From Sandarakinorhabdus sp. AAP62 (lineage in GTDB: Bacteria; Pseudomonadota; Alphaproteobacteria; Sphingomonadales; Sphingomonadaceae), in the NCBI RefSeq assembly GCF_000331225.1, contig NZ_ANFY01000018.1, forward strand, positions 1 to 54,485: DNA of 54,485 nt, read 5' to 3'. A model generated the notes under the pieces. The model had not been told where the DNA came from. It saw nothing but the letters and a program-made list of their open reading frames with translations, and ran no database searches. Shown here piece by piece: positions 1 through 54,485 of this stretch; positions within the stretch are counted from its first letter, which is position 1; the number at the start of each line of letters is the position of its first letter. A program made the translations under genes and the position numbers.

Positions 1-2223
1 GGGCGGCGCGGCGCCGGCTGCGGGCGGCGCCGCTGGCGCTGCCGTACCGGGCGGGCCAGCAGCGCCGGGTGGGCGCTGGCCGGGCGTGAAGCCAAAGGGA
101 TTGCGTGTCAGGGTGCGCAGTTCGGGGGGCAGGCCATTGCCGGCGCGGAAGCTTTCCGCGGCCTTGGCGCGCAGTTCGGCAAAGCGCTTTTCCGCCGCCG
201 CGCGCTCGGCCTTGCCGGGCTTGAGCTGCTGCGTGAAGGTGAAGCCCCAGCGCAGTTCCTGCCGCTGCGAATAGTCGAAATTCACCGGGCGATTGTCGAT
301 CTGCAGCAGGCGGCCGCTGCCATCACGGGTGAAGCGATCCGGGAAAGCGGCTTCCAGTTCGGCCGTCGCCGTGGGGAAGGACGCGATCGGATCATCGATG
401 CGCGAACTGATGTAATTGGCGTTGAAGACGATATCGGTCTTTTCAAACGGCTTCAGGTTGAAACCCAGTTTCCACACCTGCCGCGTGTCGTTGAGCAGGG
501 CGCGGTTGCCGCCATCCAATCGGCTGATGTCCACGGTTTCGCCGCGGATGAAGTCGAACACGCGCACATTGGGCGTGATGATGGTGGGATCACCCAACTG
601 GCCAACGCTGGGCGCGCCCTGTTCGCGGGTGAAGCTGGCGATGAAGCTCCAGCCCGGCGACGGCTCCCAATTGGCGCCGGCGCCCCAGGTGATCAGCGTG
701 CCGAAATCCGACAGCGTATCGGCGGCGATATTGCCGTTCAGCGTGAACTTGCCGAGAAATGGCAACACATTGTCGCGTGACGAGGCAATCGGCAGATCGA
801 TATTGGCCTGGAAATTGCCCTGCGTGCGCGACAGCTGCGCGGCGCTGACGATGCCGGCGCGGGTGGCGGACGCATCCAATGCCAGATGCTGCACCTGCGC
901 CTTCAGCGCCACACCGACAGCGCCCGCCGGCAAGGAAAGCGGGCTGCCGTTCAGCAGCAGATCTGCGCTGAGATTGTCGGAGATGCTGCGGGCGGTATCG
1001 GTGAGCGTCGGCCCGCTGATCGCGCCATAGGGCGAAAGCGTGCCGGCCGTGATCTGGCTCTGCAGCGCGCTCACATCGATGCCACGTTCGATGCGGCTGC
1101 GGTTTTCGGCGTGGTTCCAGGTGCTGGTGAGATTCCAGCGCCAATTGCCGATATTGCCATCCAGCACGGTGCCGAGCCGGCTGTTCCAGTTGTCGCCAAA
1201 GCGGCCCAGCGGATCGGGGGCATAGCGGTTGACCAGCACCGGGCTGCTGAACGGCGAGAACGCACCGCCGGCAGGCAGATTGAAGCTGGCGGCGGGCAGG
1301 CCCTGCATGGCTTCCGTCAGCGTCCGCTCGATGCCGCCGGTCAGCGTCGCGCCCACGGTGGGCGACAGATTGCCGGCGATGGTGCCATTCAGGCTGGCGG
1401 TGCGGCTGTCGGGCAACAGGCTGCGGAACGGGCGGATATCGGTGCTGTTGAGGGGTGCGGCGGCAAACTGGCCCAGCGTAGGGCTGGCAACGCCGATCGG
1501 TACGCCGAGCACAGTGCGACCGGGAATGACCTCCGCGCCTGGCTGCAGCGCCGAAACATTGCCCTCCAGCGCGAAAGGGCGGCTCTGCGGCGGGGTGGTG
1601 ATGCGGCGCTCGGCTTCCGTCACCATCGTGTTGATTTCATATTCGGCTTCGATGCTGGTGCGGGTGCCGTTGCGCAGGCGCAGCAGATTGACCTCAAGTT
1701 CAGAGGAAAAACGCCCGCCATCCGTGGGCCCGCCGATGTCGAACTCGCCGGTCCACGCCTGGAAGCGCGGGCGCAGCACGAAGTTGATCACCCGCTGATC
1801 GGCGCGGAAGCCATATTTCAGGCTGACTTCCTCGGGCAGCACTTCCACCCGGGCGATGGCTTCGGGCGGGATGTTGCGGATTTCCTGAAAGCCCGACGTG
1901 CGCTTGCCATTGAGCAGCACCGCCGGCGGGCCGCCGCCACGACCGCGGCCGCTCTGGGTTTGCGGCGCGATCTGGGCGAGGATCTCCGTGATCGAGCCGG
2001 CACCGAGCGCGCGCAGTTCCTGCGTGCCGAGAGTCAATTCCGGCTTGATATCGCCCACCACCTGGCCAGGCAGGCGCTGGGTGGAAACGGTGATCACCTC
2101 TTCGTCTTCCGGCATGGCTTGCGCGGTTTGGGCAGGCGCCGGCGCGGCAGGCACAGGCGCTTCCTGGGCAGAGGCGAGCGCAGCCGGAGCAGCCGCCAGC
2201 AACAGGGCAAATCGAAGGATCAA
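1..2223 (-). CDS. TonB-dependent outer-membrane receptor, C-terminus beyond window
   Basis: The minus strand is open from a TTG codon at 2223 to the left edge, giving 741 residues without a stop. The start is a TTG with AGGA about 8 bases upstream; no in-frame ATG was found nearby. Residues 1-19 look like a signal peptide (hydrophobic run ending ALASA), followed by a Pro/Ala-rich linker and an EEVITV stretch near residue 41 that resembles a TonB box. The plug domain follows, with SGRGRGGGPPAVLLNGKR and a PPEAIARVEVLPEEVSLKYG segment typical of a sphingomonad TonB receptor subfamily. The rest is aromatic-rich barrel-like sequence with a Pro/Ala/Gly-rich insertion near the left edge. By family it would import a substrate across the outer membrane using TonB energy; the substrate is unknown. 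It is divergent from the Vgb-like gene. Confidence 0.85.
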   Translation of the reverse strand, partial: MILRFALLLAAAPAALASAQEAPVPAAPAPAQTAQAMPEDEEVITVSTQRLPGQVVGDIKPELTLGTQELRALGAGSITEILAQIAPQTQSGRGRGGGPPAVLLNGKRTSGFQEIRNIPPEAIARVEVLPEEVSLKYGFRADQRVINFVLRPRFQAWTGEFDIGGPTDGGRFSSELEVNLLRLRNGTRTSIEAEYEINTMVTEAERRITTPPQSRPFALEGNVSALQPGAEVIPGRTVLGVPIGVASPTLGQFAAAPLNSTDIRPFRSLLPDSRTASLNGTIAGNLSPTVGATLTGGIERTLTEAMQGLPAASFNLPAGGAFSPFSSPVLVNRYAPDPLGRFGDNWNSRLGTVLDGNIGNWRWNLTSTWNHAENRSRIERGIDVSALQSQITAGTLSPYGAISGPTLTDTARSISDNLSADLLLNGSPLSLPAGAVGVALKAQVQHLALDASATRAGIVSAAQLSRTQGNFQANIDLPIASSRDNVLPFLGKFTLNGNIAADTLSDFGTLITWGAGANWEPSPGWSFIASFTREQGAPSVGQLGDPTIITPNVRVFDFIRGETVDISRLDGGNRALLNDTRQVWKLGFNLKPFEKTDIVFNANYISSRIDDPIASFPTATAELEAAFPDRFTRDGSGRLLQIDNRPVNFDYSQRQELRWGFTFTQQLKPGKAERAAAEKRFAELRAKAAESFRAGNGLPPELRTLTRNPFGFTPGQRPPGAAGPPGTAAPAAPPAAGAAPP

Positions 2224-2329
2224 GGGGGCATTCCTGAATTCGGGGGGCAGATTGATTGGGCTGCCCCTAACCGCATAAGCAGCCAAGGGAAATCCCGTGC
2301 GGCAATGTCTACGGCTGGGCGCCGGCTTT

Positions 2330-2350
2330 CCCCCGCCCCTTGCGCGGGGG
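2330..2350 (+). promoter_or_regulatory. GC-rich hairpin in the leader of the Vgb-like gene
   Basis: CCCCCGC at 2330-2336 and GCGGGGG at 2344-2350 form a perfect 7-bp stem with a 7-base loop. It lies about 45 bases before the ATG at 2395 in the 171-base divergent intergenic region. No T-run follows, so it is not a typical terminator. It could be a leader structure or the remnant of a palindromic repeat. No promoter could be assigned with confidence. Confidence 0.3.
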
Positions 2351-2394
2351 ATGCGATCAAGGGCATCGTATCAGTGGCAAGGGGAGGACAGACG

Positions 2395-3363
2395 ATGCGG
2401 GCACTCTGGATGGCGGCGGTGGCCGCTCTGGCGCTGGCCGGCGCGGCGCGCGCCGAACATCCGGTGCGGGTATATGATGTGCCCAAGGGCGCCCACCCGC
2501 ATGATGTGGCGCCGGGCCCGCCCGGCACCATCTGGTACACCGCGCAATGGCAGGGCGCGCTGGGCATCATCGATATCAAGACCGGCAGCGTCGAGCAGGT
2601 AAGACTGGGCGAGAAATCCTCCCCCCACGGCGTCATCATGGGGCCGGACGGCGCGGCGTGGATCACCGATGGCGGGCTGAACGCCATCGTGCGGGTTGAT
2701 CCGAAGACGAAGGCGGTAAGAAGCTGGCCGCTGCCCGCCGACAGCGGCTACACCAATCTCAACACGCCGGCCTTTGATGGCAAGGGCCGGGTGTGGTTCA
2801 CCGGGCAGACCGGCATCTATGGCCGGCTCGATCCCAAGACCGGCAAGGTTGATGTGTGGCCGGCGCCGAAAGGCCGCGGGCCCTATGGCATCGCCGCGAC
2901 GCCGGATGGCCAGATCTGGTATGTGTCACTGGCCGGCAGTTTCCTCGCCAAGGTGAACATGGAAACGGGCGCAACCACGGTGGTGGAACCGGTCGAACCG
3001 GGTGTCGGCAGCCGGCGCGTCTGGTCGGACAGCAAGGGACAGCTTTGGGTATCGGAATGGAACAGCGGGCATCTGGCGCGCTACACGCCCAAGGATGGCC
3101 AGTGGAAGCGCTGGAAGATGCCGGGGGACAAGCCGCGGGCCTATGCCGTCTATGTGGACGAGAAGGACGTGGCCTGGGTGACCGAATGGGCCGGCAATGT
3201 CACCATCGCCTTTGATACAAAGGCCGAAAAGATCATCGGCACCTATCCCGGCTCTGGCCCCAAGGCCGAAGTGCGGCAGATATTGGGCCGCAAGGGCGAA
3301 ATCTATCTGCCGGAAAGCGGGCTTGATCGGGTGATGCTGGTGGAGACGGGCAAGAAGGGATGA
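2395..3363 (+). CDS. Secreted Vgb/streptogramin-lyase-like beta-propeller protein
   Basis: This 322-residue protein starts at ATG 2395, shortly after a GGGGAGGA ribosome site. The reading frame is open further upstream, but the signal peptide (about residues 1-20, ending AGAARA) fixes this start. The mature part repeats blades of the pattern GxIWYT...G.I..id.kTG, as in six-bladed propellers of the virginiamycin B lyase and SMP-30 families. Those families include C-O lyases and lactonases, but I could not confirm the Vgb catalytic His/Glu set, so the activity is open. Its stop overlaps the start of the following cytochrome c gene by four bases (ATGA), so the two are probably translated together and act in the periplasm. 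Confidence 0.75.
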   Translation: MRALWMAAVAALALAGAARAEHPVRVYDVPKGAHPHDVAPGPPGTIWYTAQWQGALGIIDIKTGSVEQVRLGEKSSPHGVIMGPDGAAWITDGGLNAIVRVDPKTKAVRSWPLPADSGYTNLNTPAFDGKGRVWFTGQTGIYGRLDPKTGKVDVWPAPKGRGPYGIAATPDGQIWYVSLAGSFLAKVNMETGATTVVEPVEPGVGSRRVWSDSKGQLWVSEWNSGHLARYTPKDGQWKRWKMPGDKPRAYAVYVDEKDVAWVTEWAGNVTIAFDTKAEKIIGTYPGSGPKAEVRQILGRKGEIYLPESGLDRVMLVETGKKG

Positions 3364-3704
3364 TGTTTGCCGCGCTGCTGCTGGCGGCGGCCCAGGCGCC
3401 GCAGGCCAACCAAACGCCGCCGGCGTTTCAATATTGCATCTCGTGCCACAGCGTTGATCCGGCCGAAACCGGCCTGCCGGCGCCCAATCTGGATGGCTTG
3501 GTGGGCAGGCGCGCGGGCAGCCGGGCCGATTTCGTCTATTCCCCTGCCCTGCGCGCGGCTGGTGACAAGGGGCTGGTGTGGACGCGCGAGACGCTGACGA
3601 TGTTCCTGGCCAATCCGGACGCGCTGGTGCCCGGCACCGCCATGCAGCGGCTACCGCCCGGTGCGCCGGTGGACGCGGTGGTGGCGTGGCTGGCCCGGCG
3701 CTGA
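3360..3704 (+). CDS. Small periplasmic class I cytochrome c
   Basis: The 114-residue product has a short N-terminal hydrophobic signal (about residues 1-16), a heme motif CISCH with Cys26, Cys29 and His30, and a C-terminal PGTAM segment whose Met95 is the likely sixth heme ligand. This is the layout of small mono-heme c-type cytochromes that carry one electron in the periplasm. The start overlaps the stop of the Vgb-like gene (ATGA), pointing to a joint function, perhaps as electron acceptor for an oxidation linked to the propeller protein (inference). The 57 bases to the convergent kinase gene show no strong terminator. Confidence 0.85.
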   Translation: MMFAALLLAAAQAPQANQTPPAFQYCISCHSVDPAETGLPAPNLDGLVGRRAGSRADFVYSPALRAAGDKGLVWTRETLTMFLANPDALVPGTAMQRLPPGAPVDAVVAWLARR

Positions 3705-3761
3705 TCGCTCCTGACCGCAATCACAAATCGCTCATGCCGAGCCTGGTCATGACCCGACGGA

Positions 3762-4457
3762 TCATGTCGCAAGGCTGTGATCGAGCGCTTTGACCACCAC
3801 GATATCCGCCACGTCCCTGGCCCGCGCGATATGCTCCAGCCAATTGGGGCGGTTGATGCCATTCCAGACGGACAGCGCGAACTGGCGGGCTTCAGCTTCG
3901 TTCAGGTGGCGGAAGCGGGCGTAGAAGCTGTTGGGGTCGTTCGCCGCCGCTGCCCACAGGCCCATGAAGCGGGCAAGGAACCAGGCGATGATGTCGTCTT
4001 CTGCCGCATCGATGTAGATCAGCAGGTCGAGCGGCGGGCGCTGGCCGGCGGCATCGGGGGCAAGGCCGAGGCCTTCCACCAGCACGATATCGGCGCCTGA
4101 AATGGTGCGGGCCGCTGCCGGATCGACGTCGTAGCTTGTGTGGCTGTAGGACGGAACCGTGACCGCGCCGTGCTTCAATCCGGCCAGCGCGGCCGCCATG
4201 GCCGGTGCGTCATAGCTTTCGGGAAAGCCCTTGCGCATGGACAGGCCTTCAGCCTCCAGCACCGCGTTGGGCTTCAGGAAGCCATCGGTGGAAACGATCT
4301 CCACCTTCACATTGGCTGGCAGCGCCTCGGCAATCTGGCGGGCCAGGGTGGTCTTGCCCACCGCCACCGATCCGGTGATGCCGACGATCAGCGTTTCGCC
4401 GGGGCGGTGCCGGGCGGCGATGCGGGCGGCGAGAGCGGCGGGGGTGGTGGGCGTCAT
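3762..4457 (-). CDS. Short type I pantothenate kinase-like P-loop kinase
   Basis: The 231-residue product carries a P-loop (GSVAVGKT, residues 29-36), STDGFLKPN, RKGFPESYD and PSYSHTSYD. All have close counterparts in E. coli CoaA, and the C-terminal part also matches CoaA in spacing (DPNSF, EAR...A..W..IN, ADI). CoaA phosphorylates pantothenate, the first step of coenzyme A synthesis. The protein lacks roughly the first 70 residues of the E. coli enzyme (316 residues). The frame extends upstream, but that extension reads through a palindromic repeat, so ATG 4457 is the likely start. A type III enzyme (coaX) is also present at 31467-32255, so this kinase may be redundant or use another substrate. 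It lies downstream of pyrG on the same strand. Confidence 0.75.
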   Translation of the reverse strand: MTPTTPAALAARIAARHRPGETLIVGITGSVAVGKTTLARQIAEALPANVKVEIVSTDGFLKPNAVLEAEGLSMRKGFPESYDAPAMAAALAGLKHGAVTVPSYSHTSYDVDPAAARTISGADIVLVEGLGLAPDAAGQRPPLDLLIYIDAAEDDIIAWFLARFMGLWAAAANDPNSFYARFRHLNEAEARQFALSVWNGINRPNWLEHIARARDVADIVVVKALDHSLAT

Positions 4458-4499
4458 GGCGCAAGTGTGGCTGGGGTTTGGAAGCGGCGCAACCGGCTC

Positions 4500-4607
4500 C
4501 CTTCCCTTGCCAAAGGGCGGGGCTGGGGGAGGGTCATTGGAGACAAGAACCTGCGCTGGCGGTGCGCACCCTCCCCCGGCCCCTCCCTGCAAACAGGGAG
4601 GGGAGAA
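4500..4607. repeat. Paired palindromic (REP-like) element between pyrG and the CoaA-like gene
   Basis: Two GC-rich palindromes lie in inverted orientation. GGCTGGGGGAGGGT at 4521-4534 pairs with ACCCTCCCCCGGCC at 4568-4581 with one mismatch. Flanking sub-palindromes are CCCTTGCCAAAGGG (from 4504) and CCCTCCCTG...CAGGGAGGG (to about 4602). The arrangement resembles alphaproteobacterial intergenic palindromic elements. It could end or stabilise the pyrG transcript. Confidence 0.7.
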
Positions 4608-4610
4608 GAA

Positions 4611-6239
<1,629 letters not shown>

Positions 6240-6320
6240 GGGAGAAAAGCCTTAAGCCCATATCGCCGGCCAGCGCCAGCCCCTGCGTTCGCCTGACGCC
6301 AATTTCACTGTGGACGAAAC

Positions 6321-8534
6321 TTACCAGCGCAGGAAGAAACGCACCGCCGCGCCATCGTCATCGGGGCTGGCCGCGATATGGCCGGGGTGTTCGCGGTGGA
6401 ACAGGCTGAACTGCAACTGCCCGGCGGCAAGCGGCACGGCATAGAGCGCCTCGGCGGCGGTTTCGCGCACGCTGGGGCCTGCCCGCACGGGATCGGCAAG
6501 GCCAAGCAGCCACAATGCGCCCGACAGGGCGAGCGGGCGCGTGACGGCGAGCGTGAGCGAATCACCCGGCAAACCTGCGCCATCCAGCGTCAGCGCCAGG
6601 CTGGCGGCATCGCCGGTCAAGGCGCCGGCGCCGGCAATCAGGCCGCCTGACAGAGCGAGCCGGCTGCTGGCCCGGCGCCATTCGCCCGCCAACCGCGCCC
6701 GCGGGCCCAGCGCCAGCCGGCCTGCGAGGCCAAGGCTGGTGGTGGTGCCGCCCGCCAGGCCGAAGCCGGTAGAAAGCCGCGTGCCCATCAGGCTGCCGCG
6801 TTCTGCGTCCAGCCGCAGCAGCGCCGCCAGTTCAAGGCCCGGTGTGAGAGTGCGCGACAGACGGACAATCGCCGTGGATTGCAGTGCGGCGGCCTGCCGG
6901 TCCTGCGCCGGCAGTACCGATTGGCCAAAGCCGGCGGCCAGGGTGAAGCCGCCCAGCGGCTGGGCGAAAGCGGCCGCACCCAGGGGTCGGCTGCCCAGCG
7001 GCAGCGCCGGATCGGCCGTGACCAGATCGGGGCCGCGGCCGTTTGGTTCGGCCCCAGAGTCTGCCAATGCAACCAGCCCGGCCACTGCCTCGCCATGCCC
7101 GGCGACCAGCACGGAACCGCCCGAAAGCGCGAGGCGGACATGGCCAACGGGACTCGCCTGCGGCCGCTGGCCGGGGCCGAGCGCCGCCATGGTAGCGCGG
7201 TCGCCTGCCCATTGATTGCGCTGTTCGCCGAGCAGCGAGAAGGCGGTGCTGGTGCCATCGCTGCTGGTGAGGGCGCTTTCCGTCGGCGTGGCGAGCAGGC
7301 GGCCGGCCAGACGGCCCGGCGGAGCCGTGACCAGGCCCTGGGCCAGATCGACCGTGAAGGCGCGGCCATAGATATCCGTGATGGCGACGCCGGCCAGTGC
7401 ATTGGTCAGCCGCCCGCCATCGCCCAGCGCTGCCCCCAGCGTACCGCCGGCGGTGATTGCCACGGTCTGGCCGCCGATGCTGCTGGTGCCCAGCGGCTGG
7501 AAGGCGCGGGCGATATTGAGCAGGCCGCGGCCATAAATCTCGTCGGTGCCGGCAGCGCCCAGATCATCGGCGGAGCGCAGCAGGATATCGACAATCTGCG
7601 CGCCCGAAAGCGCCGGAAAGGCCTGGGCCAGCAACGCCGCCGCGCCGGAAACCACGGGCGCCGCCACCGACGTGCCGCTGTAGAGAAAGGCGGTGCCATC
7701 CTGGTTGAAGCTGCGCAGCTCCACGCCCGGCGCCACCAGGAAGTTCGGTGCCAGCACGCCGGCGCGGTTGGAGAAACTGGCAATCTCGTTGCTGGCGTTG
7801 ACCGCGCCCACCACGATGGTGGTGGCCTGGGACACGGCGACGAGCTGGTTGGCGAAACTTTGTGGGGTGGACAGGGCTTCATTGCCGGCGGACAGCACCA
7901 ATATGCCGCCGGCTGCAGCCAATCGCGCGGCCGCCGCGCGCTCCGCCGTTGCGGTGCCCGTGCCGCCCAGCGAGACGTTGACAACCCGGGCGCGGGCGTC
8001 GGCTGCTGCCGCAAGGCCAGCGGCGATGGCCGTGCCGGAATAGGAACAGCCCTGATCATCACAACTGCCCGGCGTGTCCGCACGCAGGGCCAGCAATGTC
8101 GCCTGCGGGGCGACGCCGTGGATGCCGCTGCCATTGCGCGCCGCCAGCAGGATACCGGTGACCGACGTGCCATGGCCGCGTTCATCGGCCAGCGCCCGGT
8201 TGGACGCCACGTCGCGGCTGGCCGGCGAGATGCGACCAGCGAATTCGGCCAGCGCCGGGTTCACGCCGGAATCGAGCACGGCGACGGTGATGCCGCTGCC
8301 ACTGAAGCCGCGATCATAGGCCGCCAGCGCCTGTACCTGCACCGCGCCGTTGGAGCGGCGATATTCCACCGTGTCAAACGCGCTGGGCGTGGGCGTTGGC
8401 GTGGGCGTGGGCGTGGGTGTGGGGGTTGGTGCCGGCGGCGGCGCGGGCACTGTTCCTACCCCGCCACCACTGCCGCCGCAGCCGGCAAGCAGCAGCACCA
8501 GCGCAAGTGAAGGCAGGACAAGTGAACGCGACAT
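6321..8534 (-). CDS. Subtilisin-like (S8) lipoprotein protease with C-terminal barrel-like region
   Basis: The start is ATG 8534 because it opens a lipoprotein signal peptide with lipobox LLAGC (Cys19); the frame continues upstream only as antisense of the transporter gene. The 737-residue product then has a Gly/Pro linker with (PT)7P at residues 36-50. The subtilase domain has the triad Asp88 (VAVLDSG), His121 (RGHGTSVTG) and Ser289 (SGTSVAAP), with Asn218 (SAGNE) as oxyanion residue. From about residue 340 the sequence becomes Gly/Ala/Leu-rich with alternating patterns and ends FFLRW, as expected for an outer-membrane beta-barrel. The architecture resembles surface subtilase autotransporters such as Bordetella SphB1, which is also a lipoprotein. 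Substrate unknown. Confidence 0.85.
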   Translation of the reverse strand: MSRSLVLPSLALVLLLAGCGGSGGGVGTVPAPPPAPTPTPTPTPTPTPTPSAFDTVEYRRSNGAVQVQALAAYDRGFSGSGITVAVLDSGVNPALAEFAGRISPASRDVASNRALADERGHGTSVTGILLAARNGSGIHGVAPQATLLALRADTPGSCDDQGCSYSGTAIAAGLAAAADARARVVNVSLGGTGTATAERAAAARLAAAGGILVLSAGNEALSTPQSFANQLVAVSQATTIVVGAVNASNEIASFSNRAGVLAPNFLVAPGVELRSFNQDGTAFLYSGTSVAAPVVSGAAALLAQAFPALSGAQIVDILLRSADDLGAAGTDEIYGRGLLNIARAFQPLGTSSIGGQTVAITAGGTLGAALGDGGRLTNALAGVAITDIYGRAFTVDLAQGLVTAPPGRLAGRLLATPTESALTSSDGTSTAFSLLGEQRNQWAGDRATMAALGPGQRPQASPVGHVRLALSGGSVLVAGHGEAVAGLVALADSGAEPNGRGPDLVTADPALPLGSRPLGAAAFAQPLGGFTLAAGFGQSVLPAQDRQAAALQSTAIVRLSRTLTPGLELAALLRLDAERGSLMGTRLSTGFGLAGGTTTSLGLAGRLALGPRARLAGEWRRASSRLALSGGLIAGAGALTGDAASLALTLDGAGLPGDSLTLAVTRPLALSGALWLLGLADPVRAGPSVRETAAEALYAVPLAAGQLQFSLFHREHPGHIAASPDDDGAAVRFFLRW
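8383..8431. repeat. Imperfect GGCGTG hexanucleotide repeat encoding a Pro-Thr linker
   Basis: About seven imperfect 6-base units (GGCGTG on the plus strand) encode the (PT)7P linker of the subtilase. The unit is a multiple of three, so copy-number change would lengthen or shorten the linker without breaking the frame. Confidence 0.75.
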
Positions 8535-8599
8535 CGGCCGCAGAATGCGCAGATTCGGACCTGAACACAACTGCAGCCCATTGGCTGAACGCGTTGTTT

Positions 8600-9874
8600 T
8601 CAATCCGTTTCGATGCGGCTGTTGGCCTTGGTATCGGGCAAGGCAAGCGCCGCAGTGAGGGCGATGCCGGACATGCCGGTCACATACCAGAAGAAGCCGG
8701 ATTCGATGCCGGCGCCCTTGAAGGCCAGCGCCACATATTCGGCCGATCCGCCGAAGATGGCGACCCCCAGCGCATAGGGCATGCCGACGCCGAGCGCGCG
8801 GATATGGGCCGGGAACATCTCGGCCTTCACCAGGCCCGAAATGCTGGTGTAGCAGGACAATATGGCGAGGCAGCCGATCATCATGGCGAGGCCTTCGATG
8901 CCCGGTTTCGCCGTCCCGAGCGCGGTGAGTGCCGGCACGGTGGCGAGGGTGGACATGATGCCGAAGCTGACCAGCAGCGTGCGCCGGCCAAGGATATCGG
9001 AAGCAGCGCCAAACAATGGCTGCATGGCGGCATAGGCCAGCAGCGCCATGGCCGAAGCCGACGTGGCCTCCTGCTTGCTCCAGCCGGCCGAGAGCACCAG
9101 ATATTTCTGCATGTAGGTGGTGAAGGTGTAGAACCACAGGCTGCCGCCGGCGGTGAGCGCCAGCACGATCAGCAGTTCGCGCGGATGGGCGAGCAGGCGC
9201 TGCAGCAGCGTGCCGGGCGGGATGACGGCCTTCTGGAACGCCTCGGTTTCATGCAGACCGGTGCGCAGCCAGAACACCAGCACCGCGCAGGCCGCACCGA
9301 CCACGAACGGGATGCGCCAGCCCCACGCCTTCAGGGCGGCATCATCCATCAGGCCCTGCAGCAGCACCAGCAGCGCCAGCGCCAGCAATTGCCCGCCGAC
9401 CAGCGTGACATATTGGAAGCTGGCGAGGAAGCCGCGCCATTTCGCCCGCGCCACCTCGCTCATGAAGGTGGCAGACGCGCCATATTCGCCGCCGACCGAA
9501 AGCCCCTGCACCAGCCGCGCCAGCAGCAATATCGCCGGCGCCAGCAGCCCGACATCATCATAGGTGGGGGCGACCGCGATCATCAGCGATCCGGTGCACA
9601 TCATGGCCACCGAGAGCGTGAGCGCCGACTTGCGCCCACGCTTGTCGGCCCAGGCGCCCAGCATCCAGCTGCCGATCGGCCGCATGAGAAAGCCGACCGC
9701 GAAAATGGCGGCACTGTTCAGCGCAGCGGCCAGATCATCACCCGGCGGGAAGAAGCGCGGCCCGAAATAGAGCGCGAAGGCCGAATAGGCGTACCAATCA
9801 TACCATTCGACCAGATTGCCGGCCGCGCCGCCGAAAATCTGGCGCAACTGGCCGGGTTTAGCGGATCCGGCCAC
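8600..9874 (-). CDS. MFS transporter, metabolite:H+ symporter (MHS/KgtP-like) family
   Basis: Starting at GTG 9874 the product has 424 residues with about 12 hydrophobic segments. Family signatures include GNLVEWYDWYAYSAFALYF at the N-terminus, the loop ADKRGRKSALT after helix 2, and LVQGLSVGGEYG with FMSEVA..KWRGF in helix 4 and the following loop. This is the organisation of the KgtP/ProP/citrate group, inner-membrane proton symporters for organic acids or osmolytes; the substrate cannot be read from sequence. The open frame extends further, but its Arg/Pro-rich translation is antisense to secG, so the GTG just beyond the secG stop is preferred. It has no strong ribosome site, so the start is uncertain. 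Confidence 0.85.
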   Translation of the reverse strand: MAGSAKPGQLRQIFGGAAGNLVEWYDWYAYSAFALYFGPRFFPPGDDLAAALNSAAIFAVGFLMRPIGSWMLGAWADKRGRKSALTLSVAMMCTGSLMIAVAPTYDDVGLLAPAILLLARLVQGLSVGGEYGASATFMSEVARAKWRGFLASFQYVTLVGGQLLALALLVLLQGLMDDAALKAWGWRIPFVVGAACAVLVFWLRTGLHETEAFQKAVIPPGTLLQRLLAHPRELLIVLALTAGGSLWFYTFTTYMQKYLVLSAGWSKQEATSASAMALLAYAAMQPLFGAASDILGRRTLLVSFGIMSTLATVPALTALGTAKPGIEGLAMMIGCLAILSCYTSISGLVKAEMFPAHIRALGVGMPYALGVAIFGGSAEYVALAFKGAGIESGFFWYVTGMSGIALTAALALPDTKANSRIETD

Positions 9875-9884
9875 GCGATGCGGT

Positions 9885-10229
9885 TTACTGGGCGACCGGA
9901 ACGCCGGGCAGGCCCGGCAATTGCTGCGCCGGCGCCGCAGGCGGCGGCGCGGCGGGCGCACCCGCCTTGGCCGCCACGGTGGGATCAATCACCCGCGCCT
10001 TGTTGGTGCCCGCTGCCAGCACGGCGAGCAGGATCGCCATCACGATGAACAAGGCCGCCAGGATGGTGGTCGCGCGCGTCAGCAGATTGGCCGCACCACG
10101 CGCCGTCATCAGGCCGCCGCCACCGCCGCCTCCAATGCCCAGCGCGCCGCCTTCGGAGCGCTGCAACAGGATCACCGCCACCAGCGCAAGGGTGATGAGG
10201 CCGTGGACGACAAGCAGGAAGGTGATCAC
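9885..10229 (-). CDS. secG: Preprotein translocase subunit SecG
   Basis: The 114-residue product begins with GTG 10229. It has two membrane segments (residues about 2-21 and 52-72) joined by a glycine-rich loop containing LLQRSEGGALGIGG, the SecG hallmark, and an Ala/Pro-rich C-terminal tail. SecG is the small accessory subunit of the SecYEG channel in the inner membrane. It follows tpiA in the same direction after about 100 bases, the usual alphaproteobacterial neighbourhood. Confidence 0.95.
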   Translation of the reverse strand: MITFLLVVHGLITLALVAVILLQRSEGGALGIGGGGGGGLMTARGAANLLTRATTILAALFIVMAILLAVLAAGTNKARVIDPTVAAKAGAPAAPPPAAPAQQLPGLPGVPVAQ

Positions 10230-10330
10230 GTGCGGGCAGGCTTTCGTTCAATCGTGCGGAATATGGGGACGCGCCTTACATGGCTTCGGGCGCGGGTGCA
10301 ATCAAGGTGCGGGATTGTCGATGGGCCGCG

Positions 10331-11050
10331 TTACGGCGCAGTGGCTGCGATCGCCAGCAAACTCGCCGCCGTCAGGCTTGCCCCGCCCACCAGCACCCCG
10401 CCAACATCGGCGACACCCAGCAATTCGCCTGCATTGGCCGGTGTGACCGAGCCGCCATAGAGAATACGCACGCCATGGCCGGCCGGGCCGAAATGGGCTG
10501 TCAGATGCTGGCGGATATGGGCGTGGGCGGCGGCGACATCGTCCAGCGTCGGGATCAGCCCGGTGCCGATGGCCCATACCGGTTCATAGGCGATGATCAG
10601 CGCTTCGGCGTCATCCGGCAGCGAGCCTGACAATTGGCTGGTGAGCACCGCATTGGTCTGCCCGGCGTCCCGCTGCGCCCGCGTCTCGCCGATGCACAAG
10701 ATCACCTCCAGCCCCGCCGCCTGGCCGGCCTGCGCCTTGGCGCGCACGTCGGCATCCGTTTCGCCATTGTCGCGCCGCCGCTCGCTATGGCCCACGATCA
10801 CGAACCCCGCGCCCAGATCGGCCAGCATCGCCGCCGACACGCAACCGGTGTGGGCGCCCTTGGCGTTTGCATGGCAATCCTGGCCGCCAATCTTCACTGC
10901 ACCGGCCGAAACAATCACCGCGCGATCAATCAGGGTGAAGGGCGGCGCGATCCACACGCCACGCGCTCCGCTGCCCGCCATCGCGGCAATCTCTGCGATA
11001 TCCTCGCCAAGGCCATTCATCTTCCAGTTGCCGACAATCAGGGCAGGCAT
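10331..11050 (-). CDS. tpiA: Triosephosphate isomerase
   Basis: From ATG 11050, behind a GGAGGAG ribosome site, the product has 239 residues, slightly shorter than the usual 250. It interconverts dihydroxyacetone phosphate and glyceraldehyde 3-phosphate. Visible motifs are the substrate-binding GNWKMN, the catalytic His in VGHSERR, the catalytic Glu in IAYEPVWAIGTG, and the phosphate-binding YGGSV near the C-terminus. It is divergent from ppiD with 85 bases between starts, which must hold both promoters. Confidence 0.97.
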   Translation of the reverse strand: MPALIVGNWKMNGLGEDIAEIAAMAGSGARGVWIAPPFTLIDRAVIVSAGAVKIGGQDCHANAKGAHTGCVSAAMLADLGAGFVIVGHSERRRDNGETDADVRAKAQAGQAAGLEVILCIGETRAQRDAGQTNAVLTSQLSGSLPDDAEALIIAYEPVWAIGTGLIPTLDDVAAAHAHIRQHLTAHFGPAGHGVRILYGGSVTPANAGELLGVADVGGVLVGGASLTAASLLAIAATAP

Positions 11051-11135
11051 TGGCGCTCCTCCGGTTGGTGGTGGCGCTTGTGGCAAGCGGTGCGCCTCGT
11101 TACAAGCGGCGCGTTCGCCTATCCATGGAATTTCG

Positions 11136-13043
11136 ATGCTTGCATTTTTCCGCCGTTCGCTCACCAGCTGGCCCGTGCTCGCCCTGTTCGGGTTGATCCT
11201 GGTCGCCTTTGCCATCACCGGGGTGAATGATCCGCTGGGCGGCAGCGCGCCGGCCGGTTCGGTGGCGAAAGTGGGGGAACGCACCATCACCGAGCCCGAT
11301 CTGCTGCAGGCCATCGATCGCACCGTGCGCGACCTGCGCCAGCGCGATCCCAACCTCACCCAGGCCGAAGCCGCGCGCCAGGGCGTGGTGGAGCTGATGG
11401 CCACCCAGTTGATCGGCCAGACCGCCATGGAAGAAATGGGCGGGAAGGCTGGGCTCAGCGCGTCGGACACCGCGGTTGACGTGGTGATCACCGGCATCCC
11501 CGCCTTCCAGAGCGGCGGCAAGTTCGATCAGGGCAGCTATGATCGCGCGCTGGCCCAACAGGGGCTGACCGACAAGCGCCTGCGCCAGTCCATCGCCCGC
11601 GATCTGGTGCGCGAACAGTTGATCAAGCCGGTCACCGGCGCGCTGGCCGTGCCGGATGGCGTGGCCGAACTCTATGCGCGGCTGCTGGTGGACCGCCACG
11701 AAGGCGCCGTTGCCACCATCCCGGCCCCGCCAGCCGGCGCGCCGACGGCGGCCGAAGCCCAGGCCTGGTACAAGGCCAACAGCGCCCGTTTCACCATCCC
11801 CGAACGCCGCGGCTTCCGCTATGCCATCATCGATCGCGCCCAGATCGCCGCTGGCGTGACCCTCAGCGACAAGGCCATTGCCGACGAATTTGCCAAGGAT
11901 CCGGCCAAATATGGCGGCGCCGCCACCCGCGTGCTCGAACAGGTGGTGGTGCCCGACGAAGCCAAGGCCAAGGCCATCGTGGCAGCCGCCGGTACGCAGG
12001 GCTTTGCGGCCGCAGCCCAAACGCTGGCCGGCTTTGGTGCCAGCGATATCGCGCTGGGCAGCCAGACCCAGGCCGGCTTTGCTAGGGCGACCTCCAGCGA
12101 GGTGGCCAAGGCCGCCTTTGCCCTGCCGGTTGGCGGCGTTTCGGCGCCGATCAAGTCCGGCTTTGGCTGGCACGTGGTGCGCGTCGCCAGCCTTGGCAGC
12201 GCCGGCAAATCGCTGGCGCAGGCCCGGCCGGCCGTGGAAGCCGGCCTGAAGGAACGCGCCATCGAAGACGCCGTCGCCGATGTGGTGGCCAGCATCGAAG
12301 ACGGGGTGGAAGCCGGCAAGAGCTTTGCCGATATCGCCAGGGAAGCATCGCTCATCATCAAGAGCCAGACGCCGGTCACCGACAAAGGTCTGAGTATTGG
12401 GGGCCTGGCCCAGGGCCAGCCGCCGCTCACCGGGGAACTGGCCACCATCGCCGCGCGCGCGTTCAAGCATGAGCCGGCCGATGGCCCGGTGGTGGAGGAT
12501 ATTGGCGGCGGCAAACTGGTGGTGATCGAAACCGCCACCGTGTTGCCGGCCGCACCGCCGCCGATTGCCGAAGTGATGCCGCTGGCCATGGCCGGCGCCG
12601 CACAGGACAAGGCGATGAAAGCCGCCAAGGTGAAAGCCGATGCCGTGCTGGCCGCCACGAAGAAGGGCGTGAATTTCGCCAAGGCGCTGGCCGATGCCGG
12701 CCTTGCCAGCCCGCGCCCGCTGAATGGCCGTCGCATCGACATCATCAATCAGCAAAATGTGCCCGAAGCCGCCCGCGCCTTCCTGAACGGCGCGGCGGGC
12801 AGCACGCAACTGATCGCCGGCCAGGGCGGCTGGATCCTCATCCACGTCGATCGCATCATTCCCGGCGATCCCAAGGCGCAGGCCGGCCTGATCGAAGCCA
12901 GCCGCCGCGAAGTGGGCAGCGCCCTGCCCGGCGAAATGGCCGAAGGCCTGGCCAAGGCCAGCATGGCTGCCGTTGGCGTGGACAAGAACGACGCCACCAT
13001 CAAGAAGCTGCGCCAGCGCCTGTCGGGCGACGGCCTGCAATAA
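11136..13043 (+). CDS. ppiD: Membrane-anchored peptidyl-prolyl isomerase / periplasmic chaperone PpiD-like
   Basis: The 635-residue protein starts at ATG 11136 with a short cytoplasmic stretch (MLAFFRRSLTSWP) and one transmembrane anchor (residues about 13-31), then a large periplasmic region. The N-terminal SurA_N-like helical domain begins VAKVGERTITEPDLLQAI. A parvulin-like part lies around residues 225-370 (FAAAAQTLAGFGASDIALG...GGVSAPIKSGFGWHVVRV). PpiD helps outer-membrane and secreted proteins fold as they leave the Sec channel. The next gene, trpE, begins 5 bases after the stop, so the trp operon is probably co-transcribed with it. Confidence 0.88.
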   Translation: MLAFFRRSLTSWPVLALFGLILVAFAITGVNDPLGGSAPAGSVAKVGERTITEPDLLQAIDRTVRDLRQRDPNLTQAEAARQGVVELMATQLIGQTAMEEMGGKAGLSASDTAVDVVITGIPAFQSGGKFDQGSYDRALAQQGLTDKRLRQSIARDLVREQLIKPVTGALAVPDGVAELYARLLVDRHEGAVATIPAPPAGAPTAAEAQAWYKANSARFTIPERRGFRYAIIDRAQIAAGVTLSDKAIADEFAKDPAKYGGAATRVLEQVVVPDEAKAKAIVAAAGTQGFAAAAQTLAGFGASDIALGSQTQAGFARATSSEVAKAAFALPVGGVSAPIKSGFGWHVVRVASLGSAGKSLAQARPAVEAGLKERAIEDAVADVVASIEDGVEAGKSFADIAREASLIIKSQTPVTDKGLSIGGLAQGQPPLTGELATIAARAFKHEPADGPVVEDIGGGKLVVIETATVLPAAPPPIAEVMPLAMAGAAQDKAMKAAKVKADAVLAATKKGVNFAKALADAGLASPRPLNGRRIDIINQQNVPEAARAFLNGAAGSTQLIAGQGGWILIHVDRIIPGDPKAQAGLIEASRREVGSALPGEMAEGLAKASMAAVGVDKNDATIKKLRQRLSGDGLQ

Positions 13044-13048
13044 TCATC

Positions 13049-14581
13049 ATGGCCAACAGCCCGCCAGACCGGCGCATCGCCCCCGATCGCGCCAGCGCCA
13101 GCGCGGCCCTCGCCAATGGCAAGCCGCAGCTGATCTGGACGCGCATCGTTGCCGATACCGAAACCCCGGTCTCGGCCATGCTGAAACTGGGCCGCGAAGG
13201 TTCGGGCGCCTTTCTGCTGGAATCGGTGGAAGGCGGCAGCGTGCGCGCGCGCTATTCGTTGCTCGGCCTCGATCCCGATCTGGTGTGGCGGGCGCGCGGC
13301 GACACGAGCGAAATCAACCGCAACTGGCGGCACGATCAATCCGCCTTCACGCCGGTTGATGGCGACACGCTGACCGCCCTGCGCGCACTGGTGGCCGAAG
13401 CCCGCGCCGATGTGCCGGCCGAACTGCCGGCGGCGCTGGCCTGCCTGGTCGGCTATATGGGCTATGAAACGGTGCGGCTGGTCGAACCCAGCGTGCCCGA
13501 TGCAGGCCCGTCGGCGCTGGGCCTGCCCGACATGGTGTTCGTGCGCCCGACCCTGCTCCTGGTGTTCGACCGGCTGAAGGACGAATTGTTCATCGTCGCG
13601 CCGATCTTTGACGCCGCCGATCCCGGTGCCGCCTGGGATGCCGCCGCCGAGCGGCTGGTGGAGGCCGAGCGCCGGCTGGCGCAGGCCCTGCCCGCGCAGC
13701 CGCGTGCCCTGGAGGACCTGCCCGCTGCCAATCCCCGCCACCATACCGACAAGGCGCGCTTTGCCGCCATGGTGGACAAGGCGCGCGCGTATATTCTTGC
13801 TGGCGACATCTTCCAGGTCGTGCTGTCCCAGCGTTTCTCGGTCGATTTCCCGCTGCCGGCGTTCGATCTCTATCGCGCCTTGCGCCGCATCAACCCCTCG
13901 CCCTTCCTCTATTTCCTCGATCTGCCGGGCTTTGCGCTGGTGGGATCATCGCCGGAAATCCTGGTGCGCGCCCGCGCCGGCGACGTGACGATCCGGCCGA
14001 TCGCCGGCACCAGGCCGCGCGGCAAGGATGCCGCCGAGGATGCCGAGAACCGGGAAAGCCTGCTCGCCGATCCCAAGGAATTGTCCGAGCACCTGATGCT
14101 GCTCGATCTGGGCCGCCACGACACGGCGCGGGTTTCGGTGCCGGGCAGCGTGAAGGTGACCGACAAGTTCTTCGTCGAATTCTACAGCCATGTCATGCAC
14201 ATCGTCTCGAACGTGCAGGGCCGGCTGGCCGATGGCGTGGACGCGGTGGCAGCATTGCTCGCCGGCTTCCCGGCCGGCACGGTTTCAGGAGCGCCCAAGG
14301 TGCGCGCCATGCAGATCATCGCCGAACTGGAAGGCGTTGGCCGCGGGCCCTATGCCGGCGGTGTGGGTTATTTCAGCCCCAATGGCGACATGGATAGTTG
14401 CATCGTGCTGCGCACTGCCGTGGTGAAGGATGGCGTGATGCACGTGCAGGCCGGCGCCGGCATCGTGGCCGACAGCCAGGCCGAATATGAGCAGCGCGAA
14501 TGCGAGGCCAAGGCCGGCGCCCTGATCGCGGCAGCGCGCGAAGCCATCGCCACGGCTGCCCAAGCCGGATTCGGACAATGA
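13049..14581 (+). CDS. trpE: Anthranilate synthase component I
   Basis: This 510-residue protein uses chorismate and ammonia to make anthranilate, the first step of tryptophan synthesis, together with TrpG. The N-terminal domain has the LLES motif (residues 56-59), part of the tryptophan feedback site. The C-terminal chorismate-binding domain shows IRPIAGTRPRG, PAGTVSGAPKVRAM and GGVGYFSPNGDMDSCIVLRT. The usual LGRND motif reads LGRHD here. It starts 5 bases after ppiD, leaving no room for a leader-peptide attenuator, and its stop overlaps the trpG start (ATGA). Confidence 0.97.
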   Translation: MANSPPDRRIAPDRASASAALANGKPQLIWTRIVADTETPVSAMLKLGREGSGAFLLESVEGGSVRARYSLLGLDPDLVWRARGDTSEINRNWRHDQSAFTPVDGDTLTALRALVAEARADVPAELPAALACLVGYMGYETVRLVEPSVPDAGPSALGLPDMVFVRPTLLLVFDRLKDELFIVAPIFDAADPGAAWDAAAERLVEAERRLAQALPAQPRALEDLPAANPRHHTDKARFAAMVDKARAYILAGDIFQVVLSQRFSVDFPLPAFDLYRALRRINPSPFLYFLDLPGFALVGSSPEILVRARAGDVTIRPIAGTRPRGKDAAEDAENRESLLADPKELSEHLMLLDLGRHDTARVSVPGSVKVTDKFFVEFYSHVMHIVSNVQGRLADGVDAVAALLAGFPAGTVSGAPKVRAMQIIAELEGVGRGPYAGGVGYFSPNGDMDSCIVLRTAVVKDGVMHVQAGAGIVADSQAEYEQRECEAKAGALIAAAREAIATAAQAGFGQ

Positions 14582-15192
14582 GCATCCCCCATCGCATCCT
14601 CGTCATCGACAATTACGACAGCTTCACCTTCAATCTCGTCCATTATCTGGCCGAGTTGGGGGCGGAAACCGTCGTGGTGCGCAACGACGCGCTGACGACG
14701 CAGGACGCGATGGCGATGCACCCTGAGGCCATCCTGCTCTCGCCCGGCCCGTGCACGCCGAACGAGGCCGGCATCTGCCTCGCGCTGATCGCGGCGGCGG
14801 CCGAAACGAAAACGCCGCTGTTCGGCGTCTGCCTCGGCCACCAGGCGCTGGGCCAGGCCTTTGGCGGCATCGTGGAGCGGGCGCCGCAGGTGATGCACGG
14901 CAAGGTGAGCGCCATCACTCATGATGGCACCGGCGTGTTCGCCGGCATCCCCTCCCCGTTCGAAGCGACGCGCTATCACAGCCTCGTCGTGCGCGAGGCC
15001 GGCTTGCCGGCCGAACTGGTGGTGAACGCCCACAGCCCCGATGGCCTGATCATGGGCATGCATCACCGCGAACTGCCGCTGCACGGCGTGCAGTTCCACC
15101 CCGAATCCATCGCCACCCAGCATGGCCACCGCCTGCTCGCCAATTTCATGGTGCTGGCCGGCCTGAAACCCGATCTTTCGGTCGCGGCATGA
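14578..15192 (+). CDS. trpG: Anthranilate synthase component II (glutamine amidotransferase)
   Basis: The 204-residue product is a stand-alone class I amidotransferase that supplies ammonia to TrpE. It begins with the characteristic LVIDNYDSFTFNLVHYL. The oxyanion region is SPGPCTPNEAG, the nucleophile is Cys85 in FGVCLGHQA, and His174/Glu176 in FHPES complete the triad. Four-base overlaps with trpE and trpD (ATGA at both ends) indicate translational coupling and balanced subunit production. Confidence 0.96.
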   Translation: MSIPHRILVIDNYDSFTFNLVHYLAELGAETVVVRNDALTTQDAMAMHPEAILLSPGPCTPNEAGICLALIAAAAETKTPLFGVCLGHQALGQAFGGIVERAPQVMHGKVSAITHDGTGVFAGIPSPFEATRYHSLVVREAGLPAELVVNAHSPDGLIMGMHHRELPLHGVQFHPESIATQHGHRLLANFMVLAGLKPDLSVAA

Positions 15193-16172
15193 GCCTGCTG
15201 CCCGATCCGTCCTGCCCGCTTGAGGAAGGCGCGGCGGCCGAGGCCTTTGCCGCCATCTTCGACGGCAAGGTGAGCGACGAGGCTTTGGCCAGTTTCCTGA
15301 CCACCCTGGCCGATCGTGGCGAGACGGTGGGCGAAGTGGTGGCCGCCGCCCGCGCCCTGCGCGCCCGCGCCATCCAGCCGTTCCGCGCTGCCGATGCGCT
15401 CGACGTGTGCGGCACCGGCGGCGATGGCATGCACAGCCTCAACATCTCGACGGCGGTGTCGCTGGTGGTCGCTGCCTGCGGAGTGAAGCTGGCCAAACAC
15501 GGCAATCGCGCCGCCTCCTCCACCAGTGGCGCGGCCGACGTGCTGATGGTGCTGGGCGTGCCGGAACTGCCGATGGACCGGCTGGGGCCGTGTCTGGACA
15601 AGGTCGGCATCACCTTCCTGCATGCGGCCCGCCACCACCCGGCGATGGCCCGCGTCGCCCCGGTGCGGCGCGCGCTGGGCCGGCGGACGATCTTCAATCT
15701 GCTTGGGCCCCTGTGCAATCCGGCCGGCGTCGATCAGCAATTGCTGGGCGTCTTCGCCCCCGGCCCGGTGCCGCTGATGGCCGAAGCGCTCCAGCATCTG
15801 GGCAGCCGCGCCGCGCTGGTGGTGCACGGCCAGGGCTTTGATGAAGTGGCGCTGTCTGGCGAAACGCACGCCGTGGCGCTGACCGGCGGTGCGCTGAGTG
15901 CCCACACCATCACCCCGGAAGCCGCCGGCTTGCCGCGCCAGCCGAACGCGGCGCTGAAGGGCGGCAGCCCAGATTACAACGCCGAGCGGTTGAAGGCCCT
16001 GCTCGCTGGCCAGGCCGACGCCTATCGCGACATGGTGCTGCTCAATGCGGCTGCCGCGCTGGGCGTGGTGCGCCCCGGCCTGACCTTGCCCCAAGGCGTG
16101 GCGCAAGCCGCCGCCGCCATTGACAGCGGCGCCGCTGCTGACATCCTCGCTCGCTGGATCGCCTTTCGATGA
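15189..16172 (+). CDS. trpD: Anthranilate phosphoribosyltransferase
   Basis: The 327-residue enzyme joins anthranilate to phosphoribosyl pyrophosphate. The PRPP-binding glycine-rich motif [17 protein letters not shown], the [17 protein letters not shown] segment and [17 protein letters not shown] are all typical of TrpD. It lies third in the trp cluster with ATGA overlaps on both sides. An ordinary length for the family and intact motifs make it a functional enzyme. Confidence 0.97.
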
Positions 16173-16972
16173 CTGACACGCTTTCAACCATCGTCGCTCA
16201 CAAACGCGACCTCTATGCCGCCCGCAAGGCGCAGCGGGCACTGGCGGATGTGGAAGCCGCCGCCCGTGCGGCCGATGCCCCGCGCGGCTTCATCGCGGCG
16301 CTGCACGCGGCGCATGCAGACGGCCGCCACGCGCTTATTGCCGAGTGCAAGAAGGCCAGCCCGTCCAAGGGCCTGATCCGTGCCGATTTCGATCCCGCAG
16401 CCCTGGCCCGCGCCTATGCTGCCGGCGGTGCAGCCTGTCTTTCGGTGCTGACCGAGGAACGCTGGTTCCTGGGATCTGACGCCTATCTGCAGGCCGCGCG
16501 CGCCGCCGTGTCGCTGCCGGTGATCCGCAAGGATTTCATCGTCGATCCCTACCAGGTGATCGAAGCCCGCGCGCTGGGGGCGGATGCCATCCTGCTGATC
16601 ATGGCGGCCCTGTCTGACGCGCAGGCCGCCGAACTGGAAGCCGTGGCCCACGATTGGGGCATGGACGTGCTGATCGAAGTGCATGATGCCCCCGAACGGG
16701 ATCGCGCGCTGCTGCTGAAGACGCCACTGCTTGGCATCAATAATCGCAATCTCAAGACGTTGGACGTCAGTCTTCAGACGAGTTTTGATCTTGCCGATAC
16801 GCTGGCAATGGATGAGGGCAAGACGCTGGTGGCTGAATCCGGCCTGAGCTCGAATGCCGATCTGGCCGCGCTGGCCGGTGTTGGCATCCGCACCTTCCTG
16901 GTTGGGGAAAGCCTGATGCGGCAGGCCGACGTGACGGCAGCCACCCGCCAATTGCTGGGCCTCGCCGCATGA
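16169..16972 (+). CDS. trpC: Indole-3-glycerol phosphate synthase
   Basis: The 267-residue (beta/alpha)8 enzyme closes the indole ring of indole-3-glycerol phosphate. Motifs include [15 protein letters not shown] (catalytic Lys and Ser region), [43 protein letters not shown] and VAESGLSS. It is monofunctional: no TrpF domain is fused, and no trpF, trpB or trpA follows. The step before TrpC must be supplied by a TrpF encoded elsewhere or by the TrpF-like protein at 28662-29300. It overlaps trpD and moaC by four bases each. Confidence 0.97.
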
Positions 16973-17439
16973 GCAAGCTCAGCCATCTCGATGACAGCGG
17001 CGCCGCGCGCATGGTGGACATCAGCGCCAAGGCCGCCACGCGGCGCGAAGCGGTGGCGGAAGGCTTCATCCATGTGGCGAACAACGCCCTGCAAGCCATT
17101 GCCGAACAAGCCGTAAAAAAGGGCGACGTGCTCGCCACGGCCCGCATCGCCGGCATCATGGCGGCCAAGCGCACGGCCGACCTGATCCCGCTCTGCCACC
17201 CGCTGCCCATCGATGCGGTGAGCGTGGACCTGGCCATCGAGGCCACTGGAATCCGCGCCACCGCCACCGTCGCCACCACCCACGGCACCGGCGTCGAAAT
17301 GGAGGCCCTCACCGCCGTCTCCGCCGCCCTGCTCACCGTCTACGACATGGCCAAGGCGCTCGACCGGACGATGCGTATCGACGGCATCCGCCTGCTGCGG
17401 AAATCCGGCGGCCGCTCGGGCGATTACGTCTCGGAATGA
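16969..17439 (+). CDS. moaC: Cyclic pyranopterin monophosphate synthase MoaC
   Basis: This 156-residue protein completes the first stage of molybdopterin synthesis. It shows the MoaC signatures [33 protein letters not shown], and [20 protein letters not shown] followed by YDMAKALDR. Its start overlaps the trpC stop and its stop overlaps the moeA start, so molybdenum cofactor genes are read as the tail of the trp operon, an arrangement shared by many alphaproteobacteria. Confidence 0.97.
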
Positions 17440-18635
17440 GTGGCTTGCTGCCTTTTCAGGAGGCACTGGATCAACTGCTTTCGGGCGTCGAGGCGCTGCC
17501 TGCCGAAACGCTCCCCCTCGATCATTGCGCCGGCCGCGTGCTGGCCGAACCGGTCATCGCCCGCCTGACCCAGCCGCCCTTCGCTGCCGCCGCCATGGAT
17601 GGCTATGCCATCCGCTGGGCCGATCTGCAGGCAAGGTGGCGCGTGGTCGGGGAAAGCGCCGCCGGCCATGGCTGGGCTGGCTCATTGGGGCCGGGCGAGG
17701 CGGTGCGCATCTTTACCGGCGCGCCCGTGCCGAATGGCGCCGATGTGATCGTGGTGCAGGAAGAAGTGACCCGCGACGGCGCGGTGGCGCGGCTGGCCGG
17801 CGAAGGCCCGCTGCGCCCGCAAGCCCATATCCGCCCGGCCGGTCAGGATTTTGCAGCCGGTGACAGCTTGATCGCGGCCAGTACGCGGCTTTCGGCCGCC
17901 CATCTGGGGCTGGCGGCGGCCGGCGGCTGGGGAGCGCTGCCGGTGGTGCGGCGGCCGCGGGTGACGCTGATCGCGACGGGTGATGAACTGGTGCAGCCGG
18001 GCAAGGCGCCAGGGCCGGGCCAGATCATCTCGGCCAATCCGGTGATGCTCACCGCCCTGCTCCGCGCCGCTGGCGCCGATGTGCATGATCCCGGGATCAT
18101 CCCCGATCATCGCACTGCGCTGGCCGCGGCGTTGCAGGCTGCGGCGGCCGACCTGATCATCACCATCGGCGGCGCATCGGTGGGCGATCATGATCTGGTC
18201 GTGCCCGTGCTGCGTGAACTAGGCGCCGATATTGATTTCTGGAAGATCGCGCTGCGGCCGGGCAAGCCGCTGCTGGCCGGGCGGCTGGGCGGCACCCGCG
18301 TGCTGGGCCTGCCAGGCAATCCCGTCTCCGCCTTCGTGACCGCCCTGTTGTTCGCGGTGCCGCTGGTGTCTCGGCTGGGCGGGCGTGGCCATGAACTGCC
18401 GCTGCAAAGGCTGAAACTGGCCGCGCCGCTGCCTGCCAACGGCCCGCGCCGCGATCATTTGCGCGCACGGCGCACACCAGCCGGTGCCGAACCCTTTGCC
18501 CGGCAAGACAGCGCCCTGCTCGCGCTGCTGGCGCAGGCCGAACTGCTGATCATCCGCGAGGCGCACGCGCCAGCCGCTGCCGCAGGCGATGAAGTTACCT
18601 GCATTGCGCTTGACATGTTCCATTCTGTTTTCTAG
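17436..18635 (+). CDS. moeA: Molybdopterin molybdotransferase MoeA
   Basis: The 399-residue protein inserts molybdate into adenylylated molybdopterin in the cytoplasm. Domain III carries VTLIATGDELVQPGKAPGPG and ITIGGASVGDHD. The N-terminal part has PFAAAAMDGYAIR, and VLGLPGNPVSAFVT precedes the C-terminal beta-barrel domain. It overlaps moaC by four bases. Its stop lies just three bases before the SOS box of lexA, so lexA is likely transcribed both from its own promoter and by readthrough from the operon. Confidence 0.96.
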   Translation: MSGLLPFQEALDQLLSGVEALPAETLPLDHCAGRVLAEPVIARLTQPPFAAAAMDGYAIRWADLQARWRVVGESAAGHGWAGSLGPGEAVRIFTGAPVPNGADVIVVQEEVTRDGAVARLAGEGPLRPQAHIRPAGQDFAAGDSLIAASTRLSAAHLGLAAAGGWGALPVVRRPRVTLIATGDELVQPGKAPGPGQIISANPVMLTALLRAAGADVHDPGIIPDHRTALAAALQAAAADLIITIGGASVGDHDLVVPVLRELGADIDFWKIALRPGKPLLAGRLGGTRVLGLPGNPVSAFVTALLFAVPLVSRLGGRGHELPLQRLKLAAPLPANGPRRDHLRARRTPAGAEPFARQDSALLALLAQAELLIIREAHAPAAAAGDEVTCIALDMFHSVF

Positions 18636-18637
18636 AT

Positions 18638-18652
18638 GTTCTTTCCATGTTC
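18638..18652 (+). promoter_or_regulatory. LexA-binding SOS box upstream of lexA
   Basis: GTTC at 18638-18641, seven bases, then GTTC at 18649-18652 is an exact match to the alphaproteobacterial SOS box GTTC-N7-GTTC. It lies 28 bases before the lexA start at 18681, as expected for autorepression. It also argues against the upstream in-frame ATG at 18636, which falls across the operator. Confidence 0.85.
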
Positions 18653-18680
18653 CGTTTGGAGCGGCATGGGAGTCAATGAG

Positions 18681-19364
18681 ATGCTCACCCGGAAGCAGCA
18701 GGAATTGCTCATTTTCATCGATGAGCGGCTGAAGTCAGACGGCGTGTCGCCCTCCTTCGAGGAAATGAAGGAGGCGCTGAACCTGAAATCCAAATCGGGC
18801 GTGCACCGGCTGATCAATGCGCTGGAGGAACGCGCTTTCATCCGCCGCCTGCCCAACCGTGCCCGCGCGCTGGAAGTGTTGCGCTTGCCCGATGCGCTGA
18901 AGGTGGAAAAGCCGGCCCTGGCTCTGGTGGCCAGCCGGCCTGCGCCTGCCCCGCCAGCTGTCGCGATGCTGGCGGCCAACGACACCATCACCGTGCCGCT
19001 GCACGGCCGCATCGCCGCCGGTCTGCCGGTGGAAGCGCTGGAAAGCGACCGTTCGATGTCGGTGCCGGCGGCGCTGCTGGGCCCTGGCGATCATTATGCG
19101 CTGGAAGTGTCAGGCGATTCGATGATCGATGCCGGTATCTTCGACGGCGATTATGCCCTGATCCGCCGCTGCGACACGGCCCGCGATGGCGATATCGTGG
19201 TGGCGCTGATCGACGAGAGCGAGGCGACGCTGAAATATCTGCACCATGAAAAGGGCCTGGTGCGCCTTGATCCGGCCAACAGCAGCTATGAGCCGCAGCG
19301 CTATCACCCCGAGCAGGTGCGCATCCAGGGCAAGCTGGCCGGGCTGCTGCGCCGCTATCACTGA
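18681..19364 (+). CDS. lexA: SOS repressor LexA
   Basis: From ATG 18681, preceded by a GGGAG site, the product has 227 residues. The N-terminal winged helix begins [20 protein letters not shown] and contains the recognition helix around [19 protein letters not shown]. The self-cleavage site is Ala113-Gly114 (IAAGLPVEA) and the catalytic dyad is Ser147 (GDSMIDAGI) with Lys185 (EATLKYL). LexA represses DNA-damage genes until RecA filaments trigger its autocleavage. The linker is longer and more Ala/Pro-rich than in E. coli. Its own operator is at 18638-18652. Confidence 0.98.
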
Positions 19365-19390
19365 CAGACGAGATTCCGCTCCCACGCAGC

Positions 19391-19411
19391 GCCCGCCCTG
19401 AACTGGCGGGC
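19391..19411 (+). terminator. Possible terminator hairpin between lexA and a convergent gene
   Basis: GCCCGCC at 19391-19397 and GGCGGGC at 19405-19411 form a perfect 7-bp stem with a 7-base loop, located 27 bases after the lexA stop and before the convergent amidohydrolase stop. The following bases (GTTGTCGTG) are not a clean T-run, so the call is tentative; the stem could serve both strands. Confidence 0.5.
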
Positions 19412-19429
19412 GTTGTCGTGACGTTGCCG

Positions 19430-20458
19430 TTACAAGGCCAGCCGATAGACCCGCGCCGCCGTGCCACTGAACAGGGCGGTCTTTTCGTCTTCGCTGGCAC
19501 TGGCGCTGAGCAGTTTGAAGGCGTTCCACAGCGTGGCGTAATCGCAGGTGCCGCGATCGACGGGGAAATTGCTTTCGAACATGCAGCGGTCTGCACCAAA
19601 GGCGGCAATCGCGGTTTCGATCCACGGCTGCCATTCCTTGGCCAGCATTTCGGCGCTGGCCATCGGTTCGGCCATGAAGCTGGGAAAGCCGCCGAACGGC
19701 ATGGCCAGCCCGCCCACCTTCATCACCACGTTCGGGCAGGCGGCCAGTGCCTTGATGTTGCCAGCCCACGCCGCAAAATCCGCATCACGCCGGCCAGCGT
19801 AAGACGCAGTACCCAGCGGGGTGGCGAGGTGATCACAGATGATGGTGAGATCCGGCACGGCTCGGGCCATGGCAATGAGTTCCGGCAGTTGCGGTGCCAG
19901 CAGCCAGCAATCGTAGCTGAGGCCAAGCGCCGCCAGTTCGGCCAGGCCAGCGCGGAAGGCCGGCTGTGCCAGCAGGCCGGGCGGGTTTCGCTGCAACATT
20001 CCGAGCACGGCGGGATCCGCATCGCACGCCGGGGAGTGGCGGATACCGCGAAACCGCGCCGGGGCGGCGGCCAGATGCGCCTCCAGCACCGGGCGCACGG
20101 CGGCGCCCAAGGTGAGATCGGCATGGCCAACGATGCCGGCGCAGGCGCGGGGCTTGCCGTACAGGCCAGACGCGCTCATGGCGGCGACGCCGTTCACGAA
20201 CTCGGTTTCGCCCACGCAGCGCAGTTCGGGCGGTCCATCGGCGCGATAGAAGGCCCCGCATTCCAGGAACACGGTGGCAACCACATTGTGCCCGGCCTTC
20301 ATGTCGGCATTCAGTTGATCGAGCAGATAGAGCGGGCTGAGGCCGATCACCCGTTCAAAATCCGTGGCGTCGGCCGCCGGCTGCGGCACGAAGCGCCGAT
20401 CCCACAAATGGTGATGCGGATCGATGATCGGGCGTTCCGGATCGATGATGTTGGCCAT
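19430..20458 (-). CDS. Amidohydrolase family 2 (TIM-barrel) protein
   Basis: The 342-residue protein starts at ATG 20458 behind GGGGAGA. It opens with PIIDPHHHLWD (His15-17), the metal-binding signature of the amidohydrolase-2 family, and ends with FESNFPVDRG, where the conserved Asp region of the barrel lies; RGIRH and CDHLA are further family-like segments. Members hydrolyse lactones or decarboxylate aromatic acids; the substrate here is unknown. It interrupts the lexA-comEC adjacency usual in related genomes. The comEC gene upstream on the same strand ends 59 bases before this start. Confidence 0.85.
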   Translation of the reverse strand: MANIIDPERPIIDPHHHLWDRRFVPQPAADATDFERVIGLSPLYLLDQLNADMKAGHNVVATVFLECGAFYRADGPPELRCVGETEFVNGVAAMSASGLYGKPRACAGIVGHADLTLGAAVRPVLEAHLAAAPARFRGIRHSPACDADPAVLGMLQRNPPGLLAQPAFRAGLAELAALGLSYDCWLLAPQLPELIAMARAVPDLTIICDHLATPLGTASYAGRRDADFAAWAGNIKALAACPNVVMKVGGLAMPFGGFPSFMAEPMASAEMLAKEWQPWIETAIAAFGADRCMFESNFPVDRGTCDYATLWNAFKLLSASASEDEKTALFSGTAARVYRLAL

Positions 20459-20516
20459 GTGAGTCTCCCCTTCCCCAGCATCGCCACTCACCGGCGAGGC
20501 GGCAAGCTGGCAGTGT

Positions 20517-22562
20517 TCAGTGGGGTTGCCACGGCCGGTCGCCGGCTGCATCGGCGGCGGTTGCCACCCGCTGCGGCGCCAGCCAGATCGCCACGGCCCC
20601 GGTGTGCGCCAGGGCGGCGGCATCCAGTTTCAGCCAGCGCGGCCGGCACCAATAAGGCAGGCGGCGATCGGAAACGACGATATCGGCTGCGGCGCAGGCC
20701 GGGGCGAAGCGATCACGCGGGATCAGGCTGCGGCCGGTGGTGGCCAGCACGCGCCAGCGCCGGCCACTGTGCTCCACATCCGCCACGCAGCTTTCCGCCG
20801 AACAACGGGCGGATGGCAATGTGCCAAGCCAGACAGCGCTGGCGGGATCGCTGCCCACGGCCTCTGCCCAATTGTCGATCAGGAAATCGCCCACGCGTTC
20901 ACGGGCATGCGCCAGCCGGCCATCGGGCAGCCGCAGCGCGAAATGACGGCCGTCGCTGCTGACCAGCAGATCGGGCACAGCTGCTGCCCAGGCCAGCAGC
21001 ACCGCGCCGGTGATCGGCGCCAGCCCCCACCAACGCGCGCGGCTGCGCCACAGCGCCAGCCACAGACCTCCCGCGGCCCCCAGCGCAAACGCCGGCCCCG
21101 GGATGGCGGCGCTGGTGATCACGGCGCCGGGCAGCGATGCGGTGAAATCCGCCAGATCGATCAGGCCCTGCATGGCCCAGCCGGCCAGTGGCCACAGCCA
21201 GCCCAGCCCCAATGCCTCGCCGAGCATGGCCAGCATCAGCGCCGGCATCACCACGAAGCTGGTGTAGGGAATGGCCACGATGTTCGCGGCGATGCCGTAC
21301 AGCCCACTGCGGCCGAAATGAAAAAGGCCGATGCCCGACAGCGCCAATTCCGCCACCAGGCCTGAGGCCAGCAGCGAGGCGGCCGCGCGGGCCAGCCATT
21401 GCCACCAGGGTTCATCCTCCCGCACCGCCGTCAGCCATTTGCCGAGCCGGCTTTCATAGAGCGCGACGATGCCGATGACGGCGGCAAAGCTCATCTGGAA
21501 ACTGGCGCCGAGCAGCGCTTCGGGCCGTACCACCAATATGGCAAAGGCCGCCGCCGCCAGCAGCCGCAAACTCAACGCCTGCCGGCCCAACATCAAGCCG
21601 ACAACGACGATGCAGGCGGCAATCACCGCCCGCACCGTGGGCACCTGTGCGCCGGCCAGCAGCGTATAGGCCAGCCCCGCCAGCGCGCCCGCCGCCAGCG
21701 CCAGCGTGGGCACCGGCACCCGCAGCACCAGCCACGGCCACAGGCCCAGCAACCAGCGCATCATGAGCGACACGCTGCCCACCACCACCGCAATATGCAG
21801 GCCGGAGATGGAGAGCAGATGCGCCAGGCCGGCATCGCGCATGGCCTGCGCCGTGGCCGGCGGGATCGCCCCCTGCCAGCCGGTGACAAAGGCGGCGGAA
21901 ACAGCACCGGCCTCGCCGGGCATGCGCGCCGTGATCAGGGCTTGCAAGCGGCTGCGCACACCGCCCAGCCACAGGCCCGGGCCGGGTGGCGGCGCGGCCA
22001 CGATCGCGACCTGTCCCAGCGCCACGCCGGTGCCGCCAATGCCATCGAACCAGGTGCGGCGGGCAAGATCATAACCGCCCGGCACCGCTATGCCCGACGG
22101 CGGGGACAGCAGCGCGCGCGCCGTCACAATGGCGCCAGCGGGGATCTGTGGCTGCTCACCGCGCAGGCGCATGCGCAGGCGCGTGGTGCCGCCGGGCAGG
22201 CCGTGGCCAGCGGCCGGCACCAGCACCAGACGCTGATCACCAAAGGCCAGCGGCTCGGCGCTTTCCACCCGGGCGGTGAGGGTGGCGAACACCCGCCCGG
22301 CCAGCACCGGATGATGATTGAGCGCGAGCCGCAGTTCGGCCGCCCCCAGCCCGGCCAGCAGCAGCAGCGCCATCCAGGCCAGCGGTCGCAAGCCGGCCAA
22401 TACAAGGCCGCCGGCCAATGCTGCTGCGCCCAGCGCCGCCGCCTGCCGCCACGGCGCCCATGGCAGCGCGAACCACAGCGCGATGCCGGCCGCCAGCGCC
22501 ACCGGCAACCACAAGGGCAGATGCGCGCGTTCGGCGTCCAGCCAGCGGTGCCAGCCGGCCAT
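20517..22562 (-). CDS. comEC: ComEC/Rec2-family DNA-uptake channel protein
   Basis: From ATG 22562 the product has 681 residues with many membrane segments. The central competence domain is recognisable by AHLLSISGLHIAVVVGSV and GAQVPTVRAVIAACIVVVG, preceded by an N-terminal hydrophobic pair and DUF4131-like region (VESAEPLAFGDQRLVLVP). The family transports single-stranded DNA across the inner membrane in transformation. The C-terminal part (from about residue 520) corresponds in place to the metallo-beta-lactamase domain, but no HxHxDH motif is visible, so nuclease activity is unlikely. The frame is open upstream, but that region overlaps the divergent gltX promoter. Confidence 0.88.
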   Translation of the reverse strand: MAGWHRWLDAERAHLPLWLPVALAAGIALWFALPWAPWRQAAALGAAALAGGLVLAGLRPLAWMALLLLAGLGAAELRLALNHHPVLAGRVFATLTARVESAEPLAFGDQRLVLVPAAGHGLPGGTTRLRMRLRGEQPQIPAGAIVTARALLSPPSGIAVPGGYDLARRTWFDGIGGTGVALGQVAIVAAPPPGPGLWLGGVRSRLQALITARMPGEAGAVSAAFVTGWQGAIPPATAQAMRDAGLAHLLSISGLHIAVVVGSVSLMMRWLLGLWPWLVLRVPVPTLALAAGALAGLAYTLLAGAQVPTVRAVIAACIVVVGLMLGRQALSLRLLAAAAFAILVVRPEALLGASFQMSFAAVIGIVALYESRLGKWLTAVREDEPWWQWLARAAASLLASGLVAELALSGIGLFHFGRSGLYGIAANIVAIPYTSFVVMPALMLAMLGEALGLGWLWPLAGWAMQGLIDLADFTASLPGAVITSAAIPGPAFALGAAGGLWLALWRSRARWWGLAPITGAVLLAWAAAVPDLLVSSDGRHFALRLPDGRLAHARERVGDFLIDNWAEAVGSDPASAVWLGTLPSARCSAESCVADVEHSGRRWRVLATTGRSLIPRDRFAPACAAADIVVSDRRLPYWCRPRWLKLDAAALAHTGAVAIWLAPQRVATAADAAGDRPWQPH

Positions 22563-22672
22563 CAACGCTTGCCCCGCGGTTTGTCTCGCTTCGATCCTTC
22601 TGCTAACCACCCGCGCGTTCCGTCTGCCCCTCCCGGCCAGACCCTGAACCCACAGGATTGGATGAAACGCGC

Positions 22673-24097
22673 ATGAGCGCAAGCCACGGATTTTCCGGCA
22701 AAGTCGTCACCCGCTTTGCCCCCTCGCCCACCGGTTTCCTGCACATTGGCGGCGCCCGCACCGCGCTGTTCAACTGGTTGTTTGCGCGCCACCATGGCGG
22801 CGAATTCCAGCTGCGCATCGAGGATACCGATCGCGCCCGTTCCACCGAGCCGGCAATCGCGGCGATTCTGGACGGGATGACCTGGCTGAACCTGAACTGG
22901 GATGGCGAGGTGGTCTATCAGTTCAGCCGGGCCGCCCGCCATGCCGAGGTGGCGCATGAACTGCTCGCCACCGGCCATGCCTATCGCTGCTATGCCACGC
23001 CCGAGGAACTGGCCGAACTGCGCGAACAGCAGCGCGCCGCCAAGCAGCCGATGCGGTATGACGGGCGCTGGCGCGACCGCACCGATTGGCCGAACGATGC
23101 CCCCTACGTGATCCGCCTGAAAGCCCCGCGCGACGGGGCCGTTACCATCGATGATCAGGTGCAGGGCCCGGTGACGGTGAACAATGCCGAACTCGATGAT
23201 TTCGTGCTGCTGCGGTCCGACGGCACGCCCACCTACATGCTCGCCGTGGTGGTGGACGATCACGACATGGGCGTGACGCACGTGATCCGCGGCGATGATC
23301 ACCTCAACAATGCCTTCCGCCAGCTGGCGCTGATTCGTGCGATGAACTGGCCGGAGCCGGTTTATGCCCATATCCCGCTGATCCACGGCGCTGACGGCGC
23401 GAAACTGTCGAAGCGGCACGGGGCGCTGGGCGTGGATGCCTATCGCGACGAACTGGGCATGCTGCCGGAAGCGGTGGAAAATTATCTGCTGCGCCTGGGC
23501 TGGGGCCATGGCGATGCCGAGATCATCAGCCGCGATGAAGCCGTGCAGTGGTTCGATCTTGCCGGCGTCGGCCGCTCGCCGTCTCGGTTCGACATGAAGA
23601 AATTGGAAAACCTCAACGGGCATTATCTGCGCGCCGCCGATGATGCGCGGCTGGTGGCGCTGATCGCCGGCCGGGTGGCTGCGGCATTGGGACGCGAATT
23701 GACCGATTCCGATTCCGCGCTTTTGCAGCGCACCATGCCGGAGTTGAAGAAACGCGCCAACAACCTCAATGATTTGGCAGGCAGCAGCCTTTTCTATCTT
23801 CGCAGCCGCCCAATCCCCATGGACGAAGCCGCTGCCAAGCTGCTAGCGTCTGCGACACCGGGGCTGCTTGACCGCGCCCGGGCACGATTCGCCGCCCAGT
23901 CTGACTGGACGGCCGCCGCGCTGGAACAGGTGGCGCGTGAACTGGCGGAAAGCGAAGCGGCCAAGCTTGGTCAGATCGCCCAGCCGTTGCGCGCTGCTGT
24001 AACCGGTTCGGCCCAATCGCCCGGACTGTTCGAGGTTCTCGAAGTGCTGGGCAAGGATGAGGTACTGGGGCGGATCGACGACGCCCTGGCCGGTTGA
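22673..24097 (+). CDS. gltX: Glutamyl-tRNA synthetase
   Basis: This 474-residue class I synthetase charges tRNA-Glu (and, in organisms using the amidotransferase route, tRNA-Gln). The HIGH-type motif is in [15 protein letters not shown] (residues 24-27) and the KMSKS-type motif is KLSKR (residues 244-248). ATG 22673 is preferred over an in-frame TTG at 22658, which sits only one base after the AGGA. The gene is divergent from comEC with about 110 bases between starts. gltA follows after 16 bases and is probably co-transcribed. Confidence 0.97.
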
Positions 24098-24113
24098 AGA
24101 AGGGAAAAGAGCC

Positions 24114-25394
24114 ATGACGGCCACGTTCGGCATTGACGGAAAATCCGCCGACTATCCGGTGCACAAGGGCAGCATTGGCCCCGAAGTCATCGATATCCGC
24201 AAGCTTTATGCCAACACCGGCCGCTTCACCTTCGATCCGGGCTTCATGAGCACCGCGTCGTGCGAATCGAAGATCACCTATATCGATGGCGACGAAGGCG
24301 TATTGCTCTATCGCGGCTATCCGATCGATGAGCTGGCCGAACGGTCGAACTTCCTGGAAGTGGCCCACCTGTTGCTGAACGGGGAACTGGCCAACACCGA
24401 GGATCAGGCCAGGTTCAATTCCAACATCACCCGCCACACCATGATCCACGAGCAGCTGGCGACCTTCTATCGCGGCTTCCGGCGCGACGCCCACCCGATG
24501 GCGATCATGTGCGGCATCGTGGGCGCCATGGCGGCCTTCTATCACGACTCGACCGATATCCACGATCCCAAGCAGCGCGAGATCGCCTCGCACCGGATCA
24601 TCGCCAAGATGCCAACACTGGCGGCGATGGCCTATAAATATTCGATCGGCCAGCCCTTCCTCTACCCGGACAACAGCCTGTCGTTCGCGGGCAATTTCCT
24701 GCGGATGACCTTTGGCGTGCCGGCCGAACCCTATGTGATCAATCCGGTGGTGGAAGACGCCATGGAGAAATTGCTGATTCTCCAGGCCGATCACGAGCAG
24801 AACGCCTCCACCTCCACCGTGCGGCTGGCCGGCTCGTCGGGCGCCAATCCATTTGCCTGCATTTCGGCCGGGATCGCCTGCCTGTGGGGCCCGGCGCACG
24901 GCGGCGCCAACGAGGCCGCGCTCAACATGCTGCGCGAAATCGGCCGGCCGGAACGGATTCCGGAATATATCGCCCGCGCCAAGAACAAGGATGATCCGTT
25001 CCGCCTGATGGGCTTTGGCCACCGCGTCTACAAGAATTACGATCCGCGCGCCAAGGTGATGGCCAAGGTCGCCAAGAACGTGCTCGACAATCTGGGCATC
25101 AATGACCCGGTGTTCGACGTGGCCCGCGAACTGGAACAGATCGCGCTGACCGATCCCTATTTCATCGACAAGAAGCTTTATCCCAACGTCGATTTCTATT
25201 CCGGCGTGGTGATGTCGGCCATTGGTTTCCCCACCTCGATGTTCACCGTGCTGTTCGCCATCTCGCGCGCCGTCGGCTGGATCGCGCAGTGGACGGAAAT
25301 GATGGAGGATCCGGAGCAGAAGATTGGCCGCCCACGCCAGCTCTACACCGGCCACGCTCGCCGCGATTATGTGCCGCTCAGCCAGCGCGGCTGA
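24114..25394 (+). CDS. gltA: Citrate synthase
   Basis: The 426-residue type II citrate synthase condenses oxaloacetate and acetyl-CoA at the entry of the TCA cycle. The ribosome site GAAGAAGGGA precedes ATG 24114. Catalytic residues are His262 ([12 protein letters not shown]), His303 ([14 protein letters not shown]) and Asp360 (YPNVDFYSG). N-terminal features match the hexameric, NADH-sensitive Gram-negative type. A strong intrinsic terminator follows at 25432. Confidence 0.98.
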
Positions 25395-25431
25395 TCGCCC
25401 GCACGGAATCCTGTGGATATCCCTGTGAATC

Positions 25432-25462
25432 GGGGCTGCCGGCTTGAACGGCGGCCCCTTTT
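25432..25462 (+). terminator. Rho-independent terminator of gltA
   Basis: GGGGCTGCCG (25432-25441) pairs with CGGCGGCCCC (25449-25458), a 10-bp stem with one G-U pair and a 7-base loop, followed directly by TTTT and further T-rich sequence. It begins 37 bases after the gltA stop. Because it spans an in-frame TTG at 25444, that codon is unlikely to start the next gene. Confidence 0.85.
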
Positions 25463-25479
25463 CCTGTTTGTGCTATTGC

Positions 25480-27663
25480 ATGGGTGATTTTCTGGCTCCT
25501 CCTGAACCGCGCCGCTGGCCCTGGATCCTCGCGATCATCGCCAGCCTGGCCTGGACCGCTGCCATCATTGCCACCTGGGGTGCCGCGACCGGCGCGATCG
25601 CCATTTCGGCCACGGTGCAGCCACTGCTGCTGATGCTGGCGGCCCTGGCCGGGCCGTTGGGCGTGGCGCTGCTGGCCTTCGTGCATTTGCGGGATGCCGG
25701 GGCGGTGAATGCCGCCCGTGCCACCATTGCCGATGCGCGGAGCCAGCAGGCCGCCGAATGGCTGGAGCACAGCTCCGAATCCCTGGCTCGGCTGGAAGAG
25801 CAACTGGCGGCCGCCACCGCCCGCATGGCCGCCATGGAAGCGCCCGTGGCGGACCACAGCAGCGCCATCGCCAATGCCACCAACGCGTTGGAAAGCGCCA
25901 ACAGTCGCCTGGCCGAAACGGTGGCCAGGGCCATGGCCGCCAGCACGGATCTCAGCGGCGCCGTCCCCGCCGCCAGCAAGCAGGCCGAAGCCCTGACCGA
26001 ATTGATGAGCCGGGCGGACAATCAGCTGCGCAGCCAGCTGGCCGAAACCGAAACCCTGCTGGCGAGCCTCTATACCCGCGCCAGCGAAGCCGAAGCCGAA
26101 GCCCGCGCCGCCGCCCAGGCCAGCCGCGGCGAGATCAACGCGCTGGCCCAGGCCAGCCAATCCGGCCTTGAAGCCATGGCCAGCGCTGCCGCCCAGGCCC
26201 GCGCTGCGGTGGAAACCCCGATCGGCGCGCTCAACGCGGCCATCGATGATGCCTTCACCCGCACCAGCCTTTCGGTCGAACAGACCCGCGATGCCGTGCA
26301 CGCGCAGACCAGCGCGTTGCTGGCCAGTGTCGATCAGGCCCGCACCGCGCTGGCGCACATCGGTGGCGAAAGCGCGCGGGAACTGGATGAACGGCTCGCC
26401 AGCCTGCAACTGCTGGCCAGCAAGGTGGCCGGCGAGATCGAAACCAGCGGCCGCAATGCCGCAGCACTGGTGGACGAACTCGGCAGCCGCGTCGAAGCGC
26501 TGGAAACACGCCTCGCCGCCGCCATCGCCAACAACAGCGAGGCGCTGTCCGGCCTTGATGCCCGCCTGGCCGCTGCCAACGAACAGGTCGCCGGCTTCAC
26601 CGCGCCGCTTGGCGACGCCGATGCCGCACTCTCGGCCGTGCAGCTGCGACTGGAAGCCATGGGCAGCGAAGCCGGCCGCACCATTGCGCTGTTCGAAAGC
26701 CAGCTGCCGGCCGGCGAGAGCCAGGTGAGCGCGCTGCGCGGGCAGATCGCCGGGCTGGAAGCGCAATTGGCCAGCATCAAGGAACAGGCCGCTACCCTGG
26801 CCGAACCGCTGGAATCGGGCAGCGCCACGCTGAACGACGCCAGCAACCGGCTGACCAGCGCCCGCGAAACCCTGACTGCCACCACCGACGAACTGGCCGA
26901 CGCCATCGCCCGCGCGCAGGAGCAGATGCGCGCGCTCGAAGACGACACCAGCCGCCTCTCCCTCACCGCCTCCGGCGACCTGATCGACACGTTCGCGCGC
27001 GTGCGCGAAGTGGCCGACAATGCCGCCGGCGCCATGCGCACCGCGCTGGCCGGCGTGATCCTCGAAGCCGAGGAAGCGCTGGACAAGGCCGCCATCAGCC
27101 GCACCGAGGCCGCCTTTGCCGCCCCGATCCGCGATCGCATCGAGGAACTGCTGGAATTGCAGGGCCGCGCCGGCGAATCTGCCCAGGCCGCCGCCGAACG
27201 CGTGGCGCAGCGCCTGGTCGGCCTGGCCCGCACCCTTTCCGATGTGGAAGCCCATGTGGACGCGGTGGAAACCCGCGCCGAAGTGCGGGTCCGCAATGCC
27301 CTGGGCCGCCGCGCCAACGGGCTGATCGACAGCCTGCAATCCAGCGCCATCGATCTGGCCAAGCTGCTGGACTACGACATCGACGACAAGACCTGGGCCG
27401 ATTATGCCGCCGGCGACGCCAGCGCCATCGCCCGCCGCCTCGCCCATGGGCTGGACAGCGGTGCCGGCCGCCAGTTCGTGCGCCACTATACCCACGACGC
27501 CGAATTCCGCACCGAAGCCAGCCGCTACCTGCAGGAATTCGAATCGCTGGTCGCCGATGTGGTGCCGGAACGGGGCGGCGAGGCACTGGGGGCGACGTTG
27601 CTGTCGTCCACATTGGGCAAATTGTATCTGGCGATCGGGCAGGCGGCCGGGCGGTTCAATTGA
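25480..27663 (+). CDS. Large membrane-anchored coiled-coil protein (polarity/TipN-like architecture)
   Basis: Starting at ATG 25480, the 727-residue product has two transmembrane helices near the N-terminus (residues about 14-34 and 46-68). They are followed by some 500 residues of Ala/Glu/Gln/Arg-rich heptad sequence, a long coiled coil, and a compact C-terminal part of about 130 residues (from VRNALGRRANGLIDSL; includes DDKTWADYAAGDASAIARRLA). This layout, two anchors plus a long coiled coil, matches Caulobacter TipN, a pole marker, and other alphaproteobacterial coiled-coil proteins; I infer no function beyond a structural or positional role. It lies alone between the gltA terminator and a palindromic repeat. 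The ATG has no clear ribosome site. Confidence 0.7.
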   Translation: MGDFLAPPEPRRWPWILAIIASLAWTAAIIATWGAATGAIAISATVQPLLLMLAALAGPLGVALLAFVHLRDAGAVNAARATIADARSQQAAEWLEHSSESLARLEEQLAAATARMAAMEAPVADHSSAIANATNALESANSRLAETVARAMAASTDLSGAVPAASKQAEALTELMSRADNQLRSQLAETETLLASLYTRASEAEAEARAAAQASRGEINALAQASQSGLEAMASAAAQARAAVETPIGALNAAIDDAFTRTSLSVEQTRDAVHAQTSALLASVDQARTALAHIGGESARELDERLASLQLLASKVAGEIETSGRNAAALVDELGSRVEALETRLAAAIANNSEALSGLDARLAAANEQVAGFTAPLGDADAALSAVQLRLEAMGSEAGRTIALFESQLPAGESQVSALRGQIAGLEAQLASIKEQAATLAEPLESGSATLNDASNRLTSARETLTATTDELADAIARAQEQMRALEDDTSRLSLTASGDLIDTFARVREVADNAAGAMRTALAGVILEAEEALDKAAISRTEAAFAAPIRDRIEELLELQGRAGESAQAAAERVAQRLVGLARTLSDVEAHVDAVETRAEVRVRNALGRRANGLIDSLQSSAIDLAKLLDYDIDDKTWADYAAGDASAIARRLAHGLDSGAGRQFVRHYTHDAEFRTEASRYLQEFESLVADVVPERGGEALGATLLSSTLGKLYLAIGQAAGRFN

Positions 27664-27672
27664 GGCGGATGT

Positions 27673-27803
27673 CACCTCTCCCCGCCGGGGAGAGGTCGAG
27701 AGATGCCCGCAGGGCGGCCCGGGAGGGGGGCTGTTTCAGCGCATGTTGACCCTCTCCCGCCGCGCGACGCACGAGTCGACCTCTCCCCGCCGGGGAGAGG
27801 TGA
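27673..27803. repeat. Palindromic repeat, family A copy 1 (intergenic)
   Basis: A 23-base palindrome beginning ACCTCTCCCC and ending GGGGAGAGGT lies at 27674-27696 and again at 27779-27801. They flank a middle segment containing CCCGGGAGGGG and a CCCTCTCCCGCCG block. The same two-palindrome unit occurs inside birA at 32720-32838. This copy lies between the coiled-coil gene and the SDR gene and ends 16 bases before the SDR start. Confidence 0.85.
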
Positions 27804-27819
27804 GCAAGGGGAGAGCAGC

Positions 27820-28662
27820 ATGGCACGCATCTTGGTAACAGGCGCCCGCCGCGGCATCGGCCGGGAAATCACGCTGACCCTGGCCCGCGCCGGCCACGAT
27901 TTGGTGGCCACCATGCGCGATCCCGGCGGCTGCGATCTGGCAGACATTGCTGCGCAGGAAGGCCTGTCGATCAGCCTGGCGACGCTGGACGTGGATGATG
28001 ATGCATCGGTTGCCGCGCTGTTCGCGCAAGCAGGCATGGCCAGCGTTGATGTGCTGATCAACAACGCCGGCATATTGTCGATCAACGCCCTGGAGGATGA
28101 ATCCATGGCCATGATCCAGGCAGTGATGAACACCAATTTCTTTGGGCCGCTGCGCTGCATGAAGGCCGTGGTGCCCAGCATGCGCGAACGGCGCCAGGGC
28201 CTGATCATCAACATCTCGTCGATCGCCGGGCGCATGGCGGTCTTCTCGCACAGCGCCTACGGCCCATCGAAATTCGCGCTGGAAGCCGCCAGCGAAGTGG
28301 CCGCACAGGAACTGGCGCCCTTTGGCGTGCGGGTGGCGCTGGTCGAACCGGGCATCATCGCCACCGATATGGCCGTCGCCAACCTGCCGCAGCCGCGCGC
28401 CGACAGTGAGTATCCCAGCGGTCGCCGCATGGTCGCCATGAACGCCGATGCGGATAAGGGCACACCGCCTGCCGTGGTGGCAAACGCCGTGCTTGATATC
28501 GTCAGCGGTCGGAACACCGCGTTCCGCACGCTGTGCGGCGATGATTCCCAGATGTTCATCGGCATGCGCACCCGCATGAGCGACGACGCCTGGATCGCGA
28601 TGAGCGACACGCTGGACGATGCCGAGTTCTTCGCGCGGATGACAGCCGCCGCACAGGGCTGA
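27820..28662 (+). CDS. Short-chain dehydrogenase/reductase
   Basis: The 280-residue classical SDR starts at ATG 27820 with GGGGAGA upstream; the frame runs back through the repeat but has no better start. The cofactor motif is TGARRGIG (residues 7-14), followed by NNAG (81-84), the catalytic Ser134 (NISSIAG), and Tyr147 with Lys151 (YGPSK). The usual acidic NADH-selecting residue is replaced by TMRD, which would allow NADPH. Substrate unknown. The stop shares one base with the start of the TrpF-like gene (TGATG), so the two form a coupled pair. Confidence 0.9.
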   Translation: MARILVTGARRGIGREITLTLARAGHDLVATMRDPGGCDLADIAAQEGLSISLATLDVDDDASVAALFAQAGMASVDVLINNAGILSINALEDESMAMIQAVMNTNFFGPLRCMKAVVPSMRERRQGLIINISSIAGRMAVFSHSAYGPSKFALEAASEVAAQELAPFGVRVALVEPGIIATDMAVANLPQPRADSEYPSGRRMVAMNADADKGTPPAVVANAVLDIVSGRNTAFRTLCGDDSQMFIGMRTRMSDDAWIAMSDTLDDAEFFARMTAAAQG

Positions 28663-29300
28663 TGACTCGCATCAAGATCTGCTGCATCGCCTCCCCCGCC
28701 GAAGCCGCGCTGGCCCTGGCCGCTGGCGCTGATGTGCTGGGGCTGGTCGCCGCCATGCCGAGCGGGCCGGGGCCGATCAGCGACGACGCCATTGCCGAAA
28801 TCGCGGCCGGCCTGCCACCCCATGTGCTCAGCCTGCTGCTCACCGCCGAAACCACCGCCACTGCAATCGCCGATCATGTGCACCGCACCGCTGTGCACGG
28901 AGTTCAGATCGTCAGCCATATCGATGCCGCCGAACAGGCGAAACTGGCCGCCCTGCTGCCCGATCACCAACGCTGGCAGGTGGTGCATGTGGAGGATGAA
29001 GCCGCCCTCACCATGATCCCGGCACACGGCCCGCACGTTACCGGCTTCCTGCTCGATTCCGGCCGGCCATCGGCGCGCGAACTGGGCGGCACCGGGCGCG
29101 TGCATGATTGGGCAATCAGCGCCGCCTTCGTGGCGACGAGCCCGGTGCCGGTGTTCCTGGCGGGCGGGCTCAACCCCTGCAACGCGGCGGCAGCCGTGGC
29201 GCAGGTGCGGCCGGCGGGGCTGGATGTGTGTTCCGGCCTGCGCGTTGATGGCCGGCTGGATGCAGGGCTGGCGCGGGCGTTCGTGGCAGCGGTAAAGTAA
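28662..29300 (+). CDS. Phosphoribosylanthranilate isomerase-like (TrpF paralogue)
   Basis: The 212-residue TIM-barrel protein keeps both catalytic positions of TrpF: the general base Cys7 in IKICCIAS and the general acid Asp132 in GFLLDSGR, plus GGTGRVHDW and FLAGGLNPCNAAAA near the phosphate site. It differs elsewhere: the usual KICG is KICC, and the canonical KSPR-type loop reads MPSGPGPIS. This pattern belongs to a TrpF-like subfamily found apart from trp operons. It may be the missing TrpF, since trpEGDC here has none, or act on another phosphoribosyl compound. It is translationally coupled to the SDR. Confidence 0.75.
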   Translation: MTRIKICCIASPAEAALALAAGADVLGLVAAMPSGPGPISDDAIAEIAAGLPPHVLSLLLTAETTATAIADHVHRTAVHGVQIVSHIDAAEQAKLAALLPDHQRWQVVHVEDEAALTMIPAHGPHVTGFLLDSGRPSARELGGTGRVHDWAISAAFVATSPVPVFLAGGLNPCNAAAAVAQVRPAGLDVCSGLRVDGRLDAGLARAFVAAVK

Positions 29301-29355
29301 GGGGGCCTCTGGCCCTGCACCCGCTTTCGATTGTTTGAACCTCTCATCTTCAAAG

Positions 29356-29463
29356 GCCCGTCATGCTGGCGCAGGCCAGCATCCAGCGTGGCACAAGTGT
29401 CCATTGCGATGCAGCAGGCATGGCGCGAACCAGTGGATGCTGGCCTGCGCCAGCATGACGGGC
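29356..29463. repeat. Inverted palindromic repeat, family B copy 1
   Basis: A 30-base arm at 29356-29385 (begins GCCCGTCATGCTGGC, ends GCCAGCATCCA) is repeated as its perfect reverse complement at 29434-29463, with 48 bases between. Each arm contains the inner palindrome TGCTGGC...GCCAGCA. It lies between the convergent TrpF-like and DUF1467 genes, where it could act as a two-way transcript end. The remaining intergenic sequence (29301-29355 and 29464-29530) shows nothing I can name. Confidence 0.9.
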
Positions 29464-29530
29464 ACTCTTGAAGCAGGTTACCCTCAAACAAACGGGTGCA
29501 GGAACTGCGTCCCTGCTCGCCGGAGGCCTC

Positions 29531-29824
29531 TTATTCTGCCTTCATTGGCGCGTACGGCCCATGGTTCCGCCAGAAGGGCACATCATCGACGCCGATCCAG
29601 CCAAATTCATAATTGGCCATGAACAGGCCGAACAGCAGCCCGCTGATCAGCGTCGTCCACAGCAGTTTCTTGCCGATCAGCGGATTGCTGGGGGCGGAGC
29701 TGGCCTGGCCGGGCACGGACTCGCTGCCGTCTTCATCGGGGGTGCGCACGCCGAACGGCAGGACGGCGAAGAGGGTGAGCGTCCAGAACAGCAGGTAGAT
29801 GGCAAGGGCGGATTGCAGCTTCAC
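29531..29824 (-). CDS. DUF1467 family small membrane protein
   Basis: From GTG 29824 the product has 97 residues with two membrane helices: KLQSALAIYLLFWTLTLFAV and WTTLISGLLFGLFMANYEF. They flank a loop that begins LPFGVRT, the signature of the alphaproteobacterial DUF1467 family of unknown function. The GTG overlaps the RNase J stop (GTGA). This gene closes the nuo-birA-coaX-RNase J run on the minus strand. Confidence 0.85.
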   Translation of the reverse strand: MKLQSALAIYLLFWTLTLFAVLPFGVRTPDEDGSESVPGQASSAPSNPLIGKKLLWTTLISGLLFGLFMANYEFGWIGVDDVPFWRNHGPYAPMKAE

Positions 29825-31467
29825 AACCGCGTCACCTGCACATCTGTCACGGGTTTCTTGCCGGTCCATTCGCGGGCGATGCGGCGCACCGCCACGCGGA
29901 TGGCTTCGGCATAATGCTCGGCGCGTTTCGGATCACCCTTCGCGGCGGCCTTTTCGGCGGCTTCGGCGCATTCGGCGAGGAATTCGTCCTTGTCTTCCTC
30001 CACCGGAACGCCGTGGGCGCTGACTTTCGGGGTGGCGGCGGGCAGGCCGTTCTTGCCGACGACGACGCTCACCGCGATCAGGCCGTAATTGGCCATGCGG
30101 CGGCGTTCGACGATGGTGGCGCCATCGGCGGGCAGGATGACATCACCATCCAGCACCAGCCGCCCGGCCGGTTCGTGGCTGAGCAGGTGCGGGCCATCGG
30201 GCGCCAGGCGGATGGCGCTGCCGTTGATCGGCACCATCGCCCTGGGCACGCCGCAGTCCTTTGCCAGCTTGGCGTGCTCTTCCATGTGGCGGCGTTCGCC
30301 ATGCACGGGGATGGCGATTTCGGGCCGGATCCATTCGTACATGGCTTCCAGTTCCGGCTGGCCGGGGTGGCCGGAGACGTGCACATGCGCCTGTTTTTCG
30401 GTGATGACGTCGATGCCGCGCGTGGCCAGCGCGTTCTGGACGCGGCCGATGGAAAGTTCGTTGCCGGGGATCTGCTTGGAGGAATAGACGACGAGATCGC
30501 CCGGCTCCAGCCGCAGTTTCGGGTGGCTGCCTTCGGCAATGCGCGACAGCGCTGCCATCGGTTCACCTTGCGCGCCGGTGCACAGGATCAGCACCTTGTT
30601 GCGTGGCAGGCTCATCGCCGTGTCCCAATCGATGGGTTCGGGCAGGTCTTTCAGATAGCCGGTGGCGCGGGCGACGCCGACGATGCGATCCATCGAGCGG
30701 CCGGCCAGCACAAGCTCGCGGCCACAAGCTTTCGCCACCGCGCCCAGCGTGCCGAGGCGGGCGGCGTTGCTGGCAAAGGTGGTGACCAGCACGCGGCCCG
30801 ATTTGCGCGCCTTGACGACGCGCATCAGGCCATCGCGCACATCGGCTTCGCTGCCGCTGGCTTCGGGGTTGAAGACGTTGGTGCTGTCGCCGATCAGCGC
30901 CAGGATGCCGCTGTCGCCGATGGCAGTGAGCTGCGCTGCGGACGCTGGCGTGCCCATCTGCGGCGCATCATCCAGCTTCCAATCGCCGGTGTGGAAAATG
31001 CGGCCATGGGGCGTATCGATGATCAGCGCATTGCCTTCGGGGATGGAGTGGGCGAGCGCGACATAGGTGAAGCCGAACGGGCCGAGCTTGAGCGAGCCGC
31101 CCATGGGCACGATCTTCAGCTTCACTTCGTCCTGCAGCCCTTCTTCCTCCAGCTTCTTGGCGATCAGGCCGGCGGTGAACGGGGTGGCGTAGAGCGGCAC
31201 CTTCAGATCGGCGGCGAGATAGGGGATGGCGCCGATATGATCCTCGTGGCCGTGGGTGAGCACGATGCCGAGCAGATCCTTGCGGCGCTCCTCGATGAAG
31301 GCGAGATCGGGCAGCACCACGTCGATGCCGGGATAGCGCGGATCGCCGAAGGTCATGCCGAGATCGACCATCACCCATTTGCCCTGGCAGCCATAGAGAT
31401 TGACGTTCATGCCAATTTCGCCGGACCCGCCCAAAGGCAGGAAAATCAACTCGTCACCGGGTGTCAT
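29821..31467 (-). CDS. rnj: Ribonuclease J
   Basis: The 548-residue metallo-beta-lactamase-fold ribonuclease starts at ATG 31467 (an in-frame TTG lies directly before). The zinc-binding motif THGHEDHIG has His72, His74, Asp76 and His77. Other RNase J features are LPLGGSGEIGMN, AHSIPEGNALII, FHTGDWKLDD, SSKQIPGNE, HVHVSGHPGQPE and IPVHGE. RNase J degrades and matures RNA as a 5'-3' exonuclease and endonuclease and replaces some RNase E roles in alphaproteobacteria. It overlaps the coaX stop by one base (TGATG) and the DUF1467 start by four. Confidence 0.96.
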   Translation of the reverse strand: MTPGDELIFLPLGGSGEIGMNVNLYGCQGKWVMVDLGMTFGDPRYPGIDVVLPDLAFIEERRKDLLGIVLTHGHEDHIGAIPYLAADLKVPLYATPFTAGLIAKKLEEEGLQDEVKLKIVPMGGSLKLGPFGFTYVALAHSIPEGNALIIDTPHGRIFHTGDWKLDDAPQMGTPASAAQLTAIGDSGILALIGDSTNVFNPEASGSEADVRDGLMRVVKARKSGRVLVTTFASNAARLGTLGAVAKACGRELVLAGRSMDRIVGVARATGYLKDLPEPIDWDTAMSLPRNKVLILCTGAQGEPMAALSRIAEGSHPKLRLEPGDLVVYSSKQIPGNELSIGRVQNALATRGIDVITEKQAHVHVSGHPGQPELEAMYEWIRPEIAIPVHGERRHMEEHAKLAKDCGVPRAMVPINGSAIRLAPDGPHLLSHEPAGRLVLDGDVILPADGATIVERRRMANYGLIAVSVVVGKNGLPAATPKVSAHGVPVEEDKDEFLAECAEAAEKAAAKGDPKRAEHYAEAIRVAVRRIAREWTGKKPVTDVQVTRL

Positions 31468-32255
31468 CAATCAGGGTTCTTTGCATTTAACTGGTGGAGG
31501 CGGATCAGACCCTTGATGGTCAGGTCGCCGTCAACATGGGCTATGGCAGTGGTGTGGCGCTGGAACAAGGTGGCCAATCCCCCCGTGGCAATCACGGTGA
31601 CCGGGCCGGCGATTTCGCGGGACAGGCGCGTCACCAGCCCTTCGATCAGGCCGACATAGCCCCAGAACACGCCGGATTGCATGGCGTGGACCGTGCCCTT
31701 GCCGATGGCGCCGCCATTGCCGGTGGGCGGTTCAACGGCGATGCGCGGCAGCTTGGCGGCGGCCTGATAGAGCGCGTCCATCGACAGGTTGATGCCCGGC
31801 GCGATGGCTCCGCCCTGATAGGCGCCATCGGCCGATACCACATCGAAGGTGGTGGCGGTGCCGAAATCGACGATGATCAGATGGCCCGGCCACAATGCAT
31901 GGGCAGCGACGGCATTGACCAGGCGATCGGCGCCGACTTCGGCCGGATTGGGCAGATCGATCGCCAAGCCCAGGTTGATCTCGCCAATGGCGACCACTTC
32001 GGGTTCGACCTCGAAATATTTGCGGCACAGGCGCTGCAGGTTGAACAGGGTTTGCGGCACCACGGTGGAGATGATGGCGGCATCGACACTGCCCATGGCG
32101 ACGCCTTCCAGCGCCATCAGCTGGTGCAGCCACACGGCATATTCATCCGCCGTGCGCTGGCCATCTGTGGAGATGCGCCAGCGTTGGGCGATGACATTGC
32201 CATCGCACAGCGCGAAGACGATGTTGGTATTGCCGACATCAATGGCGAGCAGCAT
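31467..32255 (-). CDS. coaX: Type III pantothenate kinase
   Basis: The 262-residue CoaX begins [19 protein letters not shown], the phosphate-binding signature of the ASKHA fold. It continues with [15 protein letters not shown] and [28 protein letters not shown], which hold the catalytic Asp and pantothenate-binding residues. It phosphorylates pantothenate and, unlike CoaA, is insensitive to coenzyme A feedback (family knowledge). It lies between birA (15 bases) and RNase J (one-base overlap), the standard alphaproteobacterial order. Confidence 0.97.
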
Positions 32256-32270
32256 CGGGCCTCTCCCGGT

Positions 32271-33086
32271 TCAATATCCCCATAACAGGGCGAAGACTTC
32301 ACCGGCGTGGATGGCACGCGTGCTGCCGTCGTCAAGCTGCATCAACAGCGCGCCATCGTCGGCAAGGCCGGTGAACAGGCCTTGCGGGCTTTCGCTGCCG
32401 AGCCGCGCGACGATGCGGCCGCCGACGCCAGAGGCCCGCGCCAGCCAGGCGGCACGGATGGGAGCGAAGCCATAGGTGGCCCAGGTTTCACGCCAGTGCG
32501 CAAAGGCAGCCGCCAGTTCATCAAGCACGGCGGCGGGCGTGGGCACGGCAAGGCCGGCGGCGGCCAGGCTGGTGGCGGGGCGTTCGGTGCTCGTCGGATA
32601 GTGGGCAAGGTTGATGCCGATGCCGATCACCAGCGCCTCCCCCTGCCGTTCGAGCAGGATGCCGGAGCATTTGGTGCCATCCAGCAGCACATCGTTGGGC
32701 CATTTCAGCGTGAAGCGTTCACCTCTCCCCGCCGGGGAGAGGTCGAGAGACGGCGTAGCCGACCCGGGAGTGGGGTTGGCCCCGCCCCTCTCCCGCCGGG
32801 CTTCGTCCGAGTCGACCTCTCCCCGGCGGGCAGAGGTGATGTGCGTCAGCGCATCGTGCAGCGCCAATGCAGCGACGAAGCTGAGTTGCTGCACCTGGCC
32901 TAGGGCTTTCACCAGCACGCTGCCCATGAAGTTTCCGGCGCCATCATTCCACACCCGGCCGCGGCGGCCACGGCCGGCGGTCTGGCGATCGGTGATCACC
33001 CAATGGCCGTCAGGCAAGGCTTGGGCGCGGGCCAGCAGCCAGTCGTTGGTGGAACCGACCTCGGTGAGGTGGGTGACGCTGCTCAA
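32271..33086 (-). CDS. birA: Biotin-protein ligase with an in-frame palindromic repeat insertion
   Basis: The 271-residue product starts at TTG 33086, overlapping the nuoN stop (TTGA). It is monofunctional, without the DNA-binding domain of E. coli BirA. Ligase motifs are GSTND (11-15), the biotinyl-AMP loop GRGRRGR (38-44), KWPND (128-132) and GIGINL (155-160). The family normally runs from helix LALHDAL to LKWPND with only about ten residues between. Here residues about 83-125, rich in Arg, Gly, Pro and Ser, are encoded by the palindromic repeat at 32720-32838. The frame stays open across it, so a longer protein is predicted. Whether it is active cannot be seen from sequence. The enzyme attaches biotin to acetyl-CoA carboxylase. 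Confidence 0.9.
   Translation of the reverse strand: MSSVTHLTEVGSTNDWLLARAQALPDGHWVITDRQTAGRGRRGRVWNDGAGNFMGSVLVKALGQVQQLSFVAALALHDALTHITSARRGEVDSDEARRERGGANPTPGSATPSLDLSPAGRGERFTLKWPNDVLLDGTKCSGILLERQGEALVIGIGINLAHYPTSTERPATSLAAAGLAVPTPAAVLDELAAAFAHWRETWATYGFAPIRAAWLARASGVGGRIVARLGSESPQGLFTGLADDGALLMQLDDGSTRAIHAGEVFALLWGY
32720..32838. repeat. Palindromic repeat, family A copy 2 (inside birA)
   Basis: The 23-base palindrome seen at 27674 recurs here at 32721-32743, and a slightly changed copy is at 32815-32837. The middle contains CCCGGGAGTGGGG and CCCCTCTCCCGCCGGG, matching the order in copy 1 with a 12-base shorter total. It lies wholly within the birA coding frame and adds no stop codon. 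Confidence 0.9.
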
Positions 33087-34567
33087 GCCGGAAAGAGTGC
33101 CGCAGCGGCGCGAGCGGTGGCGGCAACCAGCGGCGAGATGGCCAGCATGCCGATGGGCGAGCAGAACAGCGCGCAGGCCGCGATCATGGCGCCGTTGACC
33201 GCGCTGCCTTCCGTCGCCAACGGCCCAAAAGGTGCTGGGGCGGGTTCATCGAAGTACATGATCTTGATCAGGCGCAGATAATAGAAGGCGGCGATCACCG
33301 ACGCGACGAAGCCGATCAGTGCCAGCGCGATCAGGCCGGAGGCAATGGCAGCCTGGAACACGGCGAACTTGGGCCAGAAGCCGAGCAGCGGCGGGATGCC
33401 GGCGAGGCTGAACATGAAGATGGCGAGCGCGGCGGCAAGTTTCGGCTGGGTTTTCGACAGGCCGGCGAAATCGGCCATGCTTTCGACCGGGCTGCCATCG
33501 GGACGGCGCAGTTGCAGCACGACCAGGAAGCTGCCCAGCGTCATCGCGACATAAACGGTGACGTAGAAGAGCAACGCTGAAATGCCGGCCGGCGTGCCGG
33601 GGGTGAGGCCGACGAGCGCGAAACCGATGTTGGCAATCGACGAATAGGCCAGCAGGCGTTTGATGTTGGTTTGCGCGACGGCGGCGACGGCGCCCAGCAC
33701 CATCGAGGCGATGGCGATGAAGATCAGGATCTGCTGCCAATCGCCGGCGATGTTGCCGGGGAAGGCGACGATCATCACCCGCGCCAGCAGGCCCAGCGCA
33801 GCGGCCTTGGGCGCGGCGGAGAAGAAGGCGGCCACAGGGGTTGGCGCGCCTTCATATACATCGGGCGTCCACATGTGGAACGGCACGGCGGAAACCTTGA
33901 AGGCAAGGCCGGCGAGGATGAAGACGATGCCGAACAGCAGCCCGATGGAACGTTCGGTCTGTCCGGAGACGACGCCAGCGATCACGTCCAGCTGGGTGGA
34001 GCCGGAGAAGCCGTAAATGAGGGTGACGCCGTAGAGCAGGATGCCCGAAGCCAGCGCGCCCAGCACGAAATACTTCAGGCCGGCCTCGGCGGAACGGTCG
34101 TCCTGCCGATGGAAAGCCGCCAGCACATAGGACGGCAGCGCGGCGAGTTCGAGGCCGACATAGAGCGTGAGCAGATCATTGGCCGAAACCATCATCGTCA
34201 TGCCCAGCGTCGCCAGCAGCAACAGCACCGGATATTCGAAACGGCCGGAACCGCTTTCCTGCAACCACGGCAGCGCCAGCAGCACGGAGGCCGCGGACGC
34301 CGCGAGGATGACGACCTTCAGGAAGGCCGAGAAATCATCGGCGACATAAAGGCCGTCGAAGGCGCGGGTGATGCCGGCGGGGGCATCGAGCAGCGTGAAG
34401 CCGGCCAGCGCCAGGATGGCCACGGCGAACAGGCTGGTGACGGTGAGGGCCCGAGAATCCTTTGGGCCCTTGCCGGAGAAGGTGCCGAGCATCAGCGCCG
34501 CAAGGCTGCCGAGCGTGAGCACGGTTTCCGGGCCAGCGATGGCGATGGAGGTGAAGATCGGGTGCAT
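33083..34567 (-). CDS. nuoN: NADH-quinone oxidoreductase subunit N
   Basis: The 494-residue antiporter-like subunit starts at ATG 34567, which shares one base with the nuoM stop; the frame upstream is antisense of nuoM. It has about 14 membrane helices with the proton-channel signatures LYVGLELAALPSYVLAAFHR, GLKYFVLGALASGILLYG, AFKVSAVPFHMWTPDVYEGAPTP cut by family-conserved Lys, and LLAYSSIANIGFALVGL. It belongs to the proton-pumping membrane arm of complex I. birA follows with a 4-base overlap. Confidence 0.97.
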   Translation of the reverse strand: MHPIFTSIAIAGPETVLTLGSLAALMLGTFSGKGPKDSRALTVTSLFAVAILALAGFTLLDAPAGITRAFDGLYVADDFSAFLKVVILAASAASVLLALPWLQESGSGRFEYPVLLLLATLGMTMMVSANDLLTLYVGLELAALPSYVLAAFHRQDDRSAEAGLKYFVLGALASGILLYGVTLIYGFSGSTQLDVIAGVVSGQTERSIGLLFGIVFILAGLAFKVSAVPFHMWTPDVYEGAPTPVAAFFSAAPKAAALGLLARVMIVAFPGNIAGDWQQILIFIAIASMVLGAVAAVAQTNIKRLLAYSSIANIGFALVGLTPGTPAGISALLFYVTVYVAMTLGSFLVVLQLRRPDGSPVESMADFAGLSKTQPKLAAALAIFMFSLAGIPPLLGFWPKFAVFQAAIASGLIALALIGFVASVIAAFYYLRLIKIMYFDEPAPAPFGPLATEGSAVNGAMIAACALFCSPIGMLAISPLVAATARAAAALFPA

Positions 34568-36117
34568 CAGTGGTGGCTCTCTTGCGCCGCAGCCGGGGCT
34601 GCCAGCGCGGGCATTGCTGGCGACAGGCTCATGTCGGTCGGCACGGTGGCGAGCGCGCGACCTTCGAGGCGGGCGACGACTTCGGCGATGGCCGGTTTCA
34701 TCGGGGTCTGGAAGCTCTTGGGATAAATGCCCATCCACAACGTGGCGATGATGATCGGCACCAGGATGGCGATCTCTCGCGCGTCCAGGTCCGGCATGGC
34801 GCGCGTGTCGTCACCGGCGGCCTTGCCATAGGCGACGCGGGCATAGAGCCAGAGCATGTAGGCCGCGCCGAGGATGATGCCGGTGGTCAGCACGAACGTC
34901 GCCCAGGTGCTGGTCTGATACATGCCCAGCAGCACGAGGAATTCCGCGACGAAGCCCGAGGTGGCCGGCAGGCCGACGCTGGCCATGGTGAAGAACAGCA
35001 GCACCAGCGCATATTTGGGCATGGTATCAGCAAGGCCGCCATAGCGGCCGATCTCGCGGGTGTGGAGGCGATCGTAGATCACGCCGACGCACAGGAACAA
35101 CGCGCCGGACACGAGGCCGTGGCTGAGCATCATCACCATCGCGCCTTCGATGCCCTGCGTGTTCAGCGCGAATAGTCCACCGGTGACGAACGCCATGTGG
35201 GCGACGGACGAATAGGCGATCAGCTTCTTCATGTCCTGCTGCACCAGCGCGACCAGGCTGGTGTAGACGACGGCCACCATCGACAGGCCGAACACCAGCC
35301 AGATCAGCTGCGCCGAGGCATCGGGGAACATCGGCAGCGAGAAGCGGATGAAGCCATAGCCGCCAAGTTTCAGCAGCACGCCGGCGAGGATGACGGAGCC
35401 GGCCGTGGGTGCTTCGACGTGGGCATCGGGCAGCCAGGTGTGCACCGGCCACATCGGCATCTTCACCGCAAACGAGGCGAAGAAGGCGAGGAACAGCCAG
35501 AACTGGGCTTCCTTGGGGAAATCGACCTTGCTGAGTTCGCCAATGTCGGCGGTGCCGGCGAAATTCACCATCCACAGCATGGCGACCAGCATCAGCACCG
35601 AGCCCAAGAGCGTGTAGAGGAAGAATTTGTACGACGCATAGATGCGCCGCGCGCCGCCCCAGATGCCGATGATCAGGAACATCGGGATCAGGCCGCCTTC
35701 GAAGAACAGGTAGAACAGGAAGATGTCGCGCGCCGCGAAGGTGCCGATCATCAGCGATTCCATCAGCAGGAACGCGGCCATATATTCCGGCACGCGCTTC
35801 TTCACCGCCACCCAACTGGCGAGGATGCACAGCGGCATCAGGAAGACGCTGAGTTCGATCAGCATCAGCGCGATGCCGTCGATGCCCAGCGACCAGTTCA
35901 GGAAGGGCGCGAACAGCGGCAGATTCTCGGTGAACTGGAAGGCTGCGGTCGACTGATCAAACTGCGTCCACAGCCAGATGCCGAGAGCGAATTCCACCAG
36001 CGTGGTGGCGAGCGCGACAACGCGGGCGCGGCCGGCGCGCTCTTCGTCGCCACCGGGCAGCGTTGCCACCACCAGGGCTGCCACCACCGGCAGCAGGATC
36101 ATGAACGAAAGGATCAT
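34567..36117 (-). CDS. nuoM: NADH-quinone oxidoreductase subunit M
   Basis: The 516-residue membrane subunit is one of the three antiporter-like proton-pumping modules. Conserved parts include LMESLMIGTFAARDIFLFY, FFEGGLIPMFLIIGIWGG, KMPMWPVHTWLPDAHVEAPT, LKLGGYGFIRF, KKLIAYSSVAHMAFV and MLSHGLVSGALFLCVG. The stop overlaps the nuoN start and the start overlaps the nuoL stop by one base each, indicating strict co-translation. Confidence 0.98.
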   Translation of the reverse strand: MILSFMILLPVVAALVVATLPGGDEERAGRARVVALATTLVEFALGIWLWTQFDQSTAAFQFTENLPLFAPFLNWSLGIDGIALMLIELSVFLMPLCILASWVAVKKRVPEYMAAFLLMESLMIGTFAARDIFLFYLFFEGGLIPMFLIIGIWGGARRIYASYKFFLYTLLGSVLMLVAMLWMVNFAGTADIGELSKVDFPKEAQFWLFLAFFASFAVKMPMWPVHTWLPDAHVEAPTAGSVILAGVLLKLGGYGFIRFSLPMFPDASAQLIWLVFGLSMVAVVYTSLVALVQQDMKKLIAYSSVAHMAFVTGGLFALNTQGIEGAMVMMLSHGLVSGALFLCVGVIYDRLHTREIGRYGGLADTMPKYALVLLFFTMASVGLPATSGFVAEFLVLLGMYQTSTWATFVLTTGIILGAAYMLWLYARVAYGKAAGDDTRAMPDLDAREIAILVPIIIATLWMGIYPKSFQTPMKPAIAEVVARLEGRALATVPTDMSLSPAMPALAAPAAAQESHH

Positions 36118-38123
36118 CAGCGCATCATCCAGGCGGCGGCGGCGGCAAGGCCGACCAGCATGACGAGGGCATAGCTATAGACATAACCGGTCTGGAAACG
36201 CCGGGCGATGTTGCTGCCCACCACCACCACATCGGCGGCGCCATTGGGGCCGAAACGATCAATCGTCTGCTGGTCACCGCGTGTCCAGAAGATGCGACCA
36301 ATCCATTGCGCGGGCCTGACGAACAGCGTGTCGTACAGCTCGTCGAAATACCATTTCCGCAAGAGGAACTGGTAGAGGCCGGGCACTTCCTTCTGCCACC
36401 AGATCGGGATCGACGGCTTGTTGAGGAACACGTGCCAGGCGAGGCCGAGGCCAAGGAAGAAGGCGACCGACGGCGTGTAGACCACCCAGGCCGGCACTTC
36501 GTGCATGGCGTGCATCAGATGCGTGTCGAAGGCGAGACTGCCGCGCCAGAAGGCCACGCCGCCTTCCGCACCGACGAACTGTTCGTGCCACACGAAGCCG
36601 GCCAGCAGCGCGCCGGTGCCCAGCACGAACAGCGGGATCAGCATGGAGAGCGGGCTTTCGTGCGGGTGATAGCCAGCCGTCGGATCATCATGGCCGTGGT
36701 GATGATCATGGGCATGATGGTCGCCATGGCCATGATCGCCGTGCGCGGCATGCTGGATATGCTCCGAACCGGCCCAGCGCGGGGCGCCGAAGAAGGTGAG
36801 GAACACCAGCCGCCAGGAATAAAAGCTGGTGAGCGCTGCCACGATCGCCCCGACGAAGAAGGCGAAGGTGCCGTGCGACGTGCCGCTGGCGAAGGCGGCT
36901 TCCAGGATCGCATCCTTGGAATAATAGCCGGCGGTGAAGAAGAAACCGGTGAGCGCCAGCGTGCCGATCGTCATCATCCAGAAGGTGATGGGGATGTGGC
37001 GACGCAGGCCGCCATAGAAGCGCATGTCCTGCTCGTGGTGCATGGCGTGGATCACGCTGCCGGCGCCAAGGAACAGCAGCGCCTTGAAGAAGGCGTGGGT
37101 GAACAGGTGGAACATGGCCGCGCCATAGGCACCCGCGCCGGCCGCGAAGAACATGTAGCCCAGCTGCGAGCAGGTCGAATACGCGATCACCCGCTTGATG
37201 TCGTTCTGCACCATGCCAACGGTGGCGGCAAACAGCGCCGTGCAGGCGCCGATCACGCAGACGACCGCTTGGGCGGTGTCGCTGGCTTCGAACATCGGGG
37301 ACAATCGGCAGACCATGAACACGCCGGCCGTCACCATGGTGGCAGCGTGGATCAGCGCGGAGACGGGCGTCGGGCCTTCCATGGCGTCGGGCAGCCAGGT
37401 GTGCAGGCCCAATTGGGCGGACTTGCCACACGCGCCGACGAACAGCAGCAGGCAGAGGCAGGTCATCACGTAGACCTGGGAACCGAGGAAGCTGAACGTC
37501 TGGCCGCTGTGCTGCGGCACGGCAGCAAGGATGGCATCGATGGAGACGGTGCCGAACACCAGGAAGGTGCCGAAGATGCCCAGCGAAAAGCCGAAATCGC
37601 CGACGCGGTTGACCACGAAGGCCTTGATGGCAGCCGCGTTGGCCGAGGGCTTGTGATACCAGAAACCGATCAGCAGGTAGGAGGCGAGGCCGACCCCTTC
37701 CCAGCCGAAGAACATCTGCACCAGGTTATCGGCGGTCACCAGCATCAGCATGGCGAAGGTGAACAACGAGAGATAGGCGAAGAACCGGCTCTGCGACGGG
37801 TCTTCTTCCATATACCCCCAGCTGTAGAGGTGGACGAGCGCCGAGACGCTGGTGACGACGACCAGCATGACTGCGGTGAGCGTATCGACTTTCAATGCCC
37901 ATTTGACGTTGAGGCCGCCGCTTTCGATCCAGTCCAGCACCGGCACGGTATAACCGGCGGTGTCGTTGAGCCAGAAACCGGTGAAGATCACCCAGGCCAA
38001 TGCGGCGGAGACGAACAGCCCACCAGTGGTGAGCGCCTTGGCCGCGGTGTGGCCAATGGCGCGGCCGCCGAGCCCGGCGACAAGCGCGGTGAGCAACGGC
38101 AGGAAGACGAGGATGGTGATCAT
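36117..38123 (-). CDS. nuoL: NADH-quinone oxidoreductase subunit L
   Basis: The 668-residue distal membrane subunit contains [90 protein letters not shown] and the long C-terminal lateral helix region. A His-rich loop of about 30 residues ([19 protein letters not shown] and following, encoded near 36660-36765) sits between two membrane segments and might bind metal. It is separated from nuoK by two bases. Confidence 0.98.
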
Positions 38124-38125
38124 CG

Positions 38126-38431
38126 TCAGCCCTTCATCAGATCGGCTTGATCAACCGCCACCGTGCCACGGCCGCGGAAATAGATGACCAATATGGCAAG
38201 GCCAATGGCCGCTTCGCCGGCCGCCACGGTGAGCACGAACATCGCGAAGATCTGGCCATGCACCTGGTGCAGGAAGGCCGAGAAGGCGACGAGGTTGATG
38301 TTCACGGCGAGCAGGATCAATTCCAGCGCCATCAGGATGATGATGATGTTGCGGCGGTTGAGGAATATCCCGAACACGCCGAGCACGAACAGCGCGGCGG
38401 ATACCGCCAGATAATGGGTGAGGCCGATCAT
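38126..38431 (-). CDS. nuoK: NADH-quinone oxidoreductase subunit K
   Basis: The 101-residue product begins [20 protein letters not shown] and has three membrane helices with the buried Glu residues of NuoK ([19 protein letters not shown] and [16 protein letters not shown]) that take part in proton transfer. ATG 38431 overlaps the nuoJ stop by four bases; upstream open sequence is antisense to nuoJ and is not part of the protein. Confidence 0.97.
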
Positions 38432-39039
38432 AGTTCGACCCCCTGGCCCAGACCGGCCTTGCCGACGCCCAAGGTGCCGGCCGGCGTGCGCGCATTCTGC
38501 ACGTTGATATCCTGTTTCTTGAGGCCGACCCGGCGGCGATGGGTGAGCACGATGGCGCCCACCATGGCGGCCAGCAGCAAGAGGCCGGCCATCGAGAAGA
38601 CGAAGAAATAGCGGGTGTAAAGCTGGCTGCCGATCCACTGCGTGTTGGTCATGCCCTCTGGCGGACCCGCCAGCGCTTCATGGACGATCACGCCCTGCCC
38701 CGGCTGCCAGCCCATGGTGACGAGCAATATCTCGGCAAGGATGATGCCGGAGACAGCGAGGCCCAGCGGCAGATTCTTCATGGCGCCGCGCTGCAACGCC
38801 TTGAAATCGATATCCAGCATCATGACGACGAACAGGAACAGCACCGCCACCGCACCGACGTAGACGATGACCAGCAGCATCGCCAGAAACTCGGCGCCCA
38901 GGATGATGAACAGGCCGGCAGCGTTGAAGAAGGCGAGGATCAGCCAGAGCACGCTGTGCACCGGGTTCCGCGCCGTGATCACCATCAGCCCGCTGGTGAG
39001 CAGCAGGAAGGCGAAGAGATAGAAGGCGAAGGCGGCCAT
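38428..39039 (-). CDS. nuoJ: NADH-quinone oxidoreductase subunit J
   Basis: The 203-residue subunit has five membrane helices. Family features include [53 protein letters not shown] (the pi-bulge helix) spread over two segments, and [11 protein letters not shown]. It is coupled to nuoK by a four-base overlap. Upstream it is separated from nuoI by about 106 bases containing a palindromic repeat, the only sizeable gap inside this nuo cluster. Confidence 0.97.
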
Positions 39040-39056
39040 CAGTTCGCCCCTTCCCT

Positions 39057-39131
39057 GTCATGCTGGCGCAGGCCAGCATCCAGCGTGGAACGGGGGCTTG
39101 CGCCATGGATGCTGGCCTGCGCCAGCATGAC
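39057..39131. repeat. Inverted palindromic repeat, family B copy 2, inside the nuo operon
   Basis: An arm at 39057-39082 (GTCATGCTGGC...GCCAGCATCCA) is repeated as a perfect reverse complement at 39106-39131 with 23 bases between. It is the same family as 29356-29463, with a shorter spacer. It lies between nuoI and nuoJ, where the transcript would form a long stem. Confidence 0.92.
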
Positions 39132-39145
39132 GAACGCCATTTTCA

Positions 39146-39634
39146 TCAGCGCCACTCCGCATCTGCAGCAATGTTGCTGGCGATGGCGCGTTCCCACTTC
39201 TCGCCGTTGGCGAGCAGCTTGCCCTTGTCGTAGATCAGCTCTTCGCGGGTCTCGACCGAAAATTCGAAGTTCGGCGTTTCGACGATGGCATCGACCGGGC
39301 AGGCTTCCTGGCACAGGCCGCAATAGATGCACTTGGTCATGTCGATGTCGTACCGCGTGGTGCGGCGGCTGCCGTCTTCGCGCGGTTCGGCTTCAATGGT
39401 GATGGCCTGCGCCGGGCAGACGGCTTCGCACAATTTGCAGGCGATGCAGCGTTCCTCGCCATTGGGATAGCGGCGCAGCGCGTGCTCCCCACGGAAGCGC
39501 GGCGATACCGGGCCCTTTTCGAAGGGATAGTTGAGTGTTGCCTTGGGGCGGAACACATAGCGCAAGGTCAGCCACAGGCCGGAGACAAACTCCAGCAGCA
39601 GCAGCGACTTGGCGGAGCGGAGCAGCGCGGTCAT
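39146..39634 (-). CDS. nuoI: NADH-quinone oxidoreductase subunit I
   Basis: The 162-residue subunit carries two ferredoxin-type [4Fe-4S] motifs: Cys63/66/69/73 ([13 protein letters not shown]) and Cys102/105/108/112 ([13 protein letters not shown]). They form clusters N6a and N6b that pass electrons toward quinone. The N-terminal amphipathic helix ([20 protein letters not shown]) attaches it to the membrane arm. ATG 39634 shares a base with the nuoH stop; a GTG directly upstream is an alternative. Confidence 0.97.
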
Positions 39635-40701
39635 CACAGCACTCCCGGCGCAGTGGCAAAGTGGCCGGTGAACATCAGCCAGCCCGAAACGACAACCACC
39701 CAGAACAGACTCAGCGGCAGGAAGACTTTCCAGCCCAGCCGCATCAGCTGGTCATAGCGGTAACGCGGCACGGTGGCCTTCACCCAGGCGAAGGCAAAGA
39801 ACATGAAGGCCATCTTGGCGAGGAACCAGACGAAGCCGGGGATGATGTAGAGCGGCGCCCAGTCCAGCGGCGGCAGCCAGCCACCCAGGAACAGGGTGGG
39901 CACCAGCGCGCACATGAAGAGGATGTTGGCATATTCGCCGAGGAAGAAAAGCGCGAAGGACATGCTCGAATATTCGACCTGGTAGCCGGCGACGAGCTCG
40001 GCTTCGGCTTCGGGCAGATCGAAGGGCGGCCGGTTGGTTTCGGCCAGCACGGTGATGAAGAACATGATCGCCATCGGAAACAGCAGCGGATTGAACACGT
40101 TGCCGTTCAAGATGCCGAGCACATTGCCCTTCTGGCTCATCACGATGTCGGAAAGGTTCAGGCTCTGCGCGTACATCATCACGGCAACCAGGATGAAGCC
40201 CATCGAGACTTCATAACTGACCATCTGCGCCGCCGAACGCAGGCCGCCGAGGAAGGCATATTTGGAGTTGGACGCCCAGCCCGACATGATGATGCCATAA
40301 ACGCCCATCGAGGAGACGGCGAAAATATAGAGCAGGCCGACATTGAGATCGGCGAGCACGAGGCCCGCATCGAACGGCATCACCGCCCACACCACCAGCG
40401 CCAGCACGAAGGTGATCATCGGCGCCATCAGGAACACGCCCGTGGAGGCGCCGGTGGGAATGATGGTTTCCTTCATGAACAATTTGGCGGCGTCCGCGAA
40501 GGTCTGCAACAGGCCGAACGGGCCAACCACGTTGGGGCCGCGCCGCATCTGCATCGCCGCCCAGATCTTGCGATCGGCATAAACCGCCAGCGCCACGCCC
40601 ACCATCACCGGGAAGGCAATGGCGAGAATCAGCGCCAGATTGGCGAGGAACCAGCCCGGGCCCTGCCCGAATTGTTCGATGAACCAGCCGGTGAAGGTCA
40701 T
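39634..40701 (-). CDS. nuoH: NADH-quinone oxidoreductase subunit H
   Basis: The 355-residue membrane subunit forms part of the quinone-binding chamber. Signatures are [62 protein letters not shown], and [20 protein letters not shown]. The ATG at 40701 overlaps the nuoG stop by four bases; open sequence further upstream is the antisense reading of nuoG. Confidence 0.98.
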
Positions 40702-42704
40702 TCGGCGGCCTCCTGCACCACGACCAGCGACGACACGCAGGCGGCCATGGTGGCACTGGCGCGCGCCACCGGATTGGTGAGGTGGTAGTTGCTGTAGATA
40801 TGGTGCAGCGGGCCCTGCACCGGTTCCGCGCTGACGGCTGGCAGCGTTTCGGCACGGGCGATCAGGCCGTCGCGGGCCAGATCGGGCCACTCGGCGGCGA
40901 TACGCTGGCGCAGGGCCGACAGATCATCATAAGGCAGTTTTGCGCCAAGCACCGAGGAGAGCGCGCGGAAGATCGTCCAATCCTCGCGGGCGTCACCGGG
41001 TGGCTGCGTGGCTTTCAGTGCGCGCTGCACGCGGCCTTCCAGATTGACATAGGTGCCAGGCTTTTCGGTGTAGGCCGCCGATGGCAGGATCACATCGGCA
41101 TGGCGCACGCCGTGATCGCCGTGCGTGCCGATATAGACGGTGAAGCGGCCAGCCATCACATTGACTTCATCGGCGCCAACCAGGAACAGCGCTTTCACCT
41201 TGCTGTCACCCAGCAGCGCATTGACACCGCCTTCAACGGCGAGGCCCAGCCGCAGGGCGCCAGCACGGGCAGCGGCGGTGTGGACGAGGTTGAAGCCGTT
41301 CCAGCCCTCCCTGACCACGCCGAGCTGCGCTGCGGCCGCGCGAGCAGCGGCATAAAGGCCCGGCGTCTTCAGCGCGCCCATGCCGACGATGATCGCCGGG
41401 CGCTGCGCCTTGGCAAAGGCCGCGACGACTTCGGCCGGCAGCGCACCGAGCAGCGCAGCATCGTCACCCAACTGGGTGAGCGGGAAGGACAGATCAACAT
41501 CTGGCCCGATGCTGAACGCCCTGGCCTTGCCCTTCAGCACGGCCTTCCTGAGCCGCACGTTCAGCAGCGCCGCTTCCTGGCGCGGGTTGGTGCCGACAAG
41601 CAGTATGGCGTCGGCCGTCTCGATATTGGCGAGCCCGGTGTTGAACAACCAGCTGGCCGGCTCACCCGCGTCGAACTGCGCGCCATCCTGGCGTGATTCG
41701 ATGCGGCTGGAGCCCAGCGCCGCCAGCAGATCGCGCAGCGCCACCATGTCTTCCACCGCGTTCAGATCGCCAACGATGCCGGCAATCTCCTCGCCCTTCA
41801 GCCCCTTCAGGCCGGCGGCGATGGCCGCAAAGGCTTCGGCCCAGCTCGCCTTCTGCAGCTTGCCATTCACCCGCACCCACGGCGTGTCGAGCCGGCGTTC
41901 GGACAGGCCATCGACGGCAAAGCGGCTCTTGTCGCCCAGCCATTCTTCATTGACATCATCGTTGATGCGCGGCGTCACGCGCAGCACGGCGGCACCGCGG
42001 CTGCCGACGACGATGTTGCTGCCGATGGCATCCATCACGTCGATCGAATCGGTCTTCTTCAGCTCCCACGGCCGCGCCTGGAAGGCATAGGGCTTGGAGG
42101 TGAGCGCGCCGACCGGGCAGAGATCGATGACATTGCCCGACACCTCGGAGGTGACGGCCTTTTCGAGGTAACTCGTGATCTGCATCGACTCGCCACGGCC
42201 GATGGCGCCGATTTCCTCGACCCCGGCCACTTCCTCGGCAAAGCGCACGCAGCGGGTGCAGTGGATGCAGCGGGTCATCACCGTCTTGATTAGCGGACCC
42301 ATGTATTTTTCGGTCACCGCCCGCTTGTTCTCATCATAGCGGCTGGAACCCTTGCCATAGGTCATGGCCTGATCCTGCAGATCGCATTCGCCGCCCTGAT
42401 CGCAGATCGGACAATCGAGCGGGTGGTTGATGAGCAGGAACTCCATCACCCCTTCGCGGGCCTTCTTCACCTTTTCGGTGCGGGTGTGGATCACCTGGCC
42501 ATCGGCGGCCGGCATGGCGCAGCTGGCCACCGGCTTTGGCGATTTTTCCATTTCCACCAGGCACATGCGGCAGTTGCCGGCGATGGACAGGCGCTCGTGA
42601 TAGCAGAAACGCGGGATTTCGGCGCCGGCCGCTTCGCAGGCCTGCAACACCGTGGCGCCGTTCGGCACCTCCACTTCGATCCCATCGACGGTCAATTTCG
42701 GCAT
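40698..42704 (-). CDS. nuoG: NADH-quinone oxidoreductase subunit G
   Basis: The 668-residue peripheral-arm subunit carries several Fe-S clusters. Cys34/45/48/62 hold a [2Fe-2S] centre. His94, Cys98, Cys101 and Cys107 ([14 protein letters not shown]) hold N5. Cys146/149/152 and Cys196 ([14 protein letters not shown]) hold N4. The rest is a molybdopterin-oxidoreductase-like domain without a cofactor. It is the first nuo gene here: nuoA-F are not upstream. AAGG lies 9 bases before the ATG. It is divergent from trmFO across 275 bases. Confidence 0.98.
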
Positions 42705-42979
42705 GACGTCAACCTTGCCGGATATGCCGCTGAGGGGCCCGGCCGCAAACTGGCCGCACGTGCATAGAGATCACTTCCAAAAGGGACGGCATCGCACCGC
42801 CGTCAGACCGTTCGGGGTATAGCGGCGCCTCTTGGCCATGGGAAGGCCAAAGAGCGACATTCTGCCGCGCTGCAGCATTTTTCGCAGGGACGTTTGCAGC
42901 GCCAGCCGCACTGCAGCACGGCGTTGCCGGTCTGCCGCGGTGGCTTGGACGCCCGCTGTTTCAAGCCTATAGGCCGCGC
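42705..42979. other. Divergent intergenic region between nuoG and trmFO
   Basis: These 275 bases must hold promoters for the nuoG-N run (minus) and trmFO (plus). I see one small hairpin, TTGGCC at 42832-42837 with GGCCAA at 42845-42850, but no T-run, no recognisable operator and no convincing small gene. There is no trace of nuoF in the reading frames here. Confidence 0.5.
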
Positions 42980-44332
42980 ATGACAAAGCCCATCCACATC
43001 ATCGGCGGCGGCCTCGCCGGTTCGGAAGCCGCCTGGCAGATCGCCGAGGCCGGGATCCCTGTCGTCATCCACGAAATGCGCGGGGTGCACGGTACCGACG
43101 CGCACAAGACCGATGGGCTGGCCGAACTCGTCTGCTCCAACAGTTTCCGCAGCGACGATCCCGACAACAATGCCGTTGGCCTGATTCACCAGGAAATGCG
43201 GGCGCTGAACAGCCTCATCATGGCCGAGGCCGACAAGGCAAGGGTACCGGCAGGTTCAGCCCTCGCCGTGGACCGCGACCAGTTTTCCGATGGCGTGACG
43301 GCAGCACTGACCGCCCATCCCAACGTCACCATCGTGCGCGAGATGATCAGCGGCCTGCCGCCGGAAGACTGGGACAGCGTGATCATCGCCACCGGGCCTT
43401 TGACAGCTACGCCGCTGGCCGAAGCCATTCGCAGCCTCACCGGCGAGGACGCGCTGGCCTTTTTCGATGCCATCGCGCCGGTGATCCATTTCGAGTCCAT
43501 CAACACCGACGTCGCCTGGTTCCAGAGTCGTTGGGACAAATCGTCTGGAAACGCCGCTGACGCGGCTGGGGGCGGCGCCAAGGATTACCTGAACTGCCCG
43601 ATGGACAAGGCGCAATATGAAGCCTTCATCGATGCGATGCTGGAAGCCGAAAAGGCCAGCTTCAAGGAATGGGAGGCCAACACACCCTATTTCGATGGCT
43701 GCATGCCGATCGAGGTGATGGCCGAGCGTGGCCGCAACACGCCGCGTTTTGGCCCGATGAAGCCGGTGGGCCTCACCAACCCCGCCACCGGCCATCGGGC
43801 CTGGGCGGTGGTGCAGCTGCGGCAGGACAATGCACTCGGCACGCTGTGGAACATGGTGGGGTTCCAGACCAAGATGAAACATGCCGAACAGGTGCGGGTG
43901 TTCCGCATGATCCCGGGTCTCGAAAACGCGCAGTTCGCCCGGCTGGGCGGCCTGCACCGCAACACCTTCATCAAATCACCGATTCTGCTGGATGGCACGC
44001 TGCGGCTGAAGGCGCGGCCGGCGCTGCGTTTTGCCGGCCAGATCACCGGCTGCGAAGGCTATGTCGAATCCGCCGCCGTGGGCCTGATGGCGGCGCGCTT
44101 TGCCATTGCCGAGCGGCAGGGCCGTGAACCGGTGCCGCCACCCGCCACCACCGCATTGGGCGCGCTGCTCCACCACGTCACCGGCGGTGCCGAGGCCGCG
44201 ACCTTCCAGCCGATGAACGTCAATTTCGGGCTGTTTCCGCCGCTCAGCCCGGTGCCGAAGAAAGACCAGCGCAAGCCGGCGTTGGTTGCACGGGCGCGCG
44301 CCGATCTGGCCAACTGGATGAAACAAGCCTGA
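42980..44332 (+). CDS. trmFO: tRNA (uracil-54-C5)-methyltransferase TrmFO (folate/FAD dependent)
   Basis: The 450-residue flavoprotein makes ribothymidine at tRNA position 54 using methylene-tetrahydrofolate. The FAD-binding motif is [18 protein letters not shown] (residues about 6-23), followed by [29 protein letters not shown] and, near the C-terminus, [19 protein letters not shown] and FGLFPP. It is full length. Its stop is three bases from the convergent EF-hand gene, so transcription from both sides meets without a visible terminator. Confidence 0.97.
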
Positions 44333-44335
44333 GGT

Positions 44336-44791
44336 TCAATCCTCGTCCGGCACCGGGCACACACAAGCCGCCTTGGGCTTGCGCTTGATGGCCGTGGTGG
44401 CAAACTCCTTCGCGTTCAACTGCCCATCGGCATTGCGATCGGCACGGGCAAATTTCGTGGCGGTCGCCGCGGCAAATTCCTCGAAATCCAGCCGGCCGTC
44501 CTTGTTGCGATCGGCGCGGTCAAAGGATTTCCGGCGGTTGCTCAGAAACTCCGTGCGATCCACCGCGCTGTCCCTGTTCTTGTCATAGCGCTTGAGGCGG
44601 CGCGCTTCGCGCTCGGCATCGGACAGGGGCGATCTTGGCGCCGCAAGCGGCGTTGCAGAAGCGTCAACCGCTGGCGGATCGGCCACCGCCAGCGCAGCGG
44701 CCGGCTGGGTGACCGGCGGCGCGCGCCAGATGATCAGGCCGGCGCCCAGCAGGCCCGCCAGAGCCACGACAAAGCCAAGGATGCGGCGCAA
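44336..44791 (-). CDS. Membrane-anchored or secreted EF-hand protein
   Basis: From a TTG start at 44791 (GGGGAG about 8 bases upstream) the product has 151 residues. One N-terminal hydrophobic segment (residues 4-22) may be an anchor or uncleaved signal. After an Ala/Pro linker come three EF-hand loops: residues 70-81, 94-105 and 118-129, each starting D.N.D and ending in Glu, as for calcium binding. The first loop lacks the central glycine (NRDSAVD). The C-terminus has a CVC pair. Function unknown; likely a calcium-binding periplasmic protein. Confidence 0.75.
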   Translation of the reverse strand: MRRILGFVVALAGLLGAGLIIWRAPPVTQPAAALAVADPPAVDASATPLAAPRSPLSDAEREARRLKRYDKNRDSAVDRTEFLSNRRKSFDRADRNKDGRLDFEEFAAATATKFARADRNADGQLNAKEFATTAIKRKPKAACVCPVPDED

Positions 44792-44841
44792 TGCATTGCT
44801 CCCCGTGTCACGCGACCCTGTGCGCCCAGCGATACGCTGCC

Positions 44842-45447
44842 TCAGCGCCCGAGTGCAACCACCTTGAACATCAGCGCCTGCCGGGCGAGCGTGCCGCGCG
44901 GTTCGGGTGGGCGGCCGGCGGCGCGGTTGGCGGCATCACGCGCTGCCAGTTCCACCAGCGCGCGCAGCGGGCGCAGCAGCACCGATGTGCGATCGGGCGG
45001 GCTTTGCGCCAGCGCCATGGCCCGGCCCAGATAATCTCCTTCCGCCGGATCGGCGCCCAGCAGCCGGGCTGCCAGGATGAACAGGCGCACGCTGCCATTT
45101 GCGCTGGCAGCCGCATCGCCGTTCAGCCGGGCCAACCAGCCGTCTTCCAGCGTGGCCAGATCGGCGCCCGACAGCCGTGGCAGCACGCGCGTCTGCAGCG
45201 CCTGAAGCAGCGGCTGCGCCGGGGCGGGCTGGGTATCGAGTTCGATCAATCGGTCCCGCCACCAGGCCAGCTTGATCTCGCCCAGCAAGGGCTCGGTCGT
45301 GCTGGCCACCACCTGCGCCAGCTCGCAATCGAGGGCGAGCAGCGCGACCAGGCCGGGCCGGGCTGGCTCTGCCGCATAAAGGCAGGCCAGCCAACGCTCC
45401 CGGTCGTGCTGCTTCAGCTCGTCGGCAATCTGGGGCAGCGCAGACAT
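44842..45447 (-). CDS. Squalene/phytoene synthase-family protein (NDUFAF6-like)
   Basis: The 201-residue product starts at ATG 45447. It contains DRERWLACLYAAEPARP, LALDCELAQVVASTTEPLLG and EIKLAWWRDRL. This pattern is typical of the short alphaproteobacterial members of the squalene/phytoene synthase fold. The aspartate-rich DxxxD substrate motifs of true synthases are not evident, and the protein is shorter than the usual 280-300 residues. The mitochondrial homologue NDUFAF6 helps assemble complex I; that role is only a suggestion here. The VOC gene upstream ends 10 bases before this start, so they form one unit. Confidence 0.7.
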   Translation of the reverse strand: MSALPQIADELKQHDRERWLACLYAAEPARPGLVALLALDCELAQVVASTTEPLLGEIKLAWWRDRLIELDTQPAPAQPLLQALQTRVLPRLSGADLATLEDGWLARLNGDAAASANGSVRLFILAARLLGADPAEGDYLGRAMALAQSPPDRTSVLLRPLRALVELAARDAANRAAGRPPEPRGTLARQALMFKVVALGR

Positions 45448-45457
45448 GCGGCTCCGA

Positions 45458-45847
45458 TCAGGCGGGGCCAACGCGGAAGGCGCACAATTTGTTGCCATCC
45501 GGATCGCGGAAATAGGCCCCATAAAAGGCCTGCGGGCCTTCATCGCCGCGCACGCCGGGGGCACCTTCATCGCTTCCACCGGCAGCCAGTGCAGCCGCGT
45601 GCATGGCATCCACCTTGGCGCGCGTATCCAGCACCAGGGCGATCATGGTGCCGTTGCCAGCCGTGGCGGGCTGGCCATCATAAGCCGGGCCAACGCCGAG
45701 CATCGGCGCCGTCCAGCTTGTACCCCAGCACACGGCGCCGGTGGGAAATTCCATCAGCCGCCTGATGTCGACGCTGGCGAACAGCGCATCATAAAAGGCA
45801 AAGCTGCGGGGCAGATCATTGCTGCCGAAAAGCGCGTAACCGATCAT
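45458..45847 (-). CDS. VOC (glyoxalase/bleomycin resistance fold) protein
   Basis: The 129-residue product starts at ATG 45847 behind a very strong AAGGAGG ribosome site. It opens MIGYALFGSNDLPRSFAFYDALF and ends GAYFRDPDGNKLCAFRVG, the beginning and end of a VOC-fold beta-alpha-beta module. The metal-ligand His near the N-terminus is not present, so catalytic function is uncertain. It is followed closely by the squalene synthase-like gene. Confidence 0.85.
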   Translation of the reverse strand: MIGYALFGSNDLPRSFAFYDALFASVDIRRLMEFPTGAVCWGTSWTAPMLGVGPAYDGQPATAGNGTMIALVLDTRAKVDAMHAAALAAGGSDEGAPGVRGDEGPQAFYGAYFRDPDGNKLCAFRVGPA

Positions 45848-45920
45848 GCGATTCCTCCTTTGGCCATCATGGCCAGCAAACGGTGACACAGGCGTTGCAG
45901 CGCGGCGATGACGTGCCAGG

Positions 45921-47198
45921 TCATTTTGCCAGTTCGGCCATGATGATGTCTTCCGCCGACGAAAAGGCCGAGGCGACGTGGGGCGACTTGAACGGATCTG
46001 CGCTGGTGCCGGTGAGCGCATAGGCCATGACGCGCCCACGCGTCCGATCCACCCACAGGCCGGCGAGCAGGCCATAGGCTTCGCCCAGATGGCCCCACCA
46101 GCGCGCCCCTGGCACCGGCTGATCGGTCGCCCCTGCCCGGCCGGTCAGGCACTGCGGCCCGGCACCATAACACAGCATCTGGCCCTGATAATCATCGCCC
46201 GGCACGGCCCCGCCGGCCTGCCAGACAGGCGTGAGCATGGCCTTCACCGTCGCAGGCTTCAGCAGACGCACAGAACCAGATTCGGTGGCAACCTCGCCGC
46301 CGCGCAGCAGCAACTGGCCAATGCGGGCAAGATCGGGAATGCTGATGCGCAAGCCGCCCTGGGGCGAGAACATCGTGCCATTGCTGCCCAGTTGATAGGC
46401 GGCCAGATCGCAGTTTGACGTGCTGCGCACGGGGCAAGCGGCACGCTGGCCCTTCAGATCGTCCACCTGGGGCACCCACGGGCCATCAGGGTTCCACGCA
46501 GTTTCATCGCTGCCCTTGCGATACAGCACGGCGGCGCGCGCCACCGCTGCATCAGACGCGCCTTGCCAATTATAGCCGGCATCGATCCTGAGCGGCGCCA
46601 GCACCAGCCGGGTCATCAACCGGTCAAAACGCTCGCCGGTGGCCGCCTCCATCACGCTGCCGATGATGCCGTAATTGAGATTGGCATAGGCAAAGCGCCG
46701 GCCTGGCGCGCCCGGTCCCCAATGTTCGGCGGTCAACTTGTCCTGCAGCCGTTCTTCGAGGGCAAAGCCATAGCCCGGGCCATCGACGATGCCGCTGGTG
46801 TGCGAGAGCAGCTGGCGCAGCGTGACCGGAACATCCTTATGCGCCGGGTGGCGCAGGGTCCAGCCCAGATACTGGCCCACATCCTTGTCGGGATCGAGCC
46901 TGCCCTGCTCCACCAGCCGCCAGACCGCGATGGCAACCACCAGTTTGGAGACAGAGGCAACGCGGATCACGCTATCGGCCTGCAGCGGGCGATTGGCGGC
47001 GATATCGGCCAGGCCATGGGCTTCGGCGCGGATGATGCGGTTGCGGTCGGCCACCACGCCGACAACGCCGGAAAGCTGCGGTGCGCGGGCTTCCGTGCCG
47101 GCAACCAGGGCGGCCAGCGGGTTGCCAAGGGGATTTGCTTCGGTCGGGCTGGCCAACAAAAGGCAGAAAGCAGGAAGGGTGCGCATGTCTGGCTTCAT
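45921..47198 (-). CDS. Secreted class C beta-lactamase-like serine hydrolase
   Basis: From ATG 47198 the product has 425 residues; ATG 47186 (four codons later) is equally possible, and neither has a clear ribosome site. An N-terminal hydrophobic stretch (LPAFCLLLASPTEA) suggests export. The serine hydrolase fold is shown by SxxK (SVSK, Ser82-Lys85) and YxN (YAN, Tyr171-Asn173), with VTLRQLLSHTSGIVDGPGYG between. This family includes esterases, D-aminopeptidases and class C beta-lactamases; resistance activity should not be assumed. It is divergent from anmK by about 50 bases. Confidence 0.85.
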   Translation of the reverse strand: MKPDMRTLPAFCLLLASPTEANPLGNPLAALVAGTEARAPQLSGVVGVVADRNRIIRAEAHGLADIAANRPLQADSVIRVASVSKLVVAIAVWRLVEQGRLDPDKDVGQYLGWTLRHPAHKDVPVTLRQLLSHTSGIVDGPGYGFALEERLQDKLTAEHWGPGAPGRRFAYANLNYGIIGSVMEAATGERFDRLMTRLVLAPLRIDAGYNWQGASDAAVARAAVLYRKGSDETAWNPDGPWVPQVDDLKGQRAACPVRSTSNCDLAAYQLGSNGTMFSPQGGLRISIPDLARIGQLLLRGGEVATESGSVRLLKPATVKAMLTPVWQAGGAVPGDDYQGQMLCYGAGPQCLTGRAGATDQPVPGARWWGHLGEAYGLLAGLWVDRTRGRVMAYALTGTSADPFKSPHVASAFSSAEDIIMAELAK

Positions 47199-47251
47199 AA
47201 GCAGGCGCGGCAGGCATGGCCAGCCGGCATCGGCTGCGCTAGCCTGCTGGC

Positions 47252-48337
47252 ATGACGACAAGACTTGCCATTGGCCTGATGTCCGGAACCTCCATCGACG
47301 GTATCGATGCCGCGCTGGTGGAAACCGATGGCGAAGGGGTGGTGAACCCGATCGCCTTCATGTTCTTCCCCTATGAACCGGATTTTCGCCCGCGCCTGCG
47401 CGCCGCCATGGCGCGCGCGTTGGAGATGCACGCCCCGGCCCGTGATGCGCTGATCGACGCGGTGGAACAGGAATCGACCGGCCTGCACGCCATGGCCGTG
47501 CATCGGCTGTTGGCGGCCACCCACACGCGCCGCGATGATGTGGCGGTGATCGGCTATCACGGCCAGACCATCGCGCACCGGCCCGACCGCAAATGGACCT
47601 GGCAGATCGGCGATGGCGCCACGCTGAAAGCCGCGACGCGCATCCCCGTCGCCTTTGATTTCCGCAGCGCCGATGTGGCGGCCGGCGGCCAGGGCGCGCC
47701 GCTGGCGCCGGGCTATCACCGGGCGCGATCGGAGGAATTGGGCCGGCCGCTGGGGGTGCTGAATCTGGGCGGGGTCGGCAATCTCACCTGGTTTGCAGCG
47801 GACGGGACGTGGGGCAGTTTCGATACCGGGCCGGGCAATGCGCTGATCGATGATTGGGTGCGCGCCCACACCGGGCTTGGGTTTGACGAGGATGGCAAGG
47901 TCGCAGCCAGCGGGATGTGCCATGACAATGTGCTGCAAACGCTGGCGGACAATCCCTGGTTCGATGCGCCGCCGCCGAAATCACTGGACCGCAACGCCTG
48001 GGATATCGGCGCGCTGCGCGGCCTGGCCCCCGGCGACGGTGCGGCGACGCTGACGGCGTTCACGGCGGAAACCGTGCGCCTTGCCCTCACCCATGTCCCG
48101 CCCATCGGCCGGCTGCTGGTGACGGGCGGCGGCCGGCTCAACCCGGTGCTGATGGCCGAACTTGCCACGCGCTGCGGCGTGCCCTGCGATGCGGTGGAAA
48201 CGGTCGGCTGGAATGGCGATGCGCTGGAGGCCGAGGCCTTTGCGTGGCTGGCCGTGCGGGTACTGGATGGCAAGCCGCTGAGCTGGCCGGAAACGACCGG
48301 GGTGCCGGTGGCGATGGCGGGTGGACGGGTGGCCTGA
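47252..48337 (+). CDS. anmK: Anhydro-N-acetylmuramic acid kinase
   Basis: The 361-residue sugar kinase phosphorylates and opens 1,6-anhydro-MurNAc released in cell-wall recycling. Signatures are GLMSGTSIDGIDAALVE at the N-terminus, IGYHGQTIAHRP, LNLGGVGNLTW, DTGPGNALIDDW and LLVTGGGRLNPVLM. It is full length. The neighbouring serine hydrolase, divergently transcribed, might also act on cell-wall material, but this is speculation. Confidence 0.96.
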   Translation: MTTRLAIGLMSGTSIDGIDAALVETDGEGVVNPIAFMFFPYEPDFRPRLRAAMARALEMHAPARDALIDAVEQESTGLHAMAVHRLLAATHTRRDDVAVIGYHGQTIAHRPDRKWTWQIGDGATLKAATRIPVAFDFRSADVAAGGQGAPLAPGYHRARSEELGRPLGVLNLGGVGNLTWFAADGTWGSFDTGPGNALIDDWVRAHTGLGFDEDGKVAASGMCHDNVLQTLADNPWFDAPPPKSLDRNAWDIGALRGLAPGDGAATLTAFTAETVRLALTHVPPIGRLLVTGGGRLNPVLMAELATRCGVPCDAVETVGWNGDALEAEAFAWLAVRVLDGKPLSWPETTGVPVAMAGGRVA

Positions 48338-48340
48338 TCG

Positions 48341-48625
48341 CTAGCTGAAAACGGGCAGCTTGGTCCGGAACAGCAGCACAGTCAGCAACACCAGCGCACT
48401 CAGGCCGACGAAGGCTGTGCAGAAGATGACGAGCAACATCACCAGCCAGTACCAGAAAGCGGATTCGGATTGGCGGCAAAGCGTGCCGCGATAACGGATT
48501 TCGCGCGTTCTTAGCGCCGCAACTGTAGCGCGCAGCATGAAGATGAAGAGTGCCGGCAGGAATAACGCCGTCACAATCAGCAGCACCAGCCCGCTGGGGC
48601 CGGGATCAAACAGCGCCGGCCTCAC
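48341..48625 (-). CDS. Small two-helix membrane protein of unknown function
   Basis: The 94-residue product begins with GTG 48625, which overlaps the stop of the alpha/beta hydrolase gene (GTGA). Two hydrophobic helices (about residues 12-32 and 57-85) flank a short basic loop (RTREIRYRGTLCRQ). I do not recognise the family. Its close coupling to the hydrolase supports it being a real gene. Confidence 0.6.
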   Translation of the reverse strand: MRPALFDPGPSGLVLLIVTALFLPALFIFMLRATVAALRTREIRYRGTLCRQSESAFWYWLVMLLVIFCTAFVGLSALVLLTVLLFRTKLPVFS

Positions 48626-49269
48626 CGCCCGCCGTTCGCCAGCCGCATATCCAGATAGGCGTCCACCTCGCCCATCAGCAGATCCATTTCATTCTGGAAG
48701 AAATGGTTGGCGCCCGGAATGGTGCTGTGGTGGATGGTGATGTGGCGCTGGGTCTTCAGCTTGTCGACCAGCTTCTGCACGGCCGATGGCGGCACCACTT
48801 CGTCGGCTTCGCCATCCACGATGATCCCGCTCGACGGGCACGGGGCCAGGAAGGTGAAATCATACATGTTGGCCGGCGGCGCGATCGAGATGAAGCCCTT
48901 GATCTCGGGCCGGCGCATCAGCAGTTGCATGCCGATCCAGGCACCGAAGGAGAAGCCGCCCACCCAGGTGGTGTGGGCTTCCGGGTTGAACTGCTGCAGC
49001 CAATCGAGCGCGGAGGCGGCATCGGAAAGTTCGCCGATACCGTTGTCGAACACGCCCTGGCTGCGGCCGACGCCGCGGAAATTGAAGCGCAGCGTTGCAA
49101 AGCCGCGCTTCACGAAGCTCTGATACATGGCCAGTACGATCGGGTGGTTCATCGTGCCCTGAGCCGGATGCGGCTGCAACAGGATGGCCACCGGCGCGCG
49201 CGGGCCAGCGCCGGGCTGGTAACGGCCTTCAAGACGCCCTTCGGGGCCGGTAAGAATGACTTCGGGCAT
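48622..49269 (-). CDS. Alpha/beta hydrolase
   Basis: From ATG 49269 the product has 215 residues. The nucleophile is Ser107 in GGFSFGAW, an acidic residue lies in VDGEADEVVPP (about residue 152), and the His is in PGANHFF near the C-terminus. RGVGRSQGVFDNGIGE is typical of the family of small cytoplasmic hydrolases that often stand beside suf/isc genes in alphaproteobacteria. The substrate is unknown. It is divergent from the first cysteine desulfurase by 65 bases. Confidence 0.88.
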   Translation of the reverse strand: MPEVILTGPEGRLEGRYQPGAGPRAPVAILLQPHPAQGTMNHPIVLAMYQSFVKRGFATLRFNFRGVGRSQGVFDNGIGELSDAASALDWLQQFNPEAHTTWVGGFSFGAWIGMQLLMRRPEIKGFISIAPPANMYDFTFLAPCPSSGIIVDGEADEVVPPSAVQKLVDKLKTQRHITIHHSTIPGANHFFQNEMDLLMGEVDAYLDMRLANGGR

Positions 49270-49334
49270 GGGATTCCCAGTTCTGGCGCAAAGCGCGGCA
49301 AGCGCCCTATATGGCCTCAAAAGGCCCTGTTGCA

Positions 49335-50426
49335 ATGAAAAGCCGAATCTCTCTCGATCATGCCGCCACCACGCCGGTGAACGCGGCGGCGCGCGCGGCG
49401 ATGATGGCCGCGCTCGATCTGGGCGGCAATCCGTCAAGTGTCCACGCTGGCGGCCGCGCGGCCCATGCGTTGCTGGAAGGCGCGCGCGATGCCGTGGCGC
49501 GCTTTGCCGGCGTGGCCGCGGAACAGATCGTCTTCACCAGCGGGGGCACCGAAGCCCTTGCGCTGGCGGCGAATGGCGCGCGGCTGGCGGGGCCGGCCCG
49601 CCCGCGCTTTCTGGTGGGCGCGACCGAGCACAGCGCCGTGTTGCAGGCGCGCGACGATGCAGTGGTGATGCCGGTGGACAGCAGCGGCCTGATCGATCTG
49701 GCGGCGCTGGTCGCTGTGCTTGCCGATGGCCCGGCGCTGGTGGCCGTGCAGGCCGCGAACAATGAAACCGGTGTGATCCAGCCGTTGGCCGAGGTGGCAA
49801 CGCTGGTGCGCGATACCGGCGGGTTGCTGCTGGTGGATGCCGTGCAGGCGGCGGGGAAGATGACGCTGCCCGATGCAGACTTCGTGGCGCTGTCGGCCCA
49901 CAAGCTGGGCGGGCCACCGGGCGTGGGCGCGCTGATCGTGAAAGACCCCGCCAGTTTGATCCCGGTGCAGCGCGGCGGCGGGCAGGAGCGTGGCCATCGC
50001 GGCGGCACGCCAAACCTGCCCGGCATCGCGGGCTTCGCCGCCGCCGTGGCCGAGCCGCACGACTGGAACGCGGTTGCCGCGCGGCGCATGGCGCTGGAAA
50101 CATGGTTGAAAGCCGCCGGCGCGATCATCCACGGCGAGGCCGCGCCGCGCCTGCCCAACATCAGCAGCATCGGCCTGCCCGGCGTGGCCGCGTCAACCCA
50201 GGTGATGATGCTGGATCTCGAAGGCTTCATGGTCTCCGCCGGGGCGGCCTGCTCGTCGGGCAAGGTGAAATCCAGTCACGTGCTCGCCGCGATGGGGCTG
50301 GGCGCGGCGGCGGGCGAGGCCATCCGCGTCAGCCTGTCACCGGCCACCACGGATACCGAGCTTGACGCATTCGCCTCCGCCTGGCTTGCCATGGCGGCGC
50401 GGTTGGGCCGAAAGGGCGCGGCATGA
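49335..50426 (+). CDS. Cysteine desulfurase (first of two)
   Basis: From ATG 49335 the product has 363 residues; an in-frame ATG 24 bases upstream is an alternative. It is a PLP enzyme of the NifS/IscS class that removes sulfur from cysteine. The PLP lysine is Lys190 in ALSAHKLGGPPGVG, and the catalytic cysteine is Cys306 in SAGAACSSGKVKSSHVL. Other features are LDHAATTP and EHSAVL. It is coupled to a second desulfurase by ATGA. The protein is shorter than IscS (about 400 residues). Confidence 0.93.
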   Translation: MKSRISLDHAATTPVNAAARAAMMAALDLGGNPSSVHAGGRAAHALLEGARDAVARFAGVAAEQIVFTSGGTEALALAANGARLAGPARPRFLVGATEHSAVLQARDDAVVMPVDSSGLIDLAALVAVLADGPALVAVQAANNETGVIQPLAEVATLVRDTGGLLLVDAVQAAGKMTLPDADFVALSAHKLGGPPGVGALIVKDPASLIPVQRGGGQERGHRGGTPNLPGIAGFAAAVAEPHDWNAVAARRMALETWLKAAGAIIHGEAAPRLPNISSIGLPGVAASTQVMMLDLEGFMVSAGAACSSGKVKSSHVLAAMGLGAAAGEAIRVSLSPATTDTELDAFASAWLAMAARLGRKGAA

Positions 50427-51553
50427 CCATGCCGATCTATCTTGATTATGGCGCGACGACACCGCTCGATCCGGCGGTGGCGGCGGCGATGGAACCGTGG
50501 GGCGTGGGTGGTTTCGGCAATCCGCACAGCGCGCATCTGTGGGGCTACAAGGCCAAGGCGGCGGTGGAACTGGCGCGCGCGCAGGTGGCGACGCTGATCA
50601 ACGCACCGGTGGAAAGCATCGCCTTCACCAGCGGGGCGACCGAAAGCAACAATTGGGCGCTGAAGGGCCTGCTCACCGCGCCGGGGCAGACGCGGCGGCG
50701 CATCGTCACGCTGGCGACAGAGCACAGCAGCGTGCTGGAAACCGCGCACTATCTGGCCAGCATCGGCGCGCAACTGACCATCGTGCCGGTGCGTTCAAAC
50801 GGCCTGGTGGATCTCGGCGACCTCGAACGCGCGCTGGGCGAGGATGTGGCGCTGGTTTCGGTGATGGCAGTGAACAACGAGATTGGCGTGGTGCAGGATC
50901 TGGCGGCCATCTCCACCCTCGTCCACGCTGTCGGCGCCGTGTTCCACGTCGATGCGGCACAGGGTTTCGGCAAGGTGCCAATTGGTGTCGAAGCCATGGG
51001 CATCGATCTGATGAGCATCACGGCCCACAAGATCTACGGCCCCAAGGGCGTTGGCGCGCTGTATCGGCGGCCGTTCACCGTGATCGCCCCGCTGCTGCAC
51101 GGCGGCGGGCAGGAGGATGGCCGCTCGGGCACGTTGCCCACCGCGCTCATCGCCGGACTGGGTGAAGCGGCGCGCATCGCAGGCGAACGCATGGCCGCCG
51201 ATCACGCCCATGCCCTGATGCTGCGCGACCGGCTGCTGGCCGCGCTGACCGTGCAGAGCCAGATCAACGGCGATCTGCAGCGGCGCTGGCCGGGCAATCT
51301 CAACCTCAGCTTTCCGGGCGTCTTCGTGCCGCTTCTGCAGCATTTGCCCGGCCTGGCCATCAGTTCCGGTTCGGCCTGTGCTGCGCTGACCGGGCGGCCC
51401 AGCCATGTGCTGACCGCGCTCGGCCTGCCCGATGTCACGGCAAAGGCCTCGCTGCGGCTGGGCTTCGGCCGATTCACCACCACCGATGAGATCGATGCCG
51501 CTGCCACCCTGTTGAATGCTGCAGTGCGGCAAAAACTTGCAGAAATGGATTGA
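50423..51553 (+). CDS. Cysteine desulfurase (second of two)
   Basis: The 376-residue paralogue starts in the ATGA overlap with the first desulfurase. It has YLDYGATTPLDPAV, ATEHSSVLE, the PLP lysine Lys203 in ITAHKIYGPKGVGALY, and Cys319 in SSGSACAALTGRPSHVL. Compared with the first copy it has the IscS-like pattern HKIYGPKG. The two copies are clearly diverged. A ferredoxin gene follows after 19 bases. No suf or isc scaffold gene is in the window. Confidence 0.93.
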   Translation: MTMPIYLDYGATTPLDPAVAAAMEPWGVGGFGNPHSAHLWGYKAKAAVELARAQVATLINAPVESIAFTSGATESNNWALKGLLTAPGQTRRRIVTLATEHSSVLETAHYLASIGAQLTIVPVRSNGLVDLGDLERALGEDVALVSVMAVNNEIGVVQDLAAISTLVHAVGAVFHVDAAQGFGKVPIGVEAMGIDLMSITAHKIYGPKGVGALYRRPFTVIAPLLHGGGQEDGRSGTLPTALIAGLGEAARIAGERMAADHAHALMLRDRLLAALTVQSQINGDLQRRWPGNLNLSFPGVFVPLLQHLPGLAISSGSACAALTGRPSHVLTALGLPDVTAKASLRLGFGRFTTTDEIDAAATLLNAAVRQKLAEMD

Positions 51554-51572
51554 TCGCGGCACATTGCAGCGC

Positions 51573-51905
51573 ATGACCCGCATCCGCTTCATTTCTGCCG
51601 ATGGCAGCCAGGAAGCCCTGGTGGAGAGCAAGCCCGGCGACCGGCTGCTCGACGTGGCGCAGGCGCATGGCATGCCGCTGGAAGGCACGTGCGAAGGCGC
51701 CATGGCCTGCTCGACCTGCCATGTCTACCTGGTGGGCGGCGATGTCGAGAAACTGCCGCCGCCGGCTGAGGAAGAAGAGGATATGCTGGATTTCGCCGCC
51801 GGCGCCAACCGCCAGAGCCGGCTGGCCTGCCAGATCAGGCTGACCGCCGATATCGCCAGCCTGGATGTGAAGATCCCGCGCGGCGTTGTCGACATGAGCC
51901 GCTGA
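51573..51905 (+). CDS. fdx: Adrenodoxin-type [2Fe-2S] ferredoxin
   Basis: From ATG 51573 the 110-residue product has the ligand set Cys40, Cys46, Cys49 and Cys86 (GTCEGAMACSTC...RLACQI), as in Isc-type ferredoxins. These supply electrons to Fe-S cluster assembly or to cytochrome P450 enzymes. Its position after two cysteine desulfurases suggests the Fe-S assembly role. Confidence 0.93.
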   Translation: MTRIRFISADGSQEALVESKPGDRLLDVAQAHGMPLEGTCEGAMACSTCHVYLVGGDVEKLPPPAEEEEDMLDFAAGANRQSRLACQIRLTADIASLDVKIPRGVVDMSR

Positions 51906-51946
51906 CGCGGCGGGGTCAACCTGAACCGCTGAACGGCGAATATTCT

Positions 51947-52044
51947 GGGGTGGGAACCGGGAACGACCCAGACCGGAATCGTTGCGGCTGCTTCCTTCCG
52001 GACCTGACCGGGTTGGCGAGCGGCCTGTCCGCCCGGCTCCCACG
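51947..52044 (-). ncRNA. ffs: Signal recognition particle RNA (small, 4.5S type)
   Basis: On the minus strand, 5' GTGGGAGCCGGGCGG pairs with 3' CCGGTTCCCACC, and the apex contains the near-invariant GGTCAGGTCCGGAAGGAAGCAGCC split over the strand at about 51986-52011. This hairpin with its conserved loop is diagnostic of bacterial SRP RNA, which binds Ffh and directs membrane proteins to SecYEG. The ends are set from pairing and may be off by a few bases. It is divergent from dnaX, its usual neighbour in alphaproteobacteria. Confidence 0.92.
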
Positions 52045-52132
52045 GCGCATATGGCGATTGTTGCCCGGCAGCGCAAGCCCGGCTTCAAAGCTTGCGTGAC
52101 GCGCCCGCCTGGCCCGGCTAGAACAGGCCTGC

Positions 52133-53794
52133 ATGTCAGACGAATCCGATATCGCCTTTCCGGGCCTTGAACTGCCTGCCGCAGTAGCCGCACCAGCCTA
52201 TCGCGTGCTGGCGCGCAAATATCGCCCGGCTACCTTTGATGCGCTGCTGGGCCAGGATGCCATGGTGCAAACGCTCGGCAATGCCATCGCGCGCGGCCGG
52301 CTGGCGCAGGCCTGGCTGCTCACGGGCGTGCGCGGGGTGGGGAAAACCTCCACCGCGCGCATCATCGCCAAGGCGCTGAACTGCATCGGGCCGGATGGCA
52401 ATGGCGGCCCGACCATCAACCCGTGCGGGGTGTGCGAGCCCTGCACCGCCATCGCCGCCGGCCGCCATCTTGACGTGGTGGAGATGGACGCGGCATCGAA
52501 TACCGGTGTCGATGATGTGCGCGAGATCATCGAAGGCGTGCGCTATGCCGCAGTCTCGGCGCGCTACAAGATCCACATCATCGACGAAGTCCACATGCTG
52601 TCGAAGGCAGCGTTCAACGCGCTGCTGAAAACGCTGGAAGAACCGCCGCCGGGCGTGAAGTTCATCATGGCCACCACCGAGGTGAACAAGGTGCCGGCCA
52701 CGATCCTGTCGCGTTGCCAGCGCTTTGATCTGAAACGCGTTTCGGCCGAAACCCTGGCCGAACACTTCGCCCGCATCCTCGAACAGGAGCAGGTCGGCTT
52801 TGAAGCCGATGCGCTGGCGTTGGTGGCACGGGCCGCGGAAGGCAGCGTGCGCGATGGCCTGTCCATCCTCGATCAGGCCATTGCCCACAGCGGCGAGACG
52901 ATCACCGCAGACGCGGTGCGCGACATGCTGGGCCTTGCCGATCGCGGCGCCGTGCGCGCCCTGTTCGGCCATGTGCTGGAGGGCCGCGTGCCCGATCTGA
53001 TGGCCGCCGTCGCCCGCCAATATGATCTGGGGCAAGACCCGGCGCAGCTGCTGCGCGAACTTTTGGGCCTGGTGCACGGCATCACCCGCCAGCGCCTGGC
53101 GCCGCGCCGCGATCCGCTGCTTTCGGCCGAGGAACAGGCCGCGCTCGACACCTGGGCGAAGGCGCTCACCTTCCCGCGGCTCTCGATGCTGTGGCAGATG
53201 TTGCTGAAGGGGCTGGAGGAAGTGCTGTCGGCTCCGGTGCCGCTGCAGGCCGCCGAAATGGCGTTGCTGCGGCTGTGCCATGTGGCCGATCTGCCCGATC
53301 CGGGCGCGCTGGTGAAGCAATTGCAGCAGCAGGGCGCCACCGTTGCCGCGCCTGCCGCGCCAGCACCCACACCGTCGGGCGCACCCGCCGCTGCACTTCC
53401 CGCTGCGCCGCCGGCCAGCGCGCCGCCGGCTGGCGAAATGCCCGACAGTTTCGAAGCCCTGGTCGCCCTGTTCCGCCGCCAGAGCGAGGCACGGCTGGCG
53501 CATTATCTGACCGACGATGTGCGGCTGGTCCGCTTTGCGCCGCCGCTGCTGGTGCTCGCCGCCAGCGGCCTGCCCAAGGATGTGCCGCTGGCCATCCACC
53601 GCAGCCTGGAAGAATGGACCAGCGCGAAGTGGCAGATCGACTGGCAGACCGACGGCGGCGAGGCGACCTTGCGCGAAGCAGAGCTTGCGCGTCTGGCTGC
53701 GTTGGAGGCACAGATGCGGGCCGATCCGACCGTGGCCGCGCTGCTGTCGGCCTTTCCCGACGCGGAACTCACCCCCCTCAAACAAAGCGCCTGA
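52133..53794 (+). CDS. dnaX: DNA polymerase III subunit gamma/tau
   Basis: The 553-residue clamp-loader ATPase has Walker A GVRGVGKT (residues 65-72), a zinc motif with Cys84, Cys98, Cys101 and Cys104, IIDEVHMLSKAAFNALLKTLEEPP (Walker B) and the SRC motif in ILSRCQRF. An Ala/Pro-rich linker precedes the C-terminal tau-like domain (SFEALVALFRRQSEARLAHYL). I saw no A-rich slippery stretch of the E. coli kind, so a separate gamma form is not predicted. ybaB follows after 8 bases. Confidence 0.97.
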   Translation: MSDESDIAFPGLELPAAVAAPAYRVLARKYRPATFDALLGQDAMVQTLGNAIARGRLAQAWLLTGVRGVGKTSTARIIAKALNCIGPDGNGGPTINPCGVCEPCTAIAAGRHLDVVEMDAASNTGVDDVREIIEGVRYAAVSARYKIHIIDEVHMLSKAAFNALLKTLEEPPPGVKFIMATTEVNKVPATILSRCQRFDLKRVSAETLAEHFARILEQEQVGFEADALALVARAAEGSVRDGLSILDQAIAHSGETITADAVRDMLGLADRGAVRALFGHVLEGRVPDLMAAVARQYDLGQDPAQLLRELLGLVHGITRQRLAPRRDPLLSAEEQAALDTWAKALTFPRLSMLWQMLLKGLEEVLSAPVPLQAAEMALLRLCHVADLPDPGALVKQLQQQGATVAAPAAPAPTPSGAPAAALPAAPPASAPPAGEMPDSFEALVALFRRQSEARLAHYLTDDVRLVRFAPPLLVLAASGLPKDVPLAIHRSLEEWTSAKWQIDWQTDGGEATLREAELARLAALEAQMRADPTVAALLSAFPDAELTPLKQSA

Positions 53795-53802
53795 GAAGAG
53801 AC

Positions 53803-54129
53803 ATGCCCAGCCTCGAAGAACTGATGAATGCGGCCCGCAACGTGCAGGAGCAGATGGCCCGCGCCCAGGCCCAGCTTGACCAGATCGAGGTGGAAGGCGC
53901 GTCCGGCGGCGGCCTGGTGACGGTGCGCGCCACCGCCCGCGGCGCCGTGCGCGGCCTCAACATCGATCCATCGCTGCTGACGGCCGAATCGAAGGAAATG
54001 CTGGAAGATCTGATCGTGGCGGCGTTCAATGACGCCAAGACCAAGGCCGATCAGGCGGGCAGCGCCGAGATGGGCAAGCTCACGGCCGGCATGCAATTGC
54101 CGCCGGGTTTCAAGCTGCCGGATTTCTGA
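53803..54129 (+). CDS. ybaB: YbaB/EbfC nucleoid-associated protein
   Basis: From ATG 53803, behind GAAGAG, the product has 108 residues with LEELMNAARNVQEQMARAQ, GGGLVTVRATARGAVRGLNI and MLEDLIVAAFNDA, all typical of the YbaB fold, a dimeric DNA-binding protein. dnaX-ybaB is a conserved pair, usually followed by recR. Here a different gene follows. Confidence 0.96.
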   Translation: MPSLEELMNAARNVQEQMARAQAQLDQIEVEGASGGGLVTVRATARGAVRGLNIDPSLLTAESKEMLEDLIVAAFNDAKTKADQAGSAEMGKLTAGMQLPPGFKLPDF

Positions 54130-54485
54130 TGCGGCGTCCGTCCCTGGTCCTGTTGGCGATGCCGTTGCTGCTGGCAGCCGCGCCGATCTATCAGCGCTGG
54201 GGCGAAGTTGATTTTGGCGGCCGCCGCGGCGTGTATCTCGAAGAGGATAGCGAGCGCCCCGGCATCGTCACCATGGCGCTGTGCAGCACCAGCAGCAGCG
54301 TTGTCGAGCTGCGCCATTATCGTCCGCAAATGGCACCGAACCTGGTCGCGCAGCTTGATCGCCGCGCCAGCCCTGGCCGGGAAATCACCAGCTGCGACCG
54401 TGGCTGCCAATTGGCCACCCAGGCCATCGCCCGCCGCAATGCGCTGCCGGAAGCCGATCTGCTGCCGGCAGGCGGGCGGGCGTGG
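54129..54485 (+). CDS. Secreted protein of unknown function, 3' end beyond window
   Basis: ATG 54129 shares one base with the ybaB stop (TGATG), and the frame is open to the right edge (119 codons). Residues 1-18 form a likely signal peptide (LVLLAMPLLLAAAP). The mature sequence begins IYQRWGEVDFGGRRGVYLEE and contains three cysteines (CSTSSS, CDRGC). I do not recognise the family. It sits where recR is usually found. Confidence 0.65.
   Translation, partial: MRRPSLVLLAMPLLLAAAPIYQRWGEVDFGGRRGVYLEEDSERPGIVTMALCSTSSSVVELRHYRPQMAPNLVAQLDRRASPGREITSCDRGCQLATQAIARRNALPEADLLPAGGRAW

Follow-up and report, generated by a model that had tools for sequence, protein, structure and literature searches.

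A palindromic repeat in open frame inside the biotin protein ligase gene of Sandarakinorhabdus sp. AAP62, with recurrent hairpins at the same enzyme loops across the genus

The single-copy biotin protein ligase gene (birA) of Sandarakinorhabdus sp. AAP62 contains a 121-bp copy of a multicopy palindromic repeat, through which the reading frame stays open, at a loop where the BirA proteins of its congeners carry no comparable insert. In the explanation that we consider highly probable, a non-autonomous palindrome would have entered this loop and would be read through by the ribosome, leaving the enzyme core unchanged. We regard read-through into a disordered loop as the best explanation since birA is present only once and both of its halves look selected. 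The mode of movement, the translation of the insert, and the retained activity are what we infer from sequence comparison.

Within the window, which is the whole analyzed stretch of 54,485 nucleotides of contig NZ_ANFY01000018.1, birA occupies positions 32271 to 33086 on the minus strand (with a TTG start, as given in the list of open reading frames) and forms a single open frame of 271 codons that runs through the insert. The protein has no N-terminal DNA-binding domain. Its Pfam matches are BPL_LplA_LipB at residues 12 to 159, spanning the insert, and BPL_C at residues 224 to 265, and solved biotin protein ligase (BPL) structures rank top among both its profile matches and its fold matches. 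The element itself extends from 32719 to 32839 on the minus strand, corresponding to gene nucleotides 248 to 368 and codons 83 to 122, and is flanked in the gene direction by an outer hairpin arm on the 5' side (32813 to 32839, one substitution from the family arm when read on the minus strand) and another on the 3' side (32719 to 32745), the arms themselves being listed without a strand. The upstream part of the enzyme, with the GRGRRGR motif, is encoded at 32840 to 33086 (minus strand, codons 1 to 82 and one base), and the downstream part, from the KWPND motif to the stop and including BPL_C, at 32271 to 32718 (minus strand); both motifs are intact in the alignment with relatives. A sequence-only reading of this DNA had already described a repeat at this position that keeps the frame between two intact halves of the ligase, all of which holds with the frame and the two Pfam domains given above, apart from the bounds, which had been set at 32720 to 32838 (119 bp). 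The birA element is predicted to fold with −95.6 kcal mol−1, compared with −62.0 ± 4.4 kcal mol−1 for 200 dinucleotide shuffles (z −7.7). The open reading frames on either side of birA resemble coaX and nuoN by eye. At its C-terminus (32271 to 32285), BirA ends in LWGY, four residues past the point where most aligned same-genus relatives end, and elsewhere in the window a bacterial small signal recognition particle RNA lies at 51951 to 52039 on the minus strand.

The repeat family is found at about 24 places in the genome. With 78% identity to query positions 1 to 121, the intergenic copy at 27672 to 27803 (plus strand) indeed belongs to the same family, as had been proposed for a copy starting one base later. 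The 21-base arm was matched 40 times per strand in the 3.13-Mb genome at up to three mismatches, with most places counted on both strands because the arm is nearly self-complementary, and the reversed control gave 0 matches. Full copies measure about 121 to 151 bp and are built of outer arms like TCACCTCTCCCCGCCGGGGAGAGGT and an inner G-rich/C-rich pair; by eye, each comprises two slightly different halves, GGTCGACTCG..GCGGGAGAGGGG and GGTCGAGAGACG..CCCGGGAGAGGGG, that face each other or stand in inside-out order, an arrangement similar to that of paired REPs. The eight full copies extracted from the focal genome (122 to 151 bp as extracted) start with TCACC in seven cases and end with GGTGA in seven, to within one base. 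Of their 48 frames, 29 are open, only a small excess over the 24.6 expected from shuffles of the same composition; among 15 copies from the genus, 65 of 90 frames were open at an expectation of 48.5, and all 23 full copies examined, 8 from the focal genome and 15 from relatives, had at least one open frame. The exact 23-base arm, allowing one mismatch, occurred in 4 of 149 genomes of the host's family, own genome included, and is thus nearly private within the family for this sample, which holds two same-genus relatives, and diverged relatives of the element were detected in at least 17 of 24 genomes of the genus, again own included (E up to 1e-5). With regards to a possible MITE nature, the element has inverted ends, and the empty birA sites display no clean target-site duplication. 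Mobilization by a RAYT was dropped as unsupported, as Y1_Tnp (PF01797) gave 0 matches in the own genome, while the control was positive in 5 of 14 genomes.

The comparison with relatives bears directly on whether the residues are new. Of 23 same-genus relatives, 20 yielded a BirA match (all but G012, G016, and G023), and a comparable insert was found in 0 of these 20, which answers the concern that palindrome-free relatives might carry the same residues. The six closest BirA proteins (G003, G011, G001, G020, G015, and G009) are 80 to 87% identical to the focal protein, with G003 at 87%, and are 35 residues shorter exactly at the insert, where the focal protein reads ALHDALTHITSARRGEV...SPAGRGERFTLKWPND and a relative, for example, ALHDALSALTGQPARFALKWPND. 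The estimate of about 43 extra residues ahead of KWPND made by the sequence-only reading is correct in kind, with the number revised to 40 codons and a net gain of 35 residues (HITSARRGEV...SPAGRGERF against, e.g., ALTGQPARF). Compared with the insert-free gene, the net length difference is 105 bp for an element of 121 bp, from which it follows that some 16 bp of the former loop sequence were lost and that this was not a simple clean insertion; TCACC, the left edge of the element, occurs at some of the empty sites as well (L064, L065, and L080). The same difference in length is apparent over a wider range of organisms. Among named loci from the best 80 of 565 relatives, a set from which the own genome may have been left out, BirA matches reached at most 735 nt, and of the 55 loops readable in this set, 53 had a distance from GRGRRGR to KWPND of 55 to 61 residues, the remaining two having 67 and 69, compared with 90 in the focal protein (positions 38 and 128). 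Over this stretch, G001 and G009 match named loci of Sandarakinorhabdus limnophila and S. cyanobacteriorum, respectively, exactly.

The birA copy is one of several that lie inside genes. We scanned 74 repeat places with their flanks for open frames, namely 18 own places and 56 from 15 same-genus genomes, the latter being part of the matches listed; left out were L131, L134, and L144 (too near contig ends), six copies of the focal genome that lie at the ends of contigs, and some solo arms. Requiring at least 100 nt open on both sides and a codon score above −0.25, at least 9 of the 74 places are in frame inside genes with recognized Pfam domains, a lower bound given these filters, and the assumption that copies within genes are rare for this kind of repeat has to be abandoned. 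Besides birA, the focal genome has the repeat in frame in tsaC/sua5, between Sua5_yciO_yrdC and Sua5_C, and in the 2-oxoacid dehydrogenase E2 gene, between E3_binding and the catalytic domain. In relatives it was found in frame in tsaC (G009), E2 (G015 and G018), ileS (G010; missing from, e.g., G011, G014, and G002), glyS for the glycyl-tRNA synthetase beta subunit (G021), and putA, between the proline dehydrogenase and aldehyde dehydrogenase domains (G006). Of the 22 other genomes in which glyS was matched, 16, among them the focal one, show a break in the alignment at query residues ~360 to 408, and the putA alignment breaks at ~367 to 407 in G007, G014, G016, G020, and G021. Across the inserted proteins, the arm is read in three frames (TSPRRGEV, DLSPAGRG, and SPLPAGER). 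The codon-usage test proved too weak, failing to pick up tsaC in either species or the E2 of the focal genome. Several candidates were set aside: long open frames at L014, L024, L037, L040, and on the minus strand of L023, as well as alternative frames at L061 and L034, were rejected for having no Pfam match; at L017 (FtsX-type permease), L042 (DUF559), and the plus strand of L023 (thioesterase), the repeat stands ahead of the domain and probably upstream of the true start; and the open frames at L265 and L136, with no Pfam match, were left uncounted.

In a tree of trimmed BirA, TsaC, and E2 sequences, G001, G003, and G011 form the sister group of the focal species, with a support of 0.989 for the four and 0.820 for the trio. 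As this trio is empty at all three genes, the three insertions of the focal genome would most simply be placed on its own branch.

The loops hit in the focal species hold different hairpins in other species, for example at birA in G006 and G019. Counting perfect stems of 8 bp or more with a loop no longer than 8, and leaving out unparsed loops, hairpins were present in 4 of 19 birA loops, 6 of 19 tsaC linkers, 3 of 19 ileS loops, 5 of 17 first E2 linkers, and 3 of 20 second E2 linkers, where the excess is slight (3 vs. 2.0 expected). Pooled, this amounts to 21 of 94, compared with 4.6 expected from codon-order shuffles and with 9 of 188 flanking coding windows of equal length, a test that is descriptive since the genes were chosen for holding an insert. 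We tentatively suggest, as a possibility that falls somewhat short of an even chance, that several unrelated palindromes repeatedly and independently give new segments at the same linkers and loops of essential Sandarakinorhabdus enzymes (the BirA loop, the TsaC linker, the E2 linkers, and the IleRS loop), which would make selfish hairpin DNA an ongoing general source of protein linker sequence in the genus, perhaps with a preference of the repeats for such sites.

Some further repeats were seen at or near these places. The focal ileS (L307, G000:C20:53155-54717) has a different in-frame hairpin, PSPSLQAGRGEEAPLPAREGLGEG, after CTPQWFVPMD. A second palindromic repeat of the window, GCCCGTCATGCTGGCGCAGGCCAGCATCCA, is present as a perfect inverted pair at 29356 to 29463 and as a single copy at 39054 to 39091, and by eye resembles a CGTC-type REP; the ileS of G010 additionally contains RHAGEGQHPA...DAGLRQHDS, which by eye resembles a translated form of the CGTC-type repeat of 29356 to 29463. 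In place of a palindrome, the tsaC linker of G007 (L113) has a brief tandem array, with three copies of IAPEL followed by IAPGM.

The recurrence at birA, with such stems in 4 of the 19 species parsed, could be taken to mean that the insert was selected, the added loop altering BirA in partner binding, stability, or regulation. We consider this highly unlikely, as the inserted peptides differ by species and the same repeats enter unrelated enzymes, both of which fit tolerance better than a role specific to BirA. The loop may confer some advantage, but nothing in the analysis points to one.

Very unlikely, in our judgment, is that the insertion inactivated birA and left a young pseudogene, in a cell that manages without it or with another ligase. 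A 121-bp hairpin within the catalytic-domain match would be compatible with such a loss, as would the birA of relative G017 (L082), in which the halves flanking this loop do not share a reading frame. The latter gene would be either damaged or an assembly error, and unless it is an assembly error, changes at this loop are not always harmless. Against inactivation stands that there is no other ligase in the genome, a second intact birA, with this copy not expressed, having been named beforehand as a finding that would overturn the read-through: the other five matches in the own genome are all at repeat copies and overlap the insert. Moreover, the 271-codon frame is open, the motifs are intact, and dN/dS is low on both sides of the insert. 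Between the focal gene and those of G001, G003, and G011, it was 0.132 to 0.186 for the whole gene (230 codons), 0.066 to 0.100 upstream, and 0.126 to 0.192 downstream of the insert, compared with 0.108 to 0.162 for the whole gene in pairs among the three relatives. Although such pairwise values average over the time before and after the insertion, both halves look to be under selection.

The structural prediction is in line with a preserved enzyme. The AlphaFold2 model of BirA has a mean pLDDT of 87.4 and places the insert between a helix (residues 65 to 85) and a strand (125 to 128), with successive blocks within residues 91 to 120 at 72, 59, and 43; residues 41 to 50 are also low (60), and low confidence is therefore not unique to the insert. 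At the insert point, two solved BPLs have a short loop in the alignment. The simplest reading would be an enzyme core with an added disordered loop, and the earlier proposal of a new loop in BirA agrees with the predicted position between the helix and the KWPND strand.

An assembly artefact, in which short reads were wrongly joined through the repeat, has to be weighed for any multicopy element. At least five contig ends lie within repeat copies (C2, C7, C12, C15, and C22), showing that the assembly was broken at the element. We rate an artefact at birA as only remotely probable, since a wrong join would unite unrelated loci, whereas the two flanks here are parts of a single birA gene, just as they are in the relatives, and since the birA copy of the repeat has substitutions of its own. 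Scarcely credible is a repeat that is present in the mRNA and absent from the protein, spliced out as a hairpin or bypassed by the ribosome, for which the very stable hairpin with matched ends might speak, but which would require no open frame through the insert, finds no Rfam match above the gathering score at the element, and corresponds to no splicing or bypass system known to us for this kind of repeat. An RNA-family reading of the element was likewise dropped, its five weak matches all being to microRNA families and far below the gathering scores.

Palindromes in frame within genes are familiar above all from Rickettsia, the parallel drawn by the sequence-only reading. According to the part of a review available to us, Rickettsia palindromic elements (RPEs) are multicopy palindromes of ~150 bp that lie in frame inside the genes of unrelated enzymes, each being said to encode a conserved peptide (PMC10969869). 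The birA element is likewise a multicopy palindrome in an open frame with homologous flanks, is absent from orthologues, and has relatives in unrelated enzymes, which makes the RPE, as described there, its closest functional parallel. The likeness drawn here is one of description, and the birA element differs in its non-rickettsial alphaproteobacterial host, its GC-rich composition, and the use of its arm in three frames. GTAG and CGTC REPs are described, in the accessible portion of another study, as short palindromes, solo or paired, that are mostly intergenic with some inside ORFs, among them tRNA synthetase genes from a number of species, one of them given as S. alaskensis; its authors suggest linkers and loops as neutral REP sites and note that two Xanthomonas species have recB hit at nearly the same position (PMC3733652). 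Compared with what this source gives, the birA family is longer (a REP unit has 20 to 40 bp), has TCACC/GGTGA ends, carries no GTAG or CGTC tag by the stem, and resides in a genome that has no Y1 transposase; by its ends and length, it stands outside both REP superfamilies. Enterobacterial RU/ERIC elements, as far as the excerpt consulted describes them, are intergenic mobile repeats of 103 to 168 bp, which can be found within ORFs too and are open (PMC2759123), a likeness to the birA element that we draw by description and across different hosts. In-frame palindromes as such are therefore already known, and what is new is another repeat family, with the recurrence of hits at the same loops standing out. 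Within the partly accessible literature, we found no report of intragenic REPs for Sphingomonads and none of a palindrome in birA, and on Sandarakinorhabdus palindromes only a stream-phage paper.

Returning to the read-through of a palindrome that entered birA, the course of events may be pictured as follows. A non-autonomous palindromic repeat, mobile or mobilized in a genome that has no Y1 transposase, would land both within and between genes. On the lineage to the focal species, one copy would have entered the birA loop between the helix ending in ALALHDAL and the KWPND strand, surviving there because it is poor in stops, because the net 105 bp are a multiple of three, and because the loop tolerates a change in length. 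The ribosome would then read through, adding about 35 residues rich in Arg, Gly, Ser, and Pro to BirA, which are probably disordered. That the repeat is translated, as proposed at the outset by the sequence-only reading, is what the open frame and the best explanation suggest. Copies would persist wherever the frame is open and the site tolerates a length change, as in linkers and loops, and selection would keep the enzyme and ignore the loop.

For annotation, the finding carries a warning, as residues of this kind may be trimmed in error or the genes that hold them called broken. In this genus, which has cultured and named species, a single-copy biotin ligase and further housekeeping enzymes would be examples of in-frame palindrome insertion, and the empty sites in close relatives together with the recurring hairpins make it directly testable whether such segments are neutral baggage or a change of the protein. 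The recurrence across the genus is the part worth following.
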